Assembly (NCBI GenBank): GCA_020831635.1
Contig: JAFIGC010000039.1
Span: 1 to 40,930, forward strand
Direction: 5' to 3'
DNA from: Verrucomicrobiota bacterium
GTDB lineage: Bacteria > Verrucomicrobiota > Kiritimatiellia > SS1-B-03-39 > UBA6053
DNA: 40,930 nt
Position numbers and translations under genes: made by a program. Below are positions 1 to 40,930 of this stretch, one piece after another (position 1 is the stretch's first letter; each line of letters starts with the position of its first letter). The notes below the pieces were generated by a model that did not search any database, had not been told where the DNA came from, and saw only the letters and a list, made by a program, of their open reading frames with translations.

Positions 1-1056
1 GCGGGGGGCAGTGGGGGCGGGCGGGGGTGGGGCGGGGTCCCGAGGGGCGTTCTCGGGCGCGGCGCGCGGATGAAGGGCCTGCTCCAAGGCGCTGAGGATG
101 GTGTCGCGTACCAGTTGGGCGGGACGGAAGCGGACTTCGCGTTTGGTGGGGTGCACATTGACGTCCACCCAATCGGGGGGCATGTCGAGATGCAGGAACA
201 CCACCGGATTCCGGTCGCGGGGGAGGCTGTCCCGGTAGGCTTCGCGTACGGCGTAGCCGACGATGGGGGCGGAGGCGGGTCGGCGGTTGACGAGAATGAC
301 CTGGTCTTTGCGGTCACTGCGGTTCAATGTGGGACGTCCGGCGTAGCCGTGCACGCGGAATTCTCCCTGGGACAGGTCCACGGGAATCAATTGCTCCAGA
401 AACGAATCGCCGTAGATTTCCGCGATCCGGTCGGCGAGTCCGTTTTGACCCGGCCAATGCTCCAGTTCCTTTCCGTCCACGACGAGGCGCAAATCCACGG
501 TGGGATGCGCGAGGGCGAAAATCCGAAAGAGGGTGCGGATATTGGCCAGTTCCGTGGATTCGGTGCGCAAGAATTTTCGCCGGGCGGGGACATTGAAGAA
601 AAGATTGCGCACTTCGAGGGTGGTGCCCGGCGGGCAGCCGATTTCCTGTACGTCCCGGAGGGTGCCGCCTTCGACCTGGACTTCGGTGCCGGCGAGGTCC
701 TCTTTGCGGCGGGTGCGGATCAGGAAGCGGGAAACGGCCGCGATGGCGGCCAGGGCTTCGCCGCGGAAGCCCATGGTGTGAATGTGCTCGATGTCGTCCA
801 CATCTTGGATTTTGCTGGTGGCGTGGCGTTCGATGGACATGAGGGCGTTTTCCCGGCTCATGCCGTGCCCGTTGTCGGTCACGATCACCGCCTTGCGCCC
901 CCCTTGCAGGACCTGCACTTCAATGATGTCCGCCCCGGCGTCGATGGCGTTTTCCACCAGTTCCTTGAACACCGAGGCGGGGCGTTCGATGACCTCGCCG
1001 GCGGCGATTTTGTTGCAGACGTGGTCGCTGAGCAGTTTTACGCGCGGATCGGGCAT
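1..1056 (-). CDS. mutL: DNA mismatch repair protein MutL (N-terminal part, cut by window edge)
   Basis: MutL is the GHKL-type ATPase that couples MutS mismatch recognition to downstream repair enzymes. The 352 visible residues contain the ATP-binding motifs in order: ELVENAIDAGAD (residues 32-43, catalytic Glu34), DNGHGM (61-66) and GFRGEAL (96-102). A transducer domain follows, with NVHPTKREVRF near residue 315. The reading frame then enters a proline-rich stretch, the usual linker before the C-terminal dimerisation domain, and leaves the window, so the C-terminal domain and any endonuclease motif cannot be judged. The start (MPDPRVKLL) matches the family N-terminus, although no good Shine-Dalgarno is visible. 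It lies 17 bp downstream of rny on the same strand, so co-transcription is likely. The identification is secure; the truncation is a window effect. Confidence 0.96.
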   Translation of the reverse strand, partial: MPDPRVKLLSDHVCNKIAAGEVIERPASVFKELVENAIDAGADIIEVQVLQGGRKAVIVTDNGHGMSRENALMSIERHATSKIQDVDDIEHIHTMGFRGEALAAIAAVSRFLIRTRRKEDLAGTEVQVEGGTLRDVQEIGCPPGTTLEVRNLFFNVPARRKFLRTESTELANIRTLFRIFALAHPTVDLRLVVDGKELEHWPGQNGLADRIAEIYGDSFLEQLIPVDLSQGEFRVHGYAGRPTLNRSDRKDQVILVNRRPASAPIVGYAVREAYRDSLPRDRNPVVFLHLDMPPDWVDVNVHPTKREVRFRPAQLVRDTILSALEQALHPRAAPENAPRDPAPPPPAPTAPR

Positions 1057-1073
1057 GAGGAAAATCGGGGTCG

Positions 1074-2627
1074 TTATCGGGCGTATTCGACGGAGCGGGT
1101 TTCCCGGATGACCGTGACTTTGACCTGTCCGGGGAATTGCACTTCTTTTTCGAGGCGGGCGCTGATTTCCCGGGCCAGTTCCATGGCTTGGTCGTCGTTG
1201 ATGGCGTCCGGTTCGACAATCACCCGCAATTCCCGTCCGGCCTGAATGGCATAGGTGCGGGAAACGCCTTCGAAACTGTTGGCAATGGCTTCCAGATCGC
1301 CGAGGCGTTTGAGGTATTGATGGGTGTTTTCGTTGCGGGCGCCTGGCCGCGCTGCGGTGATGGCGTCTGCGGCGGTGGCAAGATGGGCGTAAACGCTTTC
1401 GGGTTCGACTTCCTTGTGGTGGGCGGCCACGGCGTTGACCACGATGGGGTTTTCTCCGTGTTTTTCGATGAGTTCGGCGCCGATCAGGGCATGGGAACCC
1501 TCGACTTCGTGGGTCAGGGCCTTGCCGATATCGTGGAGGAGGCCGATGCGTTTGGCCAGTTCCAGGTCCAGACCAAGTTCGGCGGCCATGCCCGCCATGA
1601 GGTGGGCCATTTCAATGCTGTGATTGAGGACGTTCTGGGAATAACTCTGGCGAAATTTCAATCGGCCCAGGGTGTGGACCACTTCGGGGTGCATGGCCTT
1701 GAGTCCGAGTTCGTAAATGGCGTCCTCCCCGGCCTTGCGGACGGTTTCATCGACTTCCTGCCGCACTTTGGCCACGGTTTCTTCGATGCTGGCGGGGTGA
1801 ATGCGGCCGTCTTGAATGAGGCGGCTCAGGGAAATGCGGGCGATTTCGCGGCGCATGGGGTCGTACCCGGAGAGCACCACCACCTGGGGGGTGTCGTCGA
1901 TCATGACGTTCACACCGGTTTCCGATTCAATGGAGCGGATATTGCGGCCTTCCTTGCCGATGATGCGTCCCTTCATCTCCTCGCTGGGCAGTTGCACCGT
2001 GCAGGTGGTGACTTCCTGGACGGTTTCGGCGGCATAGCGCTCGATGGCGTAGGTAATGATTTTTTGGGCTTCCTGTTTGGCGCGGGCGCGGGCCTCCTGT
2101 TGCAGGTGTCGGAAGAGGGTGGCGGATTCCGCGCGCACCTCGTCTTCAATGCTCTTCATCACCTGAATCCGGGCATCGTCCAAAGTCATGCCCGAGATTT
2201 CCTCCAGCTTTTGCTGCTGTTCCCGCATGAGTTCGTCAAATTCCCGGTTGCGGGCCAAGAGATTTTCGGTTTCGCTTTTCAATTCGCGTTGACGTGACAA
2301 TACGCGTTCCTCCTTGGCATCCAGCACATTGGCTTTTTGCTCAAGACGAACGATTCTTTCGTGATATTGATCTTCAAGCGTGTCCAGACGCGCTCGACGC
2401 TCGCGGCACTCGCTGTCAAAGGTTTGACGGGATTGGTGCAAAATTTCACGGGCATTGGATTCGGCTTCACGCCGAATCACGTCCGCTTCGTGGCGCGCGC
2501 TTTCGAGGAGATCCTCAATGCGTTGCGCGCCGTGTTTGCGGGCGTGGTTTTCAACGTGCCAGTGCCAAAACCAGCCCAGCGCCGCGGCGGCAAGCGTGGT
2601 GAACCAAGCTAACCACCATTCTACCAT
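1074..2627 (-). CDS. rny: Ribonuclease Y
   Basis: RNase Y is a membrane-anchored endoribonuclease that initiates mRNA decay. The 517-residue protein has the full family layout: an N-terminal membrane anchor (about residues 3-22, rich in Trp, Leu and Ala), a long charged coiled coil (about 30-200), a KH RNA-binding domain with the GXXG loop in GRIIGKEGRN (220-229), and an HD phosphohydrolase domain with LLHDIGK (363-369, metal-binding His365-Asp366) and AAHHKEVEPES. The length is normal for the family. The start is supported by a GGAGGT Shine-Dalgarno at 2633-2638. It is the first gene of a likely rny-mutL unit, separated from upstream menB by 130 bp. A hairpin sits directly upstream of its ribosome-binding site. 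Confidence 0.97.
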   Translation of the reverse strand: MVEWWLAWFTTLAAAALGWFWHWHVENHARKHGAQRIEDLLESARHEADVIRREAESNAREILHQSRQTFDSECRERRARLDTLEDQYHERIVRLEQKANVLDAKEERVLSRQRELKSETENLLARNREFDELMREQQQKLEEISGMTLDDARIQVMKSIEDEVRAESATLFRHLQQEARARAKQEAQKIITYAIERYAAETVQEVTTCTVQLPSEEMKGRIIGKEGRNIRSIESETGVNVMIDDTPQVVVLSGYDPMRREIARISLSRLIQDGRIHPASIEETVAKVRQEVDETVRKAGEDAIYELGLKAMHPEVVHTLGRLKFRQSYSQNVLNHSIEMAHLMAGMAAELGLDLELAKRIGLLHDIGKALTHEVEGSHALIGAELIEKHGENPIVVNAVAAHHKEVEPESVYAHLATAADAITAARPGARNENTHQYLKRLGDLEAIANSFEGVSRTYAIQAGRELRVIVEPDAINDDQAMELAREISARLEKEVQFPGQVKVTVIRETRSVEYAR

Positions 2628-2641
2628 GGGTTACCTCCAGT

Positions 2642-2668
2642 CCCGGATGGCGGTAGAACCGTCCGGGG
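2642..2668 (-). promoter_or_regulatory. Hairpin in the putative rny 5' leader
   Basis: CCCGGA (2642-2647) pairs with TCCGGG (2662-2667), and an inner CGGT/ACCG stem closes a three-base loop; a TGG bulge interrupts one arm. No T-run follows on the minus strand, so this is not an obvious terminator for menB. It ends a few bases before the rny Shine-Dalgarno. A role in controlling rny mRNA stability or translation is inference only. Confidence 0.4.
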
Positions 2669-2757
2669 ATAGTCGTTATGTTGTTTTGAAGCTCTAACAG
2701 TACTACGTAATGGAGAATTTGAAAAGCCGCGAATCGAAAATGGTGAAAATAATCACG

Positions 2758-3600
2758 TCACGGACGTTTTGGAAATTTTGAGAAATCGGGCGGACGTTTC
2801 TCCACGAAGGCGTTGCGGCCTTCCTGGCCCTCTTCGCTCATGTAGAACAGCATGGTGGCGTTTCCGGCGAGTTCCTGGAGCCCGGCCTGTCCGTCGCAGT
2901 CCGCGTTGAGGGCGGCTTTGAGGCAACGAATGGCAATCGGGCTGTTGGCCAGCATTTCCCTGCACCACTTTACGGTTTCGGCTTCGAGATCGGCCAGGGG
3001 CACCACGGTGTTGACCAGACCCATGTCCAAGGCCTGTCGGGCGTCGTATTGGCGGCACAAAAACCAAATTTCGCGGGCCTTTTTCTGGCCGACGATGCGA
3101 GCCATGTAGCTGGCGCCCCAGCCGCCGTCAAATGAGCCGACCTTGGGGCCGGTTTGGCCGAATCGGGCGTTGTCGGCGGCGATGGTGAGGTCGCACAGCA
3201 TGTGCAGGACGTGTCCGCCGCCGATGGCGTAGCCCGCGACCATGGCCACCACGGGCTTGGGGCAGACCCGGATGTCCCGCTGAAAATCGAGCACGTTGAG
3301 CCGGTGAACCCCCTCGGCGTCCTTGTAGCCGCTGTCGCCCCTGATTTTCTGGTCGCCACCGGAACAGAAGGCCAAATCCCCGGCTCCGGTGAGAATGATC
3401 ACCCCGATCTTCAAGTCATCGCGGGCATCGTTGAGGGCAACGCGCATTTCGCTGACGGTCTGGGGACGGAAGGCATTGCGAACCTGGGGGCGGTTGATGG
3501 TGATTTTGGCGATGCCTTCGGCTTTGTGATAGAGAATGTCTTCGAAAGTGCCGGCTTCTTGCCAGTCGGGAAGTGAGGCGGAAAGTGAGGGGTTGTCCAT
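2758..3600 (-). CDS. menB: 1,4-dihydroxy-2-naphthoyl-CoA synthase MenB
   Basis: MenB is the crotonase-fold enzyme that closes the naphthoquinone ring by converting O-succinylbenzoyl-CoA to 1,4-dihydroxy-2-naphthoyl-CoA in menaquinone synthesis. The 280-residue protein carries MenB hallmarks: [14 protein letters not shown] (79-92), an oxyanion-hole region [16 protein letters not shown] (123-138), and SFDGGWG (156-162) with the Asp typical of the active site. The open frame runs far upstream through menH, but the true start is the ATG at 3600: it begins the conserved region, lies 2 bp after the menH stop and has an AGGAA element about 8 bp upstream. Pairing with menH supports the pathway assignment. 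Confidence 0.95.
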
Positions 3601-3602
3601 GA

Positions 3603-4379
3603 TTATTGTTCCTGTTGATGTTGTTCCAGATGAAGTTGTTGGAGAAATTCTTGCACGGCGCTTTGCCAGGCTTCCGGGTCTTCGAGGTGAATGTTGTGGC
3701 CACAGCCGGGGATCAGGCGCACTTGGGCACCGCCAATGTGTTGCTTCACCCAGCGGGCTTGTTCCACATACCTTGAATCCCGTTCCCCCGCAAGCCAGAG
3801 AATGCGCGAAGTACAGCGCATCAGCCAAGGCCGCAAATCGGGCTGCGTTCCGGCGGAAAACGTTTCCAGGGCCGTGGCCAGATGCGCGGCATTGCCGTGA
3901 CGAAGGGGCGGGGCGGGCAGGCTTTGCCACATGGGCTGGGCATACCACCATGTACAAAAGGCCTCCAAACCCTCCTTCCTGAGTTTTTCCGCCCGTTGGG
4001 CGTCCACTTGCCGTCGTTCGCTTCGTTCTTCCGCGTCCGCATGGCCGAGAAACGCCGATTCCAGGATCAAGTGACGAAAATCGTTCGGATGGCGGGATGC
4101 GGACATCATCAAAAGCCGCCCACCCATGGAATATCCCGCCGAAAAATCACATCCCGCCGCAAGTTTGGCGATACCGGACAGGGTATCGGACAAGGACATG
4201 GGGTCGGTTTTTCCGTGACCGGGCAAATCCGGGCAAAGGATCTCATAGTCGTTCAGCAATGGGTCGAGGAAATTTTCCCCTTCCGCGCCATCGCCCAAAA
4301 AGCCATGCAACCAAAGGCCCTTGGGCTTTCCGGAGGTGCCAATACGGTGGAGATGAAAAGGAGCGGAGGAAGGATTCAC
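3603..4379 (-). CDS. menH: MenH-like alpha/beta hydrolase (SHCHC synthase)
   Basis: This is an alpha/beta-hydrolase of 258 residues, the size of MenH, which eliminates pyruvate from SEPHCHC to give SHCHC in menaquinone synthesis. Visible elements are an N-terminal HGFLGDG loop (25-31), a nucleophile elbow GYSMGGR (Ser84), an acidic residue in GERD (about 201) and the catalytic His in [11 protein letters not shown] (His228). The family as a whole is diverse, but the 2-bp spacing to menB and the LHGFLG / GYSMGGR pattern favour MenH over a generic esterase. Its ATG overlaps the stop codon of the upstream frame (ATGA), which implies translational coupling. Confidence 0.88.
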
Positions 4380-4949
4380 AGGGTTAGGATTTGCATTTGG
4401 GGATCTGACTGAACCGTTTTTTTTTGTCCTTGGAAAGGAACCTGAGGTAGGTTGAGTTGTTGAATTCTTCGGCTAAACAGTTTCGCCACCAAATACCCGA
4501 GGCTTCCAAAAACAGGTCGCCACACCGTTTGAACCATAAGTTCATACTCCGATGTCTTGAGGTAGAATTTTTCAATCTCAGGTCGAACCGAGACACCCCA
4601 TTCATCCAAATTTTCGAGAAGTCCCGAGCCGGAAAGATCATGATCGATGCGAAGATCCCGTGTCTTGGCCAATCGATCCAAAAACCGGCTGGCATTTTCA
4701 TCTTTTTCTCCAATGGGACCCACAAGCCAATCGTCGCGAACGGTTTCGACTTTTTTTCCCAGAGCGATATTCCAATATTGGGTAAGCCAATCGAGTGGAT
4801 GTTGTCTGGAGGGGAGGGCCATGAGGATTCCAGGGACAGCATCAAGGACGCGCAGGCACTCCGAGAACCGTTCGGAAAGGATCTATATTTTCGACCCTAA
4901 AGCGGTCAAATTTCAAGTCATACACTTGGATTTTTACGAAAGGTTGCAT
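4376..4949 (-). pseudogene. Gene of unknown function at the head of the men cluster, apparently frameshifted
   Basis: An intact frame of 148 codons runs from an internal ATG at 4822 to the stop overlapping menH. Open, protein-like sequence continues upstream in that frame to a TAG at about 4883-4885. A different frame begins at ATG 4949 behind a good GAGGAA Shine-Dalgarno and reads MQPFVKIQVYDLKFDRF before being lost near 4880. The total length equals a whole number of codons plus one, consistent with a single-base insertion joining the two frames. The C-terminal half has the pattern FYLKTSEYEL, then VWRPVFGSLGYLVAKLF, then RRIQQLNLP; I recall similar hypothetical proteins but cannot name the family. 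Either a real pseudogene, a sequencing error, or a shorter protein starting at 4822. Confidence 0.55.
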
Positions 4950-5149
4950 AATGGTTCCTCGGTTTCCGACTCATTTTCTGAAAATGGTAATGTGATGGAT
5001 GCCAACAAGGGATCAGGATTCCATTACCTTCATGGATACATTCATGCATGTTTGAAAGGTGCGGGCAAGTTCTTTTTTCAAAAGGATTGCGCAGCATTGA
5101 CACAGGTGTTTCCCGTGGAATGGGGTTGAATGGCTTTGGGGAGGAGTTC

Positions 5150-5351
5150 GACCCCGTTGGGGTCGGCATATGTAGGGTGGGTTGCGTTTCCCGGGGCGTT
5201 GCCCGCGGGCTGACGGGTTGGACCCCGTTGGGGTCGTGCAATACAAGGTTCCCATGCCGGAATTTGCATCCCAACGGGATGCCACTCGTCAGACCGGGGT
5301 GAAACCCCGGGAATTCGGTCCCCCCTCACGAACTGCATCCCAACGGGATGC
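5150..5351. repeat. Cluster of five palindromes with a shared CCCGTTGGG core
   Basis: GACCCCGTTGGGGTC occurs at 5150-5164 and again at 5221-5235. GCATCCCAACGGGATGC occurs at 5266-5282 and 5335-5351, each followed by CACTC. Read on the other strand, the second pair has the same CCCGTTGGG core with different but still complementary arms. A fifth hairpin, CCGGGGT-GAA-ACCCCGG, lies at 5294-5310. The cluster lies just beyond the stop of the VWA gene and upstream of the men cluster on the minus strand. The rest of 4950-5362 shows no gene I can support. Confidence 0.8.
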
Positions 5352-5362
5352 CACTCCTTCCT

Positions 5363-7948
5363 TCACTCCCCTTCCGTTCGCGGGAGCGCCATGGCGTTGC
5401 GGATGAGGCGGATGAATTCCGTCCGGTATCCGTGGGGGTCGTCGCCCTTGGCGGATTCCGCGAGGGACAGGATGCGCTCCCAGGGCATGGATTTCGCGAA
5501 GGCGGGGTCGCGGAGGACCATGCCATAGGCGGCGACGGCGCTGGCGAATTGAAAATCGGGGGAGGGGGTATGTTGTCCGTCCCAATCCTCGGGAACCGCA
5601 TCCAGGCCCAGGGGGAAGGTCAATAATTTGGAGGCGTCGCCCTCGGGTTCCTTGTAACGCAATTTGAGGGTCAACAGTTCTTCTTCATTTTCGCGGACTG
5701 TGGGGGGCTCCACCTGATAGCGGAGCGGATCGACTTCCGGGGGCGCGTCGGGCACGGGTTGTCCCGCGGGCACGAGTTCATAAAAGGCGGTGACGGTATG
5801 ACCGGCGCCAATGTCCCCGGCATCGACCTCGTCGTTGTTGAAATCCTCTTTTTGCAGGATCCGGTTTTCGTAGCCGATGAGCCGGTATCCGGCCACGGTG
5901 GCGGGATTGAACTCCACTTGGATTTTCACGTCCTTGGCAATGGTCACCAAGGTCCCCAGCATTTGGTCCACCAACACTTTGCGGGCCTCATTGAAATCGT
6001 CAATGTAGGCATAGTTGCCATTGCCCTTGTTGGAGAGGATTTCGAGGGTGGAATCCTTGATGTTGCCCATGCCAAAGCCGAGGACCGTGAGTGAAACCCC
6101 GGATTCGGCCTTTTCTTCGATGAAGCGTTCCAAATCGCCGCGGTGGGTGATGCCCACGTTGAAATCACCGTCGGTGCAGAGAATCACCCGGTTGACCTCT
6201 CCCTCGCGGAATTGTTCCAGGGCGGTCTTGTAGGCGAGTTGGATGCCCGCGCTTCCGGCGGTGCTGCCCCGGGCCTCCAGGCCGTTGATGGCGTCGAGGA
6301 TGGCCTGGGTGTCCGCACCGGAGGTGGAGGGCAGCACCAGCCCCGTAGCCCCGGCGTACACCACGATGGCCACTTGATCCCGCTCATCCAATTGGTGGGC
6401 GAGCGCGGTCAGGGCGCGTTTCACCAGCGGGAGGCGGTTGGGACTTCGCATGGAGCCGGAGACATCGATGAGGTAGACCAAATTCAGAGGCGGGCGTTCC
6501 TCCATGGGAATTTCCCGGCCCTTGAGGCCAATCCGCAGCAGCAGATGGTTGGCATTCCAAGGACAGGCCGCCACTTCCATGCTGGAGGAAAAGGGGGTGC
6601 CGTCCGCGGGCGGGGCATAGTCGTAGGGGAAATAATTGATCATTTCTTCCACCCGCACCGCGTCGCGCGGGGGGAGGGTGCCTTGGTTGAGGAACGAACG
6701 CACCACCGAGTAGGATGCCGTATCCACGTCAATGGAAAAGGTCGACAAGGGATGATCGTTCACCCGTTGAAAGGTGTTGGGGCGGAGCATGGGGAAATCG
6801 TCGAGACTGGGGCTGATGACGCGCCCTTCGCGTAGACCGGGCCTTTCTTCGCCACTGGCGCTATGTTCGGACCAGAATTGACCACCGCCTCCCCCAGTGC
6901 CGCCCCCGCCGAGCTCGAGAAAGCGCGCTTCGATAGCGACTACCCTGGTTCCCCAGGCTTTTTCGCCATCCGCCATGGTCTCTCGAACGCTGGTACGCCG
7001 GTCAACGCGTACCAACTCCCATCTTTTCATGGCAATTTGTTCAAGCAGGGTCAGTGCGTCGCGGTTGTAGCGATCATGGCCCAAAACTTCATCCATGGTT
7101 TTTTTGGCGATATCCAGTTGTCCCGCCTCCATTTCCTGTTGGCCCCGTTCCAAGAGGGAGGCGACGATTGCATGGGTTTCATTCGGACTGGGTTCGGTCT
7201 CCAAATCTTCGGCGTTTTTCTCCAAAGATAAGCCGCTTTCGTCATCATCCATCGACACACGAATACCCCCGCGCCTCACAACACTGATATGCTTCCATCG
7301 TTCCGCTGCAATTTGTTCAAGCAGGCTCAGTGCGTCAGGATTGTAGCGGTCATGCCCCAATAGTTCCTCCATGGTTTGTTTGGCGGTGTCCAACTGTCCC
7401 GCCTCCATTTCCTGTTGACCCCGTTCCAAGAGGGAGGTGACGATTGTTCGGGTTTCATTCCGGGCGGGTTCGGTCACCCTATCCTCAGGGTGTTCCTCTT
7501 CGGGAACGGTCTGGGAAATTTCAGGTAGAGGTTCCTGACTGTCCTGGGCGGCAATTTCCGGGATTTCTCCGATTTCATCCACTTCGGCGATTTCCGGGGA
7601 GGGTGTGGTCGGAGGGTTGAAAAACCGGACTGCGGCAAAGGCGGCGATGGCCAGCGACGCGGCCAGGGCCAAGGCGGGAATTGCGGACCGAAACGGGGAC
7701 GAAGGCGTGGAGGCGGCGGCTTGAAGGATCCGTTCCTTTCGGTCTCCATCCAAGCCCATACCGTTTTCCGCATCCATTCCGTATTCAGCGTTCATGGCGG
7801 CTTGAATTTGATCGGCGGTTTCCCGCAGGCTTTCCAAAAACGCGGACGCTTCCGGGGAGGCTTCGATTTCCGCTTCCATGCGGAGTCGATCCGTTTCGTT
7901 CAATTCGTTGAGAAGATAGGCGGTCCATTTTGGATCGTTGGTGTTCAT
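5363..7948 (-). CDS. Membrane anti-sigma-like / TPR-like / von Willebrand factor A protein (YfbK-type)
   Basis: The 861-residue protein is a fusion. Residues 1-55 resemble the cytoplasmic anti-sigma-like domain found in such proteins (MNTNDPKWTAYLLNELNETD, no zinc-ligand cluster). A single membrane segment spans about 88-110, followed by an acidic linker. Two copies of a helical TPR-like unit (about 160-250 and 252-342, offset 92 residues) come next, then a Gly-rich hinge. A VWA domain has the MIDAS motif DVSGSM (495-500), preceded by the VWA-associated region FSIDVDTASYSVVRSFL (404-420) and followed by a C-terminal DUF3520-like region to the end. TRVVAIEARFLEL (about 334-346) is faintly secretin-like. 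Its start overlaps the sigma-factor stop by ATGA, so the two are probably a regulatory pair: cytoplasmic sigma sequestration with periplasmic metal- or protein-dependent sensing. That role is inference. Confidence 0.88.
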   Translation of the reverse strand: MNTNDPKWTAYLLNELNETDRLRMEAEIEASPEASAFLESLRETADQIQAAMNAEYGMDAENGMGLDGDRKERILQAAASTPSSPFRSAIPALALAASLAIAAFAAVRFFNPPTTPSPEIAEVDEIGEIPEIAAQDSQEPLPEISQTVPEEEHPEDRVTEPARNETRTIVTSLLERGQQEMEAGQLDTAKQTMEELLGHDRYNPDALSLLEQIAAERWKHISVVRRGGIRVSMDDDESGLSLEKNAEDLETEPSPNETHAIVASLLERGQQEMEAGQLDIAKKTMDEVLGHDRYNRDALTLLEQIAMKRWELVRVDRRTSVRETMADGEKAWGTRVVAIEARFLELGGGGTGGGGGQFWSEHSASGEERPGLREGRVISPSLDDFPMLRPNTFQRVNDHPLSTFSIDVDTASYSVVRSFLNQGTLPPRDAVRVEEMINYFPYDYAPPADGTPFSSSMEVAACPWNANHLLLRIGLKGREIPMEERPPLNLVYLIDVSGSMRSPNRLPLVKRALTALAHQLDERDQVAIVVYAGATGLVLPSTSGADTQAILDAINGLEARGSTAGSAGIQLAYKTALEQFREGEVNRVILCTDGDFNVGITHRGDLERFIEEKAESGVSLTVLGFGMGNIKDSTLEILSNKGNGNYAYIDDFNEARKVLVDQMLGTLVTIAKDVKIQVEFNPATVAGYRLIGYENRILQKEDFNNDEVDAGDIGAGHTVTAFYELVPAGQPVPDAPPEVDPLRYQVEPPTVRENEEELLTLKLRYKEPEGDASKLLTFPLGLDAVPEDWDGQHTPSPDFQFASAVAAYGMVLRDPAFAKSMPWERILSLAESAKGDDPHGYRTEFIRLIRNAMALPRTEGE
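7001..7471 (-). repeat. In-gene tandem duplication (two units, 276-bp offset)
   Basis: Within the VWA gene the segments encoding LLERGQQEMEAGQLD occur twice, 92 codons apart, and flanking residues (LGHDRYN, LLEQIA) also match. Similarity is strong at DNA level, including a nearly identical stretch covering the GQQEMEAG codons, so the duplication looks recent and in frame. Each unit has a TPR-like helix-turn-helix pattern. Confidence 0.85.
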
Positions 7949-8505
7949 GACAAGGCTCCTTTGCCGGTTTGTAAAAGGGTGGGGGACGGGACGGGTCCGT
8001 GATGGCGATGGCGTTTTTGCATTTGGTCCCGCAGGGTTTTGACCCCGGTATGGATCAGAAAGCCCACGTTGCTTTCGGAAATGCGCATGATGTCGGCGAT
8101 TTCACGGTAGCTCATGCTTTGTTGGAATTTCAGGCGAATGGCTTCCCGTTGGCGATCTGGCAGGTCCTTGAGGAGTGCGGGCACGATCCCCTCGGAATCC
8201 CGCCGTTCCAGAACCGCGTCGGGTGACAAACCGGGCGCGGCCAGAATCGCTTGTTGTTTGATGCTGAGATTTTGCATGGGTTTCGACTTTCGTTGCATGT
8301 CCACCAAACGGGAACGGCATACCCGGAAGAGCCAGGCGGCTTCATGACCTTCGACCTTGACGCGCTTGGTTTTGCACAGTCGCAGGAAGGTTTCCTGAAC
8401 CGCGTCCAAGGCCGTGGCCTCATCGGCGCTCAAACTGCGCGCATATCGGCACAAGGCCGATTCATGCGCATCCACCAGGGAGGCGATCCATTGTTCGTCA
8501 GTCAT
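7945..8505 (-). CDS. ECF-type RNA polymerase sigma factor
   Basis: A 186-residue sigma-70 family protein of ECF size with only regions 2 and 4. Region 2 contains the core-binding helix DAVQETFLRLCK (34-45) and a DNA-melting segment with AAWLFRVCRSRLVDM (56-70). Region 4 is the HTH LPDRQREAIRLKF followed by MSYREIADIMRISESNVGFL (115-150). The C-terminal tail is basic and His-rich. The ATGA overlap with the VWA/anti-sigma-like gene indicates translational coupling, and the divergent RND operon starts about 150 bp away, so it may be a target; no ECF promoter consensus could be confirmed. The start at 8505 fits the family N-terminus. Confidence 0.93.
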   Translation of the reverse strand: MTDEQWIASLVDAHESALCRYARSLSADEATALDAVQETFLRLCKTKRVKVEGHEAAWLFRVCRSRLVDMQRKSKPMQNLSIKQQAILAAPGLSPDAVLERRDSEGIVPALLKDLPDRQREAIRLKFQQSMSYREIADIMRISESNVGFLIHTGVKTLRDQMQKRHRHHGPVPSPTLLQTGKGALS

Positions 8506-8617
8506 GCGGGTGTTTCCGTCTCATTTTCATTGGGTGGGGGTTGGGGGTAAACAGTCTCTTCACACCCTGACTACGACTGGCAAAGCCTTTTCTTAGAAAC
8601 TTTTTTCAAAATAAGTA

Positions 8618-8647
8618 TTGACATATCGAGAATATACGATGTATATT
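8618..8647 (+). promoter_or_regulatory. Near-consensus sigma-70 promoter with internal dyad, for the RND operon
   Basis: A perfect -35 box TTGACA (8618-8623) is followed after 18 bp by a TATATT -10 box (8642-8647). The predicted transcription start, about 7 bp downstream, falls on or next to the ATG at 8654. Between the boxes lies an imperfect inverted repeat (ACATATCG and CGATGTAT arms), a plausible repressor site. This is seen in sequence; activity is inference. Confidence 0.65.
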
Positions 8648-8653
8648 GCCGGC

Positions 8654-11554
8654 ATGAACTCAACCCAGACTACTCCCATGAAGTTAATGCTTACCCGTTT
8701 TGGTCTTCGTTTTCCCCGTCTGGCGCTTTTGGCGGTGCTGGCCATGACCGTGGCGCTGACCCTGCAATTTCCCAAGGTGAATTTTGACAATGACCCTGAA
8801 AACATGCTCCGATACGACGAACCCGTCCGGGTCATGCATCGTGAAGTGCAGGAACGCTTTGACCTGTACGACTTCGTGGTGGTGGGGGTGGTCAATGAGA
8901 CCCACGAGGGCGGGGTCTGGAATCCGGAGACCCTGGGGCGAATCCATCAACTGACCCATGAACTGTTGAGCTTGGATCGGAACGAGGAGGGACGTCCGGT
9001 CATCATTCGGGACGGGGAGGCGATGATTCCCGATGTGCGTCCCCAGGGACGGCGGGCGGAGATTCTGTCGGCGGCGTTCAACCAGAATCCCGAGCATTTG
9101 TTCACCGAAGACGGCGAACCAGGGTTGATCGGCCGGGAGATCATCAGTCCCAGCGTGGTGGATACGATTCGTCAGTTGGACATGGGCGCCTTGGACATTC
9201 GCTTTTTGATGGAAGAAGTGCCCGAGACCCAGGCGGAGGCGGACGCCCTGTTTGCGGAGGCGCTGGCCAACCCCTTGTATCGGGACACCCTGCTTTCCGA
9301 GAATCGGAAGGCCTTGGGCATCTACCTTCCGATCGTCGGAAAAGAGTTTTCATTCAATCTGGCCACCTTGGTGGAGACGCTCACGGCGGATTGGCCGGAA
9401 GAGGACCAGGTGTACATCACCGGACTGCCGGTGGCGCAGGATACCTTTGGTCAGGAGATGCTGGTGCAAATGGCCACCTCGGCGCCGATGGCGGGGTTGA
9501 TGATCTTTTTGTTGCTGCTGTTCTTTTTCAGGCGCTTTTCCCTGATCATGGCCCCGATGATGATCGCGATTTTTTCGGTGTTGTGCACCATGGGCCTGTT
9601 GATCGGGTTGGGGTATGACGTTCACATCATGACTTCCATGATCGCCATTTTTCTGATGCCGATCGCGGTGGCCGATTCGGTGCATATTTTGAGCGAATTT
9701 TTCGACACCTATCCGCGTTTCAAAGACAAACGCGCCACCTTGGAACATGTGATGGGGCATTTGTTCATGCCCATGCTGTTCACCAGTTTGACCACCATCG
9801 CGGGCTTCGCCTCTTTGGCGTTCACGCCCATCCCGCCGGTGCGGATCTTCGGCTTGTTCGTGGCTTTCGGGGTGGCCTTGGCCTGGCTGCTTTCGGTGGT
9901 GCTGGTGCCCGCGTACATCATGGTGTTTGTCCCCGGGAAATCCCTGGACCGCTTGGAAGCGCCCTCAAAAGAGACGCAGGTGAAGTCGGGTCTGCTGGAC
10001 CGTTTTCTGGTGGGGCTGGGCCGTTTCGCGGTGCGGAGACGCAAAGGCGTGATGGTGCTGCTGGGGGTTTTGGCACTGGTTTCAGTTGTGGGGATTTCGC
10101 GCATTCAAGTGAATGACAATCCGGTGTTGTGGTTCACGCCCTCGCATCGTATTCGGGAGGCGGACCGGGTTTTGAACCGGCATTTTGGCGGCACGTATAC
10201 CGCCTATTTGCAAATGAGCGCCCCGGAAACCGCGGGCGAGGCTCCGGTGATTCTACCGGTGGACGCGCCCGAAGCCCTGCGCGATTTGGCCGCGGAGGAG
10301 GGGACGTGGGAAGATCTTTTGTCCTTGGCCATGGAGACGGACGCCGAACGACTGCCCGCGTGGGATGCGCTGGGGGATGTGATCCTCTATCTGGACCCGG
10401 AAGGGTTGGATTGGCAGCGCTTGTCCGAGGCTTTGCAGGAAAGTCCCGAGGCCACGCGCAACGTTTTCCTGGAATCCGCCGAAGCCTTGCGTGAATTGCA
10501 GGGCGCTGACTTGCAGGACGCGGCTTTGAATCGGGTGGATGACCTTGCTGGCCGACGTTGGGAGGATTGGGTGCGGGACGCGCGGGTGGACGCCGAGGCG
10601 CCCGCCTTCCGCAATCCCGCCGTGTTGCGGTGGGTCGCGGACTTGCAGGCGCATTTGGCGGAGGGAGACGTGATCGGCAAAACGACTTCCGCCGTGGATG
10701 CCCTGAAAAAGGCCCATCTCGAACTCAACCGCACCGGTGCGGAGGACGATGAGGTGCGTTTTTACAGCGTGCCCGACAACGCCTCCGGCACCGCCCAGGT
10801 GTTTCTGCAACTCGAAGGCATGAAAAAACAGGACGCCCTTTTCCATTTGGTCACCCGGGACTACCAGCAGGCGAGCCTGTGGTTGCAACTGACCTCCGGC
10901 GACAATCAAAACATGGTGCGGGCCGTGGACCAGGTGGAGGATTGGATCGCCGCGAATCCTCCGCCCGTGGACCTGGCATTCGAATGGGCCGGACTCACCT
11001 ATCTGAACGTGGTCTGGCAACAGCGCATGGTCGGGGGCATGTTGCAGGCACTTGCGGGCAGTTTTGTGGTGGTGCTGTTGATGATGACCTTCCTGTTCCG
11101 CTCGTTTCGCTTTGGCCTCCTGTCCATGTTGCCGCTCAGTCTGACCATTGCCCTGACCTACGGGATCATCGGTCTGGTGGGCAAAGCCTACGACATGCCC
11201 GTGGCGGTGCTGTCCTCGCTGACCCTGGGGCTCAGCGTCGATTTTGCCATCCACTTTCTACAGCGCGCCCGGGAACTGGTGCGGGAGACCGGGAGTTGGG
11301 CGGAGGCCTGGCCGCTGATGTTCCGCGAACCCGCGCGAGCCATCAGCCGCAATGCCATCATCATCGCCATCGGCTTCACGCCCCTGCTTTTCGCGCCTTT
11401 GGTGCCGTACCGGACGGTGGGCTTTTTCCTGGCCACCATTATGTTCGTGTCCTGGCTGGCGACCCTGTTGATCCTGGCGGCGGTGATTTCCTTCATGCCC
11501 AAGGCCCTGTTTGGACGCCAGGCATCCGCCGTTGAAGCAACCGATTCCATGTAA
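8654..11554 (+). CDS. RND-superfamily (MMPL-type) exporter
   Basis: A 966-residue integral membrane protein with the twofold RND layout. There is one N-terminal helix (about 20-40), a large periplasmic loop, helices 2-6 (about 275-440, including SMIAIFLMPIAVADSVHI), helix 7 (about 470-490), a second periplasmic loop, and helices 8-12 (about 790-955, with LSVDFAIHFLQRA in the equivalent position). This matches the predicted exporters of the MMPL/hopanoid-exporter kind, which move lipids or hydrophobic compounds to the outer membrane. I chose ATG 8654; the open frame extends to TTG 8618, but that codon lies inside the promoter. ATG 8678 is also possible. The genes that follow (LolA-like, beta-barrel) suggest a trans-envelope lipid pathway. 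Substrate unknown. Confidence 0.9.
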   Translation: MNSTQTTPMKLMLTRFGLRFPRLALLAVLAMTVALTLQFPKVNFDNDPENMLRYDEPVRVMHREVQERFDLYDFVVVGVVNETHEGGVWNPETLGRIHQLTHELLSLDRNEEGRPVIIRDGEAMIPDVRPQGRRAEILSAAFNQNPEHLFTEDGEPGLIGREIISPSVVDTIRQLDMGALDIRFLMEEVPETQAEADALFAEALANPLYRDTLLSENRKALGIYLPIVGKEFSFNLATLVETLTADWPEEDQVYITGLPVAQDTFGQEMLVQMATSAPMAGLMIFLLLLFFFRRFSLIMAPMMIAIFSVLCTMGLLIGLGYDVHIMTSMIAIFLMPIAVADSVHILSEFFDTYPRFKDKRATLEHVMGHLFMPMLFTSLTTIAGFASLAFTPIPPVRIFGLFVAFGVALAWLLSVVLVPAYIMVFVPGKSLDRLEAPSKETQVKSGLLDRFLVGLGRFAVRRRKGVMVLLGVLALVSVVGISRIQVNDNPVLWFTPSHRIREADRVLNRHFGGTYTAYLQMSAPETAGEAPVILPVDAPEALRDLAAEEGTWEDLLSLAMETDAERLPAWDALGDVILYLDPEGLDWQRLSEALQESPEATRNVFLESAEALRELQGADLQDAALNRVDDLAGRRWEDWVRDARVDAEAPAFRNPAVLRWVADLQAHLAEGDVIGKTTSAVDALKKAHLELNRTGAEDDEVRFYSVPDNASGTAQVFLQLEGMKKQDALFHLVTRDYQQASLWLQLTSGDNQNMVRAVDQVEDWIAANPPPVDLAFEWAGLTYLNVVWQQRMVGGMLQALAGSFVVVLLMMTFLFRSFRFGLLSMLPLSLTIALTYGIIGLVGKAYDMPVAVLSSLTLGLSVDFAIHFLQRARELVRETGSWAEAWPLMFREPARAISRNAIIIAIGFTPLLFAPLVPYRTVGFFLATIMFVSWLATLLILAAVISFMPKALFGRQASAVEATDSM

Positions 11555-11577
11555 CCCAGAAAAAGGAGACCCCAACC

Positions 11578-12378
11578 ATGCAAACCCAACTGAAAATTCG
11601 AATCATTTCCATCCTCCTCCCGGTTTTCCTGACCGGAAGCATATGGGCGGAAGAAGCGCCGCCGGTGAACGAAATCATCCGACGCGCCGAAAAAGCCGCC
11701 TATTATGCCGGCAAAGACGGTGTGGCCGACGTGAAAATGGTCATCCACGACGCCTCCGGCGGCACCCGCGAACGGGAATTCCGCATTCTCCGCTGGAACG
11801 GCGAGGACGGCCAACAAAAATTCTACGTCTATTTCAATGGACCCGCGGACGTGCGCCGCATGGCCTATTTGGTCTGGAAGCACGGCCCGGGCCGGGACGA
11901 TGACCGCTGGCTGTGGTTGCCATCCTTGGGGCGGGTCAACCGCATTGCCCCCGGCGACAAGCGGACCTCGTTTGTCGGTTCCGATTTCGTGTATGAAGAC
12001 GTGTCCGGACGGGACCCGAATGACGACGAACACGAACTCGTCGAAGTGGGCGAGACCCAATACCACATCCGCTCCGTGCCCAAAGACAAAGGGTCGGTCG
12101 AGTTTGCCTCCTACGAGGTGTGGATCGACCGCGAGACGCATTTGCCCGTGAAAGCCGAATACACCGACAGTCGAGGAAACGTGTACCGCCGGGTCACCGC
12201 CGATCGGATCGAAGTCATCGACGGACATCCGACCGTCATCGTTTCCACGGTCGAGGATTTGAGCCGCAACAGCAAAACCGTGAACACCTTCTCCAATATT
12301 CAATACGACGTGGGCCTGAACGAAAATATCTTTTCCGAACGCTTTCTGCGTCGTCCGCCCCGGGAGGCGGTACGATGA
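11578..12378 (+). CDS. LolA-like outer-membrane lipoprotein-sorting protein
   Basis: A 266-residue exported protein with a signal peptide ending near SIWA-EEAP (about residue 23). The mature part is beta-rich and resembles the LolA-like family often encoded beside RND/MMPL exporters. Typical features are REREFRILRWNGEDGQQKF, a DDRWLWLPSLGRVNRI block and an EVWIDRETHLPVKAEY strand pair. It probably chaperones a hydrophobic ligand across the periplasm between the exporter and the outer membrane; this role is inferred from fold and context. An AAAAAGGAGA Shine-Dalgarno region precedes the ATG. Its stop overlaps the next gene's start (ATGA), showing tight coupling. Confidence 0.85.
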   Translation: MQTQLKIRIISILLPVFLTGSIWAEEAPPVNEIIRRAEKAAYYAGKDGVADVKMVIHDASGGTREREFRILRWNGEDGQQKFYVYFNGPADVRRMAYLVWKHGPGRDDDRWLWLPSLGRVNRIAPGDKRTSFVGSDFVYEDVSGRDPNDDEHELVEVGETQYHIRSVPKDKGSVEFASYEVWIDRETHLPVKAEYTDSRGNVYRRVTADRIEVIDGHPTVIVSTVEDLSRNSKTVNTFSNIQYDVGLNENIFSERFLRRPPREAVR

Positions 12379-13604
12379 AGGGCTTTCCTTGGATTCTCGC
12401 CTCCGGGCTGATGATGGGGCTGGCTTCCGCGCAAGTGGATGGCTTTGTCGAATCCCGTATGGGAACCCGCACCCAAAGCGATCCCGGACAGGATCAGGCC
12501 TCCATCCGGGAAATCCGCCTGCAATTGGGTCACGTGGACTTTTACGGTCCATTTGACTTGGAACTGAAAGCAGATTTCCTGTACGACGACCTCGACAGCC
12601 GTCGCTCCAGCGTCGATCTGGAGCGGGGGCAGGGGTGGTTTGACCTGCGTTCCGCGAACGTTTCTTTCGCTCCGACCGACTGGACCGATGTGAAGGTGGG
12701 CCGACAGGTGCTGACCTGGGGAACCGGGGATCTGTTGTTCATCAACGATCTCTTCCCCAAGGACTGGACCTCCTTCTTCAACGGGCGGGACGTGGAATAT
12801 CTGAAAGCACCGTCCGATGCCATTTGGTTGGCCAATTTCGTCGGGGACTGGACCGTGGACATGATTTGGACGCCCCGGTTCAATGCCGACCGATATTTGG
12901 ACGGGGACGGCATTTCCTTTGCGGGCGGTGCGTTTACGCCCGACAACCGCATACATGCGGACGTGCCCACGGATTCCGAATTCGCGGCCCGGCTGTCCCG
13001 CTATGTGGGTTCCGCCGAAATCGCCGGATATCTGTACGACGGTTATTGGAAATCGCCCGGCGGCTTCGATGACGCGGGGCGGGCCCAGTTTCCGCGACTG
13101 AGTGTGTATGGCGCGTCCATGCAGTGGCCCGGACTGGGCGGACTCGTGAACTTGGAAGCGGGTTATTACGATTCCCGCGATGACCGCGACGGCGTGGACC
13201 CGGCGGCGCCCAACAGCGAAGTCCGTTTTCTGGCCGGATACAGTCGTGAACTGCGCGCCGATTTGAGCCTCGGCATCCAAGGTTACGTGGAGTGGATGCA
13301 GGACTACGGCGATTATCGCGACAGCCTGCCCGAGGGGAGGGGGGCGCGGGACGAAGTCCGCCAGGTCACCACCCTGCGCCTCACCCGACTGCTCATGAAC
13401 CAGAATTTGGTGTTATCCGGTTTTGTCTTCGCCTCGCCCACTGACGAAGACGGGTATTTGCGCGGGAGCGTGGAATACAAATGGTCGGACACCCTGACGA
13501 CCACCGTGGGCGGAAATTGGTTTGTCGGCAGAGATTCCGACACCTTTTTTGGTCAGCTCGAAGACAACTCCAATCTCTACGTCGCCATCCGCAGATGGTT
13601 TTAA
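12375..13604 (+). CDS. Outer-membrane beta-barrel protein of the RND/LolA operon
   Basis: This 409-residue protein starts with a signal peptide (MKGFPWILASGLMMGLASA). The mature chain alternates short amphipathic strands and polar turns (for example VKVGRQVLTWGTGDLLFIND) and ends in an aromatic C-terminal signature, RRWF, as recognised by the outer-membrane assembly machinery. It resembles porin-like proteins of the DUF1302 type that accompany RND/MMPL exporters and LolA-like proteins, but I cannot assign the family firmly. The open frame extends upstream into the LolA-like gene; the real start is ATG 12375, overlapping that gene's TGA. Predicted to sit in the outer membrane as the exit or acceptor component. 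Confidence 0.82.
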   Translation: MKGFPWILASGLMMGLASAQVDGFVESRMGTRTQSDPGQDQASIREIRLQLGHVDFYGPFDLELKADFLYDDLDSRRSSVDLERGQGWFDLRSANVSFAPTDWTDVKVGRQVLTWGTGDLLFINDLFPKDWTSFFNGRDVEYLKAPSDAIWLANFVGDWTVDMIWTPRFNADRYLDGDGISFAGGAFTPDNRIHADVPTDSEFAARLSRYVGSAEIAGYLYDGYWKSPGGFDDAGRAQFPRLSVYGASMQWPGLGGLVNLEAGYYDSRDDRDGVDPAAPNSEVRFLAGYSRELRADLSLGIQGYVEWMQDYGDYRDSLPEGRGARDEVRQVTTLRLTRLLMNQNLVLSGFVFASPTDEDGYLRGSVEYKWSDTLTTTVGGNWFVGRDSDTFFGQLEDNSNLYVAIRRWF

Positions 13605-13625
13605 CCAACAAATAAAGGAAGTCAA

Positions 13626-13811
13626 ATGACCATAGAAAACAAGATCCGTATCCTCGCCGGCACCATGGTGCTGCTGTCCTTTGTGCTGGGACAATATGTC
13701 AATGCGGCCTGGCATTGGCTGGCCGTATTCGTGGGCCTGAACCTCATTCAAAGCGCCTTCACGCATTTCTGTCCCGCCGAGATCGTCTTGAAAAAATTGC
13801 AGAAAGCATGA
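13626..13811 (+). CDS. Small DUF2892-like (YgaP-type) inner-membrane protein
   Basis: A 61-residue protein with two hydrophobic helices (about 8-22 and 27-44) separated by a short turn, then LIQSAFTHFCPAEIVLKKL. The SAFTHFCPAE segment is characteristic of the DUF2892/YgaP transmembrane domain. A Shine-Dalgarno (AAAGGAAG) precedes the ATG. It follows the beta-barrel gene by 21 bp and is probably the last gene of the exporter operon. Function in the operon unknown; such domains are often found with rhodanese or envelope proteins. Confidence 0.85.
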   Translation: MTIENKIRILAGTMVLLSFVLGQYVNAAWHWLAVFVGLNLIQSAFTHFCPAEIVLKKLQKA

Positions 13812-13962
13812 TTTTTAAAGGCGAGGTCTGCCCTTTAGACGCATTTCAGTCTGGACTTGAGTTTGAGACAATGCTGGGTTGCTGACGTCCCGCCGCCCCT
13901 CCGCTTGCCCTGTCTTTTATACACAATTCTTGTGCATCGTGACTTACGGCCCTGACAGAAAT

Positions 13963-13992
13963 CCTAATCCTAATCCTAATCCTAATCCTAAT
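13963..13992. repeat. Five tandem CCTAAT hexamers
   Basis: Five perfect copies of CCTAAT lie in a row, followed by CGG. A related CGTAAT/CCTAAT tract with an inverted partner occurs at 26375-26442, so the motif is a recurring intergenic one in this genome. Confidence 0.95.
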
Positions 13993-14026
13993 CGGAACCT
14001 CCGATCCAATCCACCGAAATTTTTTA

Positions 14027-14056
14027 AACAGGAGGACGCAGAGGGCGCAGAGGGGA
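14027..14056. repeat. Dispersed motif, copy 1 (AACAGGAGGACGCAGAGG type)
   Basis: A 30-bp purine-rich segment (ACAGGAGGACGC, then AGAGGGCGCAGAGGGGAA) recurs at 14764-14793 with one substitution. Both copies follow a T-rich run. It belongs to the repeat-rich island and does not code. Confidence 0.75.
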
Positions 14057-14114
14057 ATGGCAACTTAAGGGTCGATTGAAAGTACAGGCGCGGTCAAAAC
14101 ACTTAAACCACAGA

Positions 14115-14341
14115 CCCCTGCGGGCTTGCCCCGCATGGTGAATCAGATCTGAGGCTAGACCGGGTAAGCTTGTCCATCTCCAGGCCCCTGCCGCCTTGCG
14201 CGGCAGGTGAATAAGTCCCTTGCTTCTTGGCTCCGTGGGAGACTTCTTCACCTGCCGCGCAAGGCGGCAGGGGCCGAGGAACAAGTGGGATTCTTGTCTG
14301 GCCACAGGTCTTTCGCTCCGGCGGGACAAGCCCGCCGGGGG
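14115..14341. repeat. Variable-stem hairpin repeats, first island (four copies)
   Basis: Copies lie at 14115-14142, 14185-14211, 14247-14273 (reverse orientation) and 14316-14341 (reverse). Each has the order CCCC, stem, CTTG, complementary stem, and three end in GGTGAA. The stems differ (TGCGGG/CCCGCA; TGCCGC/GCGGCA; CGGCGGG/CCCGCCG) but remain paired. The first copy has a tail CTGAGGCTAGA at 14149-14159, shared with copies near 34.9 kb. Copies 2 and 3 form a larger inverted repeat 35 bp apart. Confidence 0.85.
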
Positions 14342-14382
14342 CATTTTTCGGCCCAAGGCAACCACAAAAATCGTTTCAAAAT

Positions 14383-14470
14383 ACCCTTAATTTTCCTTTG
14401 CTGCCTTTGCTTGCTACTGTTCCAATCCTTTATGTTTTTTTGAACAGATGGTCGCGAAGGAAGCGAAGAA
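14383..14470 (-). repeat. Dispersed repeat related to 37854-37925 and 39289-39445
   Basis: The segments reading TTTGCTGCCTTTGCTTG, CTGTTCCAATCC and TTGAACAG followed by GCGCGAAGG-like sequence match, in opposite orientation, the repeats upstream of the ADP-ribosylglycohydrolase and GH43-like genes. The two halves are themselves imperfect inverted repeats of each other. Confidence 0.65.
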
Positions 14471-14678
14471 TTTCAGTGGGTTTCCCGCCATGCAAAGCCT
14501 CTTTGGGACTGGAAATGCTCGAAAATTCAGCCGGGGTCCATATGAACTCAAGTCCAGACCGATTTGTGTGTAAAGGCAGACCTCGTGTCGTGGGTGAACG
14601 GCACCCCCGGGTTCTTATCCGGAGATTCATTTGGGTTTTCGGTGAAACAACAAAGATCGGAATCCAGGAGTAAGGAGC

Positions 14679-14725
14679 GCGGCGAAGCCGCTTTGGAGTG
14701 CGTGTAGCGAGTGCAACGAAGCTAC
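14679..14725. repeat. Twin hairpin motif
   Basis: GCGGC-GAA-GCCGC (14679-14691) is followed by a GTAGC (14704-14708) / GCTAC (14721-14725) stem. It looks like another dispersed intergenic element. From 14471 to 14994 I see further repeat copies (14764-14793, and a CAGTG-rich segment at 14843-14877 related to those at 37968 and 39482) but no gene I would support. Confidence 0.6.
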
Positions 14726-14763
14726 CGCTTTCAAATGGCCCAAGGGATGGGAGAAACTTTTTG

Positions 14764-14793
14764 AACAGGAGGACGCGGAGGGCGCAGAGGGGA
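14764..14793. repeat. Dispersed motif, copy 2 (AACAGGAGGACGCGGAGG type)
   Basis: Second copy of the motif at 14027-14056, in the same orientation, differing by an A to G change in the first half. It lies between the twin hairpin and the broken lipoprotein gene. Confidence 0.75.
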
Positions 14794-14994
14794 AAGGCGC
14801 ACCTTTTACCGTTAGGTAGGTTTAAGTCATGATAAAATATAATCAACCACTGATGACACTGATTCACACTGATCTCTATTGAATCGAGGACGAAATTCCT
14901 TGAGCTTCCGTATGAGCGGGTATACGATATCCAGATGAAAACAGAAATGTTCTTGGTGGAGTTCCTCCGTGAAGCCCCCCCATGGGGTGCCGAG

Positions 14995-15632
14995 ATGAAG
15001 TTTTGGTTGCCGATACTTCATGTTTGCTTCCTTTTGCTCCATGCAGCCTGCGTCAGTCGTACGGCCCAATCGGAAGTGGTCGGGAGAATCACGTTTTCGG
15101 CCCATATTCCCGGCGAAGGGTTCATCGCGTCAGCCATGGGCAACTCAGTGAACCCTTTGTATGATCAAAAAGATGAAATCACTTTCAGGCTGGACAGTGA
15201 AGGAAATCTTTAAACGTATGGACCCAGGTGTCAGATGGTGAAAAAGAGCGGGATTTTGGGTGGATGAAATTCCGGAGAATGGGCAACAAGTTTCCGGAGA
15301 CCGTTGCGGATCAGCTCGTGAAAGACCATCGGACGATGGTTGCAATGTATGTCGACCAGCGGGGGCTCAGTTCAATTACTGAGTCGTTTTCAAAACATTT
15401 CAGGGAGTATCGGGGGCGTCTTGACCCGCCCCCGGAAAATGAATCCGGGTTCATCGCAGATGTTTTTCTCGGGTATACTTCGGGGAATGTCTCGATTCGG
15501 CACGATTTTGAGGGGGTTCCCGTCTCAGCTTTGCTGGACGGGAATTTAGGGATGGTCATGGCGTCCTCACGAACATCCCGCTCGCACCCTGAAACCCTAA
15601 AGATGACTTTCAGTTGTCCGGGTCCGGGGTAG
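14995..15632 (+). pseudogene. Broken lipoprotein-like gene, copy 1
   Basis: The 5' part starts with a lipoprotein-type signal (MKFWLPILHVCFLLLHAAC) and reads to a TAA at about 15211-15213 after RLDSEGNL. Protein-like sequence then resumes in another frame (VWTQVSDGEKERDFGWMKF) and continues to 15632. A one-base deletion near 15205-15215 joins the two parts. The combined protein would be about 210 residues, exported and of unknown function. An upstream in-frame ATG at 14935 exists, but the signal peptide places the start at 14995. No match to a known family is claimed. Confidence 0.5.
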
Positions 15633-15700
15633 TATTGGAGGGGGAAAAAGCCGGGGTTTCCCGTTGACAAGACGAGTACGGGACTTTTAAGGATAGGGGT

Positions 15701-16904
15701 ATGAACTTCAAAAATCCCCGCCCCTTTTTTTTCTTGCTGCTCACGCTGTTGCTGTCGGGTTGCTACGAAACGAAATCAGCAGCTCCCGCTGGTGCGGGTG
15801 GCCCTCAATGATTTTCGCCGTGAACAACGCTTTCACATGCCCGGTTCGATTTCCGATGTGCAGGGGGTTGACCCGCCGCAAAGGGAGGGTGTCGTGAAAT
15901 TGATCACGGATGGAAAGGAAGCGCTGGCCCTCATGGAAGCGCGTGCCGAAGATGAGGCCTTTTGGGAGTCGTTGGCCCGGCGTTCGCAACCTCCTGGGGA
16001 CGCGGAAACCACGGAATTGATGTTTTCCCGGGATGCTTTTGGTGACGAACGGGTGCAGAGGGTGACGGTTCAAGGTCCGATGCGAGACGTATTGGCCTAT
16101 CAAGAGGAAGTGGAGGCGGCCCGGCAGGATTTTCATTAGGTGCTTCAGCGGTTGCGTATGCCGATGCCTCCGGTTCCATCCGCGCCGAATGCCGGGGAGG
16201 GACTCAAGCGCCTTGACATCGTCGGCGTGAACCTGGTTCAAGGATCGGGATGGGATCAGCGAACGCCTTTTCGTCAGCAACTCGGTTATACGCTTTCCGT
16301 TTTGGCCACGTTTCACGGTCCTTTGCATCGTACGAAAGAGACCACCATCACCCGGGCGGTCACCTTGGAGGGTGTCTCGCTGCTTCCCCATGCCCGGGAC
16401 ATCGACGCCACCGCCAGAAAGGTATCCGACTCCGGCCGGTATTTGGTCGAGTTTACCCTCAATCCACCGCCCGAGGACAGCCGTGGGCTCCGTTTGATCG
16501 AGGGGGAGTTTCTCTACTATAACGCCTCGAAAACCCAAACCATGGATCTCGGATGGATTGAGGTGAAAGAGGGGGCGCGGATCGAGGAATTTGATACGAC
16601 GATGGAAAATGTCCAGGTTCGGAACCAAGACGGAAATGCCCCCAAATATTTTTTTAGCTTGAAGCTTCCCCTTGATTCCATGCGGATCCGCAAATTGACT
16701 TTTGAAAATGAGGATGGTACGCCGCTGGTGGTTGAGCGGGAGAATAAACGACGTGGCTTTCAAGCTACCACGATCACATTTCAATCGGTGCTCCCACTGC
16801 CTGAACGGATTCGCGTCGGGATGGAGGGCTACACGGATCTGAAACTCAATCGGAAGCCTTTTGTCATCGAAAACCGAGATTTCATGGGCCGTCCGTTGTT
16901 GTGA
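15701..16904 (+). pseudogene. Broken lipoprotein-like gene, copy 2 (frameshift plus in-frame TAG)
   Basis: ATG 15701 has a plausible AAGGATAGGGG ribosome-binding site and encodes a clear lipobox signal (FFFLLLTLLLSGC). The frame stops at TGA near 15809. A +1 frame opens in the same place (QQLPLVRVALNDFRREQRF) and runs to a TAG at 16137-16139. The same frame then continues without interruption to 16904 (LDIVGVNLVQGSGWDQRTPF and onward, ending NRDFMGRPLL). One frameshift and one nonsense codon therefore break a protein of about 400 residues. The 3' part (16140-16904) could be expressed alone from GTG 16140, but lacks an export signal. Function unknown; sits next to another broken lipoprotein-like gene. 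Confidence 0.6.
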
Positions 16905-16947
16905 ACGTGAATTCAGATGAACAAGGGTTGCAAGCGGACTATCCGCA

Positions 16948-17106
16948 TCATGATCTCAACAAAAACAGAAGAAAAGGAATCACAAAGAGTACGGACAGCT
17001 CCAACATAAATCCTGTTCGGGGCGAAAAAACTTCAAATATGCGCAACAAAACAAGAAACAAAATAGCTGCAACGAAGAGCAATGCCGTCATTTTTTTTGA
17101 GTTCAT
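16948..17106 (-). CDS. Possible 52-residue membrane protein
   Basis: A short frame beginning MNSKKMTALLFVAAILFLVL and ending FVIPFLLFLLRS encodes two hydrophobic helices (about 7-25 and 35-50) around a short polar loop. It lies 60 bp downstream of the GT4 glycosyltransferase on the same strand. The hydrophobic pattern is strong for such a low-complexity region, but there is no convincing Shine-Dalgarno and no recognisable family, so it may be spurious. The rest of 16905-17166 shows nothing else. Confidence 0.35.
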   Translation of the reverse strand: MNSKKMTALLFVAAILFLVLLRIFEVFSPRTGFMLELSVLFVIPFLLFLLRS

Positions 17107-17166
17107 TGTGTCAAGGTGTTTGGAAGGAGTTTCGAGGGATTGATTTCAAGGATTCAGGGAAATTTC

Positions 17167-18276
17167 TTACCCTTTCCTTTGCGATTCAATTGACCCGAGG
17201 AGTCCGTTGAGGAAGTTTTCGACGTCAAAGGATTCGGCGTGTTTGCGGATGGCGGCGGGATCCCAGGTTTTTTGGGCGGCTTGGTCGACGGCCTGGAGGA
17301 GCGCGGTTTCGGTTTGTGCGTGAAAAAAGACGCCGGTAAGATTTTCGGCCACGGTTTCGGTGGCGCCACCTTTGCCATAGGCGATCACGGGGGTGCCGCA
17401 AGCCATGGCTTCCACGGGGACGATGCCGTAATCTTCTTCGCCGGGGAAGACGAGAAAGCGACATCGGCGATAATGCTCGCGCAGCGCTTCGTCCGATTGG
17501 CGTCCGAGAAATTCGATGTTAGGTCCGGCGATGGCTTTCAAGGCGTCCATGCCGGAGCCGCTGCCCATGATTTTCAAGGGAAAGCCGGATTGCGTGTAGG
17601 CGCGGACCGCGAGATCGACCTTTTTATAGGGGACGAGGGCGCTGATGATGAAGTCGAAGTCTTCGCGCGGGGTGTCGTCGGGGGTAAAAAATTCAGTGTC
17701 CGTGGGCGGGTAGACGACATCGGCCTCGCGTCCGTAAAAGCGTTTGATGCGTTCGCGGACGTGTTCGCTGATGGCGACAAAATGATCCACGCGCTTCGCG
17801 GTGCGTTTGTCCCAAGCCCGCAAGGCGGCGAGGACGGGTTTGAGCAGCAGGCGTTTCACCGGATGTGGGAAATATTCCTCGTGAAAGAGCCAAGCATAGC
17901 GCATGGGCGTGAAACAATAACAAACGTGTTGGGTTTTGGGGGCGGTGCGGATGCTTTTGGCCACGCAGTGGCTGGTGCTGACCAATAAATCGAGTTCGGG
18001 GTCGGGTTTCCATCCGTTGACCATCAGGGGCATGATCGGGAGAAAAACCCGGTAATGGTCAAAAATCCCGGGGATTTTTTGCAGGGGGCTGGTATGGATG
18101 GGATGGGACGCAATCCGCTCGCTCACGGTTCCGGGGTTGTGGATGAGCGTGTGGATATGGGCCTCGGGAAAGGTGTCGGCGAGGAGTTCGAGGACCCGTT
18201 CGCCGCCTCTCATGCCCGTGAGCCAGTCATGGCAGAGCCCGACTTTCATATGGGAAAGGGTAGGGGGAGGCTTCAT
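17167..18276 (-). CDS. GT4-family glycosyltransferase
   Basis: A 369-residue GT-B fold glycosyltransferase. The N-terminal domain has CHDWLTGMRGGERVLE (about residues 14-29) for acceptor-side binding. The C-terminal domain has the donor-binding pattern SALVPYKKVDLAVRAY, an MGSGSGMDAL loop, and FPGEEDYGIVPVEAMACGTP, containing the E-x7-E-like motif of GT4. It transfers a sugar from a nucleotide donor in cell-surface glycan synthesis; which sugar cannot be told. The start is ATG 18276, overlapping the stop of the phosphoglycerate mutase gene (ATGA); upstream codons in the open frame belong to that gene. Cytoplasmic, no signal peptide. Confidence 0.9.
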   Translation of the reverse strand: MKPPPTLSHMKVGLCHDWLTGMRGGERVLELLADTFPEAHIHTLIHNPGTVSERIASHPIHTSPLQKIPGIFDHYRVFLPIMPLMVNGWKPDPELDLLVSTSHCVAKSIRTAPKTQHVCYCFTPMRYAWLFHEEYFPHPVKRLLLKPVLAALRAWDKRTAKRVDHFVAISEHVRERIKRFYGREADVVYPPTDTEFFTPDDTPREDFDFIISALVPYKKVDLAVRAYTQSGFPLKIMGSGSGMDALKAIAGPNIEFLGRQSDEALREHYRRCRFLVFPGEEDYGIVPVEAMACGTPVIAYGKGGATETVAENLTGVFFHAQTETALLQAVDQAAQKTWDPAAIRKHAESFDVENFLNGLLGSIESQRKG

Positions 18277-19478
18277 ATTTCGCCGCGCAACCAGCGGGGG
18301 ATCCATTCAAAGGTACGGATTTCGCTCTTGCCGTCATTTACGAATTCATCGAACGCGGTTTGCGCGGTGACCTTGCCCACCGGACCTTGAAGGGTGGCCA
18401 GGGGGACGGGCTCGGCGCTGTGACCGCGAATTTCGACGGGGGTGCGGTGGTCCATGGTGACCAGAAGCCGGTAGGGTGCGCCGATGGCTTCGAGGGCATC
18501 CCAGATGGGCCCCACGACCTTCGCATCGAAATCTTCAATGGCCCGGGTCTTGAGTTTGGCGTCGCCGACATGGCCGCATTCGTCGGGGGCCTCCACGTGA
18601 ACGTAAGCAAAATCGCGGGTTTTCAGGGCCTCGAGGGCGGCCTCGACTTTGCCGGCGTAATTGGTGTCGATCCAACCGGTGGCGCCTTCCACTTTGGGGG
18701 TGTCGAGTCCGGCGAGCACGCCCAGGCCGCGCACGAGGTCCACGGCGGTGATGATGGTGCCGCTCATGCCGTACAGGGTCTGATAGGTGGGAAGTTTGAG
18801 GGCCGGACCTTGTCCCCACAGCCAAATTTGGGTAACGGGCACATCGCCGCGTTCGCGGCGGGCGCGGTTGACGGGGTGGTCTTTGAAAATTTCCTTGGAG
18901 GCCTCCATGAGGGCCTGCAATTCTTCGGCGCGATTCCCTTGCGGCAGATAGGGGGCGATTTTTTGACCGAGAATATCGTGGGGCGGCTGGGTGACGGGTT
19001 GGTCCGGTCCCTGTTTCCAAATGAGCAGGTGACGATATTGGACCCCGGCATGAAAGGTGAGCCCGTCCCGTCCGAGGGCGGCCTGCAGAGATTCGATGAG
19101 GGGGGCCGCCTCTTCGCTGGAAATATGTCCGGAGGAATAATCCACCATGGTCTCCTCGGTCCCTTCGTTCTTTCCGATATTGACGAGGTTGCAGCGGATG
19201 GCCACATCGTCGGCCTCCAAGGGAAGTCCCGCGCCCGCGGCTTCGATGGGGGCGCGACCGGTGTAAAAATCGCGGGCGTCGTAGCCCAATAGGCCCAGGT
19301 TGGCCACATCGCTTCCGGGGGGCAGGCCCTCGGGGACGGTGTCGGCCATGTACAGTTTGCCGGCGGCGGCGATCCGCCGCATGTTCGGGATGTTCGCGGC
19401 TTGTAAAGGGGTTTTGTTATCCAGTTCCGGACAGGGGCGGTCCCCCATGCCGTCACCGACCAAGACAATCGTTTTCAT
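18273..19478 (-). CDS. apgM: Cofactor-independent phosphoglycerate mutase, archaeal (ApgM) type
   Basis: A 401-residue alkaline-phosphatase-superfamily enzyme that interconverts 3- and 2-phosphoglycerate in glycolysis without 2,3-bisphosphoglycerate. Metal-site motifs are VGDGMGDRP (7-15), the phospho-accepting Ser in PPGSDVANLGLLGYD (Ser56), and VHVEAPDECGHVGD and TMDHRTP toward the C-terminus. The size is right for the ApgM branch, shorter than the bacterial GpmI form. It overlaps the downstream GT4 gene (ATGA), an unusual pairing that ties a glycolytic enzyme to a glycosyltransferase translationally. It is divergent from manA, with a 226-bp gap between them. Confidence 0.93.
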   Translation of the reverse strand: MKTIVLVGDGMGDRPCPELDNKTPLQAANIPNMRRIAAAGKLYMADTVPEGLPPGSDVANLGLLGYDARDFYTGRAPIEAAGAGLPLEADDVAIRCNLVNIGKNEGTEETMVDYSSGHISSEEAAPLIESLQAALGRDGLTFHAGVQYRHLLIWKQGPDQPVTQPPHDILGQKIAPYLPQGNRAEELQALMEASKEIFKDHPVNRARRERGDVPVTQIWLWGQGPALKLPTYQTLYGMSGTIITAVDLVRGLGVLAGLDTPKVEGATGWIDTNYAGKVEAALEALKTRDFAYVHVEAPDECGHVGDAKLKTRAIEDFDAKVVGPIWDALEAIGAPYRLLVTMDHRTPVEIRGHSAEPVPLATLQGPVGKVTAQTAFDEFVNDGKSEIRTFEWIPRWLRGEI

Positions 19479-19562
19479 TCTTCTTTTCCTATGATAAGGG
19501 ATTTGATATGACCCTGAATCCGTGAGATATTTGCAAAGAAGGCGTGCAAGATCATGGAGCGA

Positions 19563-19624
19563 AAGGGATTGTCGGGAATCGAGGCATACCCATGCGGTCT
19601 GTCGAGCATTCCCGACAATTCCTT
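19563..19624. repeat. 17-bp inverted repeat between apgM and manA
   Basis: AAGGGATTGTCGGGAAT (19563-19579) is matched by its reverse complement at 19608-19624 with one mismatch; the inner 12 bases (ATTGTCGGGAAT) are perfect. The loop is 28 bp. It lies in the divergent promoter region, so it may be an operator or a dispersed hairpin element. Confidence 0.7.
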
Positions 19625-19704
19625 GCAGCCCATGAGATTGTGCGGATTCACAGCAAAGATCTCACGGTTTCAGGACACCTCCCCCCTAGCAAAGGAATTT
19701 CGAC

Positions 19705-20724
19705 ATGGAAAACATTTTCTATCCCCTGCGTTTTACTCCCATCTACCAAACCTACATTTGGGGCGGCGCCAAACTGCGTGAATCCCTCGGACGCACCGAT
19801 GCGCCCGCCTCCGAAACCTGTGCGGAGTCCTGGGAAATTTCCGACCGGGACGACGGCATGGGCGCCATTGCCAACGGACGCTGGAAGGGCATGACCTTCC
19901 GGGAATTGATGGTGGCGTATGGGGATGAAATCATGGGGCGTCCATGGGATGCCGATCCGAATCGGCCGCAGGACCGCTTTCCCTTGCTGATCAAGGTGCT
20001 GGACGCCGCGAAAACCTTGAGCGTGCAGGTCCACCCCAACGATGCCACCGCCCAACAATATGGCGGAGAGGCGAAAACCGAGATGTGGTATGTTCTGGAG
20101 GCCGATCCCGAGGCAGTCGTGTATTGCGGACTCAAAGAGGGCGTGACTCCCGAAGCGTTCCGCGCCGCCATTGACGAAAATCGACTGGAGGAGTGGATGA
20201 AAACCATTCCCGTGAAAGCCGGGGACGCGATTTTCGTGCCCGGCGGTCGCGTACACGCCATTGGCGCGGGTTGTTTTTTGCTGGAGGTGCAGCAGAACTC
20301 CAACACCACCTACCGGATTTACGATTGGGGCCGGGTGGGACACGACGGCAAACCGCGCGAACTGCACATTGACAAGGCCTTGGAGGTCACCCTTTGGAAC
20401 GATCCGGACAATGCGCTCACTCCCCCCGAACCGAAACCTCCGCTGGGGGACATTTCGCGCGAACAGGTGATGAAGTCCCCTTATTTTCTCTTGGAAAAAT
20501 TGTCCGCGACCGGGACGGTCACGCTGCCCGCCTCGCCCGAAAGTTTTCAAGTGCTCTTTGCCATTGACGGGGAGTTCACGGTTTCGGCAAATGGAGAGCA
20601 TGTCAAGGTCCCACGCGGGTCTTCGGTGTTGTTGCCGGCGGCGATGGGGGAAGCCCAATTGCTTGCCGAAGGCAAAACCGTGAACATCATGCGCATCACC
20701 GAGCCCCGCGCCGCGGCGAACTGA
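19705..20724 (+). CDS. manA: Type I mannose-6-phosphate isomerase
   Basis: ManA interconverts mannose 6-phosphate and fructose 6-phosphate, feeding mannose into glycolysis or supplying GDP-mannose precursors. The 339-residue cupin protein shows the type I zinc-site residues: Gln108 and His110 in QVHPND, Glu126 in TEMWYV and His184 in VPGGRVHAIG. The conserved Arg in TTYRIYDWGR (204) is also present. The start has an AAAGGAA Shine-Dalgarno about 7 bp upstream. The next gene begins 2 bp after the stop, so both are probably one operon, which hints at a biosynthetic mannose supply for the glycosyltransferase. The catabolic alpha-mannosidase gene at 33.4 kb is a second possible source of substrate. 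Confidence 0.95.
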   Translation: MENIFYPLRFTPIYQTYIWGGAKLRESLGRTDAPASETCAESWEISDRDDGMGAIANGRWKGMTFRELMVAYGDEIMGRPWDADPNRPQDRFPLLIKVLDAAKTLSVQVHPNDATAQQYGGEAKTEMWYVLEADPEAVVYCGLKEGVTPEAFRAAIDENRLEEWMKTIPVKAGDAIFVPGGRVHAIGAGCFLLEVQQNSNTTYRIYDWGRVGHDGKPRELHIDKALEVTLWNDPDNALTPPEPKPPLGDISREQVMKSPYFLLEKLSATGTVTLPASPESFQVLFAIDGEFTVSANGEHVKVPRGSSVLLPAAMGEAQLLAEGKTVNIMRITEPRAAAN

Positions 20725-20726
20725 CC

Positions 20727-23537
20727 ATGAAATACTTGCAAAACCGGATGGAGGGGACCGCGCACCGATGGATGGTGGCCCTGCTTTTGATCGCGGGGGC
20801 GGCGGTGCGTCTCTTGGGGGCGTGGCGTTTTCGTCACAATTTGAACCTCGATGCCGGGGTGGTGGCGATCATGACCAAGCACATCGCCGAGGGCACTGGG
20901 TTTCCGGTTTTCTTTTATGGTCAGCCTCACATGGGCAGTCTGGAGGCGATTTTTGGGGCTCTGTATTCAATCGTGTTCGGCATTTCCGGCTTTGCGGTGT
21001 GCTTTGGCACCGCTTTTGTCTCCTTTTGGTTGCTTCCGGTGGTGTATGCGTGGGGGCGGGACGTGGCCGGAAAACGCGCGGGACTTATGGCCCTGGCCCT
21101 TTGCGTATTGGGTCCGTACGGATTTTTCCATTACAATGCCAGCCCCCGGGGCGGATACGCCGGTGCGCTGACTTTTGGGGCGTTTGTGCTGATGATGGCC
21201 ACCCGGATCATTTTGACCTGGGAACGGGAGACACGCCAATCGTTTTGGCACTTCCTGTTGATTGGCATTGGCGCGGGACTGGGATGGTGGGCCAGTCAGC
21301 TCACCACGGCGGCGATTTTAACGGCGGGGCTGTTTTTGTTGCTGGGCTTGCGTCAACACGCCTTCACTTGGCGCGTGTTTGTGGGCTTGGGCGGCTTTCT
21401 TTTGGGGAGTTTGCCGCTTTGGATTTACAACCTCCGCAATGACTGGGCCACCTTCGCCCTCACGGGTTCCTTTCGCAAAGGGCAACAAGTTCAGGCGTTG
21501 GGCTGGTTTTTCCGGGACCGTTTCCAAAGTTTGATGATTCCCCAAAATCTGCCGGATTGGGGAAAAATCCTCCTGATCGGTCTATACGCGGCGCTGGTGT
21601 TGGCCGGGCTTTGGCTTTGGGTCCGTTCCTGCCGCAAAAAAGATCCCGCCATCGCGTGGGGGCTGTCGGGAATCTATCTCTTTAGCGCCATTTTTGCCGG
21701 ACTGTACAGCAGTTCGCATTTCGCGGTGTTGGACACGCCGCGCTATTTTCTGCCCATGGTGGCCCCGCTGGCCGTTTTGACCGGGATCATTCTTTCGCGC
21801 TTCCAAGGTCCCGTCTCCGCAAAACTGGCCTGGGTACCCATGGCCTTGTTCCTTGGCGTTCACTTGCCCATTCTGTGGTACCGGCATTATGAACAGTATG
21901 AAACCATGCTGCAGACCTCGCTGGAGGAAATGGCGGAAACCCTTCGCGATCATGATCTGCGGGTGGTGTATAACCGCATCGAAAACCGATCTTGGAATTT
22001 CGCCTTGCGGGAGGAATTCGTTTTCGTGGAACTGGGCCGGGATGTGTATGTGCCTTATTCGCGGGAAGCGGAACGCTCGGAACACTTTGCCGTTTTTCAG
22101 AACTACGGATATTTGACGGAATTTCTGGAGAGCACCGGCGGAAAGGCGAAAACCTTCCATGCGGGCAGATGGTGGTTTTCGCATGATTTTACCCCGCCTC
22201 CCGACAATCTCGGGATCCTGTCGTCGGACCTGATCGCAGAAGTGCGCGAAACCGGCGGAAGTTTTCTCGGTCAGGGTCAGCCTTTCAAGGCGGACCGTTT
22301 GGACCAGATTTTTCGCAGCAATTTGCCCGGCGGGGATGCGAGTCTGACGATCCGTTTCGAGGAACCCGTCACCGTGGCCGGTCTTCGCCTCTGGCCGGAC
22401 GATCTGACGCAAATGCCGGAAACCTGGGAGGTTTTGGGTCGGTCGGGGGAGGGGGCGTGGAAAACTTTGCGGGCTCCGGCCATGGCCAGCGCCTTTTTCT
22501 GGTCAGGAGAACGGATGTTTTGGGGCGATCCGTTTTTCCGGCTGGATGCCCGCTTCGATCCGGTGGAGATCACCGAATTGCAGGTGATCCGTCAAACCAA
22601 AAGGCCGCACATGCAGTGGTCGGTTCGCCATTTGCAAGTCTTGGCGCCCGGCGAGACCCTGCCGGATCGGCGGGAAGCCTTGCCGGCGTTGTTGGAAAAA
22701 TTGGCCTCCAAGGGCATTTCGTTTTTGTACGCCGACCGCTGGGAGGGCCTGCGGGTTCATGAACTGTCCGAGGGTCGGATCGAAACCCTACGGCACCCCC
22801 AATATTTCCCCGAGGCGCCCGCGCATTCGCAAGACCATCTGGCCATCGACGACAACACCGCTTTGCTGGCTTTGCGACCGGATGCTCCGAACGTGCGCGA
22901 GGCCCTGAATTTGCGGGAAGTGGCTTTTCAGGAGGAAAATGTGGGGCCTTGGGTGTTGTTTTTGCCGGAAGGCGCACCCCGTTCCGTTCCCGGACTTTTC
23001 TGGAATGGAGTGGGGCTGACCCGCATCGATGCACTTTGGGGGCGTCATTTGCATGAGCTGGGCCGCGTCGAAGAAGCCTTGGCCTTGCATCCGTGGCTGG
23101 AACCGCCTCCAGAACCGGAACGTCCGTTGGACGTGCGTTTTCGCAATGGGGCAAAGCTGTTGGGCCTGAGGGTGGACCGCACGGACCCCGCGCCCGGGGA
23201 GGTCATCACCTTGACCTATGATTGGGAAGTGCCGCCAGATTTGGAGACCCGGGAGTATGCGGTTTTCGTCCATTTCCGCAGGGAGCGGAATATATTTCAA
23301 GATGACCACGTATTCATGTCCGATATCGATCCGGTCTATTTGAATTGGCCGGGAGACTCGGGGCGTTATCGCATCGAGCGGCAAATCAGGGTGCCGGAAG
23401 AGTTTGCTCCGGGGGAAGTGACCTTACGGATGGGGCTGTATCACCGCGTGACCGGAGAAAGGGAAAAGGCAAGGACTTCACTTCCCGAACGCAAAGGCGC
23501 GGTGGAAATCCCCATCGTGCTTCAGGTAGGACCATAG
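20727..23537 (+). CDS. GT-C (GT39/ArnT-like) membrane glycosyltransferase with large C-terminal domains
   Basis: A 936-residue protein. The first 410 residues are polytopic, with an N-terminal helix (about 15-32), then a first outside loop NLDAGVVAIMTKHIAEGTGF carrying the acidic residue expected in polyprenyl-phosphate-sugar-dependent GT-C enzymes, and about ten further helices. The remaining 520 residues are predicted outside. They include a discoidin-like beta segment (about 535-650, SLTIRFEEPVTVAGLRLWPD and WEVLGRSGEGAWKTL) and an Ig-like C-terminal domain (about 800-930, ITLTYDWEVPPDLETREYAV). It probably glycosylates proteins or glycans on the outer face of the inner membrane, using a lipid-linked donor. 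Coupling to manA suggests mannose, as an inference. Length is well above ordinary GT39 members. Confidence 0.8.
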   Translation: MKYLQNRMEGTAHRWMVALLLIAGAAVRLLGAWRFRHNLNLDAGVVAIMTKHIAEGTGFPVFFYGQPHMGSLEAIFGALYSIVFGISGFAVCFGTAFVSFWLLPVVYAWGRDVAGKRAGLMALALCVLGPYGFFHYNASPRGGYAGALTFGAFVLMMATRIILTWERETRQSFWHFLLIGIGAGLGWWASQLTTAAILTAGLFLLLGLRQHAFTWRVFVGLGGFLLGSLPLWIYNLRNDWATFALTGSFRKGQQVQALGWFFRDRFQSLMIPQNLPDWGKILLIGLYAALVLAGLWLWVRSCRKKDPAIAWGLSGIYLFSAIFAGLYSSSHFAVLDTPRYFLPMVAPLAVLTGIILSRFQGPVSAKLAWVPMALFLGVHLPILWYRHYEQYETMLQTSLEEMAETLRDHDLRVVYNRIENRSWNFALREEFVFVELGRDVYVPYSREAERSEHFAVFQNYGYLTEFLESTGGKAKTFHAGRWWFSHDFTPPPDNLGILSSDLIAEVRETGGSFLGQGQPFKADRLDQIFRSNLPGGDASLTIRFEEPVTVAGLRLWPDDLTQMPETWEVLGRSGEGAWKTLRAPAMASAFFWSGERMFWGDPFFRLDARFDPVEITELQVIRQTKRPHMQWSVRHLQVLAPGETLPDRREALPALLEKLASKGISFLYADRWEGLRVHELSEGRIETLRHPQYFPEAPAHSQDHLAIDDNTALLALRPDAPNVREALNLREVAFQEENVGPWVLFLPEGAPRSVPGLFWNGVGLTRIDALWGRHLHELGRVEEALALHPWLEPPPEPERPLDVRFRNGAKLLGLRVDRTDPAPGEVITLTYDWEVPPDLETREYAVFVHFRRERNIFQDDHVFMSDIDPVYLNWPGDSGRYRIERQIRVPEEFAPGEVTLRMGLYHRVTGEREKARTSLPERKGAVEIPIVLQVGP

Positions 23538-23567
23538 ATCGGCAGGCCTTTGTCGATAAGGGGTCTT

Positions 23568-23664
23568 TGGAGTGCGGAAGCTTGCTTCCGTAGATATGGA
23601 ACATATATTTTCCCCGCAAAGCAAGCTTTGCCGCCCCAAAGCGGAAGCAAGCTTCCGCACTCCA
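23568..23664. repeat. Perfect 23-bp inverted repeat
   Basis: The left arm at 23568-23590 (starting TGGAGTGCGGAAG) and the right arm at 23642-23664 are exact reverse complements over 23 bp, with a 51-bp loop. Within the loop GCAAAG and CTTTGC form another short stem, and each arm contains the self-complementary AAGCTT. It follows the membrane glycosyltransferase gene and may work as a bidirectional end signal, or be a dispersed element. No T-run follows either side. Confidence 0.85.
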
Positions 23665-23722
23665 CACGATTCTCTCCCTCTTTCCCTCTGACCCTATTGT
23701 ATGTGCAATTTTCAATATGTTT

Positions 23723-23860
23723 GCTCATTTTGCATGGGTCTGGTTTGCGAATGAGCTGATATTTCGTTTCGCGTTAACCTTGACACCCCATGCCTGCTCG
23801 GCGTAGGCTTTCATCCAATGAATTTTATTCGCCGCAATGTTGAATAGGTACACTTACCTA
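23723..23860 (+). promoter_or_regulatory. Promoter/operator candidates upstream of the first lyase gene
   Basis: GCTCATT (23723-23729) and AATGAGC (23750-23756) form a dyad. TTGACA at 23780-23785 has only a weak -10 (TAGGCT) 18 bp on. Closer to the gene, TTGAAT (23840-23845) is followed by the dyad TAGGTA-CACT-TACCTA (23845-23860) and an AT-rich CATTAT. Any of these could control the lyase cluster; the sequence alone does not choose. Confidence 0.35.
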
Positions 23861-23880
23861 CATTATCCCCGGAATAGACG

Positions 23881-26259
23881 ATGAAAAAACTTTGGATTCT
23901 TTGTATTTTGCTTTGCCTGCCGTTGTTTGTCTCGGCCGAGGTGGCCCGCCCGTTCATTTGGATGAATGCGGCGGACGTTGCCGCCGCGAAAGAGCGCCTT
24001 GTAAACGAGCCGTGGGCAAAAACCTCCTATGAACGCATGTTTCGCACCCGCGCCGGGGGGAATTCGGATGAGTTCAAGCGGCTTTTCGACTATATGGTGC
24101 GCGGTGATGAGGCGGCCGGGAAACGGGAGCGCGACTATCTGCTCACTTTTATCGGGGCGGAGGTCGATCACCGTCCCTGGCAGGATCAGTATCTGAACGC
24201 CCTCCGATACGACATTTTCCATGACGAACTGACCCAAGAAGAGCGGACGGCGTTGGAAGAAACCATGCGCGTTCACATTCAACATGCCATCAATTGGCAG
24301 CGTGATTGGACTCGCACCAGTTGGCTGCCGAACATGCAGTGGCCCCGCAAATTCAGCGCCCATATCCTGGCGCTGGCGTTGCAGGACGAGGATCTGATTC
24401 GGGAAATCTCCGAAGTGCGCGGCTCCTGGAAGTGGTACATGAATGAATACGTGGCCGACGGGGGCTTCTACATGGAGGAATTTGGCAAGCAATATTCGAT
24501 GATCGGGGAGATGCTGCTTTGGTGCCAGGGCTTGAAAAGACTGGGCATGGATGAACTCGGCTTCGGCTACGTGGGCACCGGCGGAGGCACCATGCGCCGT
24601 TACCTGGAGAGTTATTTTCACATTGGCTATCCCCGCACCGAGATTCCCGGGGGCCTTCCCCAATATCCCTCGCTGACCCATGGCGACGCGCGGGGTGGAC
24701 CCCAGTACACCTTTGAACGCGGCAGGTTTCCCGCGGGTTTGAACCATCACGCCCACGTGGCCGGCTGGTTGTCCGATGGCGAAGTCGGTGGCCAGGCCTA
24801 TTTCATGGGCGCCAACATGAATGGCCGCGACCACCGCTGGGCCATCGTGGAGAAAATGGTCTATCCGCTTTGGTTTGAAATCGCCCACCGTCAATGGCCG
24901 GAGGGCGGATTTGATTATTTTCTCGCGCAAATGCGGCATCCGGGGGATGAAATGTACCTGCCCAGTCTTTTTTTCGGGCAGGACCCGGTGAACCCGGCGG
25001 AGGTCACCCCGCCTCCCGCGCCTTCCGGGCTCTATCGGGAGCGGGGTTTTGCCATGTTGCGCGCCGAGGAAGGGCCCGACTATTGGGCGTCTTCCGCGCC
25101 GGCGGTCTCCCTGCTGTTTTCCATGTATTATGTGCACTACACCCACGACAGTTTTGCGCTGGCCGGGTTCCACGCCCACAACCGTCCGCTGTATGTGAAC
25201 CGGGGGATTTCCCGGGGATACGCCGGGGACGATCCGTGGACGGACAGTCTTCGAGGCCACGCCGGGGTGGTTGTGGACAACCTTCAGGGCAAGTTCGTGG
25301 ACAATGGCAACGAGGGCACCCCCAATCATCGGGTGCGGCACGATTTTCGCGATCCCGTCCGTTTTGTCGCCATCCAGGCCGAGGGTATTTATCCCGACGT
25401 TCACCAAGAACGCGCCCTGTTTCTGACCCGCGAATATCTGTTGGACATCAACGCGCTCCACAGCGACCGTCCGCGCAAGTACGACTGGAACGTGCACGCG
25501 CTGGGTTCCCATCATCCCCGAGAGGATGAAACCTGGGTTGCCACGGACGAGTTGGACGGCGGCGTGCTCTACGACCGCTTCGTGAAAGGCATGGCGGATC
25601 GTTTGGAAAGTGATGTGGGGCACCGTTACGACTTGCGGGAAGTGCGGCGGCTGGATGCCGGAGACGGAGGTTGGTCCGTGGACATGGTCCAGGATTTCGC
25701 CGGGAAGGATCTCAGTCAAAGTCAGCTCGGCGAGGCCTGGTATGCCGAGGAAATCGGGGTGCGGGTGCACGGGCTTGGCGATGCAAACACCACCGTGTAC
25801 ACCGGAATTACCCCCACCGCGGTTGGCCGGGAATTCGAGATGCCGGAAACCGGCGGGGTGACCTTGCTGGTGCGCCGCGAGTCACCGTCCACGGTGTTCA
25901 CCATGCTGCACGAGCCCTTCAAGGGCGGTCCGGACAATACACGCGTGCGCGCCTTTACCGAAATCGCCGGGGAGGGGGACGCGATGGCGCTCCGCATTTC
26001 CGGGGAAGGCATTGAAGACCGGGTGCTGTTCCGTCACGGAGAAACGCCGGAGGAAGAGACCACCCTCACCGCCGAAAACGGCGAGTCGTTCACTTTTGCC
26101 AGCCAAGCCTTTGTGCGCGTGGGCGCGGAGACCCTGACCGCAACCGGTGATCTCCGGAAACTCATTTTCCCCGCCCATCCCGCCACCACCCTGACCGTAA
26201 ATGGCGAGGTTGTGCCCACCACCCATGACAATGGATTTTTGATCTATGCAAGGCCTTGA
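23881..26259 (+). CDS. Exported heparinase II/III-like polysaccharide lyase
   Basis: A 792-residue protein with a signal peptide (MKKLWILCILLCLPLFVSA, cleavage before EVARPF). The first half is helical, with aromatic repeats consistent with an alpha/alpha toroid (TSWLPNMQWPRKFSAHILAL near residue 140; NHHAHVAGWLSDGEV near 290). The second half is beta-rich, as in the heparinase II/III C-terminal domain. The motif HYTHDSFALAGFHAHNRPLY (about 419-438), followed by RGHAGVVVDN, fits that domain's conserved His/Asp/Gly pattern. Such enzymes cleave uronic-acid-containing polysaccharides by beta-elimination in the periplasm or outside. The PL family and substrate cannot be given from sequence reading alone. 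Gene context (second lyase-like protein, esterase, GH125) supports glycan degradation. A GGAA element precedes the ATG. Confidence 0.75.
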   Translation: MKKLWILCILLCLPLFVSAEVARPFIWMNAADVAAAKERLVNEPWAKTSYERMFRTRAGGNSDEFKRLFDYMVRGDEAAGKRERDYLLTFIGAEVDHRPWQDQYLNALRYDIFHDELTQEERTALEETMRVHIQHAINWQRDWTRTSWLPNMQWPRKFSAHILALALQDEDLIREISEVRGSWKWYMNEYVADGGFYMEEFGKQYSMIGEMLLWCQGLKRLGMDELGFGYVGTGGGTMRRYLESYFHIGYPRTEIPGGLPQYPSLTHGDARGGPQYTFERGRFPAGLNHHAHVAGWLSDGEVGGQAYFMGANMNGRDHRWAIVEKMVYPLWFEIAHRQWPEGGFDYFLAQMRHPGDEMYLPSLFFGQDPVNPAEVTPPPAPSGLYRERGFAMLRAEEGPDYWASSAPAVSLLFSMYYVHYTHDSFALAGFHAHNRPLYVNRGISRGYAGDDPWTDSLRGHAGVVVDNLQGKFVDNGNEGTPNHRVRHDFRDPVRFVAIQAEGIYPDVHQERALFLTREYLLDINALHSDRPRKYDWNVHALGSHHPREDETWVATDELDGGVLYDRFVKGMADRLESDVGHRYDLREVRRLDAGDGGWSVDMVQDFAGKDLSQSQLGEAWYAEEIGVRVHGLGDANTTVYTGITPTAVGREFEMPETGGVTLLVRRESPSTVFTMLHEPFKGGPDNTRVRAFTEIAGEGDAMALRISGEGIEDRVLFRHGETPEEETTLTAENGESFTFASQAFVRVGAETLTATGDLRKLIFPAHPATTLTVNGEVVPTTHDNGFLIYARP

Positions 26260-26374
26260 GACAAACGCATTTCGCATCCAACGCGTCTCCCCGGAATCAC
26301 TTTCTTTCAATTTCATCCTCATGCAGATTTCATCCGCAACCACATTTATCTTTCCTCGTACTCGTAATCGTACT

Positions 26375-26442
26375 CGTAATCCTAATCGACTGAAGATCGA
26401 TTTTGGGGTTCGATTACGATTACGATAACGATTAGGATTACG
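26375..26442. repeat. 14-bp inverted repeat built from CGTAAT/CCTAAT units
   Basis: CGTAATCCTAATCG (26375-26388) and its exact complement (26429-26442) flank a 40-bp spacer that holds more CGATTACG-type units. Together with the CCTAAT tract at 13963 it defines a recurring simple-repeat class. It lies between the two lyase genes and could slow or end transcription from the first. Confidence 0.8.
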
Positions 26443-26512
26443 ATGAAGAGAAACGCTTTTTTCTATCATCTTCCAAAGGAAGATTCCCCCAACCCCTGAA
26501 CCCTGAATTCTT

Positions 26513-29500
26513 ATGAATATCATGATCCAACACATACGAAACCTGCTTCTCACCCTGATGGGTGTGGCGACACTGTCCGCTCACGCCGATCTGAACCGCA
26601 CCAGCGCCACCCCCGTGCATGTGCTTCTCACTTTGGACAACGCCTTGTTTGATGGGGATGAGGAGGATCACAAGACCTTGATTTTGGATTTGGAATGGCG
26701 GCATGGCGTTTGGGGGGAGGTGTATGGGGTCGCACGGGACTACAACATGTCCTTTCACCGGGGGTCCGTGATCTCCGCCACCCAAAGCGGCGACGAAATC
26801 AACATTCACGTGGGCATGCGCTTCGGCAGCGACCCTTGGAAGCCCGGAGGGCAGGGGGAGTACCGCATTCGTCTCACTCGCAACGAGCAAGGGGATTATG
26901 AGGGCGAATTTGAAGGGGAATTCAATACCCGCCCGCGCTCGGGCAAGGTGAATGCACAGCTATACGCGCCCAAGGTGGCGGAGGATCATGTGCCTCTGGA
27001 GATTGGCGAGTTTCCCCGGCTGTTGTTCCGAAAAAGCGATTTGCCCGCCCTGCGCGAAAAACTCCAAACGCCCTTTGGACAAGCCGCACTGGAGCGAATG
27101 AAACGTTCCGACCATCCCGTGACCCAGGGGGTGATGTATCAACTGACGGGCGAGGTGGAATACGCGGAAAAGGCCATTGCCGAGGCGGAGCTTTACCTGG
27201 CCGGGAAATCCCGCGAGAGCGGCGCGTTTCGTCATTTGGCTCCCCTGGGCGAGCGCATGGAAGTGCTGGCGCAGGTGTACGACCTTTGTCAGGACGTGAT
27301 GAGCGACGACTACAAGGCCCGCTATCGCGCCTGGGCCGCGGACCTGAATTTCCAAATGTATTTTGCCCCCGTTTCGTTGGGCCGCACCAATTGGCATGTG
27401 GTCAGCAACCATGTCGCCGACTTGTACGCGGCCATGACCAAAACCGGGCTGGTGTTGCATGACGTGCCTTCCGAAGAACCGGCACCCCCCTTCGAACCTT
27501 TTCTGGAGGAGGTGTTGCCGCCCGCCGAAAACTTCACCCCCGCAGATGGTGTTCCGGTGGTGGACCTGACCCCCGGTCGTTCTCCGGCGAAATGGATCCA
27601 CACGGAACTGATGCGGCGCAACACCCCGGACGATCCCCGTCAGGTGTTTTACGGATTGGAGAAAGTGAACCCCCAACCCGGCACCCAAGTCAAGGTGGGC
27701 GATTTTGAGATGACCTTTCAAGAACAAATTTCCGAGACCGTGGTTGCCGATGACGACACCATTGGCGGCTTCCATGTGGGACCCTTGCTGAAGGCCGATG
27801 CCGCGGCCCGTCTGGCCGAGCCGCTCACCATGGTGTTGCACACCGTGGTTCGGGTGACCGAGCCGGGAACCTACGTGATCATCAACCCCTCCTCCCGCGC
27901 CAACCTCGCGCAGTTGTCCCTCGCCGGCCAACTGATCGACAATGAACAGGTCGTCCGCCTTGAGGAGGGCCTCTATCCCCTGACGGTCATGGTACAGTGG
28001 CGCATGAAATGGGGACATATCGCCCCCACGATTTCGAAGGCCAATGACGGGCATATCGCCAAATGGCAGCAGCAGGCGGAGAACCTGCGCTCCGATTACC
28101 AGACGCGCATGAGCGGATATCAGACCGTGCGCGACGCCTGGGAACGCAGCGGCGGGGCGGACCCCACGTACGCCCGCATGTTGCGGCTGGCCCGCTTCAC
28201 CAGCGCCCTGCACAATCAGGCGGCGGTGGGACGAGGCGGCTTCCAGGGGGAGGTGGGCACGTATTCCCTCGAGGCCATGCTGGGGCACGCCCGGTTGTGG
28301 ACCGCCTGGCGGAAGGTCATGGGCTATGACATCACGCCCGGCAATGAATACGCCGACGTGATTCCCCGCAAATTGGTCGGGGGGCCCCAGGACATCAATG
28401 GCACCACCCGCATCGGTTTGCCCTATTTTGCGGCTTTGTTTTCCGCCATCCGCCCCGAATGGCAGCCGGAGGTGCTTACCGCTTGGAACCGGGACGCGAA
28501 GGTGACGGACACCGGTTTTGGCGAGTTGTTTGGGGGGGATCTGGCCCGTACCTTTGTGAACTATCCCGCGGAGATGGACCCCGCGCCATTGGGGACGAAC
28601 CTCCCCTTGTTCTGGGAGGCCCCGGACTTTGGGTACTACGCCCTGCGCACCGGGTGGGGCGAGAAGGACTTCATTGCCCAGGTCTTCCTCAAGAGCCAGT
28701 CCATTCAGGGTTGGAACGGTCCCAATGCCGGGACCTACCGTCTACGCGGATTGGGTCAGGATTGGGCCGTGGGGCCCACCGACCGCGTTCGTCGTCGCGA
28801 ACAGGAGAACGTGGTGTTCATGCCCGAATCCGACCTCGCCGCCGGCGCACGGGGTCATCTCACCCATCTGGAACAGGGCGACAAAACCATGGTCCTGTCA
28901 GTGGATCTCAACGAGACTTACGAGCGTCAGGGACGCTACCACATCACCCGCTACGGCCAAATACGGTATTTGAACCGAAATCCCGAAACCCGGTCCGAAC
29001 CCTCGGGCATCACCGGTTCGCGTTCCATTGCCTTTGATTTCAGTGGACTGTCCGGGGCGCCCGCCCTGTACGCGGTGGTGGACCGCATCGAAGGCGGCGA
29101 GGACGAACCCCGCCTTTGGCTTTACCAGCCTCCGCTGGAACGTGGCCAAAGCGTGGCCCAAGTGGTGAAGCCCGTCGATTCCGGGTTTGTGGCTCGGTCC
29201 CGCGAAAACGGACCTTCCCTGCACGGGCGCTTCGCCCATCCCGCCTCCCCGAAAGTGAACACCAATCCGCTGTCCTACATCTATGAGAAAAACTGGGGCA
29301 ACAACCGGGGAAGACATGAGATTCAAGTGAACGCCGTGCACGTGCCGGGGACGGACCACTTTGTCTTCATTGCCACAATCACGGAGGGCGAATACCCCGA
29401 GATCACCGTCAGCGGTCAAGGCTTGGACGCAGTGTTCACCGTGGGTCGCCGGGTCATTTCCTTTGACGGGGAAAACCTGGTGCTTGGCGAAAAACCCTGA
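26513..29500 (+). CDS. Large exported toroid-type (heparinase II/III-like) protein, second copy
   Basis: A 995-residue protein with a signal peptide (cleavage near SAHA-DLNRT). A beta-sandwich N-terminal domain (about 30-155) precedes a helical region (FPRLLFRKSDLPALREKL at about 168-185) typical of heparinase/alginate-lyase-like toroids. A beta insertion (about 390-500) interrupts it. The toroid resumes (GGFQGEVGTYSLEAMLGHAR at about 575-594) and a beta-rich C-terminal half follows. In place of the usual His-rich loop it has GWNGPNAGTYRLRGLGQDWA (about 734-753), so the active site may differ or be inactive. No clear Shine-Dalgarno; ATG 26522 is an alternative start. It is followed by the DUF6259-like gene after 9 bp. 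Confidence 0.65.
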   Translation: MNIMIQHIRNLLLTLMGVATLSAHADLNRTSATPVHVLLTLDNALFDGDEEDHKTLILDLEWRHGVWGEVYGVARDYNMSFHRGSVISATQSGDEINIHVGMRFGSDPWKPGGQGEYRIRLTRNEQGDYEGEFEGEFNTRPRSGKVNAQLYAPKVAEDHVPLEIGEFPRLLFRKSDLPALREKLQTPFGQAALERMKRSDHPVTQGVMYQLTGEVEYAEKAIAEAELYLAGKSRESGAFRHLAPLGERMEVLAQVYDLCQDVMSDDYKARYRAWAADLNFQMYFAPVSLGRTNWHVVSNHVADLYAAMTKTGLVLHDVPSEEPAPPFEPFLEEVLPPAENFTPADGVPVVDLTPGRSPAKWIHTELMRRNTPDDPRQVFYGLEKVNPQPGTQVKVGDFEMTFQEQISETVVADDDTIGGFHVGPLLKADAAARLAEPLTMVLHTVVRVTEPGTYVIINPSSRANLAQLSLAGQLIDNEQVVRLEEGLYPLTVMVQWRMKWGHIAPTISKANDGHIAKWQQQAENLRSDYQTRMSGYQTVRDAWERSGGADPTYARMLRLARFTSALHNQAAVGRGGFQGEVGTYSLEAMLGHARLWTAWRKVMGYDITPGNEYADVIPRKLVGGPQDINGTTRIGLPYFAALFSAIRPEWQPEVLTAWNRDAKVTDTGFGELFGGDLARTFVNYPAEMDPAPLGTNLPLFWEAPDFGYYALRTGWGEKDFIAQVFLKSQSIQGWNGPNAGTYRLRGLGQDWAVGPTDRVRRREQENVVFMPESDLAAGARGHLTHLEQGDKTMVLSVDLNETYERQGRYHITRYGQIRYLNRNPETRSEPSGITGSRSIAFDFSGLSGAPALYAVVDRIEGGEDEPRLWLYQPPLERGQSVAQVVKPVDSGFVARSRENGPSLHGRFAHPASPKVNTNPLSYIYEKNWGNNRGRHEIQVNAVHVPGTDHFVFIATITEGEYPEITVSGQGLDAVFTVGRRVISFDGENLVLGEKP

Positions 29501-29509
29501 TCTTTCCCA

Positions 29510-31405
29510 ATGCGAGTCCCCCCCGGTGTCACTTGGCCCGACACACCCCCCTGGCGATTCAAGCTGGGGGGGGCGTGGTGCTGTCCGCTTGAGGCGGAAA
29601 GCGTATCCGACCTTGGTGGCGGACGCTGGGTGCACACCTTTCAAGCGGGAACGCAACAGGTGCGTGTCGAGACCCGGCTGATTCGGGAGGAGGCGGGCTG
29701 GCGGGGGCATCTACAGCTTTCCGGGGATCTCGACAGAATCGCCGAACTCCGCTTCCCGGAACTGCGGGTTGCCGAAATCGAACGCCACGACCATCTGTTG
29801 GTGGGACACAACTGCGGGGACGATCTGGCCAATCCCTGCATGGCCATCGAGCGGTTTTGCCGCTTGCAACGGCGTCCCCCGCCGAAAGGGCTGACCTTTG
29901 TGGCCTCCGATCCCGAACGGATGGAGGTGGCGTACCGTTATCCTGCCTTCATGTCGCAGCAACTCATGCTCCTGCACAACGAAGCCGCCAGCCTGGCAGT
30001 CTTCTGTTTTGGCAAGGACGGGGCCAGCCGCGATTTTTGCGCGGCCCGGGAAGCCGATTCCCTGCGACTTGGCGTGCGCCACTGGCCGCATGGACGGCAG
30101 TGGTCTTCCCCGGAAGTCGCGGTTTCCCACGACACCGTCGCTTGGCACGCGGCCGCGCGGCGCTACCGCAAGGAAATGAACGGGGTCGTTCGCGCCTCGC
30201 CCGCCCCCGAATGGATGCGGGAATCGTTTCATGGCTGGTTGCAGGTGATGCTTTGCCGGGAAGGGGAGGCCCCCCGGCATCGGTTCAGCGATTTGCCCGC
30301 GCTGATGCGGCAGGCCCTGGACCACGGGCTCAACGTCCTGCATATCGCGGGTTGGAGCGGAAAAGGCTTCGATACCCTCTATCCCGATTACCATCCCAAT
30401 CCCGCCCTCGGGACGGTCGAGGAACTGAGGGAGGCCATGGACGCCATCCGCGTCATGGGCGGACACGCCGTTCTCTACACCAATGGCCGTCTGGTGGATC
30501 CGGACTCCGAGTGGTACAAAAACGGCGGGCGTGACTGGATCTGTCTCGATCCGGAGGGCCAGCCGTATTGCGAAAATTGGAACACCTCCGTCGATTTTTT
30601 CGCCGCCTGTCCCTCCAGCGAATCCTGGCGGGAACAAATGGCCGGATCCATTGAGCGCATGGTCCGCGACTACGGCTGTCACGCGGTGCAGATCGACCAG
30701 TGCGCCTCCATGCCGGCGGTGAACTGTCACAACCCCGCCCACGGCCATGCACCGGCGGAAAATTTCCTGAACGGTCTCGAAGCCATGCTGAAGGAAGCCC
30801 AAAAAAGGGCCAAGGCCGTCGATCCTGATTTTTTCATTTGGTGCGAGGGACAGCACGACCGTCTGGGCGGATTTTACGATGTGGGCCAGGCCGGCGGCAC
30901 CGGACCGGGGGGATGGAGCACGCATGTGGGTCGGCCCTTTCCCGAGTTGATGCGGGCCACCTTTCCCGACCGCATCGTCGTGGGCGAAACCGACACCCTG
31001 CACCGCCTCCTGCATACCTTCGCGCAGGGCAAGGCCTTTGATGTGTTTCCCGCCACCCTCGCCGATCCCGTTCTTTCGGACTGGGTAAAGCGGCTCATCG
31101 AAGTCCGCCAGAATCTGGGCGAATACCTGATGCGGGGCAACTTTCATGCCGACGAAGGACTCAAGGTTGTAGGCGGCTGGGTCGCCCGCCACCGCAGCAA
31201 TCTCAATCCGGACCAAGAACTGCTGATCTTGCGACGCGATTTGCCCGCAGAGGCCTCCGAGCCGCTTTGGATCAAGGGGCTTGTTCCCGGCACCGCCTTT
31301 CACCCCCTGCCGGACGGGGACCTGCGTCTCGAATCGCACGGACCCTGGACCGCCTGTCACTTTCAGGGCCCCTTGGCGCTCCTGCGACTGGAGCGGGGAA
31401 CGTGA
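29510..31405 (+). CDS. DUF6259-like TIM-barrel carbohydrate-active protein
   Basis: A 631-residue protein without a signal peptide. The N-terminal 200 residues are beta-rich. From about 230 a TIM-barrel-like domain begins: WLQVMLCREGEAPRHRF, then LNVLHIAGWSGKGFD, VMGGHAVLYTNGRLVD, DYGCHAVQIDQCAS and FFIWCEGQHDRLGGFYD. The arrangement of Asp and Glu at strand ends (QIDQ, WCEGQ) is what a retaining glycosidase would show, but the catalytic residues are guesses. It matches my memory of DUF6259 proteins found in polysaccharide-utilisation clusters. No Shine-Dalgarno is obvious; it follows the second lyase-like gene by 9 bp, so coupled translation is likely. Cytoplasmic unless an unusual export route is used. 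Confidence 0.65.
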   Translation: MRVPPGVTWPDTPPWRFKLGGAWCCPLEAESVSDLGGGRWVHTFQAGTQQVRVETRLIREEAGWRGHLQLSGDLDRIAELRFPELRVAEIERHDHLLVGHNCGDDLANPCMAIERFCRLQRRPPPKGLTFVASDPERMEVAYRYPAFMSQQLMLLHNEAASLAVFCFGKDGASRDFCAAREADSLRLGVRHWPHGRQWSSPEVAVSHDTVAWHAAARRYRKEMNGVVRASPAPEWMRESFHGWLQVMLCREGEAPRHRFSDLPALMRQALDHGLNVLHIAGWSGKGFDTLYPDYHPNPALGTVEELREAMDAIRVMGGHAVLYTNGRLVDPDSEWYKNGGRDWICLDPEGQPYCENWNTSVDFFAACPSSESWREQMAGSIERMVRDYGCHAVQIDQCASMPAVNCHNPAHGHAPAENFLNGLEAMLKEAQKRAKAVDPDFFIWCEGQHDRLGGFYDVGQAGGTGPGGWSTHVGRPFPELMRATFPDRIVVGETDTLHRLLHTFAQGKAFDVFPATLADPVLSDWVKRLIEVRQNLGEYLMRGNFHADEGLKVVGGWVARHRSNLNPDQELLILRRDLPAEASEPLWIKGLVPGTAFHPLPDGDLRLESHGPWTACHFQGPLALLRLERGT

Positions 31406-31441
31406 ATCCCTTTTCTAACAAATACCCCCCAGGAATCGAAA

Positions 31442-33430
31442 ATGAAAAATTACAAATCTCTTGTCTGCACGATCACCGTTCTTCACCTGTTTGCGGGGTT
31501 ATCCGCGGTGTGGGGTGGGGAACCGCCCGAATTGTCCGCCCATCGCCTGCACCGCGCCCAACCCGATGACCCCGGGGAGATTCTCCGGGTTTCGGAGGGA
31601 ACCTTCACCTTGACCGCCGATGGTCGGGAGTCGTTTATGGGGGAGGATGACGGGGTGTTCGCCTCGCTGCGCACCGACGCGCCCAACTGGCGGTTCACCG
31701 CGCGGGTGGCCTCCGCTCCGGAAGGTAGCCCCAACCCGAAATACGGCATCGCAGTGCGCGAGGGGCTGCAAAATTGGAGCCGTGGATTGCACATGCGGTA
31801 TGACGGTTATGAAAACAACCGCTGCCTGCAATGGTTCTACCGCTATCAGGTGGGTCACGGCACCCATCACGGCACCCGGCGGGTGTACTTTTCCGGGCTG
31901 GACCGGGAGATGAAGCAAACCGAGGGCTTCTGGCTGCGCATCGAACGTCGCTATCCCGAGTTTTTCATGTGCCGCAGTTCCGATGGGGAGACTTGGATTC
32001 CCGTGGGCACCGAGCGTTCCTTCAGCCTGCTGCCCCAATCCCTGCATGTGGGGTTGATTCTCACCGCCGGTGGCGACGGGCGGCGCGAGGTCTCCGTCTC
32101 GTTTGACCAGGTGCGCTTTGAGGAAATCCAGGTGGAGGACGGCTTCACCGAGGAGATGTACGCCCCGTATGAACCTCCCGCCCCCCGCTGGGAATGGTGG
32201 GTGGCCCACACCCCGATTGAAGCGGAAGGGGACCCCCAGAATTTTTTTATCATGAAGCCCGTGGATGTGGAATGGAAGGACATCCGCGCGTTTCTCTATT
32301 CCGCCGGGTCCAAGGAGGTGGTGATCCAAAATGAAGAAGGGGTTCTGGAAAACCTGCGCTTTGAAAATGGTCCCGGCAATCTCCGCAAACCCGTGGACAT
32401 GCCGGAATGGGACGGACACTGGGTACTGCCCCCCATGGATCCCATCTATCACCAGTATGCCCAGCACGGTCTTGCGCGCGTGGGCGGGGCCGGACATCCC
32501 CGCGCCCTCGGCAACGCCCTCAAGGCTTTGGAGGAGATGACGGGGCACGAGGGACTTTCCCGCATTCCCTTTGCCGTGAGCGGCATGTCCTTTGCCGGAG
32601 GATACACCGCCACCACCGCGCGCCTCTACCCGGAACAAACCATTGCCGCAGGGGTCACCCATATCGGGCCCGCCGGCTGGGAAACCGACGATCCAAGGGT
32701 GCACAAGATCCCGCACCTCTACATCTCCGGTTCCCACGACACGACCCACCGGACGGATTTCCTGCGGGTCAGCCAGCCGGTGCGGGAACAGGGTCATCTC
32801 TGGGGATTCGCCACCCTCTGGTGGTATTACCACATCATGGGCCACACCCAATCGATGGTGCTGCCCTATTTTTACCGAATCATCGACTTGCGCTTGCCGG
32901 AGGACGCCGATCCCGTCGTGGGTCCGGTGCCCCTGCGGGAATTAAATGAGGAGGACGGATGGCTGGCGGTTCTCCCGACTTGGGAAAGCAACCACCCCCG
33001 CGTGGTCGCCTGGGACGAGGCCACCCGAGAGGAACGCCGGGGACAGTCCGGATGGTTCCCCGACGAATTCACCGCCCGGGTCTGGAGCGCCACGGTCAGC
33101 AACTGGCCCAACACCGTCATTCATTTTCCAAGGTTTGACCCCAACGACGGTTGGAGCGGGCGTCCCGGTGGTGGCCACATCCACCACCAGTTGCGGGCAG
33201 GCGAACCCTTCCGCATTCTCGCCTCGGGTCCCTTGGGCGAAGACCTGAAGGTCACCTGGTACGCGGGCTTGGAACCCCTCGAAGTGCAACGCGTTTTCCG
33301 CGACAATCCTTATCTCGTGGAAATCGGCGGACTTCCCGCCGGGCTGCATGTGCTCCATGCGATCACGGAAACCGGCGAGGGCACCGAAATCAGTCGTCCC
33401 CATCCCATCCTCGTGCACCCTGCGGAGTAA
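31442..33430 (+). CDS. Secreted two-domain protein: concanavalin-like module plus alpha/beta-hydrolase esterase
   Basis: A 662-residue protein with a signal peptide (ending about GLSAVWG-GEPP). Residues 35-235 look like a DUF1349/laminin-G-type jelly roll (FMGEDDGVFASLRTDAPNWRF cut short here; YGIAVREGLQNWSRGLHMRY), probably carbohydrate-binding. Residues 250-510 form an alpha/beta-hydrolase-like domain with a nucleophile elbow VSGMSFAGGY (about 379-388), followed by PHLYISGSHDTTHRTDF carrying an acid, and a His in HIMGHTQSM. A beta-sandwich tail (about 520-660) ends the protein. The likely job is removal of acyl esters from the polysaccharide before lyase or glycosidase attack. AGGAA precedes the ATG by about 6 bp. 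Confidence 0.7.
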   Translation: MKNYKSLVCTITVLHLFAGLSAVWGGEPPELSAHRLHRAQPDDPGEILRVSEGTFTLTADGRESFMGEDDGVFASLRTDAPNWRFTARVASAPEGSPNPKYGIAVREGLQNWSRGLHMRYDGYENNRCLQWFYRYQVGHGTHHGTRRVYFSGLDREMKQTEGFWLRIERRYPEFFMCRSSDGETWIPVGTERSFSLLPQSLHVGLILTAGGDGRREVSVSFDQVRFEEIQVEDGFTEEMYAPYEPPAPRWEWWVAHTPIEAEGDPQNFFIMKPVDVEWKDIRAFLYSAGSKEVVIQNEEGVLENLRFENGPGNLRKPVDMPEWDGHWVLPPMDPIYHQYAQHGLARVGGAGHPRALGNALKALEEMTGHEGLSRIPFAVSGMSFAGGYTATTARLYPEQTIAAGVTHIGPAGWETDDPRVHKIPHLYISGSHDTTHRTDFLRVSQPVREQGHLWGFATLWWYYHIMGHTQSMVLPYFYRIIDLRLPEDADPVVGPVPLRELNEEDGWLAVLPTWESNHPRVVAWDEATREERRGQSGWFPDEFTARVWSATVSNWPNTVIHFPRFDPNDGWSGRPGGGHIHHQLRAGEPFRILASGPLGEDLKVTWYAGLEPLEVQRVFRDNPYLVEIGGLPAGLHVLHAITETGEGTEISRPHPILVHPAE

Positions 33431-33438
33431 GCCATCCC

Positions 33439-34767
33439 ATGACGGTTCCTTTCCCCTGCCTCCGCCCCCCGCCGGAGCGGCGCTGTTTCCGCAGTGCTGT
33501 CGTTGACGCCTTGATTGACGAAACCGTGGCCCGAATTGACGATCCCGAACTGGCGTGGCTGTTCTCGAATTGTTTCCCCAACACCCTGGACACCACCGTG
33601 GACTTCGGCAGGGACAGGGAGGGGCGCCCGGACACCTTTATCATCACTGGCGACATCGACGCGATGTGGCTGCGGGACTCCACCAACCAGGTGTGGCCCT
33701 ACTTGCCGCTGATGGAGCGGGACCCGGCCCTGTGTGACATGGTCGAGGGACTGGTACGGCGGCAGGCCGCCTGCATTCTGCTCGATCCCTACGCCAACGC
33801 CTTTTACAAAGACGGCACCCGGGTCAGCAAATGGGAATCGGACATCACCGAAATGCGCCCCGGGGTGCACGAGCGCAAATACGAACTCGACAGCCTTTGC
33901 GCCTTTCTCCGCCTGTCCGCCGGACTGTATCGGCATTGTCCCGATACCGGGGTGTTTGACGACAAATGGCGCGAGGCGCTCCAACTCGTGGTCGACACGA
34001 TCCGACACGAGCAGGCGGGCCACGTCGAGGGGCCACCGGCTTACACCTTTCAACGCCGCGACAAAAATCCAACGGAAACGCTTCAGGATGGCGTGGGGTT
34101 TCCCCTGCGCCGCTGTGGCATGAGCCGCAGTCCCTTTCGTCCCTCCGACGACGCCACCATCTTCGGGTATTTGGTTCCCGCCAACGCCATGGCCGTGGTC
34201 ACCCTCCGTGCCGTGGCCGATATTCCCGCCGCCGCCTTCCTTGCCGGGGACATGAATGCCTTGGCCGACGAGATCGATCGCGCCATCCACGCCCACGGCA
34301 TCGTGGCGCATCCGGAATATGGACGCGTTTTCGCGTATGAGGTGGACGGGCGGGGATCCGTGCTCTTCATGGACGACGCCAATGTGCCCAGCCTGCTGAG
34401 TCTTCCCTATTTGGGATATGTGGACGCCGGGGACCCGGTGTACCAAAACACCCGCCGGTTGGTGCTGGGGGAGGGGAATCCATTCTTTGCCCGGGGAACC
34501 GCCGCCCGTGGAATCGGCGGACCCCACGTCGGTCCCGGATGGATCTGGCCCATGTCCCTGATCCTGCAAGGGCTGACCTCACGGGATCTCCGGGAAATCG
34601 ACGAGATTCTCCAGACCCTGAAACGAACCCACGCGGGAACCGGCTTCATGCACGAAAGTTTTTGGAAAGACGACCCCACCCGCTTCACCCGCCCCTGGTT
34701 CGCCTGGGTCAACACCCTCTTCGGCGAGTTGGTGCTGGAGTGGGTGCAAGGACCGGATGGAGATTGA
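33439..34767 (+). CDS. GH125 exo-alpha-1,6-mannosidase
   Basis: A 442-residue enzyme with strong GH125 signatures: FSNCFPNTLDTTVDF (42-56), GDIDAMWLRDSTNQVWPYL (71-89), RCGMSRSPFRPSDDAT (225-240), FMDDANVPSLLSLPYLGY and GFMHESFWKDDPTRFTRPWF near the C-terminus. Family knowledge places the catalytic acid in the RPSDDA region and the base at the Glu of MHESF. GH125 enzymes remove non-reducing-end alpha-1,6-linked mannose. No signal peptide, so it probably works in the cytoplasm on imported oligosaccharides. The start at 33439, 8 bp after the esterase gene, is chosen because upstream codons in the same frame are the shadow of that gene. This gene links the cluster to mannose-containing glycans and to ManA. 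Confidence 0.93.
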   Translation: MTVPFPCLRPPPERRCFRSAVVDALIDETVARIDDPELAWLFSNCFPNTLDTTVDFGRDREGRPDTFIITGDIDAMWLRDSTNQVWPYLPLMERDPALCDMVEGLVRRQAACILLDPYANAFYKDGTRVSKWESDITEMRPGVHERKYELDSLCAFLRLSAGLYRHCPDTGVFDDKWREALQLVVDTIRHEQAGHVEGPPAYTFQRRDKNPTETLQDGVGFPLRRCGMSRSPFRPSDDATIFGYLVPANAMAVVTLRAVADIPAAAFLAGDMNALADEIDRAIHAHGIVAHPEYGRVFAYEVDGRGSVLFMDDANVPSLLSLPYLGYVDAGDPVYQNTRRLVLGEGNPFFARGTAARGIGGPHVGPGWIWPMSLILQGLTSRDLREIDEILQTLKRTHAGTGFMHESFWKDDPTRFTRPWFAWVNTLFGELVLEWVQGPDGD

Positions 34768-34862
34768 ATGAGAAGCGTACCCAGTGAACATGGTTGTGAA
34801 ACAGTCGGTTGTTTCCGAAACCCATGCGGCGATTTCGATAAGGAGTTGCATGTATCGGGAGC

Positions 34863-35097
34863 CCCGCGAGCTTGTCTCGCGGGTGAAAGGCACCTGAGGC
34901 TAGAATGGAATCGCCTTGGGTAGCAAGAGCCCCGCGCCCTTGCGGCGCGGGTGAACGGCACTCGCGGCTTCCTTGGGTTGTGGGGAAGAAGCTACGAGTG
35001 CCGTTCACCCGCGAGGCAAGCTCGCGGGGCTCTTTGTTTATGCTCCGCAGGTTTAGCCTTAGGTCCCGTTCACCCGTGCCGCAAGGGCACGGGGGTC
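34863..35097. repeat. Variable-stem hairpin repeats, second island (four copies)
   Basis: Four copies at about 34863-34886, 34930-34954, 35004-35030 (reverse) and 35069-35096 (reverse) share CCCC, CTTG and GGTGAA, with stems GCGAG/CTCGC, GCGCC/GGCGC, GCGAG/CTCGC and GTGCC/GGCAC. The tail CTGAGGCTAGA follows the first copy and a CTAAGGCTAAA variant follows the last. The middle two are joined by a further 14-bp inverted repeat, GTGAACGGCACTCG (34951-34964 and 34995-35008). The island fills the 334-bp gap between the convergent GH125 and regulator genes; nothing else is visible there. Confidence 0.88.
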
Positions 35098-35101
35098 TTC
35101 T

Positions 35102-36253
35102 TTATTCCGCCACCTGTCCCCCCTGCCTGTATTTTCTTGGCGAGGTTCCTGTTTCCTTTTTGAAGGCCAAGTTGAAGGAATGGATCTCCGCGAAGCCGCA
35201 GGTTTCCGCAACCCGGCTGACAGGCCAGTCGGTGGACATGAGCATCTCCCGGGCGTATTCCAGGCGACAGCGCAGAATCTCCTGGTACGGGGAGCGTCCG
35301 ATTTCCTTTTGAAAGCGTTTTTCCAATAGACGCCTGGAGATGCCGGCTTGCTTTGCCAGATCTTCGATGTTTCCCACCAATCCCTTGTTCTCATGGATAT
35401 GGGCAAGCATCTTTGAGAGGACCCTGTCCTCCACGGCGGAAATTTCCGTGGAATGCCTTGCCACAACCCCCAAAGGCGGGATTTTGATCCGACGGGGACT
35501 TTGCGAACGACCTTCCAAAAGCAATTCTCCGACCCGACGACCGATTTCAGGACTGTTGAGTTCCACGCTGCTCAGACGCGGTCGGGAAAGCGAACAAATC
35601 ACGTGGATATTGTCATTGCCCATCAGGACGAAATCCTCGGGGGCGCGCAGTCCGAGACGGGTCGCAACCCCCAGAAGATCAAAGGCCATGGTGTCCGAAT
35701 CACAATAGATGGAGAAAGGAGGGCGAAAGCGAGTGCGAATGGTTTGCACCACCCCTTCGATGGCCTCCAGATTGTGTTTGCCGGGATACCAGTCCCAGGT
35801 GAGGTCGAGGACATCTTGGTTGGCGTGGCGGGTCACTTCCTCCTGAAATCCCCGGCCCCGTTCCCTACTGTAAAAATGATCTTGGTGTGTACCGAGAAAA
35901 ACATGTTGCTTGAGTCCCAACCCCAGCATATGACGCGCGGCGGCGCGTCCCACTTCCACATCATCGGACACCACGGCGTCAAAAAGCGTTTCCTCCCGTT
36001 TGTTGCTCACGCAAATCACATGACCCGGGAAGGCAAGGGCGGCGGGTTGATCGCAGGGATAAATCGCGTGGGTAATCACCGCATCCGCCTCGCTGGTCCA
36101 AACTTTTGGTGTGGCCCAGGACAGGTTTCCCACGTCCCACAGCAACTCCCATTCCGGGTGGTATTGCAGGACTTCCCCCAGACCCTCAATGATGCGACGA
36201 AAGTGGTGACCGGAGAGACTGAGTGCCAGCGCCAACTGTTTATTCTTTTTCAT
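35102..36253 (-). CDS. XylR-type transcriptional regulator (sugar-binding domain plus AraC HTH)
   Basis: A 383-residue regulator. Residues 1-270 form a periplasmic-binding-protein-like (LacI-type) sensor without a LacI HTH: LALALSLSGHHFRRIIEG at the start, then VVSDDVEVGRAAARHMLGLG, FSIYCDSDTMAFDLL and FVLMGNDNIHVICSLSRPRL. The C-terminal 100 residues are an AraC-family double HTH (VGNIEDLAKQAGISRRLLEK and WPVSRVAETCGFAEIHSFNL). The architecture equals E. coli XylR. The start is the ATG at 36253 with an AGGGGGA ribosome-binding site; the open frame upstream is noise. It is convergent with GH125 and divergent from the PEP-CTERM gene, and probably activates the polysaccharide genes when bound to a sugar product. 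Confidence 0.92.
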   Translation of the reverse strand: MKKNKQLALALSLSGHHFRRIIEGLGEVLQYHPEWELLWDVGNLSWATPKVWTSEADAVITHAIYPCDQPAALAFPGHVICVSNKREETLFDAVVSDDVEVGRAAARHMLGLGLKQHVFLGTHQDHFYSRERGRGFQEEVTRHANQDVLDLTWDWYPGKHNLEAIEGVVQTIRTRFRPPFSIYCDSDTMAFDLLGVATRLGLRAPEDFVLMGNDNIHVICSLSRPRLSSVELNSPEIGRRVGELLLEGRSQSPRRIKIPPLGVVARHSTEISAVEDRVLSKMLAHIHENKGLVGNIEDLAKQAGISRRLLEKRFQKEIGRSPYQEILRCRLEYAREMLMSTDWPVSRVAETCGFAEIHSFNLAFKKETGTSPRKYRQGGQVAE

Positions 36254-36272
36254 TTCCCCCTGATAGCTTTTG

Positions 36273-36302
36273 TTCGCAATACTTTCAATACTATTCGCAA
36301 TA
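36273..36302. promoter_or_regulatory. Direct repeat TTCGCAATA x2, 21 bp apart: candidate AraC-type operator
   Basis: TTCGCAATA occurs at 36273-36281 and again at 36294-36302, same orientation, start-to-start 21 bp, or two helical turns. It lies between the divergent regulator and PEP-CTERM genes. AraC/XylR regulators typically bind two direct half-sites with this spacing, so this is a good candidate for the regulator's own site. Confidence 0.6.
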
Positions 36303-36392
36303 ACGTATAGAACTCGTGTGAGCTTTCTTGTAATGTTATCATCGTGCTTTTGAAAAAACCTGTCTTGCCCCCAACCTTCATAGGAGACGATG

Positions 36393-37616
36393 ATGAACAA
36401 ACCGATGAAAAACCAAACCCTTGTCCGAGTCGCCTTGGCCGCCTGTCTGTTTCTCTTGCCGCAGATCAGCTCGGCCCAAGACTTTATGAACGTGGATTTT
36501 GACCACAGCAACAATCTGACTCAAAGCGGGTATTTCAATTATTTCGCTGGAAATCAGGCCGACACCACGCAAATCGTCAATGGCGTGGGCGTGCGCCTGT
36601 ATGCGCCGGGGAATTTCGACACCCGCGACCGGGGAACACCCGGAAATTTCGCGGGACACCCCCAGAGTGACCTGCTCCGGGATTTTGTTTTCCGCAACGG
36701 AGGATTCAATTTTCAGTTGGGGACCGCGTCCAACCCTCTCCCGGCGGGAAACTACATTCTGCGGGGCTATCACCATGACACTGCAGGCACACCGGTCAGT
36801 AGTGGTTCCTACAGGGTCAGTGACGCGGTGGCCACGGAGGACTTGCGGGCAATGCCCCGGAGTTCCTCCACCTTCAATACTTCCACGGGCACTCCGATGA
36901 CCCAAGTTGTGCAGATTCAGTCAGACGGGATCAACCCCGTGTTGGTGAACATGCAGGAAACTTCGGGAAACCGGGCCCTTAGCGGATTTGATCTCCTCGC
37001 CGTGACGCCCAATGAACTCCGGGTGGATTTCGGCGCGGCGGCTCAACGGCGCCAGCAGGATTATTTCGCCTTTGACGCTTTGGACAACAACGCTTCTTCC
37101 ATTGGGCGTACTCAAAACTACCTCGCCGCCTTCGGGGCGAACAATGACGCGGTTCAAGTGACCATTGGTGGCGCAAACCGAGCCATCAACCGTGGAAATT
37201 CCACTGACCATGTGCTTGGCGATCTTGTGGACAGCTGGGTCGGCACAGACGGAGAGAACACAACACTCACCTTGTCGGGGCTGAATGCGGGAAGCTATCA
37301 AATGACCACCTTTCACCATGAGCACCGCGACTCCGCCGGCTTTATTTCCGGAACCTTCGACATACTGGTGGACGGAGTCCTAAAGGAGTCCGGGGTGTCG
37401 ATCAGCACAGGCATCCTTGCATCCGGGGACCCCATCAGTTCCGCCACCTTTTCCTTTCTGGCGGACGGGACCAACGATGTGGTCGTCACCTTGGATCAGC
37501 AATCGGGATGGACCATGGTCAACGGCATGGTCCTGATTCCCGAGCCGTCCACCTTGATGCTGGTGGGGCTGTTTGGAATCGCAGGTCTGCTCCACGTTCG
37601 CCGGAAACGGGGCTGA
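36393..37616 (+). CDS. PEP-CTERM sorting-signal protein with internal duplication
   Basis: A 407-residue exported protein. The signal peptide ends near PQISSA-QDF. The C-terminus is a textbook PEP-CTERM tripartite signal: PEPST, the hydrophobic stretch LMLVGLFGIAGLL and the basic tail HVRRKRG. That signal targets proteins for recognition by an exosortase and is linked to biofilm or exopolysaccharide producers. Two copies of an unknown beta-rich domain (about 33-205 and 210-385) are visible: each starts VDF and contains a TFHHEHRD / YHHDTAG-type segment after LNAGSYQM or LPAGNYIL. The start at 36393 has AGGAGA six bases upstream; ATG 36390 is also possible. No exosortase gene is in the window. 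Confidence 0.88.
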   Translation: MNKPMKNQTLVRVALAACLFLLPQISSAQDFMNVDFDHSNNLTQSGYFNYFAGNQADTTQIVNGVGVRLYAPGNFDTRDRGTPGNFAGHPQSDLLRDFVFRNGGFNFQLGTASNPLPAGNYILRGYHHDTAGTPVSSGSYRVSDAVATEDLRAMPRSSSTFNTSTGTPMTQVVQIQSDGINPVLVNMQETSGNRALSGFDLLAVTPNELRVDFGAAAQRRQQDYFAFDALDNNASSIGRTQNYLAAFGANNDAVQVTIGGANRAINRGNSTDHVLGDLVDSWVGTDGENTTLTLSGLNAGSYQMTTFHHEHRDSAGFISGTFDILVDGVLKESGVSISTGILASGDPISSATFSFLADGTNDVVVTLDQQSGWTMVNGMVLIPEPSTLMLVGLFGIAGLLHVRRKRG

Positions 37617-37853
37617 GGCCTTTCCGCGGATGCCTTCCGCAGCCGCATGGAGTAGAAACCAACGGATGGCTCCGCCGGACAACGGATCAGGAAAATATTA
37701 CATGCCATGCCGGAAGATCCGCAGGCCGTGTCCCGGCATCCGCAGGTCCTTTGAAATAGATTCTCACGGAGGCACAAAGGCACGGGGCTTCACACGACTC
37801 TTTCTCTTCCGTTTCGGATGAAATCTGCCTTGGGACTCGAATCAAGTTCCAAA

Positions 37854-38093
37854 CCTTCGCTCCCTTCGCGCCCTTCTGTTCAAAATCCGGTGGATGGGAA
37901 CAGAAGCAAGCAAAGGAAGCAAAGAGGCATCTCATCACCCAAGCCTGATCCCAAGCCAAGAGCCAAGATCAGTGCGCATCAGTGCGATCAGTGGTTACAT
38001 TCCCTCCTTCGTTTGCTTCTGTCCAAAGTCTTTTCCGACTGTCGGAAGACGTTTTGGATTTCTTTCCGAGCGTCGGAAGGGTAATGCGTTGCC
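37854..38093 (+). repeat. Duplicated upstream region, copy 1, with paired TTCCGA/TCGGAA dyads
   Basis: About 240 bp ending at the start codon of the ADP-ribosylglycohydrolase gene match 39367-39611 upstream of the GH43-like gene. It contains a hairpin-prone segment (CCTTCGCGCCCTTCTGTTC with an imperfect inverted partner), a CAGTG-rich stretch at 37968-37998, and two dyads: TTCCGAC-T-GTCGGAA (38033-38047) and CTTTCCGA (38062-38069) / TCGGAAG (38073-38079). The dyad centres are 31 bp apart. Nothing else codes in 37617-38093. Confidence 0.75.
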
Positions 38094-39275
38094 ATGAAAA
38101 CTTCTGATTCCGGATTCGAAGACAAAATTTTCGCCGCGTATGTGGGGGGCGCCATTGGCGACGGCATCGGCGCGCCCATTGAAGGACTGAAACGGGAAGC
38201 GATTCTTGGACTCATCGGCCCCGTGGAGGATTTTCCCCCGCCCACGGAGATCATCGACGGACTTCCCAGGATTGTGGAGCGTTCCGATGGCAAGGGCGAC
38301 GGACGCATCACCGATGACACCCTGATGGTAGAGGCGCTGATCGACTGCTATCTGACGCAACGGGATCATCTGGACGCGCGCGCCTATCAGGAGATTTTCG
38401 CCCCCCAACTCGCCACCCGCCCCCTTTGGATTCCAGAGTGGCGGAAAGAAACGCCCTTGTTGCCGCGTCTGGCGAATTCAGAGCGTTTGCACATCCAAGG
38501 CCTCCTGCGCACCGGGCGCGACCCCCGCTTTTTCGGGGCCACCCTGCATCAGATCAGTTGCGGCGCGGCGATGTTCGCCTGGCCGATCGGGGCGGTGAAC
38601 GCCGGGGATCCTCGCGGGGCCTATGATGAGGCGGTGGCTTTCTTCGCGGCCCAAACCCACAGCTATGGGGTGGAACAGGCGGCGGTCATGGCGGCGGCAA
38701 CCGCCGAGGCCCTGCGTCCCGGGGCCACCCCCCGTTCGGTGGTCGACGCCGCCCTCGCTCTCGCCAAAGACGGCACCCTCGGCATGATTCGGGCCGCGGT
38801 TGGGGCGCTGACCCCGGGGGAGGACCGGAACGCCGATCTGACCGCCGTGCACCGCGCCGTTCAGCCCTGGCATCACAAGGGTCATCATGTGGCCGATGAC
38901 CAAGAGCACGCGGGGGAGCACGCGAGCGAGCCCTTGCGCTTCTCCAACATCGGAATGGAAAGCCGCCTGCACACCAGCGAGGAACTGCCGGTGGCCCTGG
39001 CCATGCTCCTGCGCGCGGAGGGAGATTTCCGGGAAACCGTTTGCGCGTCCGCCGAATATGGTGAGGACGCCGACTCCATTGCCGGCATGGCGGGCACCCT
39101 CGCCGGCGCCCTTGGCGGTCTCCAGTGCATCCCCGCGGACTGGGTGGAAACGGTTGCCCGGCAAAACCGGCGCGATCCCGGGAAAACCGCCCGCGAATTC
39201 ACCTCCTGCATCCGGACCCTGTTCGAATTGGACGCACAACGGCAACGCTCCCGCCATTTCACGCTGGCGACTTGA
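38094..39275 (+). CDS. ADP-ribosylglycohydrolase-family enzyme
   Basis: A 393-residue all-helical DraG-type fold. Family features are AAYVGGAIGDGIGAPIEG (14-31), GRITDDTLMVEALID (70-84) with the Thr-Asp-Asp metal ligands (73-75), and the C-terminal YGEDADSIAGMAGTLAGA (322-339) with Asp325 and Asp327. The family hydrolyses N- or O-glycosidic bonds of ADP-ribose, but many members in polysaccharide clusters probably act on other glycosides or nucleosides, so substrate is open. No Shine-Dalgarno is visible; the start directly follows a duplicated upstream region with paired dyads. No signal peptide, hence cytoplasmic. It is followed by the GH43-like gene after 336 bp. Confidence 0.88.
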   Translation: MKTSDSGFEDKIFAAYVGGAIGDGIGAPIEGLKREAILGLIGPVEDFPPPTEIIDGLPRIVERSDGKGDGRITDDTLMVEALIDCYLTQRDHLDARAYQEIFAPQLATRPLWIPEWRKETPLLPRLANSERLHIQGLLRTGRDPRFFGATLHQISCGAAMFAWPIGAVNAGDPRGAYDEAVAFFAAQTHSYGVEQAAVMAAATAEALRPGATPRSVVDAALALAKDGTLGMIRAAVGALTPGEDRNADLTAVHRAVQPWHHKGHHVADDQEHAGEHASEPLRFSNIGMESRLHTSEELPVALAMLLRAEGDFRETVCASAEYGEDADSIAGMAGTLAGALGGLQCIPADWVETVARQNRRDPGKTAREFTSCIRTLFELDAQRQRSRHFTLAT

Positions 39276-39288
39276 TCTTCGGTTTGCT

Positions 39289-39611
39289 ACAAACCGCGCC
39301 CTTCTGTTCTAAACCCGGAGGATTGGAACAGAAGCAAGCAAAGGAAGCAAAGAAAAATCCCATAATCCCTTCGCTCCCTTCGCGCCCTTCTGTTCAAAAC
39401 CCGGTGGATCGGAACAAAAGCAAGCAAAGGAAGCGAAGAGGCTTCTCATCACCCAATCCCCATTCCCAAGCAAAGAGCCAAGATCAGTGCGCATCAGTGT
39501 GATCAGTGGTTACATTTCCTTTCCCTTCTTTTGCCTCTGTTCAAACTCAATTCCGTCGTTCGGAAGCCGTTTTGAATTTCCTTCCGAGCTTCGGAAGTGT
39601 ATTGTGCTTCC
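39289..39611 (+). repeat. Duplicated upstream region, copy 2, plus an extra half copy
   Basis: 39289-39352 is a partial copy of the CGCCCTTCTGTTC / GGAACAGAAGCAAGC unit, and 39367-39611 is the full copy matching 37854-38093. Dyads at TTCCG (39551-39555) / CGGAA (39561-39565) and CTTCCGA (39581-39587) / TCGGAAG (39591-39597) have centres 31 bp apart, and the last ends 15 bp before the ATG, exactly as in copy 1. No other gene is visible in this gap. Confidence 0.75.
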
Positions 39612-40418
39612 ATGAAACCTTCTCCGCTCATCAACGAACCGGGCATGTCCGACCCCCACGCGCTGGTGGTGGGAGATGTCTGTTATCTTTTTACCGGACA
39701 TGACGTCGGATTTGGGGTCCCCGACTGGGTGATGCCGGACTGGCGCATTTACCGTTCCGAGGATTTGCGGAACTGGCGTCATGTGGGCACGATCCGCCCG
39801 GAGGACTGCTTTCTTGGCGCCGGGAACACCTCCTGCTGGGCGGGCGACATCGTGGCACGGAACGGGGAATATTTCTGGTATTTTTCCCATCCCAAACTGG
39901 GAACCGGGGTCATGCGCGCCTCCCGTCCCGAAGGTCCCTATGTCGATGCCCTTGGCCATGCATTGGTGGAATCCTTCGATCCCACGATTTTTGTCGAGGA
40001 CGATGGCACGCCTTATCTGATTTACGGACACGGGGACTACAAGATCGCCCGGCTGAAAGACTCCATGGTGGAACTGGACGAAACGCCCCGCGATCTGCCG
40101 CTGGACCGCAAAGGCATCTTCCCCGTGATGGACAAAAATTCTCTGCACAAACACAATGGCACCTATTATTTGAGTTGTTCTGGATACTATGCCACCTCGG
40201 ATCAACTCTACGGTCCATATGTCTATCGGGGCCTGGTGGGGGAGGGGTGGGGACTGGACACGCCCTATGCTCACGGCGATTTTTTCCAGTGGAAAAACCA
40301 GTGGGTTCACGTCTGGTGCAAATACCGAAACCGCGAGGTCGACCGCATCCGCGACTGTTATCTCGCTCCCGTCGTGTATGGACCTGACGGAACCATGCGG
40401 GATGATTTGGCGTTTTAG
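39612..40418 (+). CDS. GH43-like five-bladed beta-propeller glycosidase
   Basis: A 268-residue protein with propeller-type repeats: GMSDPHALVVGDVCYLFTGH (11-30) with Asp14 in the position of the GH43 general base, SCWAGDIVARNGEYFWYFS (74-92), SFDPTIFVEDDGTPYLIYG (121-139) with Asp123 in the pKa-modulator position, and DKNSLHKHNGTYYLSCSG (174-191). The canonical general-acid Glu normally found before the last motif is not evident (Asp174/Lys175 there). The catalytic mechanism may therefore differ, or this may be a GH117-like or divergent GH43 branch. It has no signal peptide. I chose ATG 39612 over an upstream GTG because the matching gene in the duplicated upstream region starts at the equivalent place. 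Its stop overlaps the convergent regulator remnant's stop. Confidence 0.78.
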   Translation: MKPSPLINEPGMSDPHALVVGDVCYLFTGHDVGFGVPDWVMPDWRIYRSEDLRNWRHVGTIRPEDCFLGAGNTSCWAGDIVARNGEYFWYFSHPKLGTGVMRASRPEGPYVDALGHALVESFDPTIFVEDDGTPYLIYGHGDYKIARLKDSMVELDETPRDLPLDRKGIFPVMDKNSLHKHNGTYYLSCSGYYATSDQLYGPYVYRGLVGEGWGLDTPYAHGDFFQWKNQWVHVWCKYRNREVDRIRDCYLAPVVYGPDGTMRDDLAF

Positions 40419-40786
40419 GGCTGTTTAAACCGCGCACGGTAGCGCATCTGTGAGAGGCCTTGGCTGGCTTTGAAGAGACGGGAAAAGTGCGGGGTGTTGG
40501 CGAAGCCGCATTTCTCGGCGACCGCTTCGATGCTTAGAGAGGTGCCCACCAGCAATTCACGGGCGTGTTGTAGCCGACAGCGGCGGATCTCGTCTTCGAT
40601 GCTGCGATTGAGGTAACGGCGAAATTTCATTTCCATGCTTCGCCGCGAACCGTCCTGGGGCCGGAGCAGTTCCGCGACCCGCACCCCTTCGCATGCGGAA
40701 GCACGGATACGGCGCAGCAGGGAGACTACGGCGGGATCGTCCACTGCGAACAGATCGCTGGATTGCCGCACGGAAATTTCGTTCAA
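40415..40786 (-). pseudogene. AraC-type HTH remnant of a XylR-like regulator
   Basis: The 123-codon frame starts only at a TTG. It begins NEISVRQSSDLFAVDDPAVV, which corresponds to the junction after the sugar-binding domain of XylR-type regulators, and ends with an AraC double HTH (MEMKFRRYLNRSIEDEIRRC and LSIEAVAEKCGFANTPHFSR). The sugar-binding domain of about 270 residues is absent. In-frame codons upstream run only to a TGA near 40843, and the remaining 90 bp look like repeat sequence rather than coding DNA. It is therefore probably the 3' end of a gene whose front was lost, although a stand-alone small HTH protein cannot be excluded. Confidence 0.6.
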
Positions 40787-40857
40787 ATTCCGGTCACCCT
40801 GAAAAGGTGATTCACACCGGAGCCCCTCCTTTTTTCGTTTTCACGGGGAAGGGTGAG

Positions 40858-40874
40858 GCATCCTTTCAGGATGC
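40858..40874. repeat. Palindrome GCATCC-TTTCA-GGATGC
   Basis: A 6-bp stem with a 5-base spacer, upstream of the regulator remnant. Its arms equal those of the GCATCC/GGATGC palindromes at 5266 and 5335, but the core differs. No gene is seen in 40787-40930. Confidence 0.7.
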
Positions 40875-40930
40875 ACTGGAGTTTGGTTTTTTTTAAGCTA
40901 GGCAGTTGCTGCAAATAAAGAACTTGCGAG

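Follow-up and report, generated by a model that had tools for sequence, protein, structure and literature searches.

CTTG-loop hairpins in a Kiritimatiellia genome as probable REP-like recognition sites of a fused two-domain Y1 transposase

The window, by which we mean the whole 40,930-bp stretch of contig JAFIGC010000039.1 (Verrucomicrobiota bacterium, Kiritimatiellia), contains eight short hairpins in two islands of four, each island arranged as two forward copies followed by two reverse copies (>> <<; Table 1). The second island (unit 2) lies between convergent genes, a GH125 mannosidase gene on the forward strand (ending at 34767) and an AraC-type regulator gene on the reverse strand (ending at 35102). 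Each hairpin is built of an 8-bp stem, a 5-nt CTTGY loop and a TGAA-type tail, with the exception of the outer left hairpin of island 1, which has a 9-bp stem with a C.T mismatch. The sequence (A)GACC or (A)GAGC stands directly 5' of the stems and GGTGAA directly 3', the latter replaced by GGAGCGAA in the outer right hairpin of island 1. Outer copies continue into ACCTRAGGCTARA or a near variant, and the inner copies of unit 2 into ACTCGNGGCTTC or a near variant. A preliminary description of this DNA had reported eight copies in two islands, sharing CCCC and CTTG and mostly GGTGAA around a set of variable stems; all eight were found at the coordinates given, with CCCC and CTTG constant in 8/8 copies, GGTGAA in 7/8, and stems as it listed them. 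The distal CTRAGGCTARA tail it described is also present, but is a feature of the outer copies, while inner copies finish with CNCGNGGCTTC or a sequence related to it. An Rfam covariance-model search of the window gave no match at the gathering threshold.

Table 1. Hairpins and larger elements of the window
Feature	Position	Strand	Sequence or remark
Island-1 carrier element	14062..14393	+	intact copies on C19, C214 and C297 with inverted ends GAATGGYACTAACTTAAGGGTC...GACCCTTAAGTTAGTGYCATTC; ends eroded in the window
Outer REP hairpin, island 1 left	14111..14158	+	TGCGGG-CTTGC-CCCGCA, C.T mismatch then CC/GG, tail TGAATCAGATCTGAGGCTAG
Inner REP hairpin, island 1 left	14181..14227	+	CCTGCCGC-CTTGC-GCGGCAGG
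Inner REP hairpin, island 1 right	14231..14277	-	CCTGCCGC-CTTGC-GCGGCAGG
Outer REP hairpin, island 1 right	14298..14344	-	CCGGCGGG-CTTGT-CCCGCCGG, tail AGCGAAAGACCTGTGGCCAG
Whole unit 2	34797..35100	+	copies on C275 and C283 start at the identical base, TGAAACAGTCGG
Outer REP hairpin, unit 2 left	34857..34903	+	CCCGCGAG-CTTGT-CTCGCGGG, tail CACCTGAGGCTAG
Inner REP hairpin, unit 2 left	34925..34971	+	CCCGCGCC-CTTGC-GGCGCGGG, tail ACTCGCGGCTTC
Inner REP hairpin, unit 2 right	34988..35034	-	CCCGCGAG-CTTGC-CTCGCGGG, tail ACTCGTAGCTTC
Outer REP hairpin, unit 2 right	35053..35099	-	CCCGTGCC-CTTGC-GGCACGGG, tail ACCTAAGGCTAAA

Across the genome, the motif pattern CCCC..CTTG..GGTGAA, which fixes these three blocks only and does not demand complementarity, had 38 matches versus 3 for a reversed control. 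Among distinct matches, a mean of 4.8 of the six inner pairs was matched, compared with 2.9 when 3' arms were swapped, and 0/20,000 arm-swap shuffles were as high. In an alignment of 24 distinct copies, 98.4% of stem cells were paired (76.1% when shuffled), 42 cells were changed on both sides (10.4 when shuffled), and two-sided changes occurred in 6/8 stem pairs; the covariation score of 0.639 compares with 0.186 for shuffled copies and 0.06-0.15 for slid structures, and 0/500 shuffles reached it. A chance origin of the hairpin pattern is excluded, and the covariation of stems between fixed flanks that had been proposed from the window copies extends beyond them. The accompanying claim that this is not simple sequence duplication needs qualification: covariation supports selection on the hairpin, but within an island some copies clearly share an origin by duplication, entire units occur repeatedly, and for the window hairpins duplication and covariation both hold. 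Likewise, the suggested RNA or cruciform structure stands insofar as a structure is selected, whereas the rarity of G-U pairs (6/192 cells) argues that selection most likely acts on a hairpin of single-stranded DNA and not on RNA.

The preliminary description had proposed searching the genome and its relatives with a covariance model. Such a search found 68 REP copies in the draft genome at E below 0.01, a count that is a lower bound since the assembly consists of 308 contigs with collapsed repeats; many contigs end in or near hairpin copies. The 235-bp island recurs on C275 (94%), C283 (87%) and C110 (81%), unit 2 recurs as a whole on C275 (89% over 302 bp) and C283 (86% over 305 bp), and the copies of the island-1 carrier on C19, C214 and C297 match at ~95%. 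In related species further stems appear while loop and tails are unchanged; G003, for example, has CCCGCGTG-CTTGT-CACGCGGG, its outer tail being CACCTGCGGCTAG and its inner tail CTCTTCGGCTTC. REP clusters with new covarying stems lie at G009:C217:74-188 and G003:C87:22954-23132. In the incomplete assemblies of G003 (12 REP copies) and G009 (15), the fused transposase gene described below was not found. An orthologous empty site for unit 2 was sought in three congeners, in which the flanks were too diverged, and no clean filled/empty pair was obtained for this unit.

The partner gene came to light on contig C20, where matches to Pfam Y1_Tnp and to the hairpin fall together. There, a Y1 ORF of 266 aa (3016-3816) is enclosed in the layout >> [ORF] << <, with an outer hairpin at 2856 and an inner one at 2924 on its left and, in reverse orientation, an inner hairpin at 3846 and outer hairpins at 3913 and 3980 on its right. 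The tails (outer GGCTAG, inner GCTTC) match window unit 2 side for side: the left part of the unit (34860-34974) corresponds to C20 2854-2968 and the right part (34980-35100) to C20 3822-3944, at ~78-79%, and nothing of the C20 gene lies between the two matching sides. A paralogue on C272, 55% identical to the C20 protein, is likewise flanked by hairpins, and these match the outer hairpins of island 1. A Y1 gene is thus found between >> << ends like those of unit 2, which itself carries no gene, and this places the hairpins among REP/BIME-like DNA elements and not in a new RNA class. Of the three functions floated in the preliminary description (RNA element, protein-binding site or non-autonomous mobile unit), the evidence most favours the third, and from sequence comparison the best explanation of 34797-35100 would be a derivative that lacks the gene, much like a BIME, REPIN or MITE.

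Alternatively, the hairpins may act as RNA, either as bidirectional terminators or as stabilisers of mRNA ends, with RNA folding as the source of the covariation. The convergent genes around unit 2 are consistent with such a role, as are the terminator-like sites within 34700-35200 (3 versus 0.7 in shuffles), and unit 2 could have a terminator role as a secondary use. As the principal explanation, however, RNA function is highly improbable: the conservation of foot, loop and tail reaches well beyond a hairpin and T run, only one side has a T-rich run, gene-less units match the ends of >> << units that surround a transposase gene, and the scarcity of G-U pairs also speaks against it.

The transposase is a tandem fusion of two IS200-like Y1 domains. 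Pfam PF01797 matches the C20-type protein in two partial stretches, and in a PDB sequence search residues 155-224 resembled the HUH part, and residues 88-121 the tyrosine-helix part, of IS200 TnpA. A scan of the genome contigs with the single protein found no relatives; an alignment-based scan found them, and the homologue alignment, first of 13 and then of 35 sequences, spans Kiritimatiellota, Lentisphaerota, Planctomycetota and Verrucomicrobiota. Within the phylum, the fused gene is present in 25/388 genomes. Domain 1 has a KG motif and a YxxxQ helix without HUH (YxxxQ in 35/35 sequences, HUH in 0/34 readable rows), while domain 2 has (P)DHxH in 35/35 and ends where a tyrosine helix would be expected. 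A domain-2 Tyr is kept by only four sequences, which carry Trp at the Gln position and form a single clade (100/100 support). An AlphaFold2 model of a Lentisphaerota homologue (pLDDT 87.7, pTM 0.86) consists of two successive Y1 folds, and its residues 144-257 resemble IS608/ISDra2 TnpA (Z 10, 2.2 A over 114 residues). For domain 1 predicted alone (pLDDT 77.8), the best 15 PDB entries were all IS200/IS605 TnpA (Z 8.7-10.0; next, unrelated, 6.7), and against a profile of single-domain IS200 TnpA it aligned VEAYIRDQ with VANYIKNQ (E 7e-7), which superposes the two tyrosine helices. This distribution of motifs suggests that one catalytic site appears to be shared between the two halves of the chain. 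A circular permutation in place of a fusion was ruled out, as each half is a complete beta-alpha-beta-beta-alpha-beta unit. The open-access literature searched yielded no description of a fused or tandem Y1 transposase, nor of a single-chain enzyme with a split site of this kind. In one homologue (L094; G055:C48:9525-10007), which is probably a pseudogene, an internal deletion joins the domain-1 tyrosine helix straight to the domain-2 HUH (VGTYL-HVHVAVRG).

Hairpins with the same loop accompany fused genes in other phyla. In the flanks of 19 homologue loci, CTTG led all 256 loop tetramers with 50 hairpins, the average tetramer having 0.8, and a background of almost double the length held 4 CTTG hairpins; since the flank hairpins were picked by complementarity, the evidence here is the loop count and not the pairing. 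At least one CTTG hairpin lies near the gene at 28/35 loci, the remaining 7 having none nearby, and the stems differ, giving 51 distinct stem-loops. Across phyla the hairpins follow the consensus GNCC-CCNNYGRS-CTTGY-complement-[AT]GNNNAAGNTY, and 28 different stems among them pair at 8/8 positions. At four loci of family relatives (L084, L085, L088 and L091, in G008, G010 and G007), the fused-gene flanks translate as long repetitive peptides (RESRLRGERNIQ..., SGASPKTAG...); such flanks are tandem-like palindromic repeat arrays that have other loops and adjoin the gene.

It could be argued that the fused protein is a degraded or regulatory, homodimer-forming relative and that the REPs are served by another Y1 protein, given that the genome has ~19 further Y1_Tnp matches and that neither domain alone has the full catalytic set. 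We find this hard to credit. Decay would be random, and therefore losses that are complementary and invariant count against a degraded protein: Gln is confined to domain 1, HUH to domain 2 and Tyr, save in the clade of four, to domain 1, across 35 divergent sequences from at least four phyla. Furthermore, the fused genes are the ones that the hairpins flank.

Island 1 differs in its setting, since it lies inside a carrier element with 22-bp inverted ends that interrupts another repeat of the window, leaving pieces at 13888-14061 and 14390-14576. More than 10 unsplit copies of the interrupted repeat without the carrier occur in the genome, and therefore an insertion or exchange took place at island 1, not necessarily by the Y1 enzyme; given the TIR carrier, the island-1 copies may have been spread by another transposase. 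The interrupted repeat (AACAGGAGGACGCAGAGGG...TTTGCTTGCTTCTGTT) is very abundant, interspersed and itself an inverted repeat. All hairpin copies might by extension be passengers of TIR (DDE-type) transposons or MITEs, mere cargo to whose dispersal the Y1 protein is irrelevant. In favour of this, an 11-bp direct repeat (CCGGCAGGCCC) borders the C297 copy, repeat-like flanks surround unit 2 as well, and the genome has 26 occurrences of the island-1 end sequence, many of them no more than 60 bp from the end of a contig, as expected for a collapsed IS. Nevertheless, such passive spread is an unlikely general explanation, because the hairpins of C20, C272 and unit 2 have no TIR ends, because hairpins also lie by Y1-fusion genes in other phyla, and because cargo status leaves both the covariation and the fixed loop unexplained.

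The hairpins are thus very probably REP-like recognition sites in single-stranded DNA, belonging to a REP-transposase (REPtron-like) system with a fused, composite-site enzyme. Each unit comprises two direct outer and inner hairpins on one side and an inverted pair on the other, and in its autonomous form (C20 and C272) it encloses the Y1 transposase gene. In the mechanism that we propose, when a strand is single, for example as lagging-strand template, the CTTG-loop hairpin could fold and be bound, and a tyrosine would then nick the strand beside it, yielding a 5'-phosphotyrosine and a 3'-OH for rejoining or copying. Domain 1 would provide the catalytic Tyr and the Gln metal ligand and domain 2 the HUH metal site, resulting in one composite (trans-type) active site per chain. 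The dimers of IS608 and ISDra2 have two active sites, and helix exchange between the two sites of the homodimer has been proposed for IS608. By our proposal, a single composite site would make IS608-type helix exchange impossible, which would leave nicking with rejoining, or primed copying, without excision of a circle. Compensated change in the stems alongside a constant loop, foot and tail would be explained by an enzyme that reads shape, loop and flanks and not most stem bases. Known Y1 enzymes cut single-stranded DNA beside a hairpin via Tyr, with HUH and a downstream Gln/Asn as metal ligands, and IS200 TnpA acts as a dimer, in contrast to the monomer seen in the solved structure of E. coli TnpA-REP (PMC6006769, PMC8266576).

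With the REP/BIME/REPIN-RAYT systems of E. coli and Pseudomonas REPtrons (PMC2817692, PMC3116915, PMC8266576), the elements share short imperfect palindromes, inverted pairs and intergenic dispersal, and as in REPtrons the multi-copy palindromes flank a single-copy Y1 transposase gene, here on C20 and C272. S. maltophilia REPs are perfect palindromes with an 8-bp stem, a 3-nt loop and loop-specific recognition (PMC8266576). In contrast to RAYT systems, the hairpins have a constant CTTGY loop and a TGAA/AGCGAA-type 3' tail and lack a GT[AG]G foot: the foot on the CTTG strand is GNCC, and the tail consensus on the other strand is also without GT[AG]G. The enzyme, a two-domain fusion, is closer by NCBIfam to IS200 TnpA (37-55 bits) than to RAYT (REP_Tyr_transpos, 17-20 bits against a cut-off of 80), which does not identify it as a class 2 TnpA-REP. 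The Y1 fold, DHxH, YxxxQ and single-stranded hairpin ends are shared with the IS200/IS605 TnpA of IS608 and ISDra2. However, that enzyme is a homodimer of ~150 aa with two active sites and with HUH and Tyr in the same single domain, whereas here one chain of two domains has a single set of catalytic residues, with HUH and YxxxQ on separate domains, and each side of an element bears a pair of hairpins, with copies that lack the gene also present. Class 3 TnpA-Y1 proteins (Quentin et al. 2018, PMC6006769) resemble ours in their presence in Planctomycetes, atypical gene-flanking hairpins and many copies; they have a median of 178 aa, a 155-aa core, NHVH, YV[VI][AENY]EQ and the foot CnGA, while the fused protein has ~260 aa, PDHxH, and YxxxQ in the first of two domains. 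Length and motifs rule out identity with this class (Table 1 of PMC6006769). GTAG- and CGTC-tagged palindromic repeats are likewise short stem-loop families found in the PVC group too, the CGTC repeats being reported without a dedicated transposase (PMC3733652); neither tag is present in the hairpins described here. These hairpins are probably a new, tag-less class of REP, of a general kind already known.

The system probably represents a separate REP-mobilising lineage, which would have arisen from IS200-type transposases by fusion and complementary catalytic loss to give a single-chain pseudo-dimer with one trans site; this enzyme would serve a CTTG-loop class of REPs of its own throughout the PVC bacteria. 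A stage on the way may survive in the clade of four, whose members have both tyrosines, a single HUH and a single Gln. If this is correct, a single-chain pseudo-dimer with one composite site would be a third solution beside homodimer and monomer, and REP biology would gain a new class of hairpin, from phyla that have received little study. It would also raise the questions of whether a trans site alone is enough to cleave and disperse REPs, and whether losing one site turns a transposon into a REP system.

Two further observations concern other repeats of this genome. The island-1 end sequence (GAATGGCACTAACTTAAGGGTC) lies within 60 bp of many contig ends, e.g. at C69:31-52, C153:32-53 and C254:13791-13812, and judging from these positions is presumably part of a high-copy insertion sequence collapsed in the assembly. 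Several REP copies stop precisely at the CTTG loop and give way there to other repeats (C217, C262, C77, C211, C91 and C101; L159, L161, L162 and L075-L077), with broken ends resembling ...AAGGGCAGGA|CAAG and TTGTC|CTGCCCACGG; the hairpin loop may be a target of other mobile elements.
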